A DNA stretch of 39,058 nucleotides, taken from IMG/VR virus record IMGVR_UViG_3300046002_002764, positions 1-39,058 of that record; one strand, 5' to 3'. A program made the translations under genes and the position numbers. Positions 1-39,058 of the stretch are shown here, piece after piece. A model generated the notes under the pieces. That model did no database searches and was not told where the DNA came from. It worked only from the letters and a program-made list of their open reading frames with translations. Each line of letters starts with the position of its first letter. Position 1 is the stretch's first letter. Source of the stretch: a virus.

Positions 1-213
1 AAAATAAACACAACAGCATACGAAGAAGAGGACTTCTTCTTGCTAACAGACTTAACAGAGCAAGACATAACAGAGGTTATAAATCCTATTGTTATGGCAG
101 AGAGAGACAGAGAAGAGGAGTATGATAATGAAACTATCATCAAAAAATTGCGCAAACGATACCCTCATAATAAAATTGAAATGATTGTCGAATTCGAACA
201 ATTAACGTACTAA
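1..213 (+). CDS. 3' end of an unrecognised acidic protein (partial)
   Basis: An open frame enters from the left edge and stops with TAA at 211-213, giving the last 70 residues of a protein. The visible part is highly charged, with a Glu-rich stretch (AYEEEDFFLL) followed by a basic segment (KKLRKRYPHNK), and no motif I recognise. Its N-terminus and start codon lie outside the window. It is on the same strand as the early genes that follow, so it probably belongs to the same early transcription unit. No function can be proposed from this fragment. Confidence 0.6.
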   Translation, partial: KINTTAYEEEDFFLLTDLTEQDITEVINPIVMAERDREEEYDNETIIKKLRKRYPHNKIEMIVEFEQLTY

Positions 214-224
214 TTAGGTAGAAA

Positions 225-294
225 ATGAAGATCCTTACTTGTCGGTAATGTAGGCCGTTGTGATGCCAAGAGTCAATATAGCTTTTCTATCTAA
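225..294 (+). pseudogene. possible frameshifted gene start ahead of the GIY-YIG gene
   Basis: An ATG at 225 opens a seven-codon frame that ends at 246-248. If one C at 233-234 is skipped, the frame continues from 235 to a TAA at 292-294 and reads MKI followed by LLVGNVGRCDAKSQYSFSI, which looks like a natural protein start. This may be the remnant of a gene broken by insertion of the endonuclease element, a base-calling error, or chance. The reading is short and the call is weak. Confidence 0.2.
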
Positions 295-334
295 GAATTT
301 TCATACACAAGCTAAAATCACAATCAGACTGACT

Positions 335-350
335 GATATGAAAGCATATC
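335..350 (+). other. small hairpin next to the terminator
   Basis: GATATG at 335-340 pairs perfectly with CATATC at 345-350 around an AAAG tetraloop. It lies two bases before the 353-387 terminator stem. Together they suggest that 295-390 is a noncoding, folded leader and not the N-terminus of the downstream endonuclease. Confidence 0.4.
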
Positions 351-352
351 TA

Positions 353-387
353 AATAGAGGAATCGGTAAACGTTTCCTCTATTTTTT
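353..387 (+). terminator. Rho-independent terminator before the GIY-YIG gene
   Basis: AATAGAGGAA at 353-362 pairs over ten bases with TTCCTCTATT at 374-383 around an 11-base loop, and a run of six T follows at 382-387. It would end transcription coming from the left and insulate the endonuclease gene from upstream readthrough. Its position argues against translation starting at the earlier in-frame ATG at 260. Confidence 0.7.
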
Positions 388-436
388 AAAAAAATGTATG
401 TATTTATTTATATATTGCATAATAATTAATCTCTTT

Positions 437-1042
437 ATGAAATCAGGAATTTATAAAATAGAATCGCCTTCAGGTAAAATATATATAGGACAAAGTATAG
501 ATGTTGAAAAAAGAATCTCATCTTATAAGAAAATATATGTATCAAGAAACCAAGTAAAACTAAATAATAGTTTTAAAAAATATGGAGTTGAGGTTCATTT
601 ATTTTCAATTATAGAATATTGTGAAATTGATAAATTAAATGAAAGAGAAAGATATTTTCAAGATTTTTTTAATTGTATAGGAGATAAAGGTTTAAATTTA
701 AAACTACAGAATACTGATGAAAAAAAACAAATTCATAGTCAAGAAGTTTTGAACAAGATTTCTGAAAAAATGAAATTAAAACACAAAGAGATTGAATACA
801 GGGATAAAATGATTAGCAGCAGGAAAGGTAAAAAATTATCTGAAAAAGCAATTTTATCTATGCGCAAAAGAATGCAGTTTTTTAATCAAAAAGGTTTTAA
901 AAATAACAACGCAAAATTAACTCAAGAAATATATGATGAAATAAAAAAAGACAGAGAATTAGGTATGACTTACAGTCAATTAAAAAACAAGTATAACCTA
1001 AAAAGCAATGGTCATTTATGTAATATTTTAAAATCACAATGA
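437..1042 (+). CDS. GIY-YIG homing-type endonuclease
   Basis: This 201-residue protein opens directly with a GIY-YIG nuclease domain: GIYKI at residues 4-8, YIGQS at 16-20, a likely catalytic Arg at 26 in VEKRIS, and a Glu-containing LNERERYF segment. A basic middle region with repeated KxSEK-type pieces resembles NUMOD3 DNA-binding modules. The C-terminus (NAKLTQEIYDEIKKD onward) looks like a helix-turn-helix of the kind that ends phage homing nucleases. The frame is open back to ATG 260, but those 59 residues are hydrophobic and non-domain, and they cross a terminator hairpin, so I place the start at 437. Free-standing nucleases of this type cut DNA to spread themselves. A second terminator follows the gene, so it forms an independent unit. 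Confidence 0.85.
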   Translation: MKSGIYKIESPSGKIYIGQSIDVEKRISSYKKIYVSRNQVKLNNSFKKYGVEVHLFSIIEYCEIDKLNERERYFQDFFNCIGDKGLNLKLQNTDEKKQIHSQEVLNKISEKMKLKHKEIEYRDKMISSRKGKKLSEKAILSMRKRMQFFNQKGFKNNNAKLTQEIYDEIKKDRELGMTYSQLKNKYNLKSNGHLCNILKSQ

Positions 1043-1044
1043 CC

Positions 1045-1067
1045 GCTCGGAAAGACGAGCTTATTTT
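1045..1067 (+). terminator. terminator after the GIY-YIG gene
   Basis: GCTCG at 1045-1049 pairs with CGAGC at 1056-1060 around GAAAGA, followed by TTATTTTT. It begins two bases after the endonuclease stop codon. With the hairpin at 353-387 it brackets the nuclease gene. Confidence 0.65.
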
Positions 1068-1090
1068 TAAACTTAATAAAATCAAATATA

Positions 1091-1327
1091 ATGGAACAAT
1101 GGGAAGCACCAATGTGTGGTACAACAAAAATATCAAACCCTAAAACTTTACAGAGATGGTTTGATTTAGGTTGGTATCAAGAAAAACTGAATGAAGGATA
1201 TACCTTCAATCCTTATTGTGGTAGGTTCAGTATCGGGATATGCGAATGCGGTAAGTGTAGAAACAAAAAGCCGAATAAAGACGAACTAATAAAAATAATC
1301 AAATGGGAGACTTCGCAGACGACTTAA
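1091..1327 (+). CDS. small Cys-containing hypothetical protein
   Basis: A 78-residue protein with no family I can name. It has five cysteines: one near residue 9, one in NPYCGR, and a cluster CECGKC close to the C-terminus followed by a basic KKPNKDE stretch. The cluster could bind a metal ion, but this is inference. Its 3' end overlaps the next gene (1303) by 25 bases, and the stop TAA also forms TAATG with an alternative start of that gene at 1327. It begins the small-gene cluster after the GIY-YIG unit. Codon use is like its neighbours. Confidence 0.65.
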   Translation: MEQWEAPMCGTTKISNPKTLQRWFDLGWYQEKLNEGYTFNPYCGRFSIGICECGKCRNKKPNKDELIKIIKWETSQTT

Positions 1328-1593
1328 TGATGAGAGGTCTTGAGGAAGAGTTAAGGTGGGAGTATCACGACACCCACTACAACGGACTTCATTACAAATT
1401 GTTATTAATGAATTATCTAAAAGGAGAATTGCTTTGGGGTAGAAAAGATGGAAACCATATACTTATTCAAGACATGAAAGACTCACACTTATTGAACTCA
1501 ATACGTTGGATAGAAAGTAATCATTCAGACAGAACTTGTATGATTGAGATGAGAAACATTTTATTAATCGAAAAACATAATAGAAAACTATGA
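1303..1593 (+). CDS. small phage protein, function unknown
   Basis: A 96-residue protein that opens with an acidic N-terminus (MGDFADDLMMRGLEEEL). A Trp-Tyr-His-rich middle follows (WEYHDTHYNG), then a motif of the form W-x5-G-x4-I-x2-M-x3-HLLNSIRWIE. I have the impression that this layout recurs in early regions of other tailed phages, but I know no function for it. The ATG at 1327 is a possible alternative start (TAATG overlap with the previous stop). I prefer 1303 because the acidic leader looks like coding sequence. The 3' end overlaps the next start as ATGA, which suggests translational coupling with the zinc-ribbon-like ORF at 1590. Confidence 0.75.
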   Translation: MGDFADDLMMRGLEEELRWEYHDTHYNGLHYKLLLMNYLKGELLWGRKDGNHILIQDMKDSHLLNSIRWIESNHSDRTCMIEMRNILLIEKHNRKL

Positions 1594-1712
1594 CAGATAC
1601 ATGGAATAATCCTCCGGAGGATAAAGATGACGAATGCAATTATTGTGGTGAGCCATGCAATGGACGTTACTGCTCAATAGATTGCAGAAAAGGATATGAA
1701 TCAGATAATTAA
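1590..1712 (+). CDS. 40-residue zinc-ribbon-like protein
   Basis: A very short frame whose ATG overlaps the previous stop as ATGA. The product has five cysteines in a compact pattern, CNYCGEPC followed by YCSIDC, which resembles a treble-clef or zinc-ribbon knuckle. The N-terminus is acidic (PPEDKDDE). Such mini zinc proteins are common in phage early regions, where they may bind nucleic acid or modify host proteins. The role here is unknown. Support comes from the tight overlap with the upstream gene, the regular cysteine spacing and the small gap to the next gene. Confidence 0.6.
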   Translation: MTDTWNNPPEDKDDECNYCGEPCNGRYCSIDCRKGYESDN

Positions 1713-1719
1713 ATAAGAT

Positions 1720-2679
1720 ATGAAAGACATAATCACTTATATAAAATTACAAAAACAAATAATTGGTTTATTGAGATATTCATTAAACGAGATTGAAAAT
1801 TATAAAGACTTAACTGAATCAGAAAAACAAATAATAAATGAAGAAGAATTTATAACAATTAAAAGAAAAATCATTATGAAAAACATACACATATTACCAA
1901 CAGACAAACCAAGTAGATTATATTCTTATAAATCTACGGACTTATACTTACATTCAGAAATTATAGATGCAAATGTTTCAAATTCTGATTGTAATAACCA
2001 AAACATCTACATCACTTCTGATGAAGAAATTAAAGAGGGAGATTGGTGTATTTACTTAGGCTTAAGTATGACTTTTTTTAAAGTCATTGATATTGATAAT
2101 TATAAACTACATTATGATTCGAGAGATTTTTTTAATAAGAATATTTGTAAAAAAATCATCCTAACAACAGACCAAGACTTAATCAAAGATGGCGTACAAG
2201 CTATTGAAGATGAGTTTTTAGAATGGTTTGTTAAGAATCCAAGTTGTGAGGAAGTAAAATTTAAAGGTATAAAAGATACTGAAGGTAAAATAGTTTCTTA
2301 TAGGTTTATAAGTGCTTTGATTCCAAAAGAAGAACCTAAACAAGAAACGATTGAAGAAGCTGCTGAAAGATTATATCCATACGAAATAGGTTACGGTGTG
2401 TATGATAGAAATTGTGAAATTGATTTTGAAAGAGAAAGATTTATTGAAGGTGCTAAATGGCAACAAGAACCTGAACAATTTTTTAATGACGATAGAGTAA
2501 AAACTTTGGAAAGAGGTATAGAATATCTTCTTAAAAAACAAGACAAAAATAAGTATAGTGAAGAAGAAGTTGATAAAATGTTCGAAACACTAAAACTCTA
2601 TTCTGTAAAGAATGTAGCTACAATTACAAATGTAGACTTGTTTATTAGTAGCTGGAAAAGAGAATTTAAAAAGAAATAA
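1720..2679 (+). CDS. hypothetical protein of a flavobacterial phage type
   Basis: A 319-residue protein. From residue 53 (MKNIHILPTDKPSRL) onward it matches my recollection of a modular protein frequent in flavobacterial phages: a beta-rich first part with IYITSDEEIKEGDW, then KIILTTDQDLI and FLEWFVKNPSCEEV, and a C-terminal EEAAERLYP segment ending in an EGAKW element. No enzymatic motif is visible. The first 52 residues are helical and charged and may be a fused module. An alternative start at ATG 1876 would give the more usual N-terminus. The gene sits between small hypotheticals and the HNH gene, and no function is known to me. Confidence 0.75.
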   Translation: MKDIITYIKLQKQIIGLLRYSLNEIENYKDLTESEKQIINEEEFITIKRKIIMKNIHILPTDKPSRLYSYKSTDLYLHSEIIDANVSNSDCNNQNIYITSDEEIKEGDWCIYLGLSMTFFKVIDIDNYKLHYDSRDFFNKNICKKIILTTDQDLIKDGVQAIEDEFLEWFVKNPSCEEVKFKGIKDTEGKIVSYRFISALIPKEEPKQETIEEAAERLYPYEIGYGVYDRNCEIDFERERFIEGAKWQQEPEQFFNDDRVKTLERGIEYLLKKQDKNKYSEEEVDKMFETLKLYSVKNVATITNVDLFISSWKREFKKK

Positions 2680-2680
2680 A

Positions 2681-2755
2681 ATGGAAGAGATAAACAATAT
2701 TGAAGTAATTGACTTTGAAATAGTAAGCCCAAAGCAAACTATCATAAATGAATAA
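2681..2755 (+). CDS. 24-residue ORF or truncated gene start
   Basis: A short frame (MEEINNIEVIDFEIVSPKQT then four residues) begins two bases after the upstream stop. It ends eight bases inside the HNH gene. Its composition is that of a normal protein start, so it may be the stub of a gene cut off by insertion of the HNH element. It may also be a genuine micro-protein coupled to the HNH start. There is too little sequence to decide. Confidence 0.3.
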   Translation: MEEINNIEVIDFEIVSPKQTIINE

Positions 2756-3143
2756 AGGTAGTTTCAAAAAAGGACATACTCCTTGGAATATAGGGTTAAA
2801 AGGATTTAGACCAAGTCCTGATACAGAGTTTAAACCTGGTGAGAATACGGGAGAAAAACATCCAAGTTGGAAAGGTGGAGAGCAGAAATTTACAAATGAT
2901 TGCGTATATTTACACACAGGTACAAACGAAAGAGTTCGTAGGCCAAGGAAAGTATACGAGGATATTAATGGTAAGATCCCAAATGGATATATACTATATC
3001 ATATTGACGGAGATCGATACAACGATGACATAGAGAATCTAATTGCAATCCCTCGTGCGGTACTTGTAAGAATAAACTCAGGAAGAATGAATGCAAATTA
3101 TTATGAAATAAAACAAGCAGTAGAACAATTTAAAAATAAATAA
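2748..3143 (+). CDS. HNH homing-type endonuclease
   Basis: A 131-residue protein with the layout of phage HNH nucleases. The N-terminal part (FKKGHTPWNIGLKG, then HPSWKGG) is the Gly-Trp-rich DNA-contacting region common in this group. The HNH core is at residues 80-100: NGYILYHIDGDRYND followed by ENL, with His85, Asp87 and Asn92/Asn97 as the conserved positions. The RRPRKVYED segment before it matches the usual strand ahead of the motif. These are generally free-standing homing nucleases, although some help packaging. Here it lies amid small early genes, not near terminase genes, so homing is more likely. The start overlaps the 24-codon ORF upstream. Confidence 0.85.
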   Translation: MNKGSFKKGHTPWNIGLKGFRPSPDTEFKPGENTGEKHPSWKGGEQKFTNDCVYLHTGTNERVRRPRKVYEDINGKIPNGYILYHIDGDRYNDDIENLIAIPRAVLVRINSGRMNANYYEIKQAVEQFKNK

Positions 3144-3146
3144 GAC

Positions 3147-3599
3147 ATGAAAAAAGTAATTACAATCGCAGCTTTAGTAATCGGGATGATTGCATCTGCA
3201 CAATGGAAAAACAAAACTATTAACTCTGAGTTCGATGGTAGGTTTAAAAAATCAATATGCAAAGGAAATGATGGTAGTTTCTTATCTATGGAATTAGACG
3301 ATGAAACAAACACACCATTTTTAGCACTCTATGGTAGTTATTTTTGTGATGATGAGCCTACTATAGATTTGGTTTTAGTAGTAAACGGAGTAAATGTATT
3401 GTATTCTATTCCTGTGTTGAAATCATCTAATAGTCATTACTATTATTTCAACAACGACATATGGACTAATGAATTTTCAAATGATTTTAAGTTAGCTAGT
3501 AAGTGTTTAATAAGAACAAATCAATCACACTGCACAACTGATTATTATGTTTTCAACATGAGTGGATCAACAAGTGCTTATAATTTTATATCACATTAA
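3147..3599 (+). CDS. predicted secreted protein
   Basis: A 150-residue protein with a textbook N-terminal signal peptide: a KK pair, the hydrophobic core VITIAALVIGMIAS, then SAQ, with likely cleavage after about residue 18 or 19. The mature part is beta-rich and polar with four cysteines (near residues 38, 67, 121 and 128), which could form disulfides after export. I recognise no domain. An exported protein in the early region could act in the host periplasm or envelope, for example in superinfection exclusion, but that is inference. It follows the HNH gene by three bases and precedes the MazG-like gene by 12, so it is probably co-transcribed. Confidence 0.75.
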   Translation: MKKVITIAALVIGMIASAQWKNKTINSEFDGRFKKSICKGNDGSFLSMELDDETNTPFLALYGSYFCDDEPTIDLVLVVNGVNVLYSIPVLKSSNSHYYYFNNDIWTNEFSNDFKLASKCLIRTNQSHCTTDYYVFNMSGSTSAYNFISH

Positions 3600-3611
3600 A
3601 TAACAGATACA

Positions 3612-4022
3612 ATGAAAGACTATTTTGAATTAGAGGCCTGCATAGAAGATTGGGCAAAAGAAAAAGGTATTATGGACAATGCTAATCCAATAAAACAAGC
3701 TATGAAGACTCAAGAAGAAGTAACAGAGCTTTGTAATGCGATACTTGACAATGATGTTCATGAGATAAAAGATGCTATTGGAGATATTATAGTTACACTT
3801 ATTATTCAAGCAAAGATGCAAGGAACTACAGTTGAGGAGTGTCTTAACGCTGCATATAGTGTAATTAAAAAAAGAACAGGAAGTATGGTGAACGGGACTT
3901 TCGTAAAGGACGAAGAGTTTAAAGGTCATTTAATAACAAAAGACACTTGGGATAGTGCGGATAAAATAACTCACGATGGATTTATTTATGTAAAGTATAC
4001 GGACCTTGTAACAAGAAAATAA
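3612..4022 (+). CDS. MazG-like nucleotide pyrophosphohydrolase
   Basis: A 136-residue protein with the all-alpha NTP pyrophosphohydrolase signature. QEEVTEL supplies Glu35, Glu36 and Glu39, and EIKDAIGDI supplies Glu51, Asp54 and Asp58, the metal-binding EExxE...ExxD pattern. The C-terminal extension (RTGSMVNGTFVKDEEF) is one I associate with phage versions of this enzyme. The family splits NTPs or dNTPs to NMP and pyrophosphate; phage members have been linked to nucleotide pool control and to lowering of host alarmone levels. The gene sits at the end of the accessory cluster, directly before a 31-residue membrane ORF and the cassette-like region. Confidence 0.85.
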   Translation: MKDYFELEACIEDWAKEKGIMDNANPIKQAMKTQEEVTELCNAILDNDVHEIKDAIGDIIVTLIIQAKMQGTTVEECLNAAYSVIKKRTGSMVNGTFVKDEEFKGHLITKDTWDSADKITHDGFIYVKYTDLVTRK

Positions 4023-4118
4023 ATGAAAGATAAAATTATAATAACATTATTTTGGATGGCAGTTATTACGTCAATTATTTTATCAGTTTTGATAATCATA
4101 TATTACAGCGGAACATAA
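4023..4118 (+). CDS. 31-residue single-span membrane peptide
   Basis: The ATG directly abuts the MazG-like stop codon. The product has a charged MKDK start followed by one long hydrophobic stretch (IIITLFWMAVITSIILSVLI) and a short YYSGT end, so it should be a single membrane-spanning peptide. Its stop codon lies inside the left end of the first attC-like repeat, the usual position of a cassette ORF relative to its attC. It is either a phage gene next to the insertion point or the first cassette ORF. The function is unknown. Confidence 0.5.
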   Translation: MKDKIIITLFWMAVITSIILSVLIIIYYSGT

Positions 4119-4243
4119 CGTTATTCAGCTTGTTGCAGGCGTGGAATAGAAGCGTAAACTTTCAAATTATAAACAAAGATTAAAAAACACGCAATCGATT
4201 GGATAAAGCCTAAAGCCACGCTTGCTACAAACTGATGTTAGGC
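4113..4243 (+). repeat. attC-like recombination site 1
   Basis: A long imperfect inverted repeat. TTGTTGCAGGCGTGG at 4130-4144 pairs with CCACGCTTGCTACAA at 4216-4230 (13 Watson-Crick pairs, one wobble, one mismatch). Outer ends ACATAAC (4113-4119) and GTTAGGC (4237-4243) are the R'' and R' boxes; the right one fits the GTTRRRY consensus exactly, the left misses RYYYAAC at one base. Three extra bases sit on the left strand between the outer and inner pairs. The loop is 71 bases. This is the architecture of integron attC sites. Confidence 0.65.
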
Positions 4244-4244
4244 G

Positions 4245-4520
4245 ATGTATTTTATTATGTCATATTTTGAAAAATTTAGAAGAAAACAAATTGCGGAATT
4301 AAGAACTGTAACGCAAGAAGATGTAAACGAGTTTAAAGAAAGAAGTTTACTTTCTGCTCACGAAACAAAAGACAATGTAATTGAGGTTTCAATTAGCGAT
4401 GTTGATTTAGCAAACGGTTCTCCAAAAATAGGAGATATGATTGCAAGAAATCCTAAAAATCATTTAGACCAATGGTTAGTTGCTGAACAATATTTCAATG
4501 ATAATTTTGAACGTTGTTAG
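4245..4520 (+). CDS. cassette ORF A, small phage-type protein
   Basis: A 91-residue protein. I recall similar small proteins from many tailed phages: FEKFRRKQIAELR-T-VTQEDV at the N-terminus and NGSPKIGDMIARNPKNHLDQ followed by WLVAEQYFNDNF at the C-terminus. The function is unknown to me. ATG 4245 is two bases after the R' box of attC-like site 1; ATG 4257 (MSYFEKF) is the more typical start and gives 87 residues. The stop TAG at 4518-4520 is 14 bases before attC-like site 2. It is the only frame between the two sites and runs in the direction expected for a cassette gene. A phage-type gene in a cassette setting is unusual. Confidence 0.75.
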   Translation: MYFIMSYFEKFRRKQIAELRTVTQEDVNEFKERSLLSAHETKDNVIEVSISDVDLANGSPKIGDMIARNPKNHLDQWLVAEQYFNDNFERC

Positions 4521-4534
4521 GTGGTAATATATCG

Positions 4535-4667
4535 CATAACGTTCGAGTGCTTGCCGTTCGGTGGCAATTTCAAGACCAAAGATAACAAAGAAATAATAAA
4601 CATTAAATAAGCCGAAATATTTCGGATATAACCCAAGCCTGCCACTGACGGCAAACACTTGTTAACA
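4535..4667 (+). repeat. attC-like recombination site 2
   Basis: Left arm: CATAAC (4535-4540), AGTG, TTGCCGT (4551-4557), a TCG spacer, GTGGC (4561-4565). Right arm: GCCAC (4641-4645), a TG spacer, ACGGCAA (4648-4654), CACT, then GTTAACA (4661-4667). The blocks pair over 7, 5 and 4 bases with unequal unpaired spacers (three against two), as in the central region of attC sites. Stem sequence is unrelated to site 1 while the plan is the same. The right box departs from GTTRRRY at two bases. The loop between the arms is 75 bases. Confidence 0.6.
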
Positions 4668-4689
4668 GCAGGCTTTTATACTTAAAATT

Positions 4690-4995
4690 ATGATTTCAGA
4701 TTTAAAAATATGTTTAAACGCTCCTTTAGATTATACTCTTGAAGATGAGCAAAGATTTATTTATTCTTATGGTTCAGTTAATTGTAGAATATTAAAATTT
4801 AAAGATGCAAATACGGTTATAAAAATAATGGACGAATTTGATAAAGATGCGTTACAAAAAGAACAAAAAGAATTTATTTTAAAAAACTCAAACAAAGAAG
4901 TTTTAGTTTATATGAATAGAGCTTATGGCGAGAATATAGATTGTTTTGTTTACGGTGACGATAACATTGCGTTTCGTGTAAGTTGTTTCGTGTAA
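4690..4995 (+). CDS. cassette ORF B, hypothetical protein
   Basis: A 101-residue protein that I do not recognise. It is a mixed alpha-beta protein with an acidic, Asp-rich middle (IIKIMDEFDKD in type), a Lys/Glu helix and a beta-rich C-terminal part (CFVYGDDNIAFRVSCFV). Three or four cysteines are present. No signal peptide or membrane segment is seen. The gene starts 22 bases after attC-like site 2 and its stop TAA (4993-4995) lies eight bases before site 3, so it fills one cassette unit exactly. Cassette genes of unknown function are typical of environmental integrons, and this one has no visible link to phage growth. Confidence 0.7.
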   Translation: MISDLKICLNAPLDYTLEDEQRFIYSYGSVNCRILKFKDANTVIKIMDEFDKDALQKEQKEFILKNSNKEVLVYMNRAYGENIDCFVYGDDNIAFRVSCFV

Positions 4996-5002
4996 GCTTG
5001 CT

Positions 5003-5135
5003 GTTAACGTTCCGTGGCTTTGTCGTCGTTGTGGCGAATGAGCCTAAATCTTAAAAACACAAACTATGTTTAAATTTATAACCAATCTTTTCAAAAAATC
5101 CCTAATACCACAATGCGACAAAACCGCTGTTATGC
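5003..5135 (+). repeat. attC-like recombination site 3
   Basis: Left arm: GTTAAC (5003-5008), then GGCTTTGTCG (5016-5025), a TCG spacer, TTGTGG (5029-5034). Right arm: CCACAA (5108-5113), a TG spacer, CGACAAAACC (5116-5125), then GTTATGC (5129-5135). The blocks pair over 10 (one mismatch) and 6 bases. Spacers are the same length and sequence (TCG against TG) as in site 2, although the paired sequences differ. The right box departs from GTTRRRY at one base. The loop is 73 bases. The next ORF's preferred ATG lies inside the right box. Confidence 0.6.
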
Positions 5136-5251
5136 CTAGTATTTTGTCGTTAGAAAAACAAGTTCTTAGAAAAATTAGAGATTATGATTTTCTTATTGAA
5201 AGAAGATATGAAGAAATAAGTATTATGTGTAAAAAACCTATTGTTAGTTAG
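5132..5251 (+). CDS. cassette ORF C, first part, ends at an amber codon
   Basis: A 39-residue helical, charged product (MPSILSLEKQVLRKIRDYDF and on) that starts inside the right box of attC-like site 3. The frame is also open back to ATG 5066, but those extra 22 codons are made of the loop and right arm of the repeat, so they are unlikely to be native coding sequence. Translation stops at TAG 5249-5251. The same frame then stays open for 39 more sense codons to TAA 5369-5371, which suggests a single 79-codon gene broken by a nonsense change. The function is unknown. Confidence 0.45.
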   Translation: MPSILSLEKQVLRKIRDYDFLIERRYEEISIMCKKPIVS

Positions 5252-5371
5252 GACAAAAATGAAGAAGCTGAATTAGAAATATTAGAGAAAAATATAATGG
5301 AAAGTATAAACCATTACGAAATGCAGAAAAGATTATTACTTGATTTAATACTACCTATTAATAATAACTAA
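5252..5371 (+). pseudogene. in-frame continuation of cassette ORF C beyond the amber codon
   Basis: Thirty-nine sense codons follow TAG 5249-5251 in the same frame (DKNEEAELEILEKNIM and on) and end at TAA 5369-5371. The composition (acidic helix, then a Leu-rich helix) matches a continuing helical protein. An ATG at 5297 could start a 24-residue peptide. TAG is used as an ordinary stop by other genes here, such as the SSB-like gene whose C-terminal tail ends precisely at TAG. A nonsense mutation is therefore more likely than recoding. Confidence 0.4.
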
Positions 5372-5372
5372 T

Positions 5373-5531
5373 ATGAAATTAACACTAAGAGAAAAACAAG
5401 CGTTAAGCAGAATTAAAACTATGGCTGATAATGGATTTTCTTTGGATAAAATTAAAAGAAAATTAGAACCAAGATATTCAAGTTCAGAAAGAAAAAATGC
5501 TTTAGAATATTTTCTGTTTAGCAATAGGTAA
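5373..5531 (+). CDS. small basic protein of regulator-like type
   Basis: A 52-residue, Lys/Arg-rich helical protein that starts one base after the preceding stop. The sequence (LREKQALSRIKTMADNGFSL followed by DKIKRKLEP) suggests two or three helices as in small DNA-binding or RecX-like modules, but it is too short for a firm assignment. It ends 2-3 bases before the ATTAGGCATAAC motif that resembles a cassette junction, so it may be the last gene of the cassette cluster. The function is unknown. Confidence 0.5.
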   Translation: MKLTLREKQALSRIKTMADNGFSLDKIKRKLEPRYSSSERKNALEYFLFSNR

Positions 5532-5533
5532 TA

Positions 5534-5613
5534 TTAGGCATAACTCGTAAATATACGCAAGTGCCTTTCTAACCTATTAAAAACAAGCAACTTAAAAAAA
5601 TAGTAGTTGCGTA
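5534..5613 (+). repeat. possible degenerate fourth attC-like site
   Basis: TTAGGCATAAC at 5534-5544 joins what look like an R' box (TTAGGC) and an R'' box (CATAAC), the sequence expected at a cassette junction. TACGCAA at 5554-5560 pairs with TTGCGTA at 5607-5613, but the second paired block and a clear right-hand box are missing. An alternative hairpin (GCAACT at 5587-5592 with AGTTGC at 5605-5610) uses some of the same bases. It may be a decayed site that ends the array. Confidence 0.3.
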
Positions 5614-5628
5614 AAAATAAATATTAAT

Positions 5629-5967
5629 ATGGGAACAATTAAAAAACATTATGAAAAAGAAATAAAAAAAAACAACATAGCCAGGGCAGAAATGATTGAG
5701 TCAATATTAAAAAGAAAAGTAATAACACTTGATCAATATAAAAAGACAGCACTGTTTATACCTAAAAAAGAATACTTAAAACAAAACATAAATGTAAAAC
5801 TAAACAAAGATTGCGTCATGGTATCTGAATATATAGGTGGAGGAATAATACAAGTAGATGATGAAGGAATATTTACATTTAATAATTTCAATAGTAAAGA
5901 TATTGATAAAGTAGAGCAGGTATTGTGGGAAGAAAACGCTGAAGGATTTTGGTGTAAAAATTGTTAA
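5629..5967 (+). CDS. hypothetical protein
   Basis: A 112-residue protein that I do not recognise. The first half is helical and very basic (KKHYEKEIKKNNIARAEM, then ILKRKVITLDQYKK). The second half is beta-rich (VMVSEYIGGGIIQVDDEGIF) and ends in GFWCKNC, whose two cysteines might bind a metal or form a disulfide. It is the first gene after the cassette-like region and is followed by a 75-base AT-rich gap with a promoter-like element, so it probably ends the preceding transcription unit. No function is proposed. Confidence 0.65.
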   Translation: MGTIKKHYEKEIKKNNIARAEMIESILKRKVITLDQYKKTALFIPKKEYLKQNINVKLNKDCVMVSEYIGGGIIQVDDEGIFTFNNFNSKDIDKVEQVLWEENAEGFWCKNC

Positions 5968-6009
5968 TAAGTAATGCAATAAAATGAACAATATATAATC
6001 ATTTATTAT

Positions 6010-6017
6010 TATATTTG
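6010..6017 (+). promoter_or_regulatory. Bacteroidota-type -7 promoter element (TATATTTG)
   Basis: TATATTTG fits the Bacteroidota TAnnTTTG consensus exactly and lies 25 bases before the start of the gene at 6043, in an AT-rich gap. No clear -33 TTTG box is seen. It would drive the recombination block at 6.0-8.5 kb. Confidence 0.5.
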
Positions 6018-6042
6018 TTTTTTGTAAATTAAATTAAATCAA

Positions 6043-6351
6043 ATGAAAGAAAATGTTTTTAATCAATACGTAGATAAGGTAATAAACTTATTTGGTATTA
6101 GTAGAGATGACTTATTCTCTAAATCAAAGAAGAGAAACCTAGTAGATGCAAGGCAGTTGCTCTATTACTTATGCTCAAAAAGAAATATTCAAGTAACATA
6201 TATTCAAAAGTATATATTAGAGAACGGATATGACACAGTACATTCAACAATAATTCATGGCATCGCAGTCGTAGAATCAAAAGTAAAAGAAGATAGAGAT
6301 TATGAATCTATAGTAAATAGCATAAACCTATCTGTATTTATTAGTAATTAA
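6043..6351 (+). CDS. DnaA domain IV-like DNA-binding protein 1
   Basis: A 102-residue protein whose second half resembles the C-terminal, DnaA-box-binding domain of the replication initiator DnaA. VDARQLLYYL (residues 34-43) corresponds to the R-x-IAMYL helix, and YDTVHSTIIHGI (63-74) to the DHTTVxHA recognition helix. There is no AAA+ ATPase part. It may bind the phage origin, recruit host DnaA or helicase, or act as a transcription regulator; these are inferences. It has its own promoter-like element and the TTAAATCAAATG leader, and it precedes the recombination genes. A second protein with the same motif is encoded at 14312, and the two share VDAR and HSTIIH. Confidence 0.65.
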   Translation: MKENVFNQYVDKVINLFGISRDDLFSKSKKRNLVDARQLLYYLCSKRNIQVTYIQKYILENGYDTVHSTIIHGIAVVESKVKEDRDYESIVNSINLSVFISN

Positions 6352-6366
6352 ATCAAATTAAATCAA

Positions 6367-7077
6367 ATGGAAAAAACAAAAACAACTTTCGAGTTATTGT
6401 CAGCAGTTAATGTGAACGACAAAGTAGAAAAGAAAAGTAATTTAACTTACTTATCTTGGGCTTGGGCCTGGGCAGAAACAAAGAAGTCTTGTCCTGATGC
6501 TTCTTATCAAATAAAAGGAGACCCTATTACTCAGAAGCCGTACTTCTATGATGAAAATCTTGGGTACATGGTAATGACGGAAGTGACTATTAAAGATGAA
6601 ACACTAGAGATGTGGCTACCCGTTATGGACGGAGCGAACAAAGCTATGATGGCAAAACCATATACTTATAAAGGTAATGCTTGGGTAAACGGAAAAAAGG
6701 TAGAGGTTGATAAGACTGTTGAAGCAGCAACTATGTTTGATATTAATAAAACATTGATGAGATGTTTGACTAAGAATTTAGCAATGTTTGGTATTGGACT
6801 ATATATCTATGCAGGTGAAGATCTTCCCGAAGTAGACAATACAAGCAGTACTACTCAAGCACCTACAAAAGCTGAGACAATGTCAAAACCAAAAGAAACT
6901 ATCATCAAAGAACTTGAAGATCTTAAAAAAGATACTGATGCCTGGGGCAAAGTAGTTGCTTACATAAAAGCTAATAAATCATTAGGAATTGATGCTATAG
7001 TTAAACAGCTTAGTAGAAAATACACAATGACACCTGCTGTCAAAAAAGAAATTGTTAACTTAGTATCTGAAGAATAA
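6367..7077 (+). CDS. single-strand annealing protein, DUF1071/Sak3 type
   Basis: A 236-residue protein whose N-terminal half matches the DUF1071 group of Rad52-like annealing proteins. The diagnostic Trp-rich segment LTYLSWAWAWAETKK is at residues 26-40, followed by MTEVTIKDETLEMWLPVMDG and then TMFDINKTLMRCLTKNLAMF near 150. Proteins of this type anneal complementary single strands in phage recombination and usually pair with an exonuclease. The C-terminal 60 residues are a charged linker and helices. The stop overlaps the start of the exonuclease gene as TAATG, which supports a joint role in recombination-dependent replication or repair. A tandem TTAAATCAAA lies directly before the start. 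Confidence 0.8.
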   Translation: MEKTKTTFELLSAVNVNDKVEKKSNLTYLSWAWAWAETKKSCPDASYQIKGDPITQKPYFYDENLGYMVMTEVTIKDETLEMWLPVMDGANKAMMAKPYTYKGNAWVNGKKVEVDKTVEAATMFDINKTLMRCLTKNLAMFGIGLYIYAGEDLPEVDNTSSTTQAPTKAETMSKPKETIIKELEDLKKDTDAWGKVVAYIKANKSLGIDAIVKQLSRKYTMTPAVKKEIVNLVSEE

Positions 7078-7823
7078 TGGCACAAGTAAATCAACAAATA
7101 TTAGAACTACTTAAAAATGACAATGAATACTACAGCGGAGTAGGAAGAAATTACTTATCCAACTCCGACATAGGTACTTTATTAAACAATCCAAAAGAAT
7201 TTGGAGTTCCTAGAGAAGACAACAAGGCTTTTATGGATGGAAGATATTTTCATCAACTAATCCTTGAACCTGAGAAGGCTAAAGATTTATTATATATTGA
7301 TGCAAGTACTCGTACCACAAAGATATATAAAGATTTCTGTGAAGAGAGTGGTGTTCCATTTTGCATGCTTCAGAAAGAAAAAGAGGAAATCGAAAAGCTT
7401 GTAGGTGTTATAAATGGTAATATTTCTTTCTTTGAAGAATTATATAAGAAAGGAAATCAATACGAAATACCTGCTATTGCTGAGATACAAGGCATGATGT
7501 GGAAAGGTAAGGCAGATATAGTAACTGAAGATTCAATCATTGATCTAAAAACTACATCAGATATTGATAAGTTTAAATGGAACGCGAAGAAATACAACTA
7601 CGACTCTCAATGCTATATCTATCAAATGTTATTTGGTAAACCTTTAGTGTTCTATGTTATTGACAAGACAACAAGTGTATTGGGTATTTTTAGACCAACT
7701 GAGGAATTTGTTAGGTCCGGAGAGGAAAAAGTAGGAAGAGCTATTGAGGTATTCAATAAGTACTTCGGAGAGAATCCAACTGACGATATAGTGAACTATT
7801 ACATTGACGAATATTTATTTTAA
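7077..7823 (+). CDS. PD-(D/E)XK exonuclease, RecE/YqaJ-like
   Basis: A 248-residue nuclease that starts in a TAATG overlap with the annealing protein gene. N-terminal YLSNSDIGTLLNNPKEF and FMDGRYFHQLI are typical of RecE-type enzymes, with His59 a likely active-site residue. The catalytic core is GKADIV (Asp147) followed by IIDLKTTSD (Asp156, Lys158), with a Q-x-x-x-Y motif (SQCYIYQ) nearby. It should degrade one strand of double-stranded DNA from an end and supply the 3' overhang that the annealing protein uses. The pair forms a two-component recombination system like RecE-RecT or lambda Exo-Beta. Length and motif order fit the family. Confidence 0.85.
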   Translation: MAQVNQQILELLKNDNEYYSGVGRNYLSNSDIGTLLNNPKEFGVPREDNKAFMDGRYFHQLILEPEKAKDLLYIDASTRTTKIYKDFCEESGVPFCMLQKEKEEIEKLVGVINGNISFFEELYKKGNQYEIPAIAEIQGMMWKGKADIVTEDSIIDLKTTSDIDKFKWNAKKYNYDSQCYIYQMLFGKPLVFYVIDKTTSVLGIFRPTEEFVRSGEEKVGRAIEVFNKYFGENPTDDIVNYYIDEYLF

Positions 7824-7827
7824 AGTT

Positions 7828-8034
7828 ATGGAACAATTTACACACAGATTAGTAATAGAGACTGCTAAGAATGGATTCTTAGTATATGTCAATCAAGACC
7901 TTAGTCAAAGTACAGTAAGACCAAGTCCTTACGTGTTTGAGAGTATGGAAAATCTTTTAATTTTTGTTAAGAAAAACTTCCCTGACGAAAGAAGTACGGC
8001 TCAAGTAATAAATGAAATGTATAAAAAAAGGTAA
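7828..8034 (+). CDS. small hypothetical protein
   Basis: A 68-residue protein starting at ATG 7828, five bases after the exonuclease stop. The frame is also open to ATG 7804, but that start lies inside the exonuclease gene and adds only a poor leader. The sequence (GFLVYVNQDLSQST, then RPSPYVFESMENLLIFVKKN) has the pattern of a short beta-sheet followed by an amphipathic helix, which I associate with small proteins near recombination and SSB genes in phages. The function is unknown. It lies between the exonuclease and the structured leader of the SSB-like gene. Confidence 0.65.
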   Translation: MEQFTHRLVIETAKNGFLVYVNQDLSQSTVRPSPYVFESMENLLIFVKKNFPDERSTAQVINEMYKKR

Positions 8035-8043
8035 TAAAATAAA

Positions 8044-8172
8044 GGTGCTTATCGCTGTATGGCATTTCCGTGCAGTATCGGGAAATAAGCTAAGTGTGAG
8101 TTCGTCAAGCCTTAAAACACCAATTACAAACTTAACCTCAGAGGTTTGTGGTTGGTTCAAATAGACTGAGGT
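8044..8172 (+). promoter_or_regulatory. candidate structured RNA leader of the SSB-like gene
   Basis: A 157-base gap before the SSB-like gene holds several pairings. GCTTAT (8047-8052) pairs with ATAAGC (8085-8090) and encloses TTTCCG (8065-8070) paired with CGGGAA (8079-8084), stacked without a gap on the 3' side. Downstream, ACCTCAG (8135-8141) can pair with CTGAGGT (8166-8172), or AACCTC (8134-8139) with GAGGTT (8141-8146); these two pairings exclude each other. GGTG (8044) and CACC (8118-8121) could close the first domain. It may control translation of the SSB-like protein or be a small RNA. It matches no riboswitch I know. Confidence 0.4.
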
Positions 8173-8191
8173 AAACTAAAATTATTATAAA

Positions 8192-8521
8192 ATGGCACAA
8201 GAACAAGAAGAAAAGATTTTCGCAGATGGATTTATTTTCAAAAGAAATGAGAAAGCACCTGAGTTTGTAATTGGTAGATTATCAATGAAAGTAGAAGAAG
8301 CTATTGCTTTTATCAAACAACATGAGAAAAACGGATGGGTAAACCTAGGAGTGAAACAAGCAAGAAGTGGTAACTATTACATTGAATTAGATACTTTTGA
8401 AGCAAAGAATGATGGCCCTCGAAGCAATAGTGCTGTCGATAAATACGAGAAAAAACAAGAAAAAAGCCCTCCTGCAGTAGTTGATGCAGAGGAAGAAGAG
8501 GACGATGACTTGCCGTTCTAG
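8192..8521 (+). CDS. single-stranded DNA-binding protein-like, acidic DDDLPF tail
   Basis: A 109-residue protein. The N-terminal part (KIFADGFIFKRNEKAPEFVI) and GWVNLGVKQARSGNYYIELD fit a small beta-barrel found in phage SSB-like proteins. The C-terminal 12 residues are acidic and end in DDDLPF, the typical SSB tail that binds partner proteins such as helicases and nucleases. A Pro/Lys-rich linker connects the two. It should coat single-stranded DNA during replication and recombination. It lies after the annealing protein and exonuclease, with a structured leader before it and a strong terminator after it, so it probably has its own regulation. The tail ends exactly at a TAG stop. Confidence 0.75.
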   Translation: MAQEQEEKIFADGFIFKRNEKAPEFVIGRLSMKVEEAIAFIKQHEKNGWVNLGVKQARSGNYYIELDTFEAKNDGPRSNSAVDKYEKKQEKSPPAVVDAEEEEDDDLPF

Positions 8522-8531
8522 TCAATAAAAC

Positions 8532-8559
8532 AAGGGAAACTTAAACGTTTCCCTTTTTT
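8532..8559 (+). terminator. terminator after the SSB-like gene
   Basis: AAGGGAAAC at 8532-8540 pairs perfectly with GTTTCCCTT at 8547-8555 around TTAAAC, and T runs on to 8559. It lies 11 bases after the SSB-like stop. It should end the recombination operon and separate it from the primase-helicase unit. Confidence 0.85.
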
Positions 8560-8734
8560 AACCTAAAGTATGTGTCGAAATTGCTATTTTTTAAATTTCT
8601 ACTACTACTATATATAATTTATATATTATTATTTTTTTTTGAATTTAGTTTAAGAAGAAATAATTAACATAAAAGACAGATAAACTGATAATCAATAAGT
8701 TACAGAAAAAAAAACGACATAAAAACGACACAAG
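8560..8734 (+). other. AT-rich intergenic region with short direct repeats before the primase gene
   Basis: This noncoding stretch has an extremely AT-rich core (about 8585-8640, alternating TA and T runs) and two copies of AAAACGACA at 8711-8719 and 8722-8730, just before the primase-helicase start. Easily melted DNA with short direct repeats beside replication genes fits a replication origin or the promoter of the unit. No clear DnaA box or TAnnTTTG element is seen. Confidence 0.35.
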
Positions 8735-11158
8735 ATGACACACACGGTTACAATCTTTCAAAACATACGTGATACAGACACTCCTTTCTTCAGAGATATC
8801 AATATAATTCTTGAAAGAATAAAAGACGGAGCAGGTGCAACTAAAGACATTGTAAAGAGAATAAGACAAGAAAAGAATAAGTCAGAGCGTAATGAAATTA
8901 AGAAGTTATTACCAGCGATTTGTTTTAGTGGTACGTTTAATAAAAGATTAGATAGTGCTATATCTCAACACTCAGGTATTATATGCCTTGACTTTGATGG
9001 ATACTTAAAACAAAAAGAATTACTACAAGACAAAGAGACAATATCTAAAAACAAATATGTTTTCTCTGTATTTATATCTCCTTCAGGTAATGGTTTAAAA
9101 GTACTAGTAAAGATACCAGCGGATGTTGATAATCATACAAATTACTTTAATAGTCTTGAAAAGCATTTTAATAGCCCTTATTTTGATAAAACTAGTAAAA
9201 ACATTAGTAGAGTATGTTACGAGAGTTATGACCCTTTAATTCACGTTAATATCAATTCTTCTATATGGGATATAATTGAGGAACCTGAATACACAGAAGT
9301 AAATAAAGTAAGAGATGTTGCTACAATACCAATCTCAGATGAAAATAAAATAGTTGAGATACTTGTAAAGTGGTGGCAGAAGAAATACCCAATGCAAGAA
9401 GGACAAAGAAACCATAATGCATATATACTTGCAATGGCCTTTAATGACTTTGGTATAAACAAAAGCTTAGCCGGGTATGTATTGAATCAGTTCTCTACAT
9501 CTGATTTTACAATACCTGAGATTACAGCAACTATAGATTCAGCATACAAGCATACTGCTAACTTCGGAACTAAATACTACGAAGACGAAGAGAGGATAAA
9601 TCAAATCAGAGGAAAGCTAAGAAGAGGAGTGTCAAAAAAAGAGATACGCTACCAACTTCAAGACTCTAACCTGGATAGCGATACAATCGAATCTGTTTTA
9701 AATAAAATCGAGGAAGAAAATTCTAAGATGACATTTTGGACCAAGAACGATAAAGGAGTTATAAAAATAGAGCATATATTATTTAAGCAGTTTCTTGAGG
9801 ATTCAGGATTTTATAAATTTTGTCCCGAAGGAAGTAGAAATTATGTATTTGTAAAAGTAACAAACAATTTAATTGACCATACTACAGAGAAAGAAATAAA
9901 AGACTTTGTACTTAATCACTTACTTGACCTTGATGACTATAGTATTTATAATTATTTTGCAGACAATACCAGGTTCTTTAAAGACGACTTTCTTACTATG
10001 TTATCTACAATAGAGATATACTTCATTGCAGATAATAAAGACTCAGCATATTTATATTATAAAAATTGTGCAGTAAAAATAACAAAAGACAATATACTAA
10101 TCATAGATTATCTTGATTTAGGTGGATACGTTTGGAAAGACCATGTTATAGATAGAAATTTTAATATCTGTGAAGTTACAGGAGACTGCGATTTTAGAAG
10201 ATTTATTTCAAATATAAACGGAGGAGACGAGAATAGAATAAAAACAATGGAGAGCACTATAGGATTTCTTCAGCATGGATATAAGAACTTATCTTTCTGT
10301 CCTGCCGTAATACTTAATGACGAGGTAATTAGTGATAATCCCGAAGGAGGTACAGGAAAAGGACTTATAATGAATGCTCTTAGTAATATGAAAAAACTTG
10401 TAGTTATAGATGGAAAGTCTTTTAACTTCGAGAAATCATTTCCTTATCAGTTGGTGTCAGCAGATACTCAGATACTTTGTTTTGATGATGTAAAGAAACA
10501 CTTTGATTTCGAAAGACTATTTAGTGTTATTACAGAGGGTCTTACTCTTGAAAAGAAAAACAAAGATGCGATTAAAATACCATTCTCAAGATCACCGAAG
10601 GTTGCTATAACAACTAACTACGCAATTAAAGGAGCTGGTAATTCATTTGCTAGAAGAAAATGGGAGCTTGAACTTCATCAACACTACACTATGAATTTCA
10701 CTCCAAGAGATGATTTTGGAAAAATGATGTTTGGCGATTGGAATGATGATGAGTGGTGCGAGTTTGATAATTATATGATTTATTGCCTTAGGTTTTACCT
10801 TACAAGCGGACTTGTTAAATCTAAGTTTGTTAATCTTAAGATACGACAATTATCAGCAGAGACTTGCCACGAATTCATAGAGTGGTGTGGATTAGTTGAT
10901 AGCAATGATAGAAGCACTGTACTACCTAGTAACGTTAGACTTTATAAGAATGAACTTTATAGTATTTTTGTTGATGAATATCCTGACTACGGAGCTAGAG
11001 GTAAGATGACTATTAGTAGAACTAAATTCTATAAATGGCTAGTATCTTACGCTATTTATAAAGAAGGTATCATGCCTGAAGAAGACAGAGACCATATTGG
11101 AAGATGGATAATATTTAAAAAAAGAGCAGATAATGAAACTCAAATTCAATTAAATTAA
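8735..11158 (+). CDS. primase-helicase (BT4734/VirE-N-like, PriCT, SF3-type ATPase)
   Basis: An 807-residue multidomain replication protein. Residues about 1-180 resemble the BT4734/VirE N-terminal module that accompanies prim-pol type primases in Bacteroidota (ICLDFDGYLK near 85, then ISPSGNGLKVLV). Residues about 205-290 fit a PriCT-type helical domain (YPMQEGQRNHNAYILAMAFN). The C-terminal half is an SF3/D5-like helicase with Walker A GGTGKG (about 537-542), Walker B ILCFDDV (about 580) and a sensor AITTNY (about 624). It should unwind and prime phage DNA. No DNA polymerase is visible in the window, so it probably hands over to the host replisome. An AT-rich intergenic region precedes it. 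Confidence 0.85.
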   Translation: MTHTVTIFQNIRDTDTPFFRDINIILERIKDGAGATKDIVKRIRQEKNKSERNEIKKLLPAICFSGTFNKRLDSAISQHSGIICLDFDGYLKQKELLQDKETISKNKYVFSVFISPSGNGLKVLVKIPADVDNHTNYFNSLEKHFNSPYFDKTSKNISRVCYESYDPLIHVNINSSIWDIIEEPEYTEVNKVRDVATIPISDENKIVEILVKWWQKKYPMQEGQRNHNAYILAMAFNDFGINKSLAGYVLNQFSTSDFTIPEITATIDSAYKHTANFGTKYYEDEERINQIRGKLRRGVSKKEIRYQLQDSNLDSDTIESVLNKIEEENSKMTFWTKNDKGVIKIEHILFKQFLEDSGFYKFCPEGSRNYVFVKVTNNLIDHTTEKEIKDFVLNHLLDLDDYSIYNYFADNTRFFKDDFLTMLSTIEIYFIADNKDSAYLYYKNCAVKITKDNILIIDYLDLGGYVWKDHVIDRNFNICEVTGDCDFRRFISNINGGDENRIKTMESTIGFLQHGYKNLSFCPAVILNDEVISDNPEGGTGKGLIMNALSNMKKLVVIDGKSFNFEKSFPYQLVSADTQILCFDDVKKHFDFERLFSVITEGLTLEKKNKDAIKIPFSRSPKVAITTNYAIKGAGNSFARRKWELELHQHYTMNFTPRDDFGKMMFGDWNDDEWCEFDNYMIYCLRFYLTSGLVKSKFVNLKIRQLSAETCHEFIEWCGLVDSNDRSTVLPSNVRLYKNELYSIFVDEYPDYGARGKMTISRTKFYKWLVSYAIYKEGIMPEEDRDHIGRWIIFKKRADNETQIQLN

Positions 11159-11160
11159 TT

Positions 11161-11334
11161 ATGGAAGATATAATTTACACTCAAGAAGAGATTTTAAAAA
11201 ACATTGAAGTCTTTAGAAAAAAAGAAGACGAATTGATAGGGCAAAGGAAAGACTTGAATAAAGCAATTCATCATACGAAAAAACAAAGAGAACATTGGGA
11301 GTTGTTAGATATTAGTCAACTTAAATTAATATAA
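11161..11334 (+). CDS. 57-residue coiled-coil-like protein
   Basis: A short frame two bases after the primase-helicase stop. The product is entirely helical and charged (TQEEILKNIEVFRKKEDELI, then KDLNKAIHHTKKQREHWELL) with a heptad-like pattern, so it probably forms a coiled coil. The function is unknown. Its tight spacing to both neighbours argues for a real gene in the same operon. It starts a chain of micro-ORFs that leads to the helicase gene. Confidence 0.6.
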   Translation: MEDIIYTQEEILKNIEVFRKKEDELIGQRKDLNKAIHHTKKQREHWELLDISQLKLI

Positions 11335-11336
11335 CT

Positions 11337-11414
11337 ATGGAGGACAAAGGAACACCATACTATAAATATGCTTATGGTAAATTTATTTTAGTCGGATATA
11401 TAAAAGAAGAATAA
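11337..11414 (+). CDS. 25-residue micro-ORF
   Basis: A tiny frame starting two bases after the previous stop. The stop-to-start junction TAACTATG is repeated at the next junction. The product (MEDKGTPYYKYAYGKFILVG and five more) is Tyr-rich with a short hydrophobic end. It may be a genuine peptide or a coupling ORF that carries ribosomes along. Support is only spacing and an intact frame. Confidence 0.35.
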   Translation: MEDKGTPYYKYAYGKFILVGYIKEE

Positions 11415-11416
11415 CT

Positions 11417-11497
11417 ATGAGAAAAAAATTTTTACGAGTATTAATTATAGTAATTTACTTTACTGTAATACGTTTAATATTAATTAGCAGTTTATGA
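11417..11497 (+). CDS. 26-residue membrane peptide
   Basis: A tiny frame after the second TAACTATG junction. The product is MRKKFLR followed by a single hydrophobic segment (VLIIVIYFTVIRLILI), consistent with a one-span membrane peptide oriented by its basic N-terminus. Its stop overlaps the next start as ATGA, which suggests translational coupling. It resembles the 31-residue membrane peptide at 4023 only in type. The function is unknown. Confidence 0.45.
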   Translation: MRKKFLRVLIIVIYFTVIRLILISSL

Positions 11498-11829
11498 GAA
11501 AAAAACAAATGGTACATATAAGTATGATGAATTCATACAATGTACTTACAGGTAAAGTAAAAGTAGGAGATGTATTATCCTCCGGAATAGGAATGTTTTC
11601 TCACTCCTTAGAATCAAAAGATGCAATGGAAAGTGTAAACTTTATGATCATGTATTTTCAACAACTTGAGATGTACGAAAGGTGCTCAAAATTAAAAAAA
11701 TATGTTGATAAGACATTCAATAAAGATGGAACATTTAAACAAGAACCTTGCTCTTGTGACTATCCTGAGATTGAAGAGTACGAATCTCCTTTAAAATGCT
11801 CTATATGCAACTTGAACGTGATGATGTAA
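11494..11829 (+). CDS. hypothetical protein with a C-terminal Cys cluster
   Basis: A 111-residue protein. The first part is helical (FMIMYFQQLEMYERCSKLKK). The C-terminus has a four-cysteine arrangement, CSCDYPEIE and then KCSICN, which could bind zinc. I recall similar proteins (helical EMYERC-x-KLKKY plus a Cys-rich end) next to helicase genes in other Bacteroidota phages, without a known function. The start overlaps the upstream membrane peptide as ATGA. The 3' end overlaps the helicase gene by 34 bases (25 if the helicase starts at 11805), so all are probably made together. Confidence 0.7.
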   Translation: MRKKQMVHISMMNSYNVLTGKVKVGDVLSSGIGMFSHSLESKDAMESVNFMIMYFQQLEMYERCSKLKKYVDKTFNKDGTFKQEPCSCDYPEIEEYESPLKCSICNLNVMM

Positions 11830-13280
11830 TAGAAAGAGTATTAGCTCATAACAATCTTGAGATGTGGAAGAAATGTGAATTACTTAAAGGAGTAGTCACA
11901 AAAACTGTTGAAGTAAAAGAAGGAAGAGGTAAGAATGTTAAGGTTTATACAAAATACAAACATAACACACCTCAAGATGTTATTGATAAGATAATCAGAA
12001 GCTGTGAGTACTATAAACAATTACACGAAAAAGATATGGAAAGGAATAATCAAATAAAATTTAGGGATTATCAGAATGACATAATAAGGAAAGGAACTGA
12101 TATAATAAATCAATATGGTTTTGTTTATCTTGCAATGGAGGTTCGTTGCGGAAAGACACTAACTAGTCTTGGAATAGCAGAAAAGATTTCAAGCAGCAAT
12201 GTTTTGTTTTTAACAAAAAAGAAAGCAATCAGTAGTATTCAAAGTGATTACGAACTACTCAATCCTCCTTATCATTTAACAGTTACTAATTACGAGAGTT
12301 TACATAAGATAGATAATACTGATTGGGATTTGATTATTTGTGATGAGTCCCATAGTATGGGTGCATTTGCTAAACCAAGTAAAAGAGCTATCCAGGTAAA
12401 AGACCTAATATATAAGACTAAAGCAAAGGTTATCCTATTGTCAGGAACGCCTACTCCTGAATCATATTCTCAGATGTATCATCAAGTTTATGGAATACCG
12501 AAAAATCCTTTTGCAGAGTATAAAAATTTTTACAGATTTTGTGATAACTTTGTAAACGTTACAACTAAAATGATAAATGGTTTAGTAATGAAAGATTACT
12601 CTAAGGGATTAGATACAATTATTCAAGCTATGGAGCCATTCACTATCAATTATACTCAAGAAGAAGCAGGGTTTGTTGCAAAAACAACTGAGGAAATTTT
12701 TGAAGTAGAGTTAAAAGAATCAACCTATAAGTTGATTAAAAAACTCTCAAGAGATTTAGTTGTACAAGGAAAGGAAGAAGTTATCTTAGGAGATACTCCT
12801 GTAAAGTTAATGATGAAAATGCATCAGTTATACTCAGGAACTATTAAATTTGAAAGCGGTAAGTCTATGATTATAGATACTACTAAGGCTGATTTCATAA
12901 AAGAGCAGTGGGAAGGTTGTCAGATTGGTATTTTTTATAAGTTCAAAGAAGAATTACAAGTTTTAAAGAAAGTATTTGGAGATGAACTAACAACGGATCT
13001 TGATGAGTTCAATAGCACATATAAAAACATCGCCTTACAGATTGTATCAGGACGCGAAGGAATATCATTAAAGAAAGCGGAGTACTTAGTCTACTACAAC
13101 ATAGACTTTAGCGCGACAAGTTATTGGCAGTCAAAAGACAGGATGACTACCAAAGAGAGATTAGAGAACCAAGTGTTTTGGATATTCGCTAAAGGAGGCA
13201 TCGAGCACGAGATTTACAAAGCAGTAACAAAAAAGAAAGATTATACATTATCACACTTTAAAAAAGATTTTTACTTATGA
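11796..13280 (+). CDS. SNF2-type (SF2) DNA helicase/translocase
   Basis: A 494-residue superfamily 2 ATPase. Motif Q/I: FRDYQNDII near 89, then MEVRCGKTLTSLG (about 112-124) with the phosphate-binding GKT. Motif II: LIICDESHSMG (about 179-189). Motif III: LLSGTPTPES (about 213). C-terminal lobe: SGREGISLKKAEYLVYYNID and QSKDRMTTKERLENQ, which supply the Arg finger. The length fits compact phage helicases. It probably acts in replication, recombination or removal of bound proteins from DNA. The stop overlaps the next start as ATGA. ATG 11805 is a possible alternative start. The first 85 residues form a helical N-terminal extension. Confidence 0.85.
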   Translation: MLYMQLERDDVIERVLAHNNLEMWKKCELLKGVVTKTVEVKEGRGKNVKVYTKYKHNTPQDVIDKIIRSCEYYKQLHEKDMERNNQIKFRDYQNDIIRKGTDIINQYGFVYLAMEVRCGKTLTSLGIAEKISSSNVLFLTKKKAISSIQSDYELLNPPYHLTVTNYESLHKIDNTDWDLIICDESHSMGAFAKPSKRAIQVKDLIYKTKAKVILLSGTPTPESYSQMYHQVYGIPKNPFAEYKNFYRFCDNFVNVTTKMINGLVMKDYSKGLDTIIQAMEPFTINYTQEEAGFVAKTTEEIFEVELKESTYKLIKKLSRDLVVQGKEEVILGDTPVKLMMKMHQLYSGTIKFESGKSMIIDTTKADFIKEQWEGCQIGIFYKFKEELQVLKKVFGDELTTDLDEFNSTYKNIALQIVSGREGISLKKAEYLVYYNIDFSATSYWQSKDRMTTKERLENQVFWIFAKGGIEHEIYKAVTKKKDYTLSHFKKDFYL

Positions 13281-13495
13281 GACCACAAGACTTTTTAGAT
13301 GGAGCTTTAAAGGATTTAAAGTTTAGAGTATCATTCCCTAATGAGTTAGTTACTACTCAGGAAGATGTAGATAAGTTTGCTATTGAGTTTCTTCAATGGA
13401 TGAGAGTGAATGACATTCCGGCAAATGCTGATAAGTATTTTCACTACACAGATAAAGATATGTTAACAGAATTTAAAAAAGAAAAAGGATTATGA
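13277..13495 (+). CDS. small hypothetical protein
   Basis: A 72-residue acidic protein, coupled by ATGA overlaps to both the helicase upstream and the gene downstream. The sequence (MRPQDFLDGALKDLKFRVSF, then TTQEDVDKFAIEFLQWMRVN) suggests a helical fold. I recognise no domain. The conserved-looking coupling suggests it is co-translated with the helicase and may assist it, but that is inference only. Confidence 0.65.
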   Translation: MRPQDFLDGALKDLKFRVSFPNELVTTQEDVDKFAIEFLQWMRVNDIPANADKYFHYTDKDMLTEFKKEKGL

Positions 13496-13770
13496 AAAAC
13501 AAATTGGCAGGGAAACACCCTTCTTATGACAAGTTAGGTATGTCAGAAGATAGAAAGAAAAAAAAGCTAGCTTATGACACTAAGTACCAGGCTACTGAGA
13601 AAAGAAAGAACTACAGAGTTGAGCTTAATAAAGCCAATAGAGACTCAGGAACTTACGGAAATGGTGATGGTTTAGATATGAGCCATACAAAATCAGGTAA
13701 GTTAGTTAGGGAAAAAGCTAAAACTAATAGAGGTAGAAATGGTCAAAATTCTAAAAGCTCTAAGAAATGA
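13492..13770 (+). CDS. small basic phage protein, possible degenerate HNH
   Basis: A 92-residue, strongly basic protein. The C-terminal part GNGDGLDMSHTKSGKLV followed by NRGRNGQNSK has the spacing of a reduced HNH-like motif (Asp-x-Ser-His, then Asn-Arg-Gly-Arg). I recall small phage proteins of this pattern being annotated either as HNH-like or as unknown. Basic charge suggests nucleic acid binding. The canonical second His is not evident, so nuclease activity is doubtful. It is coupled by ATGA overlaps to both neighbours within a chain of early genes. Confidence 0.65.
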   Translation: MKNKLAGKHPSYDKLGMSEDRKKKKLAYDTKYQATEKRKNYRVELNKANRDSGTYGNGDGLDMSHTKSGKLVREKAKTNRGRNGQNSKSSKK

Positions 13771-14099
13771 TTAAATGTGTTTGCATAGATAATGATAATC
13801 GACCAAGTAGAGTCCCTGAAAATAAATGGCTAGAGAAAGATAAAGAGTATACGTTAGCATTTTCTATAACAGTTTTACCTCAAAAAGAATTAGCGTTTCA
13901 GCTTCAAGAGATTGAGCTTGATGATAGTTGCTCTCCCTATGAGTGGTTCCTTGCAAACCGATTTGCGTTTAGAAAAGAAGACTTAGAAAAGTTGGTTGAG
14001 TTTATAAAGGAGTGTAATAACATTACATTTTCATTAAATGAATTAATGAAAGTAACTACAGTAGATGAAAGAAAGCGTAATACAATCAAAGAAGATTAA
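13767..14099 (+). CDS. small hypothetical protein
   Basis: A 110-residue protein with a beta-rich N-terminus (MIKCVCIDNDNRPSRVPENK, then KDKEYTLAFSI) that looks like a small SH3-like barrel, followed by RFAFRKEDLEKLVEFIKE. I recall this arrangement from other Bacteroidota phages as a conserved hypothetical; no function is known to me. Its start overlaps the previous stop as ATGA. Its 3' end overlaps the nuclease gene by 35 bases. Confidence 0.7.
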   Translation: MIKCVCIDNDNRPSRVPENKWLEKDKEYTLAFSITVLPQKELAFQLQEIELDDSCSPYEWFLANRFAFRKEDLEKLVEFIKECNNITFSLNELMKVTTVDERKRNTIKED

Positions 14100-14307
14100 G
14101 GAGCTTGAAGCTCAGGGATACTATGTTATTAAGTTGATTTTAACTAATAAAAAAGGGATCCCTGACTTGATAGCAATACCAAAAAACTCAGATGTTCTTT
14201 TTGTCGAAGTAAAGGGACCAAAAGGTTCTACAGACGCTCTCCAAGATTGGAGAATGAAAGAGTTAGAAAAACACGGAATAAAAACAGAAATTCATAAACC
14301 ACTTTAA
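14065..14307 (+). CDS. VRR-NUC domain nuclease
   Basis: An 80-residue protein that is essentially a single VRR-NUC (PD-(D/E)XK) domain. Residues 31-34 GIPD give catalytic Asp34, FVEVKGPKG (47-54) gives Glu48 and Lys50, and ALQDWR has the conserved Gln60. Stand-alone VRR-NUC proteins in phages are thought to cut branched DNA such as Holliday junctions, or to support SNF2 helicases, and a SNF2-type helicase lies just upstream here. The start lies inside the preceding gene in a different frame. It ends four bases before the second DnaA-domain-like gene. Confidence 0.85.
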   Translation: MKESVIQSKKIKELEAQGYYVIKLILTNKKGIPDLIAIPKNSDVLFVEVKGPKGSTDALQDWRMKELEKHGIKTEIHKPL

Positions 14308-14311
14308 TTAA

Positions 14312-14779
14312 ATGGAATCATTAAAAAAAATAGTAAACGAAGTATTTTTAGTAGATATTGAAGTGACAGGAAGTAAAAGAAGTTGCGTAGATGCTAGAAA
14401 AGTATACTCTAAAATATTAAAAGAAATAGGATATAGCTATCAGTTTATAGGAGATACAATAGGAAGGGACCACTCTACAATTATTCACTATGTAAAAGGA
14501 ATAGATGATTTACTTACCTATGACGCTCTTTTTAATAAAAGATTTAATATCTGCAAAAAAAAATTTCTATTAGAAAATAGAAAAATAATAATGAAATCAG
14601 ATGATAATATACACTTAACTGTAATAGATTTAGCAGAAAAACTAGAGATGGCCGAGATGGATAAAAATAAATCTTTAGAAAACTTTGTTATATTTCTTGA
14701 AGAGTATGAAAAAGCGCATAACAAAATGCCTTCAACAAAATATTGTAGAGAAGTTATATTACCTTTGTTTGATTCGTAA
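14312..14779 (+). CDS. DnaA domain IV-like DNA-binding protein 2
   Basis: A 155-residue protein. Residues about 24-62 match the C-terminal DNA-binding domain of DnaA: VDARKVYSKIL, then FIGDTIGRDHSTIIHYVKGI, where GRDHSTIIHY is close to the DnaA signature GRDHTTVxHA. No AAA+ module is present. A second half of about 80 residues is helical and unrecognised. The gene at 6043 has the same motif, but this copy keeps the RDH triplet. It may bind the phage origin or DnaA boxes of the host to redirect replication, or regulate transcription. It starts four bases after the nuclease gene. Confidence 0.75.
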   Translation: MESLKKIVNEVFLVDIEVTGSKRSCVDARKVYSKILKEIGYSYQFIGDTIGRDHSTIIHYVKGIDDLLTYDALFNKRFNICKKKFLLENRKIIMKSDDNIHLTVIDLAEKLEMAEMDKNKSLENFVIFLEEYEKAHNKMPSTKYCREVILPLFDS

Positions 14780-14791
14780 AGTCAAAACACA

Positions 14792-14968
14792 ATGGAACAA
14801 GAGAGAGCAGAAAGAATATCTAAAAGAATTGAAGAACATCATGCAATTCTAGCAGATATTTATGAAAACTTAGTAGATAGAGATTTTAAATCCGTTAAAT
14901 TAGACGCTCAGTTTTTAATAATGGAATTACGATGTATATTAAAATCAACAGAGACAGATGATTTTTGA
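14792..14968 (+). CDS. 58-residue helical protein
   Basis: A short frame, 12 bases after the previous stop. The product is fully helical and charged (MEQERAERISKRIEEHHAIL, then DIYENLVDRDFK and a third helix), probably a small helical bundle or coiled coil. Its end overlaps the next start by 11 bases in another frame. The function is unknown; spacing and the intact frame support a real gene. Confidence 0.6.
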   Translation: MEQERAERISKRIEEHHAILADIYENLVDRDFKSVKLDAQFLIMELRCILKSTETDDF

Positions 14969-15371
14969 AACAGAACAAGAATTAAAAAATAAAGAAAAAG
15001 CAATAAAAGCATTTGTAGCCACTTTTAAAGGCTCTTTTCAGAAACTTGACCCAAATGATGTTGATTATAAAATATTCGATAGCAAAGGAGGTTTGATAGC
15101 CTACGCTGAGGTATCAATAAGAACTCGGTCTCTATATAACGCATATCCTCTTTTTGTCCCTGCAAAAAAAATAGTAAAGCTAATAGATAAAAGAATGCCT
15201 CCAGTATGTATATGGGCCTGCGAAGATGGTTTAATATACGGAAAGGTGGATAAATTAAAAGGAGAAATTAAATACGCTAATTTAAACGCAATTAATAACT
15301 CCTTTTTAAATAGTGAACTAATAGTTTATTATGAAAAACAAAAACAATTAAAGTACATTAGATATGTTTAA
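14958..15371 (+). CDS. hypothetical protein, possibly a degenerate nuclease fold
   Basis: A 137-residue protein, the last gene of the early arm. The middle has the strand order of a PD-(D/E)XK fold: DYKIFDSKGGLIAYAEVSIR, a helix with a Lys (PAKKIVKLID), then VCIWACEDGLIYGKV. The expected E-x-K is E-V-S, so the catalytic Lys is missing or displaced, and the fold call is only a guess. The stop codon overlaps the stop of the convergent 2456-residue virion gene by three bases. No terminator hairpin is visible between them. Confidence 0.6.
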   Translation: MIFETEQELKNKEKAIKAFVATFKGSFQKLDPNDVDYKIFDSKGGLIAYAEVSIRTRSLYNAYPLFVPAKKIVKLIDKRMPPVCIWACEDGLIYGKVDKLKGEIKYANLNAINNSFLNSELIVYYEKQKQLKYIRYV

Positions 15372-18300
15372 TTATCTCCGAATTTTTTAGAACTAAATCC
15401 ACTTTTTGAATTAAAACCTTCTTTACCAAATTTTTTATTTCCAAAATTACTTTTCTCTACATCTTGGTCTCTAAAGGTTTCTTTGTATAAATTAGGATTA
15501 TTTTTTTTCATTTCGGTTTTGTTTTTATAACCTGATAACTTTTCCTTTTCTATCTCTTTTTCTTTTTCTTTTTCATTTTTATTTTCTTCCTTCTTTTTTA
15601 AATCTTTATATATGTCGTCCATAACAGATTTTCTAATCTCTTTATACAAAGGTATATATCCTGCATTTCCTAATATTTCTAAAGGTAATCTAATATTTCT
15701 TTCTTTTTCTTGTCTTTCTTTTGCCTCTTCAGTTTTTTTCTCGTCAGCAGTAATGGCTTTTACTCCTAGAGCTGCTGTTTTTGCCATAGGACCATAAGAT
15801 CCCATAAAATTAGGTATGTTTTCCCAAAATTTAACTTCTCCTGTTTTTGGGTCGGATTGTAATGTATTAAAAAGAACTGCGTCTTTATATGGGTCATATT
15901 CTCCTGTTCTAAGACCTTCAAGATATTCTTTTGTAATTAACTTTTCAAAACTATAATTAATAACTGTTTTAGAGATATTTCCAAAATCTCTACCAAGAGT
16001 CAAACTGGCAAATGTCGATGCTAAAGACTGTGTAAGTAACTGATCTGCAGTTTTATCCTCTTCTTCCTCATCGTCATCAAGGCCAAAAACTAATCCAAAC
16101 ACACTTGACATACCTGATGTAGCCGCTTTTGCAAGTAGATTATAAACAGTCATACGAGTTATAACTCCTCCTAAAACAGCTGCCCCTTCAGACTTGCTCA
16201 TGGTTCCATCTCCTATAGCTGCCATAACTCCTGTTTTTGCAGCATTATATTCATAAATCATAAAGTTAGTCATAAAACTATTAAAGTTTTTTAACATGGA
16301 TATAAATGCTTTATCTTCAGGTCTTGTCTTTCCTCTTAAAAGCCCTGTAAAACCATTTTTAGTAGCACCCATTAATATTGATTTTTTATCAGCAATTTCT
16401 CTAGCTACTTTTATAGACTCTTCATTAGAATCCATATACTCTTCATTGTTCTCAGCTATCTTTTTTAGTTCTGACTTTGTTACTTTTCTTCCTAATTGAT
16501 TTTCAAGTTCATTTACAAAACTTCCCATCCAATAAGGTTTCATAACTAATTTATCAGGAGTTGTTATTAAAACATCGGCAGTTAACTCAGTAGCATTTAA
16601 CCATTTCTTACCTGTTAAGTTCCATATCTGTTGAACTTTATTTATAAATTTACCTTGAGTTTTGCTAGACTTAATTCCAATCGCTTGATTTAATATACCT
16701 GTATCTACCATTCTACCTGACAAACCTGAAGCATTAACTCTATTTGTTTGAATGCTATTTGTCGCGTTCATTATAGCTGGCAAATCTTCTGATAAAATAA
16801 TTCCCATATATTCTATTCCTTTAGAAAACGTAAAAGGATCAAATGCAACGAATCCAAGATTGGATAATAATTCTACTCCCGATCTTCCTATTCCTGAAAG
16901 TACAGCTCTGTACCCTTGTTTGCTAATATAGTCAACTATTTGTTGTCCTTCTGATGATTGAATATAGCTATTTTTTACTAAATCACTAACTGCTAATTCA
17001 AAAGCATCGTTTATAGCATTAAAAATTCTTCTTTGCTCTTTTGACATCTCTCCATCTTTCTCTAAATTAGCCTCAGCCGCTTTCATAGCTTTTCTAGCAG
17101 TTCTAACAGGGCCTGTTAAGTAATAATCTAACAATACGTATTTTGATGACTTGTGAGCTGTTGAATAAGCGTCAAAGTTAATAGGCTTAACCCCAGCAGT
17201 TCTTTCTGTTAAATTTTTTGCTTTTGTAGATGGCATGATAGATTGATTATAGCTATCCGCAAAAGAAGCTCCTGAATCTAAATCATCTTTACTATCCTCA
17301 CTTAAAACACTTATGTATGTGTGATTATTTAGTGGGTTAATTCTATTTCCTCTAATCACAGAACCTGTAAATTCAGCTCTTCCTGTATCAGCTTTGTTTA
17401 TTTCTTGAAGAGTTTTAATAGCATCTTTCTCTGCACTATTAAATGAATCATATAATTTTTTAATATCAATATTTCCATCAGGAGCAAAGTCTTTTAATAT
17501 GCCTTCTAATGCCTTTACATCATTCTCATTATACTGAGAATTTAATTTATTAATATGTTTAATAGTTGCTTTTATGTATTCTGAAGCTTGATTAACGCGT
17601 AAGTCCCCTGGATTTGTATCGTGTTCTAATTGTATTAAATATGTTTTTATTTTGTAACTAGATACAGTAGATTCAAAAGGGTTTAATTTAAAAGATTTAG
17701 CTACTTTATCTTGAGCTTTTCTTAACTTCTCTTCTATTGTTTTTAATTCAAATGAAAATTTAGACTCTGCTTGAGCAACACTTCCTAATAAGGAATTATA
17801 TAAATCTTGTGTTTTAAAGTCGCCTAATATTTGATCTATATTATACAAAGGAGTTCTTCTAATCATTTCAAAAATACCATCTTTGCTTGTTATTTTTGAT
17901 TTAATTTTATTATATGTTGTATTAACTATTTGAGCTATTCTTTTTAAATTTGCTTTATTAATTAAACCACTAATCACCTTCCCTTTTTCTAGTCCGTTTA
18001 GTTTTTCTAAAATTAATTCTGCTTGATGTGGTAAATATCCATTATTTATATTATCAATAGCTTTAATTAAATTACTTAACTCTATATCACTTAATTGTTT
18101 TATAAAAGGTTTTTTAAGGTGCTCAGCTATTCTCTTTGCGATAATCCTTTCGTCTCTAGTTGGTAAACCACTTGAGTCTACTGTAGAGTTTTTAGCTTCA
18201 CTTTCAAGCTCTTTTCTTTCTGATTCAATTTCCTCGTCTGTTTTCTTTTCTCTTGCTTCTTGTGGTACAATTTCTTTTTTGTACTTAATCATAAGATCGG

Positions 18301-21300
18301 CTTCTTCTTGAGTTATCTCTCCTTCCTTAATCATTTTTTTAATCGTAGCAGCATAATCTAACTTACCATCTTTTAATACCTGATTATTAGAATTGTTTAT
18401 TCTAAAAGATAGCTCAGGAATTAGAGATTGCTCGTTATTTATCTCATTAATTATGTCATTAACATCATTTATTACTTTCGATATTTCATCAAGCTTCAAT
18501 ACGGATTTTCTTCCGGAAAACATATCAACAAGCTCTATATATCTTTCAAGATTTTTTATTGGGATAAGCCCTGGGTTTATTGAGAATAAGGTTTGTAAAG
18601 GAAACGCTAAACCATCAGCTATACCAATCTTGGTATTTATGTTTTTCTTGGCTGCTTTTAGTTTTCCTTTCGCTACATTTATTTTATTATCATAATCAGC
18701 ATCAGCAAATACCTTTGACATATAGTCGATAAAATTAGATACAGAGGTTTCGTTTAGCATATTTACCTTGCTAAATTTAGAAATCATATTTATTGCTTGA
18801 GTAGGTGTTATTTTTCCTGATGTTTCTAACTCCTTAATCTCTTTTACTAATTGTTGACTAATTTCTTTTGTAGTTTTTATTACGTCTTTAGCTCCTCTTA
18901 TTTTGTCTCTTATTTGCTTAACTAACAATTCCTTCTCAGTCATTGTTATTTTCTTAATGTCTTTAACCATAGAGATGATTCTGCCATCTCCGGCATATAT
19001 ATCACTTCTTAATGGAGAAGGAGCAGATATTTGTTTTTCTCCTTGTTTGATAACATCAAATGCTTTTAGTACGTCTTTAGTATCTACACTATGTATTTCA
19101 GATGCGGCTTTTATAGCCTCTTGTAATGTTATACCTGCCTTTACTAATGCTTTCAATGTTTTGACAACAGCCTTAGCTGTGCCAATAGCCATAACTCTCG
19201 TTACATCATTAAGTTCATTAGGGTCTAAATCTAATGAAGAATCTAAACTATCTAAGTAATCAAGAACTCTCTTAAGACTTGTTTGGTCTTTTGTATCCAA
19301 TTCAAGTAAGTCATTTACTTCTTCTACAACAGGAGCTGTTTCTGCTTGTTCTTGTGTTGTTTCTTCATTAGCTCTTGAAATTCTATCTAATTTATTTTTA
19401 ATAACCACCGCAGCATCTTCTTCTGAAAAACCATCTTGCTCAAATTCTTTTTGTATTCCTTGCAACAATTCTTTAAAAGTACCGCCTTGCTCTATAAAAA
19501 CCCTTACTGATTCTCTTAATTTTAAACCATCGGCATACCAACTTTCAGGTCTTCCAAAAAAAGCATCTTTAAAATCTTTTTTAGCATCTAATTTAGAGAC
19601 TTCTTGACTATATTTCTCAACCACTTCTTTAGTTTCTTTAGCATCAGATTTTTCAATATAAGAACCATAGCCATTTGGCATCTCTTTCTCTTTAATCATT
19701 AAATCATCAACAACACTATTAACTTCATTTAAAGGAGCATTTAATACTGACTGCCACTCTCTTTTTTCTAGCTCTTTGTCGATCTCTCCAAACTCTTTAC
19801 TTTCTTCAGTAAAACTTTTAGCTCCTTCTAATTCTGCTTGCCTTTTTTCTAAATCTTCAATAGATTTTGTGCTAAAGTCATTTACTTTTTCTGCAACAGG
19901 AGCCGTCTCTACTTGCTCAGACACGACTTGTGGTTCAGTTTGCTCTTCGATGATAGTTTGCGGTTGAGTTATTTCTGCTTTAGGAGCTAATAATTCTTCT
20001 ACTGCTTTTACTAACTCAGGATTACCATTATTTTCTTTTGAACTATGATATGAATTAGAAACATCCTGAGTAGTCGTCTCTTGACTTCCTCCTGTAAAAT
20101 AATCATTAAGTATTTTTACATACGCATCATCATTAGCTGTTTCTAAAGCTTTAGCTGTACTTTCTCTATCTTTTAACGGTTCAACTACTTCTTCTTGCGT
20201 ACTTTGCTCGGTAACGACTTCAGGTCCTGATTCGGGTACTCCTGTCTCCAACGTTTCGCTAGTAATGGCTTCTGACTGAACAGGAACCTCTGTTGTGCTT
20301 TGCTCTTGAACGGCATCTGTTTCACTTAATTTAGTTAATGAATCATTTATCTCTGTAATTCTATTTTTTTGTTTTACAACTAACGCACTATCCTTTCCTT
20401 CAACATAATTCTCTAAATCTTTCTTTTCTTTTAAAAGATTCATTGCTTCTTTTTTCTGTTGAGTACTTAGTCCTTCAGGTAATTGTCTATATAATCCAGC
20501 TGAATTTCGGTAATTATTTAATTGGTCTTTAGCTTCTGCAGTAGTTAATTCTCCTCGTGTTATTTTTTCTTTAAGACTTGTAACATATGCACTTTGCATT
20601 TTTTCATCATTAGCCATATTAGAAAACATTTCAAAAGAAGCATCATCCATTTTTAAAAATCCTTTCTCAGTATAAGCAACACTTACAGCTGTTGGCACCC
20701 CTAAAACAAAACCACCAACTGCTTCTTGAGCTCCTGCTACTGCTACGTTTTCTATTAAATCTCCAATAGAATCAGGAGTATCGAACATCTTCTTTTTCTC
20801 TCCGGTAACAGGATCAACTTCTCCTTTAAGTTTATTATAAACAGCTTTAAATGTTGTCTCTGATAATTCTTGAGCAGCACCTGTTTCAAATTCAGCGGCA
20901 CCAGCAGCAGTAATAGTCAACAATCCTTTTGCAACCATACTATCTACTTCATTCTCTACTAACTCTCTAAAAGTCCTAGCAGTAACTCCTGAACTTGTTC
21001 TTCCTAATGCTCTTAGTGCTATATTATTTATAACCCCCTGGCTTCCTTTTATATTCTTTAGACCTACGTTCTCTAATACAGCTCCAACAATACCAATAGG
21101 CAAAGTTATTGCTAGCTTTTCGTTTTCTGTTACATCTTTAAAGTCAGGATCGTTCTCCATTTCCTGAGATAAACCATCGGAAACCTGAGAATACATCGCT
21201 GCGGTTCTTTGTGCTATACCCACTGGCCCAGCACCTCCAATCATAGCAGGAAGAGATTTAGCAACACCTAATATGGCCCCTCCCCAAAAATCTTGTTCTT

Positions 21301-22738
21301 TTAGGTTAGACCATTGCTTAGTTGTTTCAGCATCTCCGAATACTTCTCTATTACCAATTCTTATAGCAGGTATTATATCTGATTTAAAATCTTTCTTTTT
21401 ATAGTCATCAACTTGATCTTCCCATTTATCTAATTGGTCTTCGGTTAATGTTTTTTTCCATTGTTCTAATGTTTGGTTATTTGCAGGGCCATTAACTCCT
21501 ATTTTTTTAGCTATATCTACTGAAATATCTTTCAAGTCTTTTTCAAGCATACCATATCCAGTAGGTGTTAATTCTACGGATAAGTCAGATATTAAACTTG
21601 TTGTTCCTGCTGAAATACTACTAGCTCCTTCGTTTATAGCATTAACAATACCACCAAACCAAGTTCCTTGTTTAGATTTTGCTATTGAATATTTACCCAC
21701 AGCGGAATCTAATTTTTTTCCTTTTTGTTTTATTCTTTCTTCTTCTTGAAGAATTGATTTCATTTCTTCATTTAAAACAAGAGATTGTTGTTTTAATTGC
21801 TCAGTAAATCCTGATTCAGCTATTTGTTTTTCTATTTGATTTTTTTTAATCAAAAATTGTTTTTGTTTGGAATTTAGATTATTTACCTCATCAGAAATTG
21901 CTTTTATAGAATCATCAACTTGTTTTTGAGAATTGAATTTTTTATCTTGTTCTCTCATAGTTTTCTCAAGCACAAAAAGCCCCTTAGCAGGAGTATTGTC
22001 TTTTATAAACTTTTGTAAAACAGTTGATTGGTCTTTTGATTTACTGCTAAATAAGTTATCTAAAGATATCTCAGAAATTTTTCCATTAGGAGCCGTTACT
22101 TTTACATTGTCTCCAATCCCTGATTGTTCAAATTTAAAACCTAAATCTCCAAATTGATACTCTAATTCAGGAACAACATATTCCTCTTCTTTATTTATTA
22201 AATTAGTATTTACAGCATTTAACCTATCTTTAAGATATTGGCTATCTTCTACCTTTGGTTTTATATTTAACTGTTTGTCGAATATATTTTCTTGTTTTTT
22301 TACTTCCTCTTCTTTTTCTTTTTTATCTATTTGTATCTTTTTAAATACATCTTTATTTTTATTAACTACCTCAGTATTGTATAGAGGTTTTCCTGATAAA
22401 TCCTTAGGTACAGCTTTTTGTTTAGCCATACCTTTTTTAAATTGAGATTCAAATTCTTCAGTAGTAGGTTTAGGATATTTTGGTGATTCCGATGAACCAA
22501 CTTCCGAAGACGATTCCAAAGCGAATTTTTTTTTTACAGGAGTGCTTTTACCGCCAACACCTAATAATGCCTTATAATCATCTACTGAATCTGAATACCC
22601 ATTACTTGAAAACAAGTCATAAGAATCTTTTAACGCTTGAGGATTTGTAGATATTAATTTTTTAAAATCATCTATAGAATCTGAATATCCGTTGCTTACA
22701 AATAAATCATAAGCATCTTTAAGGGCTTGTTCGTTCAT
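15368..22738 (-). CDS. giant internal virion (ejection-type) protein
   Basis: A 2456-residue protein, the largest of the window and last in the virion arm, where podoviruses encode the T7 gp16-like ejection protein. It opens with two copies of a 30-residue repeat (ALKDAYDLFVSNGYSDS type), continues with charged coiled coil, and has hydrophobic, Gly/Ala-rich segments near residues 490-515, 540-555, 665-690 and 2190-2215 (the last ends in GLDDDEEEE). A low-complexity Glu/Gln/Thr-rich linker spans about 800-1150 and contains a repeated ETAPV motif. The C-terminus is a Lys/Glu coiled coil and a basic Phe-Gly tail. I see no polymerase or lysozyme motif. It probably enters the host with the DNA. 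Confidence 0.8.
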   Translation of the reverse strand: MNEQALKDAYDLFVSNGYSDSIDDFKKLISTNPQALKDSYDLFSSNGYSDSVDDYKALLGVGGKSTPVKKKFALESSSEVGSSESPKYPKPTTEEFESQFKKGMAKQKAVPKDLSGKPLYNTEVVNKNKDVFKKIQIDKKEKEEEVKKQENIFDKQLNIKPKVEDSQYLKDRLNAVNTNLINKEEEYVVPELEYQFGDLGFKFEQSGIGDNVKVTAPNGKISEISLDNLFSSKSKDQSTVLQKFIKDNTPAKGLFVLEKTMREQDKKFNSQKQVDDSIKAISDEVNNLNSKQKQFLIKKNQIEKQIAESGFTEQLKQQSLVLNEEMKSILQEEERIKQKGKKLDSAVGKYSIAKSKQGTWFGGIVNAINEGASSISAGTTSLISDLSVELTPTGYGMLEKDLKDISVDIAKKIGVNGPANNQTLEQWKKTLTEDQLDKWEDQVDDYKKKDFKSDIIPAIRIGNREVFGDAETTKQWSNLKEQDFWGGAILGVAKSLPAMIGGAGPVGIAQRTAAMYSQVSDGLSQEMENDPDFKDVTENEKLAITLPIGIVGAVLENVGLKNIKGSQGVINNIALRALGRTSSGVTARTFRELVENEVDSMVAKGLLTITAAGAAEFETGAAQELSETTFKAVYNKLKGEVDPVTGEKKKMFDTPDSIGDLIENVAVAGAQEAVGGFVLGVPTAVSVAYTEKGFLKMDDASFEMFSNMANDEKMQSAYVTSLKEKITRGELTTAEAKDQLNNYRNSAGLYRQLPEGLSTQQKKEAMNLLKEKKDLENYVEGKDSALVVKQKNRITEINDSLTKLSETDAVQEQSTTEVPVQSEAITSETLETGVPESGPEVVTEQSTQEEVVEPLKDRESTAKALETANDDAYVKILNDYFTGGSQETTTQDVSNSYHSSKENNGNPELVKAVEELLAPKAEITQPQTIIEEQTEPQVVSEQVETAPVAEKVNDFSTKSIEDLEKRQAELEGAKSFTEESKEFGEIDKELEKREWQSVLNAPLNEVNSVVDDLMIKEKEMPNGYGSYIEKSDAKETKEVVEKYSQEVSKLDAKKDFKDAFFGRPESWYADGLKLRESVRVFIEQGGTFKELLQGIQKEFEQDGFSEEDAAVVIKNKLDRISRANEETTQEQAETAPVVEEVNDLLELDTKDQTSLKRVLDYLDSLDSSLDLDPNELNDVTRVMAIGTAKAVVKTLKALVKAGITLQEAIKAASEIHSVDTKDVLKAFDVIKQGEKQISAPSPLRSDIYAGDGRIISMVKDIKKITMTEKELLVKQIRDKIRGAKDVIKTTKEISQQLVKEIKELETSGKITPTQAINMISKFSKVNMLNETSVSNFIDYMSKVFADADYDNKINVAKGKLKAAKKNINTKIGIADGLAFPLQTLFSINPGLIPIKNLERYIELVDMFSGRKSVLKLDEISKVINDVNDIINEINNEQSLIPELSFRINNSNNQVLKDGKLDYAATIKKMIKEGEITQEEADLMIKYKKEIVPQEAREKKTDEEIESERKELESEAKNSTVDSSGLPTRDERIIAKRIAEHLKKPFIKQLSDIELSNLIKAIDNINNGYLPHQAELILEKLNGLEKGKVISGLINKANLKRIAQIVNTTYNKIKSKITSKDGIFEMIRRTPLYNIDQILGDFKTQDLYNSLLGSVAQAESKFSFELKTIEEKLRKAQDKVAKSFKLNPFESTVSSYKIKTYLIQLEHDTNPGDLRVNQASEYIKATIKHINKLNSQYNENDVKALEGILKDFAPDGNIDIKKLYDSFNSAEKDAIKTLQEINKADTGRAEFTGSVIRGNRINPLNNHTYISVLSEDSKDDLDSGASFADSYNQSIMPSTKAKNLTERTAGVKPINFDAYSTAHKSSKYVLLDYYLTGPVRTARKAMKAAEANLEKDGEMSKEQRRIFNAINDAFELAVSDLVKNSYIQSSEGQQIVDYISKQGYRAVLSGIGRSGVELLSNLGFVAFDPFTFSKGIEYMGIILSEDLPAIMNATNSIQTNRVNASGLSGRMVDTGILNQAIGIKSSKTQGKFINKVQQIWNLTGKKWLNATELTADVLITTPDKLVMKPYWMGSFVNELENQLGRKVTKSELKKIAENNEEYMDSNEESIKVAREIADKKSILMGATKNGFTGLLRGKTRPEDKAFISMLKNFNSFMTNFMIYEYNAAKTGVMAAIGDGTMSKSEGAAVLGGVITRMTVYNLLAKAATSGMSSVFGLVFGLDDDEEEEDKTADQLLTQSLASTFASLTLGRDFGNISKTVINYSFEKLITKEYLEGLRTGEYDPYKDAVLFNTLQSDPKTGEVKFWENIPNFMGSYGPMAKTAALGVKAITADEKKTEEAKERQEKERNIRLPLEILGNAGYIPLYKEIRKSVMDDIYKDLKKKEENKNEKEKEKEIEKEKLSGYKNKTEMKKNNPNLYKETFRDQDVEKSNFGNKKFGKEGFNSKSGFSSKKFGDN
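22556..22735 (-). repeat. tandem 30-residue repeat at the N-terminus of the giant virion protein
   Basis: Residues 2-31 and 32-61 are two near-identical units with period 30 (ALKDAYDLFVSNGYSDSIDD and ALKDSYDLFSSNGYSDSVDD). DNA identity over the two 90-base units is high but not perfect, so this is an older duplication that is still conserved. It is a likely binding module that occurs twice. Confidence 0.8.
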
Positions 22739-22743
22739 ATTTA

Positions 22744-24585
22744 TTATTTTTTATTATATTTACCTGTGTTTCCTGAGCCACCTATTGCTCCTTTTTTTAA
22801 CATATCTTCTTTATCCTCTTTAGATACAACTTCATTTACCCAGCTTTCAAGCTCTTGTTTTAATTCTTCAGGAGTAGCGTCGCTAAATGGGTCATTAAAT
22901 GTTATAACTTTATCTTTTCCTTTATATGAAAAATTAACTGATTGAAAAGGATTAACTCCGGTATTTGGCTTAATAACTATATTAGTTCCTTTGAGTAATT
23001 TTGTTAGCGCTGCCGACGCAACTTTATCAGAGCCTTTGAATATATTTGCAGGTATCGCTTTAATTTTATTATCAAATTCTACAATAGGGTCTTTAACAGG
23101 TGTTCTTCCGGCTTTAACACCTGTGAAATCTTTTTGATTAGCTCCCATTTTCATATTAGGATCTCCTCCTTTGTTACGCTTCATTACCTCGGCAACGTTA
23201 TCAATACCATGAACCTCATTACCAAGTTCGTTCCATTGTCTTAATGTAGTAGTATTTGGATCGTAATCTAAAACACGATTTTTAACTGGGTCTGCATACT
23301 TAAATATAATTTTACCAGGTTGAGAAGTTGTATCAATATCTAATAAACCTCTATCTTGAGCTAATTTAGAACCAAGTATTGTTTCAAGTGCAGCTTGTTT
23401 CCCTGCAGGAGTTGTTGCTTTAAATACATCTCCCCAAGTACCAAGAGCATTATCTTTTTCTTTTTGTTCCTCTTTTCTTTTTATAGAAGCTTCAGACTCT
23501 TCATCTCTTGATACGGCACCAACAACTTGAGATTCTTCTTCGTAATCATATTTAGCTCTCATTTGACTTCTAATAAATTCATTAGCATCTTCTTGTTGAT
23601 TTGGACTAATAACATATTTAAAACCACCCGAATCAGGGTCAACAACTTTTAGTATTGCTTCAGGATTTTTTTTCGCATCTTCTTCGCTTGTAGTAGATCT
23701 ATATTGTTTTCCATTTGGAGCAAATACAGCGCTATCTACAAGAACTCTTGATGCGTCAAGAGGTTCTCCAACAATACTTGCAATCTGATCGTTTTCTCCT
23801 TGAAGAAAATTAAAAAGAACATCTTGAGTTCCAGGAAGTAAATCTTCTCTACTTGTAATATCATCAACGCTTGTTATTTTACCTTGTTTTTGTATTTTAC
23901 CAAGCACTACTAAGGTTTTCTTTTCTTTTCCTAATGTATCAGCCCAAGAATTTACTTTACTTTCATAATCATAAAAATCAACATTAGATAGTAATATTTG
24001 ATTAAGATAATCCATGCTTCTCATTCCACCTGGACTTTTATCTAATGTTTTTACTTTTTTACCATCAACTTCTTGCTCTATCATTTTACCTGCTAAAACA
24101 GTACCGTTAGGAGCTATCTCCCATCCTATATTACCCCAATTACCAAATCCTTCTGCTTCTTCAAAGTTCTCAGCTAATAATTGAGAATATCTTTTATCAG
24201 CAACTCCCTTCATTACATCAGAATATCTTTCTTGGTATGATTTATTTGCATTAAACGCAAGGTTTGTATTATCTGTTAGATTTTGTCTAAATACAGTATA
24301 GTCTTTTACAGACATCTGACCTTGTTCCATAAGTTTTTTAGCAATCCGCATTCTGTTTGATGCCTTGTCAGCGTATCCTAAAATACTTTCTCTAGCCCCA
24401 GTATGTTCTCCGTTAGGAGTGTCTGCAATGTATTGCATTGCTTCACGCTGAGCAACATCAAGAGCATCTTTCTTTTCTTCCCTTACTCGATTGGTTTCAG
24501 AAAGCATATCACTTATACCCTTACCAACCTCAGCCCAATTTATCTGCGAGTCAGCGTTCCTTTCTGCGTACTTAAAATATGACAT
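22744..24585 (-). CDS. internal virion protein (T7 gp15-like position)
   Basis: A 613-residue protein with a helical, charged N-terminal third (WAEVGKGISDMLSETNRVRE and on) and a mixed C-terminal part rich in Lys, Asp and Gly (GKYNKK at the very end). No enzymatic motif is visible. By order it sits between the 275-residue protein with a hydrophobic N-terminus and the 2456-residue giant, as gp15 does between gp14 and gp16 in T7-like phages. It is therefore likely to be part of the internal core or the ejected channel. Sequence similarity to T7 is not apparent. Short gaps (five and nine bases) place it in the same operon. Confidence 0.65.
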   Translation of the reverse strand: MSYFKYAERNADSQINWAEVGKGISDMLSETNRVREEKKDALDVAQREAMQYIADTPNGEHTGARESILGYADKASNRMRIAKKLMEQGQMSVKDYTVFRQNLTDNTNLAFNANKSYQERYSDVMKGVADKRYSQLLAENFEEAEGFGNWGNIGWEIAPNGTVLAGKMIEQEVDGKKVKTLDKSPGGMRSMDYLNQILLSNVDFYDYESKVNSWADTLGKEKKTLVVLGKIQKQGKITSVDDITSREDLLPGTQDVLFNFLQGENDQIASIVGEPLDASRVLVDSAVFAPNGKQYRSTTSEEDAKKNPEAILKVVDPDSGGFKYVISPNQQEDANEFIRSQMRAKYDYEEESQVVGAVSRDEESEASIKRKEEQKEKDNALGTWGDVFKATTPAGKQAALETILGSKLAQDRGLLDIDTTSQPGKIIFKYADPVKNRVLDYDPNTTTLRQWNELGNEVHGIDNVAEVMKRNKGGDPNMKMGANQKDFTGVKAGRTPVKDPIVEFDNKIKAIPANIFKGSDKVASAALTKLLKGTNIVIKPNTGVNPFQSVNFSYKGKDKVITFNDPFSDATPEELKQELESWVNEVVSKEDKEDMLKKGAIGGSGNTGKYNKK

Positions 24586-24594
24586 ATATTATAA

Positions 24595-25422
24595 TTAATA
24601 AATATTAAACGGGTTGTAGTTTTGCATATATTGCGGGTCAGAAAACAACATTTGACGTTGCTCAGGACTAAGCTCTTTCTTAAATCTTCTAAATTGAGGA
24701 TCACTCATATTTTTAATTTTATCAAAATCAAGATTAGTGAATCCATCTGTGCCTGCTGCACCCATTGTTTTACTTATACCACCGCCTTTTCCTTTCACAT
24801 TTCCAAGTGCTTGGAATTGATCAGAAGACATGCTCATACGGCCTAATGCGTTTTTTTGAGCGCCTATATTCTGTTGGAACAAAGGAACCATATCCAATCC
24901 TTGTTGTGCTGTAGATGCAAGTCCTTGAAAACCTTCCATCATAGCTTGAGACCTTGCTTCCTCGGCATCTCTTGCGGCTAATTGAGCTCCCTCTACTTCT
25001 CCTAAATCTAACTGAACACCCAAATCTCTAAGGCGACTATTTTCGTTTATTATATCACTCTCTATAGATGCTAATTCTTGACCCATGGCTCCTCTTACTC
25101 CAGCTTGCGCTTCATTTTGAGCCATCTGAAGTTTTCCAGCAGTAACTTCTGCCCCTCTGTCTGACTCTTGCCCCATCTGCATAGCTTGAGCGCCTTGAGA
25201 CAGCATAGCCTCTCTTTGTAGTTCGTATGGTTCTTTTTGAATAGACCTTTCTTCTGCGAAGTTTACTGAAAGTTTTTTACGTGCCTCGGCCATTGCCTCA
25301 GCTGCTTTTGCCTCAGCCTTTCTTTGTAATTTTTTTTGCTTTCCTGCCTGAGTGAATGACATTGCAGTTGAACCTGCTGATACTGCTAAACCACCTATTG
25401 CTACCGCTGTTGCTACTCCCAT
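24595..25422 (-). CDS. internal virion protein (T7 gp14-like position)
   Basis: A 275-residue protein with an N-terminal hydrophobic Gly/Ala-rich segment (GVATAVAIGGLAVSAGSTAM) followed by a long Ala/Glu/Lys coiled coil. The C-terminal part is Gly- and Met-rich and ends in QNYNPFNIY. This profile, a small membrane-active helix plus a coiled coil, is that of podovirus internal proteins such as T7 gp14 or P22 gp7/gp20, which are ejected into the envelope ahead of the DNA. It directly precedes the two larger internal proteins. The assignment rests on position and profile, not on recognised homology. Confidence 0.65.
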   Translation of the reverse strand: MGVATAVAIGGLAVSAGSTAMSFTQAGKQKKLQRKAEAKAAEAMAEARKKLSVNFAEERSIQKEPYELQREAMLSQGAQAMQMGQESDRGAEVTAGKLQMAQNEAQAGVRGAMGQELASIESDIINENSRLRDLGVQLDLGEVEGAQLAARDAEEARSQAMMEGFQGLASTAQQGLDMVPLFQQNIGAQKNALGRMSMSSDQFQALGNVKGKGGGISKTMGAAGTDGFTNLDFDKIKNMSDPQFRRFKKELSPEQRQMLFSDPQYMQNYNPFNIY

Positions 25423-25423
25423 T

Positions 25424-25828
25424 TTATAATAATTTTATCATTTCACTTGTATATGAATCTCCTTTTGTATATCCTAGATTTTCATAAGTTTTAATTAGAC
25501 TATTGTTTTTTATTAATGCGTAAGCATATTTGCTTCCAGCATTTTTACTTATGTTTGTTAAAGAATCTATAAGTAATGTAATAGCTTCTCTTCTTTTTTC
25601 TCTGTAGTTTTTATTTGAAACTATCCAATCTACCCAGGAAACTTTTGAGTTTGTCATGTAGATAAATCCTGCACAAACAGGAACTTCTCCATCATAAACT
25701 ATCATACCTCCCATTCCTTGCTCAGGTAAAAAATCTTTCTGAGGAGCTGTCCAGTTCCAATCAGACCACCAATTTACTAATGTATCTTGATAGTCATTTT
25801 CATTAAGCTGTCTAATTGTTAGTTCCAT
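25424..25828 (-). CDS. GNAT-family N-acetyltransferase
   Basis: A 134-residue protein with the compact GNAT fold. It has an N-terminal strand (MELTIRQLNENDYQD), a central strand pair (GGMIVYDGEVPVCAGFIYMT, then WVDWIVSNKNYR) and a C-terminal NNSLIKTYENLGYTKGDSYT, typical of acetyl-CoA binders. The usual R-x-x-G-x-G/A pyrophosphate loop is degenerate (YREKRREAI), so activity is uncertain. The target is unknown; it could modify a virion or a host protein. It sits between tail genes and internal-protein genes, two bases before the next gene, and has a TATCTTTG promoter-like element seven bases before its start. Confidence 0.75.
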   Translation of the reverse strand: MELTIRQLNENDYQDTLVNWWSDWNWTAPQKDFLPEQGMGGMIVYDGEVPVCAGFIYMTNSKVSWVDWIVSNKNYREKRREAITLLIDSLTNISKNAGSKYAYALIKNNSLIKTYENLGYTKGDSYTSEMIKLL

Positions 25829-25835
25829 ATAGTTA

Positions 25836-25843
25836 CAAAGATA
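25836..25843 (-). promoter_or_regulatory. Bacteroidota-type -7 promoter element (TATCTTTG)
   Basis: On the minus strand TATCTTTG fits TAnnTTTG and is followed by TAAC, as at the promoter-like element at 37609. It lies seven bases before the GNAT start, so a transcript from it would be nearly leaderless. It sits between the tail gene at 25849 and the GNAT gene. No -33 box is clear. Confidence 0.4.
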
Positions 25844-25848
25844 TGAAT

Positions 25849-26664
25849 TTACGGGAAACTTTTCATAACATTTGATTCAACTGCAAATAATTCAACTTTA
25901 CTATTAAAGCTATTGTATAATGTAAAAGTACAATAATGGCCTAAAACACCATGAGATTCAGCAACTGAGTTTTTAATGTATAAGAAAAAGTTAACATCAC
26001 TTGGTATAGGAATAGAGACAGGTGAAACCATAGAGTTGTTTATAACTATTTGATTTACACCATTTGGTAAGTCTATATTTATAGCAATTACTTGTCCTGC
26101 AAATTGAGTTGTTGTACCAAAATAAACATAATCTCCAACGCTTATAATATTTCCAACCGATATTAATGGAGATATACTAAAGTTTATTTTAGTATTAGCT
26201 GTTGAAGGGTCTAAAACAGTTAAGCTATTTCCAATTCCATTCAAACTTCTAAGGTCAAGTTCTCCTATTGTGTTATTTCTGACAAAAGCAAAATAAGCAG
26301 CTTCTTTTTTCTCAAACCATTCTTGCTGAATAAATCCTGAGAACTGTAAGTCTGTTATAAGCTCAGCATTCCATATAGAATCACCTTCTAGGTTTATTGT
26401 TTTAAATAATTTATTCTCAAGAACACTATTATTAAATACACTTTGTATTTTTGTTGATGTAAAAGCACCTGTTGGGTTTCCTAATTGGATCCACCATGGT
26501 TGGTAAAAAGTATTTCTTGATTCATTTACATTGTGTCTGTATAAATTACCTCCTTTAAATGTATAGAGATAATTATTCATTCCAATCATCCAATCAGGAT
26601 AATAAGAGTAAAAAGAAACCCATCCGGCAACTCCTTCGCTATATGATAATGTGTGATTTGGCAT
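25849..26664 (-). CDS. tail or virion-surface structural protein
   Basis: A 271-residue, beta-rich protein. The opening, GWVSFYSYYPDWMIGMNNYL, then YTFKGGNLYRHN and RNTFY, is a pattern I associate with tail-associated structural proteins of Bacteroidota phages. Regular turns and few charges suggest a beta-propeller or fibre-like fold. It follows the Cys-rich tail protein with a gap of 15 bases and precedes the GNAT gene, so it belongs to the tail block. A receptor-binding or adaptor role is plausible, but no specific domain is recognised. Confidence 0.6.
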   Translation of the reverse strand: MPNHTLSYSEGVAGWVSFYSYYPDWMIGMNNYLYTFKGGNLYRHNVNESRNTFYQPWWIQLGNPTGAFTSTKIQSVFNNSVLENKLFKTINLEGDSIWNAELITDLQFSGFIQQEWFEKKEAAYFAFVRNNTIGELDLRSLNGIGNSLTVLDPSTANTKINFSISPLISVGNIISVGDYVYFGTTTQFAGQVIAINIDLPNGVNQIVINNSMVSPVSIPIPSDVNFFLYIKNSVAESHGVLGHYCTFTLYNSFNSKVELFAVESNVMKSFP

Positions 26665-26679
26665 AATATTGTTTATGTT

Positions 26680-27807
26680 TTACGCAGGACAAGGTCCGTT
26701 TTCAATTAAAGATATTCCAGGAGACACAGTTACTGTTCCTTGGTTCGCACAGAATACTATAGTTTCGTTTTCGATAATAACATCTTGAACATCTCCTAAG
26801 CAGTCTACATAAAATACAGTCCCTGGTCCTCCTCCTGATGATATAGCTGTGTATTCTCTACATAGATAACTTGAACAATCTGTAAACCCTATAACTATAC
26901 CGTCTTGAACTTCTATAGATTTTCTTGGAATATCTACGTTTTCTATAAGATAAAACCCATCAGCTAAAGGTGTAACTCCATAAGCATCTTCAAACACATA
27001 ATCATATAAACCTACATATGTATCTGACTCTTCGTGTACTTTTGCAAAATAATACAATTCAGTCAAATTAACAAAGCAATCTGCAGAAGAACTTACTATT
27101 GAGCTGCTAAAAGAAGGTAGTAATGAAGGGCAATTTACATTTATAGAAAAAACTGTTGAACCACAAGGCCCTAATAATTCAAGGTTTAATAGTGAAGGAG
27201 TTGCATACACTTTAGGTATTACCATAACACAAGGCCCAGTAGGCACAGCGCTCAAAGATATATCTCCAGCTGCTATTGGTATAGTCTGACTATTTCCAGT
27301 AGAAACAAAAGAGCCTCCTGTATATAAAAATTCATTTAAAGTTACATTCCCTCCTGCAGGATACCAACTAGATGAACAAGAACTAGTTCCTGATGTTCTT
27401 CCGGCAATAGTAAATCCACTAGGATTAGTGCTTCTATGTAGTCCATCTGCAGGAGAGCTTAGTGTATTATAAATATTTCCATTATAAGTAGCTCTAATTC
27501 CATCAGGAACAGAGGCCGGATTAAATGTAATTATTATAGCTCCAACATTAGCTATCGTGCTTCCTGCGTCTGTATTTAGAAGATATATTCCTGTACCACC
27601 ACTTCCTGATATACTTTCGCCACAAGCAACTCCACAAGTACCACATAATGCCTCAGGCAATAACACCCCAACAACCTGCTCTCTTGATGTAACTCCGTCT
27701 GAATAAAATCCATCAGGAGCAAGAGTAGTAAGGCTTATGTCTAAAAAAACAGATGTACAAGATCCTAATGAGGGTCCGTTTAAAAAATAACTTCCTAATG
27801 TAGCCAT
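26680..27807 (-). CDS. Cys-rich tail protein, possible fibre
   Basis: A 375-residue protein rich in Gly, Ser, Thr and Pro and almost free of Lys. It has about 14 cysteines (LCGTCGVACGE alone holds three), and the last residues are NGPCPA. The composition is that of a beta-rich surface protein, perhaps stabilised by disulfides or metal. I recognise no named family. It lies between the nozzle-like protein and another tail protein, the place where podoviruses encode fibres or spikes. The many cysteines in a phage structural protein are unusual. Receptor binding is a reasonable guess. Confidence 0.55.
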   Translation of the reverse strand: MATLGSYFLNGPSLGSCTSVFLDISLTTLAPDGFYSDGVTSREQVVGVLLPEALCGTCGVACGESISGSGGTGIYLLNTDAGSTIANVGAIIITFNPASVPDGIRATYNGNIYNTLSSPADGLHRSTNPSGFTIAGRTSGTSSCSSSWYPAGGNVTLNEFLYTGGSFVSTGNSQTIPIAAGDISLSAVPTGPCVMVIPKVYATPSLLNLELLGPCGSTVFSINVNCPSLLPSFSSSIVSSSADCFVNLTELYYFAKVHEESDTYVGLYDYVFEDAYGVTPLADGFYLIENVDIPRKSIEVQDGIVIGFTDCSSYLCREYTAISSGGGPGTVFYVDCLGDVQDVIIENETIVFCANQGTVTVSPGISLIENGPCPA

Positions 27808-27825
27808 ATTATTTTATTAATTTTA

Positions 27826-30800
27826 TTAATTACAATTACAACAAGAATCATTAGAGCTTGTTGCTGAGTAGCATAATTCAACTGGAACAGATTCTCTTAA
27901 GTCCCAAATTAAATATAAAAACTCTCCATTAGAACTCAAAGGTACTGTAAAATCAGCAGAAAAAATAGGGTCTGATCCTATAATTGGAGTAGCTAAAGAA
28001 GATGCCAATATCATTGCCTGTATATCTATATCATTATTGTCGTACAAGACATTGCTTCTTAAATATCTAAATTTATTTTTAGAAGGATTAAATGTAAAGT
28101 CATCAGGACTAATCTTATTTGAAATAAGTTTCATAGTGCTCAATTCAGGAGGAAATCCTCCAGTACCAACAAATCCTGACGATATATTATACCTTGAAAC
28201 AACTGGATTAGACGCGCCACTATCAAGTAACACTAAATTAGATAATAATGGACCTACGAATGCACCATCCGTATATCTATACTCTGCATGTATAGTTTTA
28301 CCTGAATCAATATCATTTGATATCACAACTTCTACTATATTTAATGTCTCTGCTAAGCAACAATCTGCTAAAACAGATACTTTCATATCTCCAGTATAAA
28401 CAAGCTCTATATCAACAGTCTCTACTGATATGTTGTTTTTGTCAAAAAATATACTTCCATCTTCGTTTGTAGCGCCTGATGAGACAGTAACTCCATTATA
28501 AATAGCAGAAACAGTTAAAGTAGCTCCTTCTTCAATATTGCTAAATCCCCAACTAACTTCAGTAATACCTACTAATGCACCTAAGTCAACACAATAAGAT
28601 TCTTTTTTACTAATCTCATCATTTATTGAAAGCGTAAAAGTTTGTGTAATTCCACAACTTGTACACTGAGGGTTTACTGGCAATAATGTCTCATTGCTGC
28701 TTAATACATATTCGTTCATGTAAGGGTCAAACCCTCCTAATTTTTGAGTATTGAAAGAAGAGTTAAACGTATCTCTAAACCAAGTACGCATACTTTGTTC
28801 AGATATTACAACTAATTGGTCATTCTGTCCTGAGTCTCCTTTTAATTGTATTACAGCTCCTCGTTTTACATCTGTAAAATACCTATCATATCCCCATTGA
28901 GAATAACTTTCAGGATTAAAACTAATACCATATTTTTCAGTACGCGCTATTTGAGTACCTAATACTTGAGGTGTGGCTGTTATTATACCTCCAGCACTTG
29001 CATCAGATAACAAGTTTTTCTCAGCTAATACGTAAGATATCTTATCTTCTTGCAAAACAAGAATATCTGTCTCTCTTCCATCTAATATGAATATTTCTCC
29101 AAAAGATGCCTCACAATTTTTATAATTAGATAGTCCTTTGTTAAATTCATTAAGCCTATTTACATTGGTTTCTTGATTGTAATTCCCACTATATATTATA
29201 TCAGAAAATCTATCTGCTTCTTTATAATCTTGTTCAGCTACCGTAGTAACTCTTTCTCCAAGATTGAAGCTTCTACCAATAATAGAATCTCTTATCTTAT
29301 AACTCTCTGCTCCATTTCCAAATGAAAAGCAGTTAAAGAAATTAGTATTTATTATTGCAGGAATATTTCCTGAAATGTTTTGATTCTGAACATTCCCTGA
29401 ATGATTTCCAAACTCATCTATTCCAAAAGATAAACTATTTTCAAAAAACAAATCAGGTAAGGCATCTTGTGGCTCAGTCTCAAATATAATTGTATTTATA
29501 GCTCTAAATATTTTTATATCTAAAGTTACACAATATTTTCTTGAATTAGGGTAACCTACTCCTGTACAACTCTTACCAGTTGATGCCTGAAGTATTGTTG
29601 CATTTGTAATTGGATTAACATAAAACTGAAGAAACAAATTCTGCATGTCAAAAGATGTCAAAATACCATTAGTAGATATATATGATAATGTAGTAGTTCC
29701 ATCTTTTGAATAGCCAGTACTTAATAAAGCAGATATATTATCTCCATTCCACCAATCTTGAAAATTATCATAACCAGTAGATGCAGTGAATCTTCTTTGA
29801 AATAAATAACCTCTTGCCTCACAAGAACCTCCAACACCAGCTCTATTCCAATCAAAGTTTAAGTTTATAGTACTACCGGCAGGTATAGATATGTCCTCAT
29901 ATTGCCAAGTAGGATGTAATGGATCAAATCCAGCACCTTTATATGAATTTACATTATAATTTATTTTTGAGAAATTACCTCCTTTCGGAGCGCATGCAGA
30001 ATACTGACCAAGATTAACAACAGCATCAGGGTCTACTACTGCAGAAAAGCTATTTGGATTTATTTTAATGTAAAGCCCTGAAGGAACAACAGCTCCATTA
30101 GCAGGTGCTATAAAACCATCTTGTTGAGCTTGTTTGTCTAATACTGTAGCAAAAGCACAATTTGACTTAGGACCATCAGTATCTGCTTTTACAATCAACT
30201 TATCTCCTATTTCTATTTTTTTTGTATTTTCTCCTTCTAAATAAAACCATACCGAGTTAGTAGCAGGATCAGTAAAGAATAAGTTACAATAAATTGTCTC
30301 GTAATTCTCCTGGTCAGGCTTAATAACAAATTTATATCTCTTAGCCCAATACGGAGCCACTTGTGTGACTGGTATTACTACCTGAATTGAGTTTTGGTTT
30401 TTTGAGAAACCACATGGTACATATACAGTATTGTTAGGACTTACTAAAGCCGTAGATGACCTATTGTATTCATCCATATAAACAATACCTATCTCATAAC
30501 CTCTATTGCTATGAAGACTTCTTGGACTTCCTATCTCTTGAAAAATACCTTCTGCAAAAGTAATTTCATAATACTCAAAAACAGTAGACGTAGGGGTTGC
30601 TGGATTATCAACATATTTCATTGCACAAAGCTGTAGTCCTATGGAATTACTAACTGGAGTAGTTATAATAGAAATAGGTTGATTGATAGATGATATTCCG
30701 CTAGCTACTTTTTGTAATGCATCTAAATTATTTGGTAAGATACAATTAATAGCATCAGTAAAAGTAATACCATCACAAGATGTTTCAACACCAGGAGTGG

Positions 30801-32259
30801 CACTATATACCGGGAGTATATTTGTAGCAACACCTACTGCTTCTTGAAACTCAGTACTTGTAGCCATCTGATATACAGATGTATAATTTGTGTTTAAGAA
30901 AAAATCAAAAGATACTTGTATGTTATCAGTAGTTTCAGATGGAAACGGAGTTGATCCTGAAAATGAATTATGTGTAAAAGTAATAGTTAAACTTATAAAA
31001 GATCCAGCTACTAATGATAATCCACTTAAATCCATATAAACAATAGAATTAGGTATTGACCTCAGTCCATTTACTTGGTAATTTCCAGATGTAAAAGAAT
31101 CAGGTACATCAATATTTCCTATTGAAGTAGTTATTAAGTTCGCTCTATATTCTAGTTTTATTGGCTGACCTGTTTTTGTTATTAAATCATATCCTTCTAC
31201 GTAATTTCCATACATAAGTCTATTCCCCATAATTGTTTGTGCTTTTGCAAAACGGGGAACATTATCATAAAGCCTCAATATCTCAGCTTCATTTAGTATT
31301 GTAAATATCTTACTATTATTAAAAGAGAATTGATATACTTGGTTGTCTGAAAGGCCTAAGTCAGCTTTGTTTATTTTTTCAATTATTTTAATAATATTAT
31401 TATTAGATTGCTTAAATAACAAATCTATACCAATCACTAAATTACTTCCTGAATCATAACTGACTAATGCTGTATTTACAAAATTAGTCATACCTTCATT
31501 TAGCATGCTGTTTAAACTAAACTCAAAAGGTCTTGGAGTAAATGCAACATCAGACCACTGAGAGGTAGCTGAGTATTCTCCATTCTCATATTCATACCTA
31601 TAAGCAAAACAAATAAATCTCTCTTCTAAGTAATTCTCTTGTCCAGCAGTTGTAATCAACTGAACTGAAGGAGATTCTACCGGAGGTTTTTTAATAACAA
31701 GAATTGATTCGTTACTAAATTGGTCTATATTAAGTACAGGATTTGAATAGTTCTTAGAAACATTTATTACTCTAGGAGCATTGTAATCATCTGTAAAAAA
31801 CAATAAGTCTTCTATTATATCTACACCAGTAATTAAATACGAAGGATTGAAATTCAACGTTGTCTTTAAGTCAGTTCCATCATTTATACTGATTATGTGA
31901 TATTTAAGTATATTTGAATAAACATTATAAGAAAGAATTAAATCTAGTTTTTTACTTGGATTTACACCTGCTGCAGTAAAAGCAAAAGTAGGATCATGTA
32001 CAAACCAATATACAGTCTCTCTAGCGCTATCTTCTATCGCACCAATACATTTAGCATTTACACTTAATAAAGTCCCGTCAATATAAGATAATGTAGTTAA
32101 ATTGATATTTCCTTTAGTATTTTCTATAACACCTACTTCAGAATTTTCAGTAGAACCCATTCTGATATTCATAGCATCAATATATTCTCCATCAGGAAGC
32201 AATCGTTGGTCAACGATTTTATTCATTCTTCCTGCTATAAAATTTCTTGTTATGTCCAT
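27826..32259 (-). CDS. large tail nozzle/stabilisation-type structural protein
   Basis: A 1477-residue, beta-rich protein. The N-terminus, ITRNFIAGRMNKIVDQRLLP followed by DGEYIDAMNIRMGSTENSEVG and ENTKGNI, matches my memory of large tail proteins of podoviruses and crAss-like relatives that form the nozzle or stabilise the tail (beta-propeller type). Long stretches of Ser/Thr/Asn-rich strands follow. The very C-terminus is Cys-rich (SSNDSCCNCN). It follows the connector genes with a one-base gap and precedes the fibre-like genes, which is the order expected for a T7 gp12-like nozzle. It is about twice the usual length, so extra domains are present. Confidence 0.7.
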   Translation of the reverse strand: MDITRNFIAGRMNKIVDQRLLPDGEYIDAMNIRMGSTENSEVGVIENTKGNINLTTLSYIDGTLLSVNAKCIGAIEDSARETVYWFVHDPTFAFTAAGVNPSKKLDLILSYNVYSNILKYHIISINDGTDLKTTLNFNPSYLITGVDIIEDLLFFTDDYNAPRVINVSKNYSNPVLNIDQFSNESILVIKKPPVESPSVQLITTAGQENYLEERFICFAYRYEYENGEYSATSQWSDVAFTPRPFEFSLNSMLNEGMTNFVNTALVSYDSGSNLVIGIDLLFKQSNNNIIKIIEKINKADLGLSDNQVYQFSFNNSKIFTILNEAEILRLYDNVPRFAKAQTIMGNRLMYGNYVEGYDLITKTGQPIKLEYRANLITTSIGNIDVPDSFTSGNYQVNGLRSIPNSIVYMDLSGLSLVAGSFISLTITFTHNSFSGSTPFPSETTDNIQVSFDFFLNTNYTSVYQMATSTEFQEAVGVATNILPVYSATPGVETSCDGITFTDAINCILPNNLDALQKVASGISSINQPISIITTPVSNSIGLQLCAMKYVDNPATPTSTVFEYYEITFAEGIFQEIGSPRSLHSNRGYEIGIVYMDEYNRSSTALVSPNNTVYVPCGFSKNQNSIQVVIPVTQVAPYWAKRYKFVIKPDQENYETIYCNLFFTDPATNSVWFYLEGENTKKIEIGDKLIVKADTDGPKSNCAFATVLDKQAQQDGFIAPANGAVVPSGLYIKINPNSFSAVVDPDAVVNLGQYSACAPKGGNFSKINYNVNSYKGAGFDPLHPTWQYEDISIPAGSTINLNFDWNRAGVGGSCEARGYLFQRRFTASTGYDNFQDWWNGDNISALLSTGYSKDGTTTLSYISTNGILTSFDMQNLFLQFYVNPITNATILQASTGKSCTGVGYPNSRKYCVTLDIKIFRAINTIIFETEPQDALPDLFFENSLSFGIDEFGNHSGNVQNQNISGNIPAIINTNFFNCFSFGNGAESYKIRDSIIGRSFNLGERVTTVAEQDYKEADRFSDIIYSGNYNQETNVNRLNEFNKGLSNYKNCEASFGEIFILDGRETDILVLQEDKISYVLAEKNLLSDASAGGIITATPQVLGTQIARTEKYGISFNPESYSQWGYDRYFTDVKRGAVIQLKGDSGQNDQLVVISEQSMRTWFRDTFNSSFNTQKLGGFDPYMNEYVLSSNETLLPVNPQCTSCGITQTFTLSINDEISKKESYCVDLGALVGITEVSWGFSNIEEGATLTVSAIYNGVTVSSGATNEDGSIFFDKNNISVETVDIELVYTGDMKVSVLADCCLAETLNIVEVVISNDIDSGKTIHAEYRYTDGAFVGPLLSNLVLLDSGASNPVVSRYNISSGFVGTGGFPPELSTMKLISNKISPDDFTFNPSKNKFRYLRSNVLYDNNDIDIQAMILASSLATPIIGSDPIFSADFTVPLSSNGEFLYLIWDLRESVPVELCYSATSSNDSCCNCN

Positions 32260-32260
32260 A

Positions 32261-33172
32261 CTATTTTATTATCTTGTCCATTCCTCTTAAATTCATTAAA
32301 AGTCTTCCTGGATGAATGTTACTAATTCTTATTTTTGCATTTCTTAATAACGCTGTTTTTTCTTTTCTTGCCCGAGTCACAACATATTCTTGAACACCAA
32401 ATTTTGCATTTAATATCTCGTAAGTAATATACGCGTATATGTATTTTTCAAACAACTTATTTACACTAATTAAAGAGTCATCTCCGCTTTCCATTCCGTC
32501 AGAAACATATTCAAGAATACAAGACTCTCCTGACATTCCTGAATCAAAATTAATAACACCAGCTTTTTTGTCAATATTAAAAGTAGGATTTGCATTTGCT
32601 GTCTCAGTATTTAATCCAAATCTAGTATCAAAATACCACATCCCATCGTGGTTCCACCCTTCCATTCCATCAAACTGATTTCCTTTATTTAGGTATATGC
32701 TTTTCTTTTTCTTTGTTAATCTATCAAAATCAATCTCTGAATATTGTGGCTCAAGAATGTTTCCATTTTGGTCAAATAGTATTCCTCCATCTTGGTCCTG
32801 AAGATAAGCTCTTGATGATAATGTCTGAATATTCTCAGTCAATGGTCTTAACCATCCATTTTTATACATAGATATACGAACCCAATTCACAAAATCAGAA
32901 GGCAATACAAATCTTAAGCTATCAGCAACGGTAAGCTCTAGCACTTTTATTTCTTTAAAAGCGTCATAATTAAGCTCTTGTATTGCTCTTTTTGCATGAA
33001 ATATAATCTTATATTTTTCCTCATTATTTACTAACGAATGATTACCTGAATACATTAGTGAATAGTTATTTACGATGTCTTGTAAACTTACATATTGATA
33101 TGATCCCCAATTTGCATTTTCAGGTTGGTTTCCATCATTGTCGTAATATTGATATTGTGATAAATACGCCAT
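32261..33172 (-). CDS. tail tube/adaptor-type structural protein
   Basis: A 303-residue protein. It begins with a Tyr/Gln-rich leader (YLSQYQYYDNDGNQ), then VSLQDIVNNYSLMYSGNHSL and FHAKRAIQELNYDAFKEIKV, followed by ELTVADSLRFVLPSDFVNWV. This order is one I recall from virion proteins next to the connector in Bacteroidota and marine phages: a helical head-binding part with a beta sandwich, consistent with a T7 gp11-like adaptor. The stop is one base from the start of the nozzle-like gene, so the two are tightly coupled. The function call rests on position and remembered pattern. Confidence 0.6.
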   Translation of the reverse strand: MAYLSQYQYYDNDGNQPENANWGSYQYVSLQDIVNNYSLMYSGNHSLVNNEEKYKIIFHAKRAIQELNYDAFKEIKVLELTVADSLRFVLPSDFVNWVRISMYKNGWLRPLTENIQTLSSRAYLQDQDGGILFDQNGNILEPQYSEIDFDRLTKKKKSIYLNKGNQFDGMEGWNHDGMWYFDTRFGLNTETANANPTFNIDKKAGVINFDSGMSGESCILEYVSDGMESGDDSLISVNKLFEKYIYAYITYEILNAKFGVQEYVVTRARKEKTALLRNAKIRISNIHPGRLLMNLRGMDKIIK

Positions 33173-33187
33173 TTATAGTTTTTTTTA

Positions 33188-34141
33188 TTATTGATTTTGT
33201 TGCTGCTCTTGAATCATTCCATACTGAGCTACCTCTGACTCTCTTATTGATATACCTGCATACTGAAGTATTTTTGTAGTTAACCTATAAATATCTTCAT
33301 AAGGAAGTTCAAAGTCCTGATAATCAGACTGCGATTGGTCAAAAACAGGAGTTCCACTAGCTATTGTAATAAATGTCCACTTAGGAACTTTAGGATGTCT
33401 AAAATAAGTAGACTCAACTTGTCCAAATTGGTTTATTGTTTTTGGATAAAGACTAATAAGACCACCCTCTAGTGTATATGCTGGAAAAATATTACTTGGT
33501 TGAGTTAGTAAAGAACTATTAAGCAGTCCTATTTTACCAACACTTACCTTTTCAGCTTCTTTTGATTCTTGAGAAATTATAAGATAATTTACTGGAGTTG
33601 TTAAAAATATATCAGTATCCAATATTATCTCTGTATTTGAAGATACTACAACAACTTTTGCAGTTTTCTTTGTATTTACATTCACTACTATATCTCCAGG
33701 CAAAATACCTAAAGTCGTAAACTGACCTAAAGACGATATCAGAGAATTAACTACTACACTGCTATTGGTTCCAGCATTAATAACCTTTGTATGACAAAGC
33801 ATTTTTAGTATGTAATATGCTGTACTTCCTGTAGTAACAAGTGAGGGTGTGAAAAAAGAATTACTGCTTGGAAGTAAAGGAGAACTTGCACTATTCAGTA
33901 AGAAGTCCGTAACTAAAAAACCCTCTAATGTTTCAGCAATAGGCCCTTCAATCTCAGCATAATCACTACCAGCCATACGAGAATTCTCCATGTTTATAGC
34001 CTTGTTATAATTTGAAAAATACTCTTCAAACAATTCCATCTGTGCATTTTCTGCAAACAAATTGAAGTCTGATGGAGAAATGTATCCGTAGTTGTTCTTG
34101 TTTAGAACAGATAGTACTGTATTTCTAACTTCGTTTATCAT
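33188..34141 (-). CDS. head-tail connector-type structural protein
   Basis: A 317-residue protein. The start (MINEVRNTVLSVLNKNNYGY, then ISPSDFNLFAENAQMELFEEYF) is the alpha-helical entry typical of neck proteins that sit below the portal. A beta-rich middle follows, and the C-terminus (ELPYEDIYRLTTKILQYAGI) is helical and ends Gln-rich (QEQQQNQ). It has its own promoter-like element and follows the terminator after the 247-residue gene, so the connector-tail block can be expressed apart from the capsid genes. A connector role fits its place between capsid and adaptor genes. Confidence 0.65.
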   Translation of the reverse strand: MINEVRNTVLSVLNKNNYGYISPSDFNLFAENAQMELFEEYFSNYNKAINMENSRMAGSDYAEIEGPIAETLEGFLVTDFLLNSASSPLLPSSNSFFTPSLVTTGSTAYYILKMLCHTKVINAGTNSSVVVNSLISSLGQFTTLGILPGDIVVNVNTKKTAKVVVVSSNTEIILDTDIFLTTPVNYLIISQESKEAEKVSVGKIGLLNSSLLTQPSNIFPAYTLEGGLISLYPKTINQFGQVESTYFRHPKVPKWTFITIASGTPVFDQSQSDYQDFELPYEDIYRLTTKILQYAGISIRESEVAQYGMIQEQQQNQ

Positions 34142-34156
34142 TTTAAATCTTTTTTA

Positions 34157-34164
34157 CAAATATA
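34157..34164 (-). promoter_or_regulatory. Bacteroidota-type -7 promoter element (TATATTTG)
   Basis: On the minus strand TATATTTG fits TAnnTTTG exactly and is followed by TAAA. It lies 15 bases before the start of the connector gene and directly after the terminator at 34168-34193. The arrangement terminator-promoter-gene marks a transcription unit boundary in the virion arm. Confidence 0.55.
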
Positions 34165-34167
34165 CAT

Positions 34168-34193
34168 AAAAAAAAAGGACACATTACGTGTCC
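34168..34193 (-). terminator. terminator after the 247-residue protein gene
   Basis: On the minus strand GGACAC (34193-34188) pairs perfectly with GTGTCC (34182-34177) around a five-base loop, followed by nine T (34176-34168). It lies 29 bases after the stop codon of the 34223-34966 gene. It should separate the capsid block from the connector-tail block. Confidence 0.8.
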
Positions 34194-34222
34194 CATTTCT
34201 ATTAGTAAAAAAAAGAAAATAA

Positions 34223-34966
34223 TTATTCTGTTAAATGTGCTTCCAACATTTTCAATGAATCAATACCTTCGTCACTCATTAAAAAGTGCTTTGCTACATC
34301 ATAAGGGTCTTCTCCAAATGGAATTGACACCATCTTCTTTTTATTAGTTGCGGTACTAAACCAAACTTCTTTGTCGTTGTTTCTTAAAGACAATAATCTT
34401 TTTTCAAAGAATAAATGAATTTTTGATTGAAACTGTAATTCAGGATCGTTTAGAATATTCAAGAACTCTACTGGCTCTGTTTTTGCAAATACTAAAATAT
34501 CTCTTCTTAGTATATCTGTAGAAACTAAAGAAGGATCTTTTCCAAACATAACTCTAGTTAGAGTTTCAATTTGGTCTACTCCTAAACCTCTAGCCGCAAT
34601 TAACGCATCAATTTCGATATTCATATCCAAAACCTCTTCACCAGCTTCTTTGTCTTCATCTACTTCAATAAATATCAATCCATTTAATGGATGATAATGT
34701 AAGAACTCTTGTAGAACTGGATTTGTTTTAGGAACACTTAAAAAACCATCTTCAAAGATAATTGGCTCCATAATAGCATTTCCATCTTGTTCATCCTCAA
34801 AAGGAGATTTCTGATTAATAGCGTATCTAAGTGGTCTGTTTTGGTTTTTACTTTCGTCCCACCACATTAAAGGGAAACGAGAATGATTTCTTGATGCTAA
34901 ACTATAAGAAAGTGGATTACCTGACTTTAACTTATATATTTTGTCTGTTGACTTAATTTTTGCCAT
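34223..34966 (-). CDS. virion-arm protein of unknown function
   Basis: A 247-residue protein between the capsid and connector genes. It begins with a basic segment (MAKIKSTDKIYKLKSGNPLS), continues with NRPLRYAINQKSPFEDEQDG and VPKTNPVLQEFLHYHPLNGL, then a Glu-rich stretch and a helical C-terminus. I recall related sequences beside capsid genes, but I know no function. It might be a minor capsid, decoration or head-completion protein. It is flanked by terminators on both sides, so it must have its own promoter; a TTAAATCAAA leader lies 16-25 bases before its start. Confidence 0.6.
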   Translation of the reverse strand: MAKIKSTDKIYKLKSGNPLSYSLASRNHSRFPLMWWDESKNQNRPLRYAINQKSPFEDEQDGNAIMEPIIFEDGFLSVPKTNPVLQEFLHYHPLNGLIFIEVDEDKEAGEEVLDMNIEIDALIAARGLGVDQIETLTRVMFGKDPSLVSTDILRRDILVFAKTEPVEFLNILNDPELQFQSKIHLFFEKRLLSLRNNDKEVWFSTATNKKKMVSIPFGEDPYDVAKHFLMSDEGIDSLKMLEAHLTE

Positions 34967-35001
34967 TTTATAAATATTTAATTTGATTTAATTTTTTTTT
35001 A

Positions 35002-35039
35002 ATAAAAAATACACAGAGAGACATTAATACCCCTCTGTG
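35002..35039 (-). terminator. strong terminator after the major capsid protein gene
   Basis: On the minus strand CACAGAGGGG (35039-35030) pairs over ten positions, with two G-U pairs, with TCTCTCTGTG (35021-35012) around an eight-base loop. TATTTTTT follows (35011-35004). It begins 17 bases after the capsid stop. A terminator here would give the capsid gene its own abundant transcript, as in T7-like phages. Confidence 0.85.
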
Positions 35040-35055
35040 ATATTTTATCTATATA

Positions 35056-36474
35056 CTATCCGAAACGGAATAATACGAAGTTATTTGCACCTAAAGTACA
35101 TACACATCTCTCAGATAAGAAGTTAACCTCCATTGCATCCAAGTCGCTTGTAGCAGCACCACCAGCAGAACCTGTAATCCAAGTTTTGTAACGTCTATCT
35201 TCTGTTTCAGAAGCACGGTATCTAACGTGTAAGAATGGTCTCTTAGCGTTTTTACCCATGATTTGGTCATAAACTGAAGTAGATCCAGCAGGAACCATTA
35301 AACCTGTAATAGTACCAGTTGCAGTTGCAGCAGTAGTATTTAAACCTCCACGCATTGTTGGATCGTTTAAGTATTTCCAGTCAGATTTGTAGAAATCGTA
35401 ACCTCTACGGAATCCTGTGAAACCTAAGTTTAATGCCATATCAACATCGTTGTCGAATAAACCGAATGATGCAGACTGAGCAACACCACCTGAAGTGTAT
35501 CCGTTTAATGTAGCTAACATGTTGTCGATATCAAAAGACAATCCACGGTTAACAAATAAAGCATTTTCTTCGATAGCACCTTGCTTGTCTAAACGAGAAA
35601 CGATAGAATCCCAATCAGATAAACTAGTTGGTGTACCACCACCCCAAACATTACCTCTGTTGTTTACAACATAGAAGATACCTTCAGATCCCATCAATCC
35701 AGCTGTTTTAGCACCTGAACCAGCCGCAGCAGGTACAGCTTCAATCATAGCTGTTTCTAAGTAATCTTCGAAACGTAAACGAGTTTCGTGTTCTGATTTC
35801 AAGTACCATAAGTAACCTGTAGCACCATTCTCAGTAGTAACTTCTACCCATCCAATTTGAGCCATATCAGACCCATTTACTGAATACTTATCTTTGATGA
35901 TAATTGGGTTATTACTAAAGATGTCATCTTCTGACTCTAATGAACCAACCATTCCGTTAGTTCCTTTTTTGAACTCAGAACCATAAATGAATACAGTACA
36001 AGCTGTAGACACTGCAAAAGATTGTCCAGCTGCTTCGTAGTAAGCTACTGTAAAAGTAGTTGCAGAAGGAACAGCAGTAACAACTCCTTTGTTGAAAACA
36101 CCTGACGCGTTGTTCTGAATCATAACCGTTTGACCAACTCTAATCGCGATGTAAGTAACACCTGAATCAGCAACAGTAAAAGTTGCAGTTGCAGATGTAG
36201 CCGCAGCAGCAGACGTACAGTTAGTATATTTAATGTGTAGACGACCTTGTTCTGCCCATTTGATTTGGTCAGAATTAGAAGGCATCTCAGCACCTACCAT
36301 TCTTAAGAATGATGCGATGGTTCTATTACCATAACGCTCAAATTCTTTCTCGTAAGTATCAGGAAGATACTGGTTTAAGAAGTTGAAGTTAGTAATGTAG
36401 TTTGTTTGTAATGCTACTTGCTCCGCTGCCGGTTGTAATGCATAAGTAGGATTGTTTAATAAAGCACTCGCCAT
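35056..36474 (-). CDS. major capsid protein
   Basis: A 472-residue protein after a scaffold-like gene and before a strong terminator, the usual position and expression layout of the major capsid protein. The N-terminal arm (TNYITNFNFLNQYLPDTYEK, then IASFLRMVGAEMPSNSDQIK) is consistent with an HK97-fold protein. Residues about 85-165 form an Ala/Thr/Val-rich insertion (TATFTVADSGVTYIAIRVGQ) that looks like an Ig-like or beta-sandwich domain exposed on the capsid. The core resumes with GSEFKKGTNGMVGSLESEDD, and the C-terminus is CVCTLGANNFVLFRFG. The DNA is less AT-rich than its neighbours, which fits a highly expressed gene. Confidence 0.8.
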   Translation of the reverse strand: MASALLNNPTYALQPAAEQVALQTNYITNFNFLNQYLPDTYEKEFERYGNRTIASFLRMVGAEMPSNSDQIKWAEQGRLHIKYTNCTSAAAATSATATFTVADSGVTYIAIRVGQTVMIQNNASGVFNKGVVTAVPSATTFTVAYYEAAGQSFAVSTACTVFIYGSEFKKGTNGMVGSLESEDDIFSNNPIIIKDKYSVNGSDMAQIGWVEVTTENGATGYLWYLKSEHETRLRFEDYLETAMIEAVPAAAGSGAKTAGLMGSEGIFYVVNNRGNVWGGGTPTSLSDWDSIVSRLDKQGAIEENALFVNRGLSFDIDNMLATLNGYTSGGVAQSASFGLFDNDVDMALNLGFTGFRRGYDFYKSDWKYLNDPTMRGGLNTTAATATGTITGLMVPAGSTSVYDQIMGKNAKRPFLHVRYRASETEDRRYKTWITGSAGGAATSDLDAMEVNFLSERCVCTLGANNFVLFRFG

Positions 36475-36492
36475 TTTGTTTGATTTTAAATT

Positions 36493-37587
36493 TTACACTC
36501 GTTTTATACTGCGAATTTTAAGGCCTCTACCCGAATCAGGATTCATCGCTTTTACCTGAATACCATCCGATGATTTTGTTACCTCAGGTGCTCTTCTTTC
36601 AGACATTTGAATATTCTTAATATTCCTCATCGTTCCTTCAGTAGCATCTGATTGTCCTTGTTCGTAAAAGAACTTGGCAAACTTCTCAGGATTCATAGCC
36701 ACAGCTAAAGACTTGTGGTATCCTGTTGCATCTTTAATTAAACCTTGCTCATCTAAAAACTTATTTATAAAGTTTAATGGAGTAGCTTGTGTTTTCTTAA
36801 GCTCAACAGTATCACCTGGATTGAAAGTAATTTTTTTATCATTAACGTTGAACTCAAAACCTTTGAACTCTTCGTTAAAAACTTCGTCAGTCTTTTGATT
36901 GAACCAACTTCTCTTTCTTTCATTCTCTTCTTCCAAGGTCTTAGCTTGCTTAGTATATTGCTTATAGCTTTCATATGTTTCCATTTCATCTTCAGAAACG
37001 AGCGGTTTGCTTGACTCAAGCGGCACTCTGTATGTTTCTTTTTGATTATTGAAAAACTTTTTAGCTTCAGCAACAGCCTTTTTTGTTTCTAATTTAATCT
37101 TACGAATAACTGACTCATCGTCAACATCTTCGTCGTATCTATAACTATCCATCAAAGTATCGATGTCTTCTGCATCAAGACCTTCTTGTGTCAATGTAAG
37201 ATAGTCTTTTAATAAAGACTCAGAATCAATAGAATCATAATCTTTATTTAATTTAATAAAATCATCAAATCCTCTACCTGTTTCTTTCTTGTACTTTAAA
37301 TACACAGAAACATCTTCCGGCAATTCTTCGTTGTCTCTTCTTTCAGAAACCAATTCATCAAAAGAACTAATCTCTTTATTATATCTTTTTCCAAGATAAG
37401 AAAGAACTTCTTGTTCACTTAATTCTTTTTGCTCAACAATAATTTCTTGCTCCTGCTCTTGATCTTCAAGAACAATGTTTTGTCTTTGCTCAAATTGCTC
37501 TTCGTGTTGGTTTAATAACTCTTGTTCCACTTGAGCTGTACTTTTTTGTTCAGCATCGTCTAGTAATCTTACTTTGATATTATTCAT
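36493..37587 (-). CDS. scaffold-like protein
   Basis: A 364-residue, strongly acidic protein with a Glu/Gln coiled coil at the N-terminus (LLNQHEEQFEQRQNIVLEDQ) and long charged helices throughout, ending in a basic tail (GRGLKIRSIKRV). Position between portal and capsid genes, acidity and coiled-coil content are the hallmarks of a head scaffold, and the basic C-terminal segment resembles capsid-binding ends of known scaffolds. No protease motif is visible. It has a promoter-like TAGATTTG element 21 bases before its start, so it and the capsid gene may be transcribed separately from the portal. Confidence 0.7.
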   Translation of the reverse strand: MNNIKVRLLDDAEQKSTAQVEQELLNQHEEQFEQRQNIVLEDQEQEQEIIVEQKELSEQEVLSYLGKRYNKEISSFDELVSERRDNEELPEDVSVYLKYKKETGRGFDDFIKLNKDYDSIDSESLLKDYLTLTQEGLDAEDIDTLMDSYRYDEDVDDESVIRKIKLETKKAVAEAKKFFNNQKETYRVPLESSKPLVSEDEMETYESYKQYTKQAKTLEEENERKRSWFNQKTDEVFNEEFKGFEFNVNDKKITFNPGDTVELKKTQATPLNFINKFLDEQGLIKDATGYHKSLAVAMNPEKFAKFFYEQGQSDATEGTMRNIKNIQMSERRAPEVTKSSDGIQVKAMNPDSGRGLKIRSIKRV

Positions 37588-37608
37588 TTGATTAAATTTA
37601 ATTTGTTA

Positions 37609-37616
37609 CAAATCTA
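37609..37616 (-). promoter_or_regulatory. Bacteroidota-type -7 promoter element (TAGATTTG)
   Basis: On the minus strand TAGATTTG fits TAnnTTTG and is followed by TAAC, as in the element at 25836. It lies in the 47-base gap between the portal and scaffold-like genes, 21 bases before the latter. A variant of the TTAAATCAAA leader lies between it and the start codon. Confidence 0.5.
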
Positions 37617-37634
37617 TAACTTTTTTTTTAATTT

Positions 37635-39032
37635 TTAACGAGGATCAAACTCACCTAAGTCAAACCCATCTAAACTATCTTCATTTGACTCAAAATTCAA
37701 TGGCGCCAAGTTATTTTTCCTTTGATCTATTAACTTAGATTGCTGAGTATTTTGCAAGCTTACTCTTTTATCTTTAGCGTCTTCTTTATCTTTCTCTCTA
37801 GCACTAAGGCTTTCAACCTCAATACCTCTTAATTGCTGACTATAATTAAATTCTTCAGCCATTAACTTAGATTTCATCTCTGCCTCAGCATTTAATAACT
37901 GTATTTGAAATGCAACTTCTGCTTGCTTTAACTGCATTTTACTCTGAAGTTCAGTTTGTATTTTCTGAAGAGCCATCTGACCAGCCATTTCTTGTGACTG
38001 TAATTGTTGTTGAGACATCATGGCTTGCTTCTGCATTTCCATTTGCTCCTGACGATCTTGTTTTTTAATTCGTTTCATCTTAAGAAGCTGATTAGCAAGC
38101 TTAAGATTTTTAATTTCACGAATATCAATAGCATCTTCAAGATTGATATCTCCTTTAGATAAAGCCATTTGAACATTTGATTCAAGTTGTGCTTTTTGTT
38201 CTTCATCAGGTGCTACTTCAATAAATATACCGAAGTCGTAAATGTACAAATCTTTAATTTCATTTAATATAGACACATTAAACCTACCTATTTTATTAAC
38301 AAAATCATCTTTAAAATCAGAATACTCTAATATATCTGCAATTCTATAAGTTAGCGCTTCGGCTAATGTTCTGTAAATAAATAAACTTCCTTCTAAAATA
38401 TGTCTAGTAGCTGTGTTTGAATTTAAAGCAGCTAACTTCTGAACACCAACTAATGAATTAGGATCAGGCATAGAGCCATCTCTTGCTTCGTTTAAACCGG
38501 TCACAGAACGAATCATATCCATGTAATGATTATAATTCGCAATAAGCATTTGTGTCTTAGCAGCTCCTGAACTAGAATTTAATTGAGTAATAGGAACTCT
38601 AGCATTATTAAAATCTCCGTCTTGCGTATAACTTCTACCAATAACAGAACCTGTTTGGAAATAAAGCCTCAAAGCATCCTCAGGATTATATGCCGCCCCA
38701 GTACCTAAATCAACCTCATTAAGACCATCAGCATCAATAAACACCCCATCAGGAACTGTTCTATTAATTACTTGTTGTAGCTTTAAGTGGGTAAGCTGAA
38801 TTAAATCAGCAAATGGTATCATTCTTCTTACTAAAGACTCAATAGCCCCTTTGTACATACGAGGTGCTGCAGCAACATAATTAGGTATTGCATGCTGAGA
38901 AGAAGATTTTGGTCTAACCATATTAGCAGAAAGGTCCCATTTTAAAAGAATATTAGTACCCATAACCATGATACCTTCGTACCAAACATCAATAGTCTTT
39001 TCAATCTTTTCAAAGTTTCCTTCTTCCATCAT
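37635..39032 (-). CDS. portal protein, C-terminal part (5' end missing or frameshifted)
   Basis: At least 465 residues of a portal-type protein. Recognisable parts are VWYEGIMVMGTNILLKWDLS, a wing-like Gly/Asp-rich region (DPNSLVGVQKLAALNSNTAT) and a long C-terminal Gln/Met/Glu coiled coil typical of podovirus portals. It is shorter than usual, and the first visible ATGs (39032, 39029) do not look like a native start. The TGA at 39054-39056 is in frame just upstream. One extra base in the T run at 39048-39051 would instead join it to a frame open to the window edge (DEVFNPPEEMMEEG). The portal therefore probably continues beyond the window. Position before scaffold and capsid genes agrees. 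Confidence 0.75.
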   Translation of the reverse strand: MMEEGNFEKIEKTIDVWYEGIMVMGTNILLKWDLSANMVRPKSSSQHAIPNYVAAAPRMYKGAIESLVRRMIPFADLIQLTHLKLQQVINRTVPDGVFIDADGLNEVDLGTGAAYNPEDALRLYFQTGSVIGRSYTQDGDFNNARVPITQLNSSSGAAKTQMLIANYNHYMDMIRSVTGLNEARDGSMPDPNSLVGVQKLAALNSNTATRHILEGSLFIYRTLAEALTYRIADILEYSDFKDDFVNKIGRFNVSILNEIKDLYIYDFGIFIEVAPDEEQKAQLESNVQMALSKGDINLEDAIDIREIKNLKLANQLLKMKRIKKQDRQEQMEMQKQAMMSQQQLQSQEMAGQMALQKIQTELQSKMQLKQAEVAFQIQLLNAEAEMKSKLMAEEFNYSQQLRGIEVESLSAREKDKEDAKDKRVSLQNTQQSKLIDQRKNNLAPLNFESNEDSLDGFDLGEFDPR

Positions 39033-39058
39033 TTCCTCAGGAGGATTAAAACTTCATC

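Follow-up and report, generated by a model that had tools for sequence, protein, structure and literature searches.

Integron cassettes in phages, and attI sites apart from an integrase, have been described before. The accessible part of Qi et al. 2023 (PMC9892861) reports CALINs in virulent phages, including Polaribacter phage P12002L, and in its tests five of six attC sites underwent recombination with IntI1 and attI1; the ability of phages to carry cassettes, which a preliminary description of the present locus proposed, was already published there. Like our locus, these CALINs consist of attC-bounded cassettes without an integrase, some with methyltransferases. Unlike it, they are given no attI in that part of the paper, nor are related phages compared there to show turnover at an attI. 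The same part of the paper describes a CALIN with its own attI in Shewanella prophage M16-3, which resembles our locus in having an attI and an attC array apart from an integrase, yet this prophage, which is inactive, also holds a complete integron, and the locus is not recurrent. Sedentary chromosomal integrons of the Vibrio type share attI, attC, G|TT boundaries, and polar growth at attI with our locus, but they include an integrase, their IntI has an extra domain, and their ORFs read mostly away from attI. According to IntegronFinder 2, there is one complete integron in Bacteroidetes proper, that of Salinibacter ruber.

The locus lies in a linear virus record of 39,058 bases (IMG/VR record IMGVR_UViG_3300046002_002764), the whole of which was analyzed and is called the window below. 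This record is probably incomplete (relatives reach ~60 kb), and its phage probably infects flavobacteria, judging from sequence. The primase shares 74.5% identity with its counterpart in environmental phage MW202828, and its N-terminal part shares ~43% with the primase of Flavobacterium elemo phages; Sak, exonuclease, DnaA-like, and virion genes are also encoded. As far as sequence can tell, the window holds an integrase-less array of one attI and three cassettes (4119-5543). With a probability of about 0.8, we propose that it is an integron platform of which only the DNA sites are left, and that it would be served in trans by the integrase of the infected host and would swap accessory cassettes. 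In the literature covered by our search, outside whose scope many subscription papers fall, we met neither phage arrays that combine an attI and cassette turnover with the lack of an integrase nor the Flavobacterium recombinase/attC system described below. What appears new here is a phage array that is anchored by an attI, has no integrase, turns over its cassettes, and is reversed in polarity; a host integrase presumably serves it.

Three inverted repeats of a common plan had been noted in the window by the preliminary description, correctly placed except that left ends were off by one base. They are the top three of the whole window in a scan for TAAC...stem...GTTA (scores of 42.0 for attC1, 43.5, and 40.5), for which the chance rate is 0.05 sites scoring at least 40 per 39-kb strand (60 shuffles, same scan). 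Our covariance model, R1, is based on 16 sites, none of them from the window; they come from the chromosome of Flavobacterium muglaense (L162), from one relative (L006), and from several virus contigs. It is our own model in place of the published attC model of IntegronFinder, uncalibrated on published, experimentally tested phage attC sites, and its E-values are rough; it matches all three repeats, namely, attC1 at 4113-4243 (E of 1.5e-15; R boxes at 4113-4119 and 4237-4243), attC2 at 4534-4667 (6.3e-10), and attC3 at 5002-5135 (3.6e-12), and the next best match in the window has an E of 0.31. In the integron frame, all three lie on the minus strand, the attC1 hairpin being modeled on the plus strand. 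A frame on the plus strand was considered and dropped, since the layout of bacterial recombinase and attI puts it on the minus strand.

Structure conserved without sequence, which had been claimed for the three repeats, holds across the 16 sites of the model: unequal spacers (5 and 1 nt) lie beside TAAC and GTTA, and the stems covary without sequence conservation, with pairing in 89.9% of cells versus 64.9% when shuffled and a covariation score of 0.657 versus 0.20. With their imperfect hairpins, conserved AAC/GTT ends, and structural conservation, the window's repeats are, by model match, attC-type sites, as the preliminary description held. R1 found no match in P12002L, TJE1, or part of MW202828; it is therefore a flavobacterial-type model, and the attC type of P12002L and TJE1 differs from that of the window. 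An Rfam search gave no match. Small phage genes are often separated by imperfect hairpins, and ordinary terminators, processing sites, or ends of homing elements might resemble attC; given the R1 E-values, the matched cassette ends and attI described below, and the arrays on bacterial chromosomes in which these sites accompany other genes, we find this explanation scarcely credible.

An integron cassette begins with bases that mirror the R'' box of the attC it carries. When the window is parsed from the right end, its three cassettes show R''/R' matches of 7/7, 7/7, and 6/7; among bacterial cassettes, 87 of 94 match at 6/7 or better. Cassette 1 (4119-4539, plus strand; the 6/7 match, extended 13/15 allowing 2 mismatches) comprises attC1 and ORF C1 (4245-4520, plus strand; 91 aa, likely start at 4257). 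Cassette 2 (4540-5007, plus strand; 7/7, with 10 contiguous complementary bases) comprises attC2 and the 101-aa ORF C2 (4690-4995, plus strand). Cassette 3 (5008-5543, plus strand; 7/7, likewise with 10 contiguous complementary bases) contains attC3 and two short ORFs, C3a (5066-5251, 61 aa) and C3b (5373-5531, 52 aa), both on the plus strand. Single small ORFs between the repeats had been reported, and the ORFs are placed as claimed, except that the third unit has two of them and that C3a starts inside the third repeat, within the attC3 loop. An in-frame TAG (5249-5251) ends C3a in a frame open to 5372; the gene may be disrupted or wrongly assembled, and the stop may reflect decay.

Homologues of C1 are found in attC-flanked cassettes with matched ends in a Flavobacterium muglaense chromosomal array and in several phage contigs, so that a homologous cassette, which the preliminary description suggested looking for in bacteria and other phages, exists in both. 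In other phages, C1 homologues are ordinary genes without cassette context. ORF C2 and cassette 2 had no relative in the phages, virus contigs, or genomes searched, and PADLOC reported nothing for the window cassettes. The R1 matches, the matched ends, the Flavobacterium chromosomal homologue, and an empty site in related phages together support the reading of these units as integron-type cassettes.

The empty site was found in relatives L001, L002, L003, and L005, in which the flanking genes are adjacent with no array between them. The last phage gene to the left of the array is a small membrane-protein ORF (4023-4118, plus strand), and the first to the right is a 112-aa gene (5629-5967, plus strand). 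Homologues of the latter come directly after MazG-like/TM genes in all four relatives, and the left gene adjoins this homologue in L001 to L003. Since the same genes adjoin in these relatives, the array is an insert between two phage genes. Rather than carrying the same ORFs in a fixed order, relatives have no array at this site or other arrays elsewhere. As the window is a metagenome contig, a bacterial array could have been wrongly joined to phage sequence during assembly. Such a chimera is very improbable given the many independent contigs in which arrays lie among phage genes, with co-oriented ORFs and conserved flanks.

The preliminary description stopped at 5135 and missed both the far end of the third cassette and an attI. 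Its integrase-less cassette cluster is supported as to the cassettes, but it is more than a cluster, as the array ends in a site matching bacterial attIs. At the end of cassette 3, the minus strand of the window reads TTGCGTATATTTACGA|GTTA (5541-5560); it has 0 mismatches to the pattern of bacterial type-2 attIs (consensus, TTGCGTRTATTTANRA|GTTA), with 0.07 matches expected at three mismatches or fewer. The 24 bases at 5541-5564 (GCACTTGCGTATATTTACGA|GTTA; the attI is also delimited as 5535-5564) score 24.6 bits, versus a shuffled maximum of 12.3, with a type-2 PWM made from only four bacterial attIs, all located 3' to an integron-type recombinase. Crossover is predicted at G5544|T5543. With attI at this position on the minus strand, the array would extend leftward from 5544; therefore, cassette 3, nearest attI, should be the youngest by the integron rule, and cassette 1, by its position relative to attI, the oldest. 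Of the features of a complete integron, the window has an attI adjoining the first cassette, by sequence match to bacterial attIs, and it has no intI with the IntI-specific extra domain. A family search found no phage-integrase-family gene (PF00589) in the 39-kb record, in line with the earlier statement that no integron integrase lies in the window. With three attC sites (at least two are required) and no PF00589 gene in this incomplete record, the locus falls within the definition of a CALIN.

Some phage arrays have no attI: the ends of those in L002, L004, and G006 yielded none. The end of the L006 array has a type-1-like site scoring 11.0 bits (next, 2.8); one window shuffle reached 17.2, and the match is suggestive only of an attI. 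Occurrences of the type-1 attI pattern in 54 virus contigs were taken as chance, none of the 54 having an attC match.

The array might alternatively be dead: illegitimate recombination would have captured part of a bacterial array a single time, this part would now be decaying, and attI would be a hitch-hiking remnant, with no recombination in the phage. CALINs in phages are already known, the in-frame stop in C3a would fit decay, and the arrays of L006, L002, and L004 lie at other places, partly without clear ends, as expected for independent captures. Yet a captured host fragment should retain the ORF direction of the host, and the phage cassettes are reversed. Counting only cassettes with matched ends, 82 of 87 chromosomal cassettes read away from attI, whereas 22 of 23 phage cassettes read toward it (22:1 versus 5:82; Fisher p of 2e-17, with related contigs not being independent). 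Nor was a recombinase remnant found beside the window attI. Together with the cassette differences between close relatives described next, these points make a dead array unlikely.

The preliminary description had taken the ORFs to lie as in ordinary cassettes. In fact, the chromosomal rule for how attC is oriented with respect to the ORFs is reversed here, and the array would grow from its right end, not its left. The window ORFs read toward attI, not away from it as in a complete integron, and the usual Pc promoter logic is therefore inapplicable. Wrong orientation calls were considered as a source of the reversed ORFs and rejected by parsing from attI itself. Because expression in phages must come from phage promoters, we infer that only cassettes with ORFs codirectional with phage genes are kept. 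In the phage polarity, attC precedes the ORF, and some ORFs, including C3a, start inside attC. Starts in the attC loop of reversed cassettes were seen in the window (5066-5134), in cassettes 2 and 3 of L318, and in L233 (19359); an N-terminal stretch is then encoded by the attC arm, and a K-T-(A/S)-V-like motif recurs in it.

The type-2 attI core is present in 16 other virus contigs, none with a tyrosine recombinase. In one group of these (group H: L307, L311, L313, L315/L317, and L320, where L315 and L317 are identical in sequence), attI lies ~70 bp upstream of a DnaB-like helicase gene, and one member carries terminase. Helicase-side flanks are 89 to 94% identical over 1.5 to 4 kb, the alignments end at +4 to +12 of the attI G, and the first cassettes beyond attI differ. 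In a second group (group K: L310, L318, and L322), the flanks are 91 to 99.7% identical and the attI flank is shared, with different cassettes beside attI; homology resumes at cassette ends 1466/1978/2205, and one distal cassette is common to two of the three contigs. As read from these alignments, this is the polar pattern expected from insertion at attI. At G|TT, beside the same attI, phages that are close relatives thus differ in whole cassettes, which speaks against a dead array. Junctions at this point would fit, as indirect evidence, recombination by an integron integrase on a folded strand.

A suitable recombinase is found on the host side. R1 matches attC sites in 130 of 150 Flavobacterium genomes, in arrays of up to ~60 sites, and a tyrosine recombinase of ~350 aa, present in 80 of the 150 and mostly in single copy, adjoins the arrays. 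Two types of this recombinase both fall below the NCBI integron-integrase cut-off, and the protein has no integron-specific (IntI) insert; the best solved relative of type 2 is the Vibrio integron integrase 2A3V. Between the recombinase 3' end and the first cassette, a short site that ends in G|TT is conserved, also in two types. These chromosomal arrays share the attC model of the window and, in four genomes, its attI type; unlike the window, they have the recombinase beside attI, ORFs reading away from it, and up to ~60 sites. Across the chromosomal loci inspected (L200 to L226, in G010 to G167), recombinase and cassettes are codirectional, and large attC arrays are common. In L217, L218 (G156:C1 997060-1014829), and L211 (G063), several tyrosine recombinases of 320 to 328 aa, each just after an attC, lie in or near arrays, as if cassette-encoded.

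An integrase might instead be encoded by the phage outside its known sequence or by a co-infecting element. Because the record is linear and probably incomplete, a phage integrase elsewhere is conceivable; most of the records are linear fragments, and complete integrons exist in temperate phages. Still, none of 23 virus records, including ones of 60 to 70 kb, some of them relatives of the window phage, has a Phage_integrase family gene, and the suitable recombinase is mostly a single-copy Flavobacterium gene. We therefore regard this possibility as quite improbable, less likely than a dead array.

Under the favored reading of a platform served by the host, the phage would infect a flavobacterium with a chromosomal integron, whose integrase would act in trans and join folded single-stranded attC hairpins to the phage attI at G|TT, so that a cassette would be added next to attI or one removed. 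The array would be transcribed from phage promoters toward attI, its cassettes being among co-directional phage genes, and the phage would swap small accessory genes as whole units, in related arrays often DNA methyltransferases. We infer the host enzyme as the recombinase, its action during infection, and an anti-restriction benefit. The pattern suggests that these viruses borrow host integron machinery to trade genes. With less confidence, though still on the favorable side, we think that Bacteroidota phages may keep an integrase-less integron (attI plus reversed cassettes) as a dedicated locus for countering restriction, exchangeable in content, driven in trans by an integron recombinase of flavobacteria without the IntI-specific domain, and with a cassette pool shared with host chromosomes. 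If so, viruses would maintain a cassette landing site and use the host's gene-capture system, beyond carrying stray cassettes; there would be a concrete, testable route for cassette movement between phages and chromosomes, and the rapid swapping of methyltransferase genes in phages would be accounted for. The results also point to a widespread Flavobacterium integron type with a recombinase that is below the NCBI cut-off and without the domain that standard searches use.

A selection of larger phage cassettes encodes DNA methyltransferases of the MT-A70, N6/N4, D12-like, and C5 kinds and, in one case, a PAPS-reductase/SspD-like protein; these cassettes were picked by size, and the methyltransferase finding is not a rate. 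L002, a relative of the window phage, has an array elsewhere (9454-11830), between exonuclease and SSB-like genes, with MT-A70 and N6/N4 methyltransferases. The L006 array occupies a third place (4840-6634), between HNH and MazG genes, with an end resembling type-1 attI. A 61.9-kb relative (G006; loci L231 and L233) has a GroEL-like gene, a primase homologue, and an attC array between exonuclease and primase. In L004, a stretch next to the array, at ~1430-1505, resembles a tRNA gene by eye.
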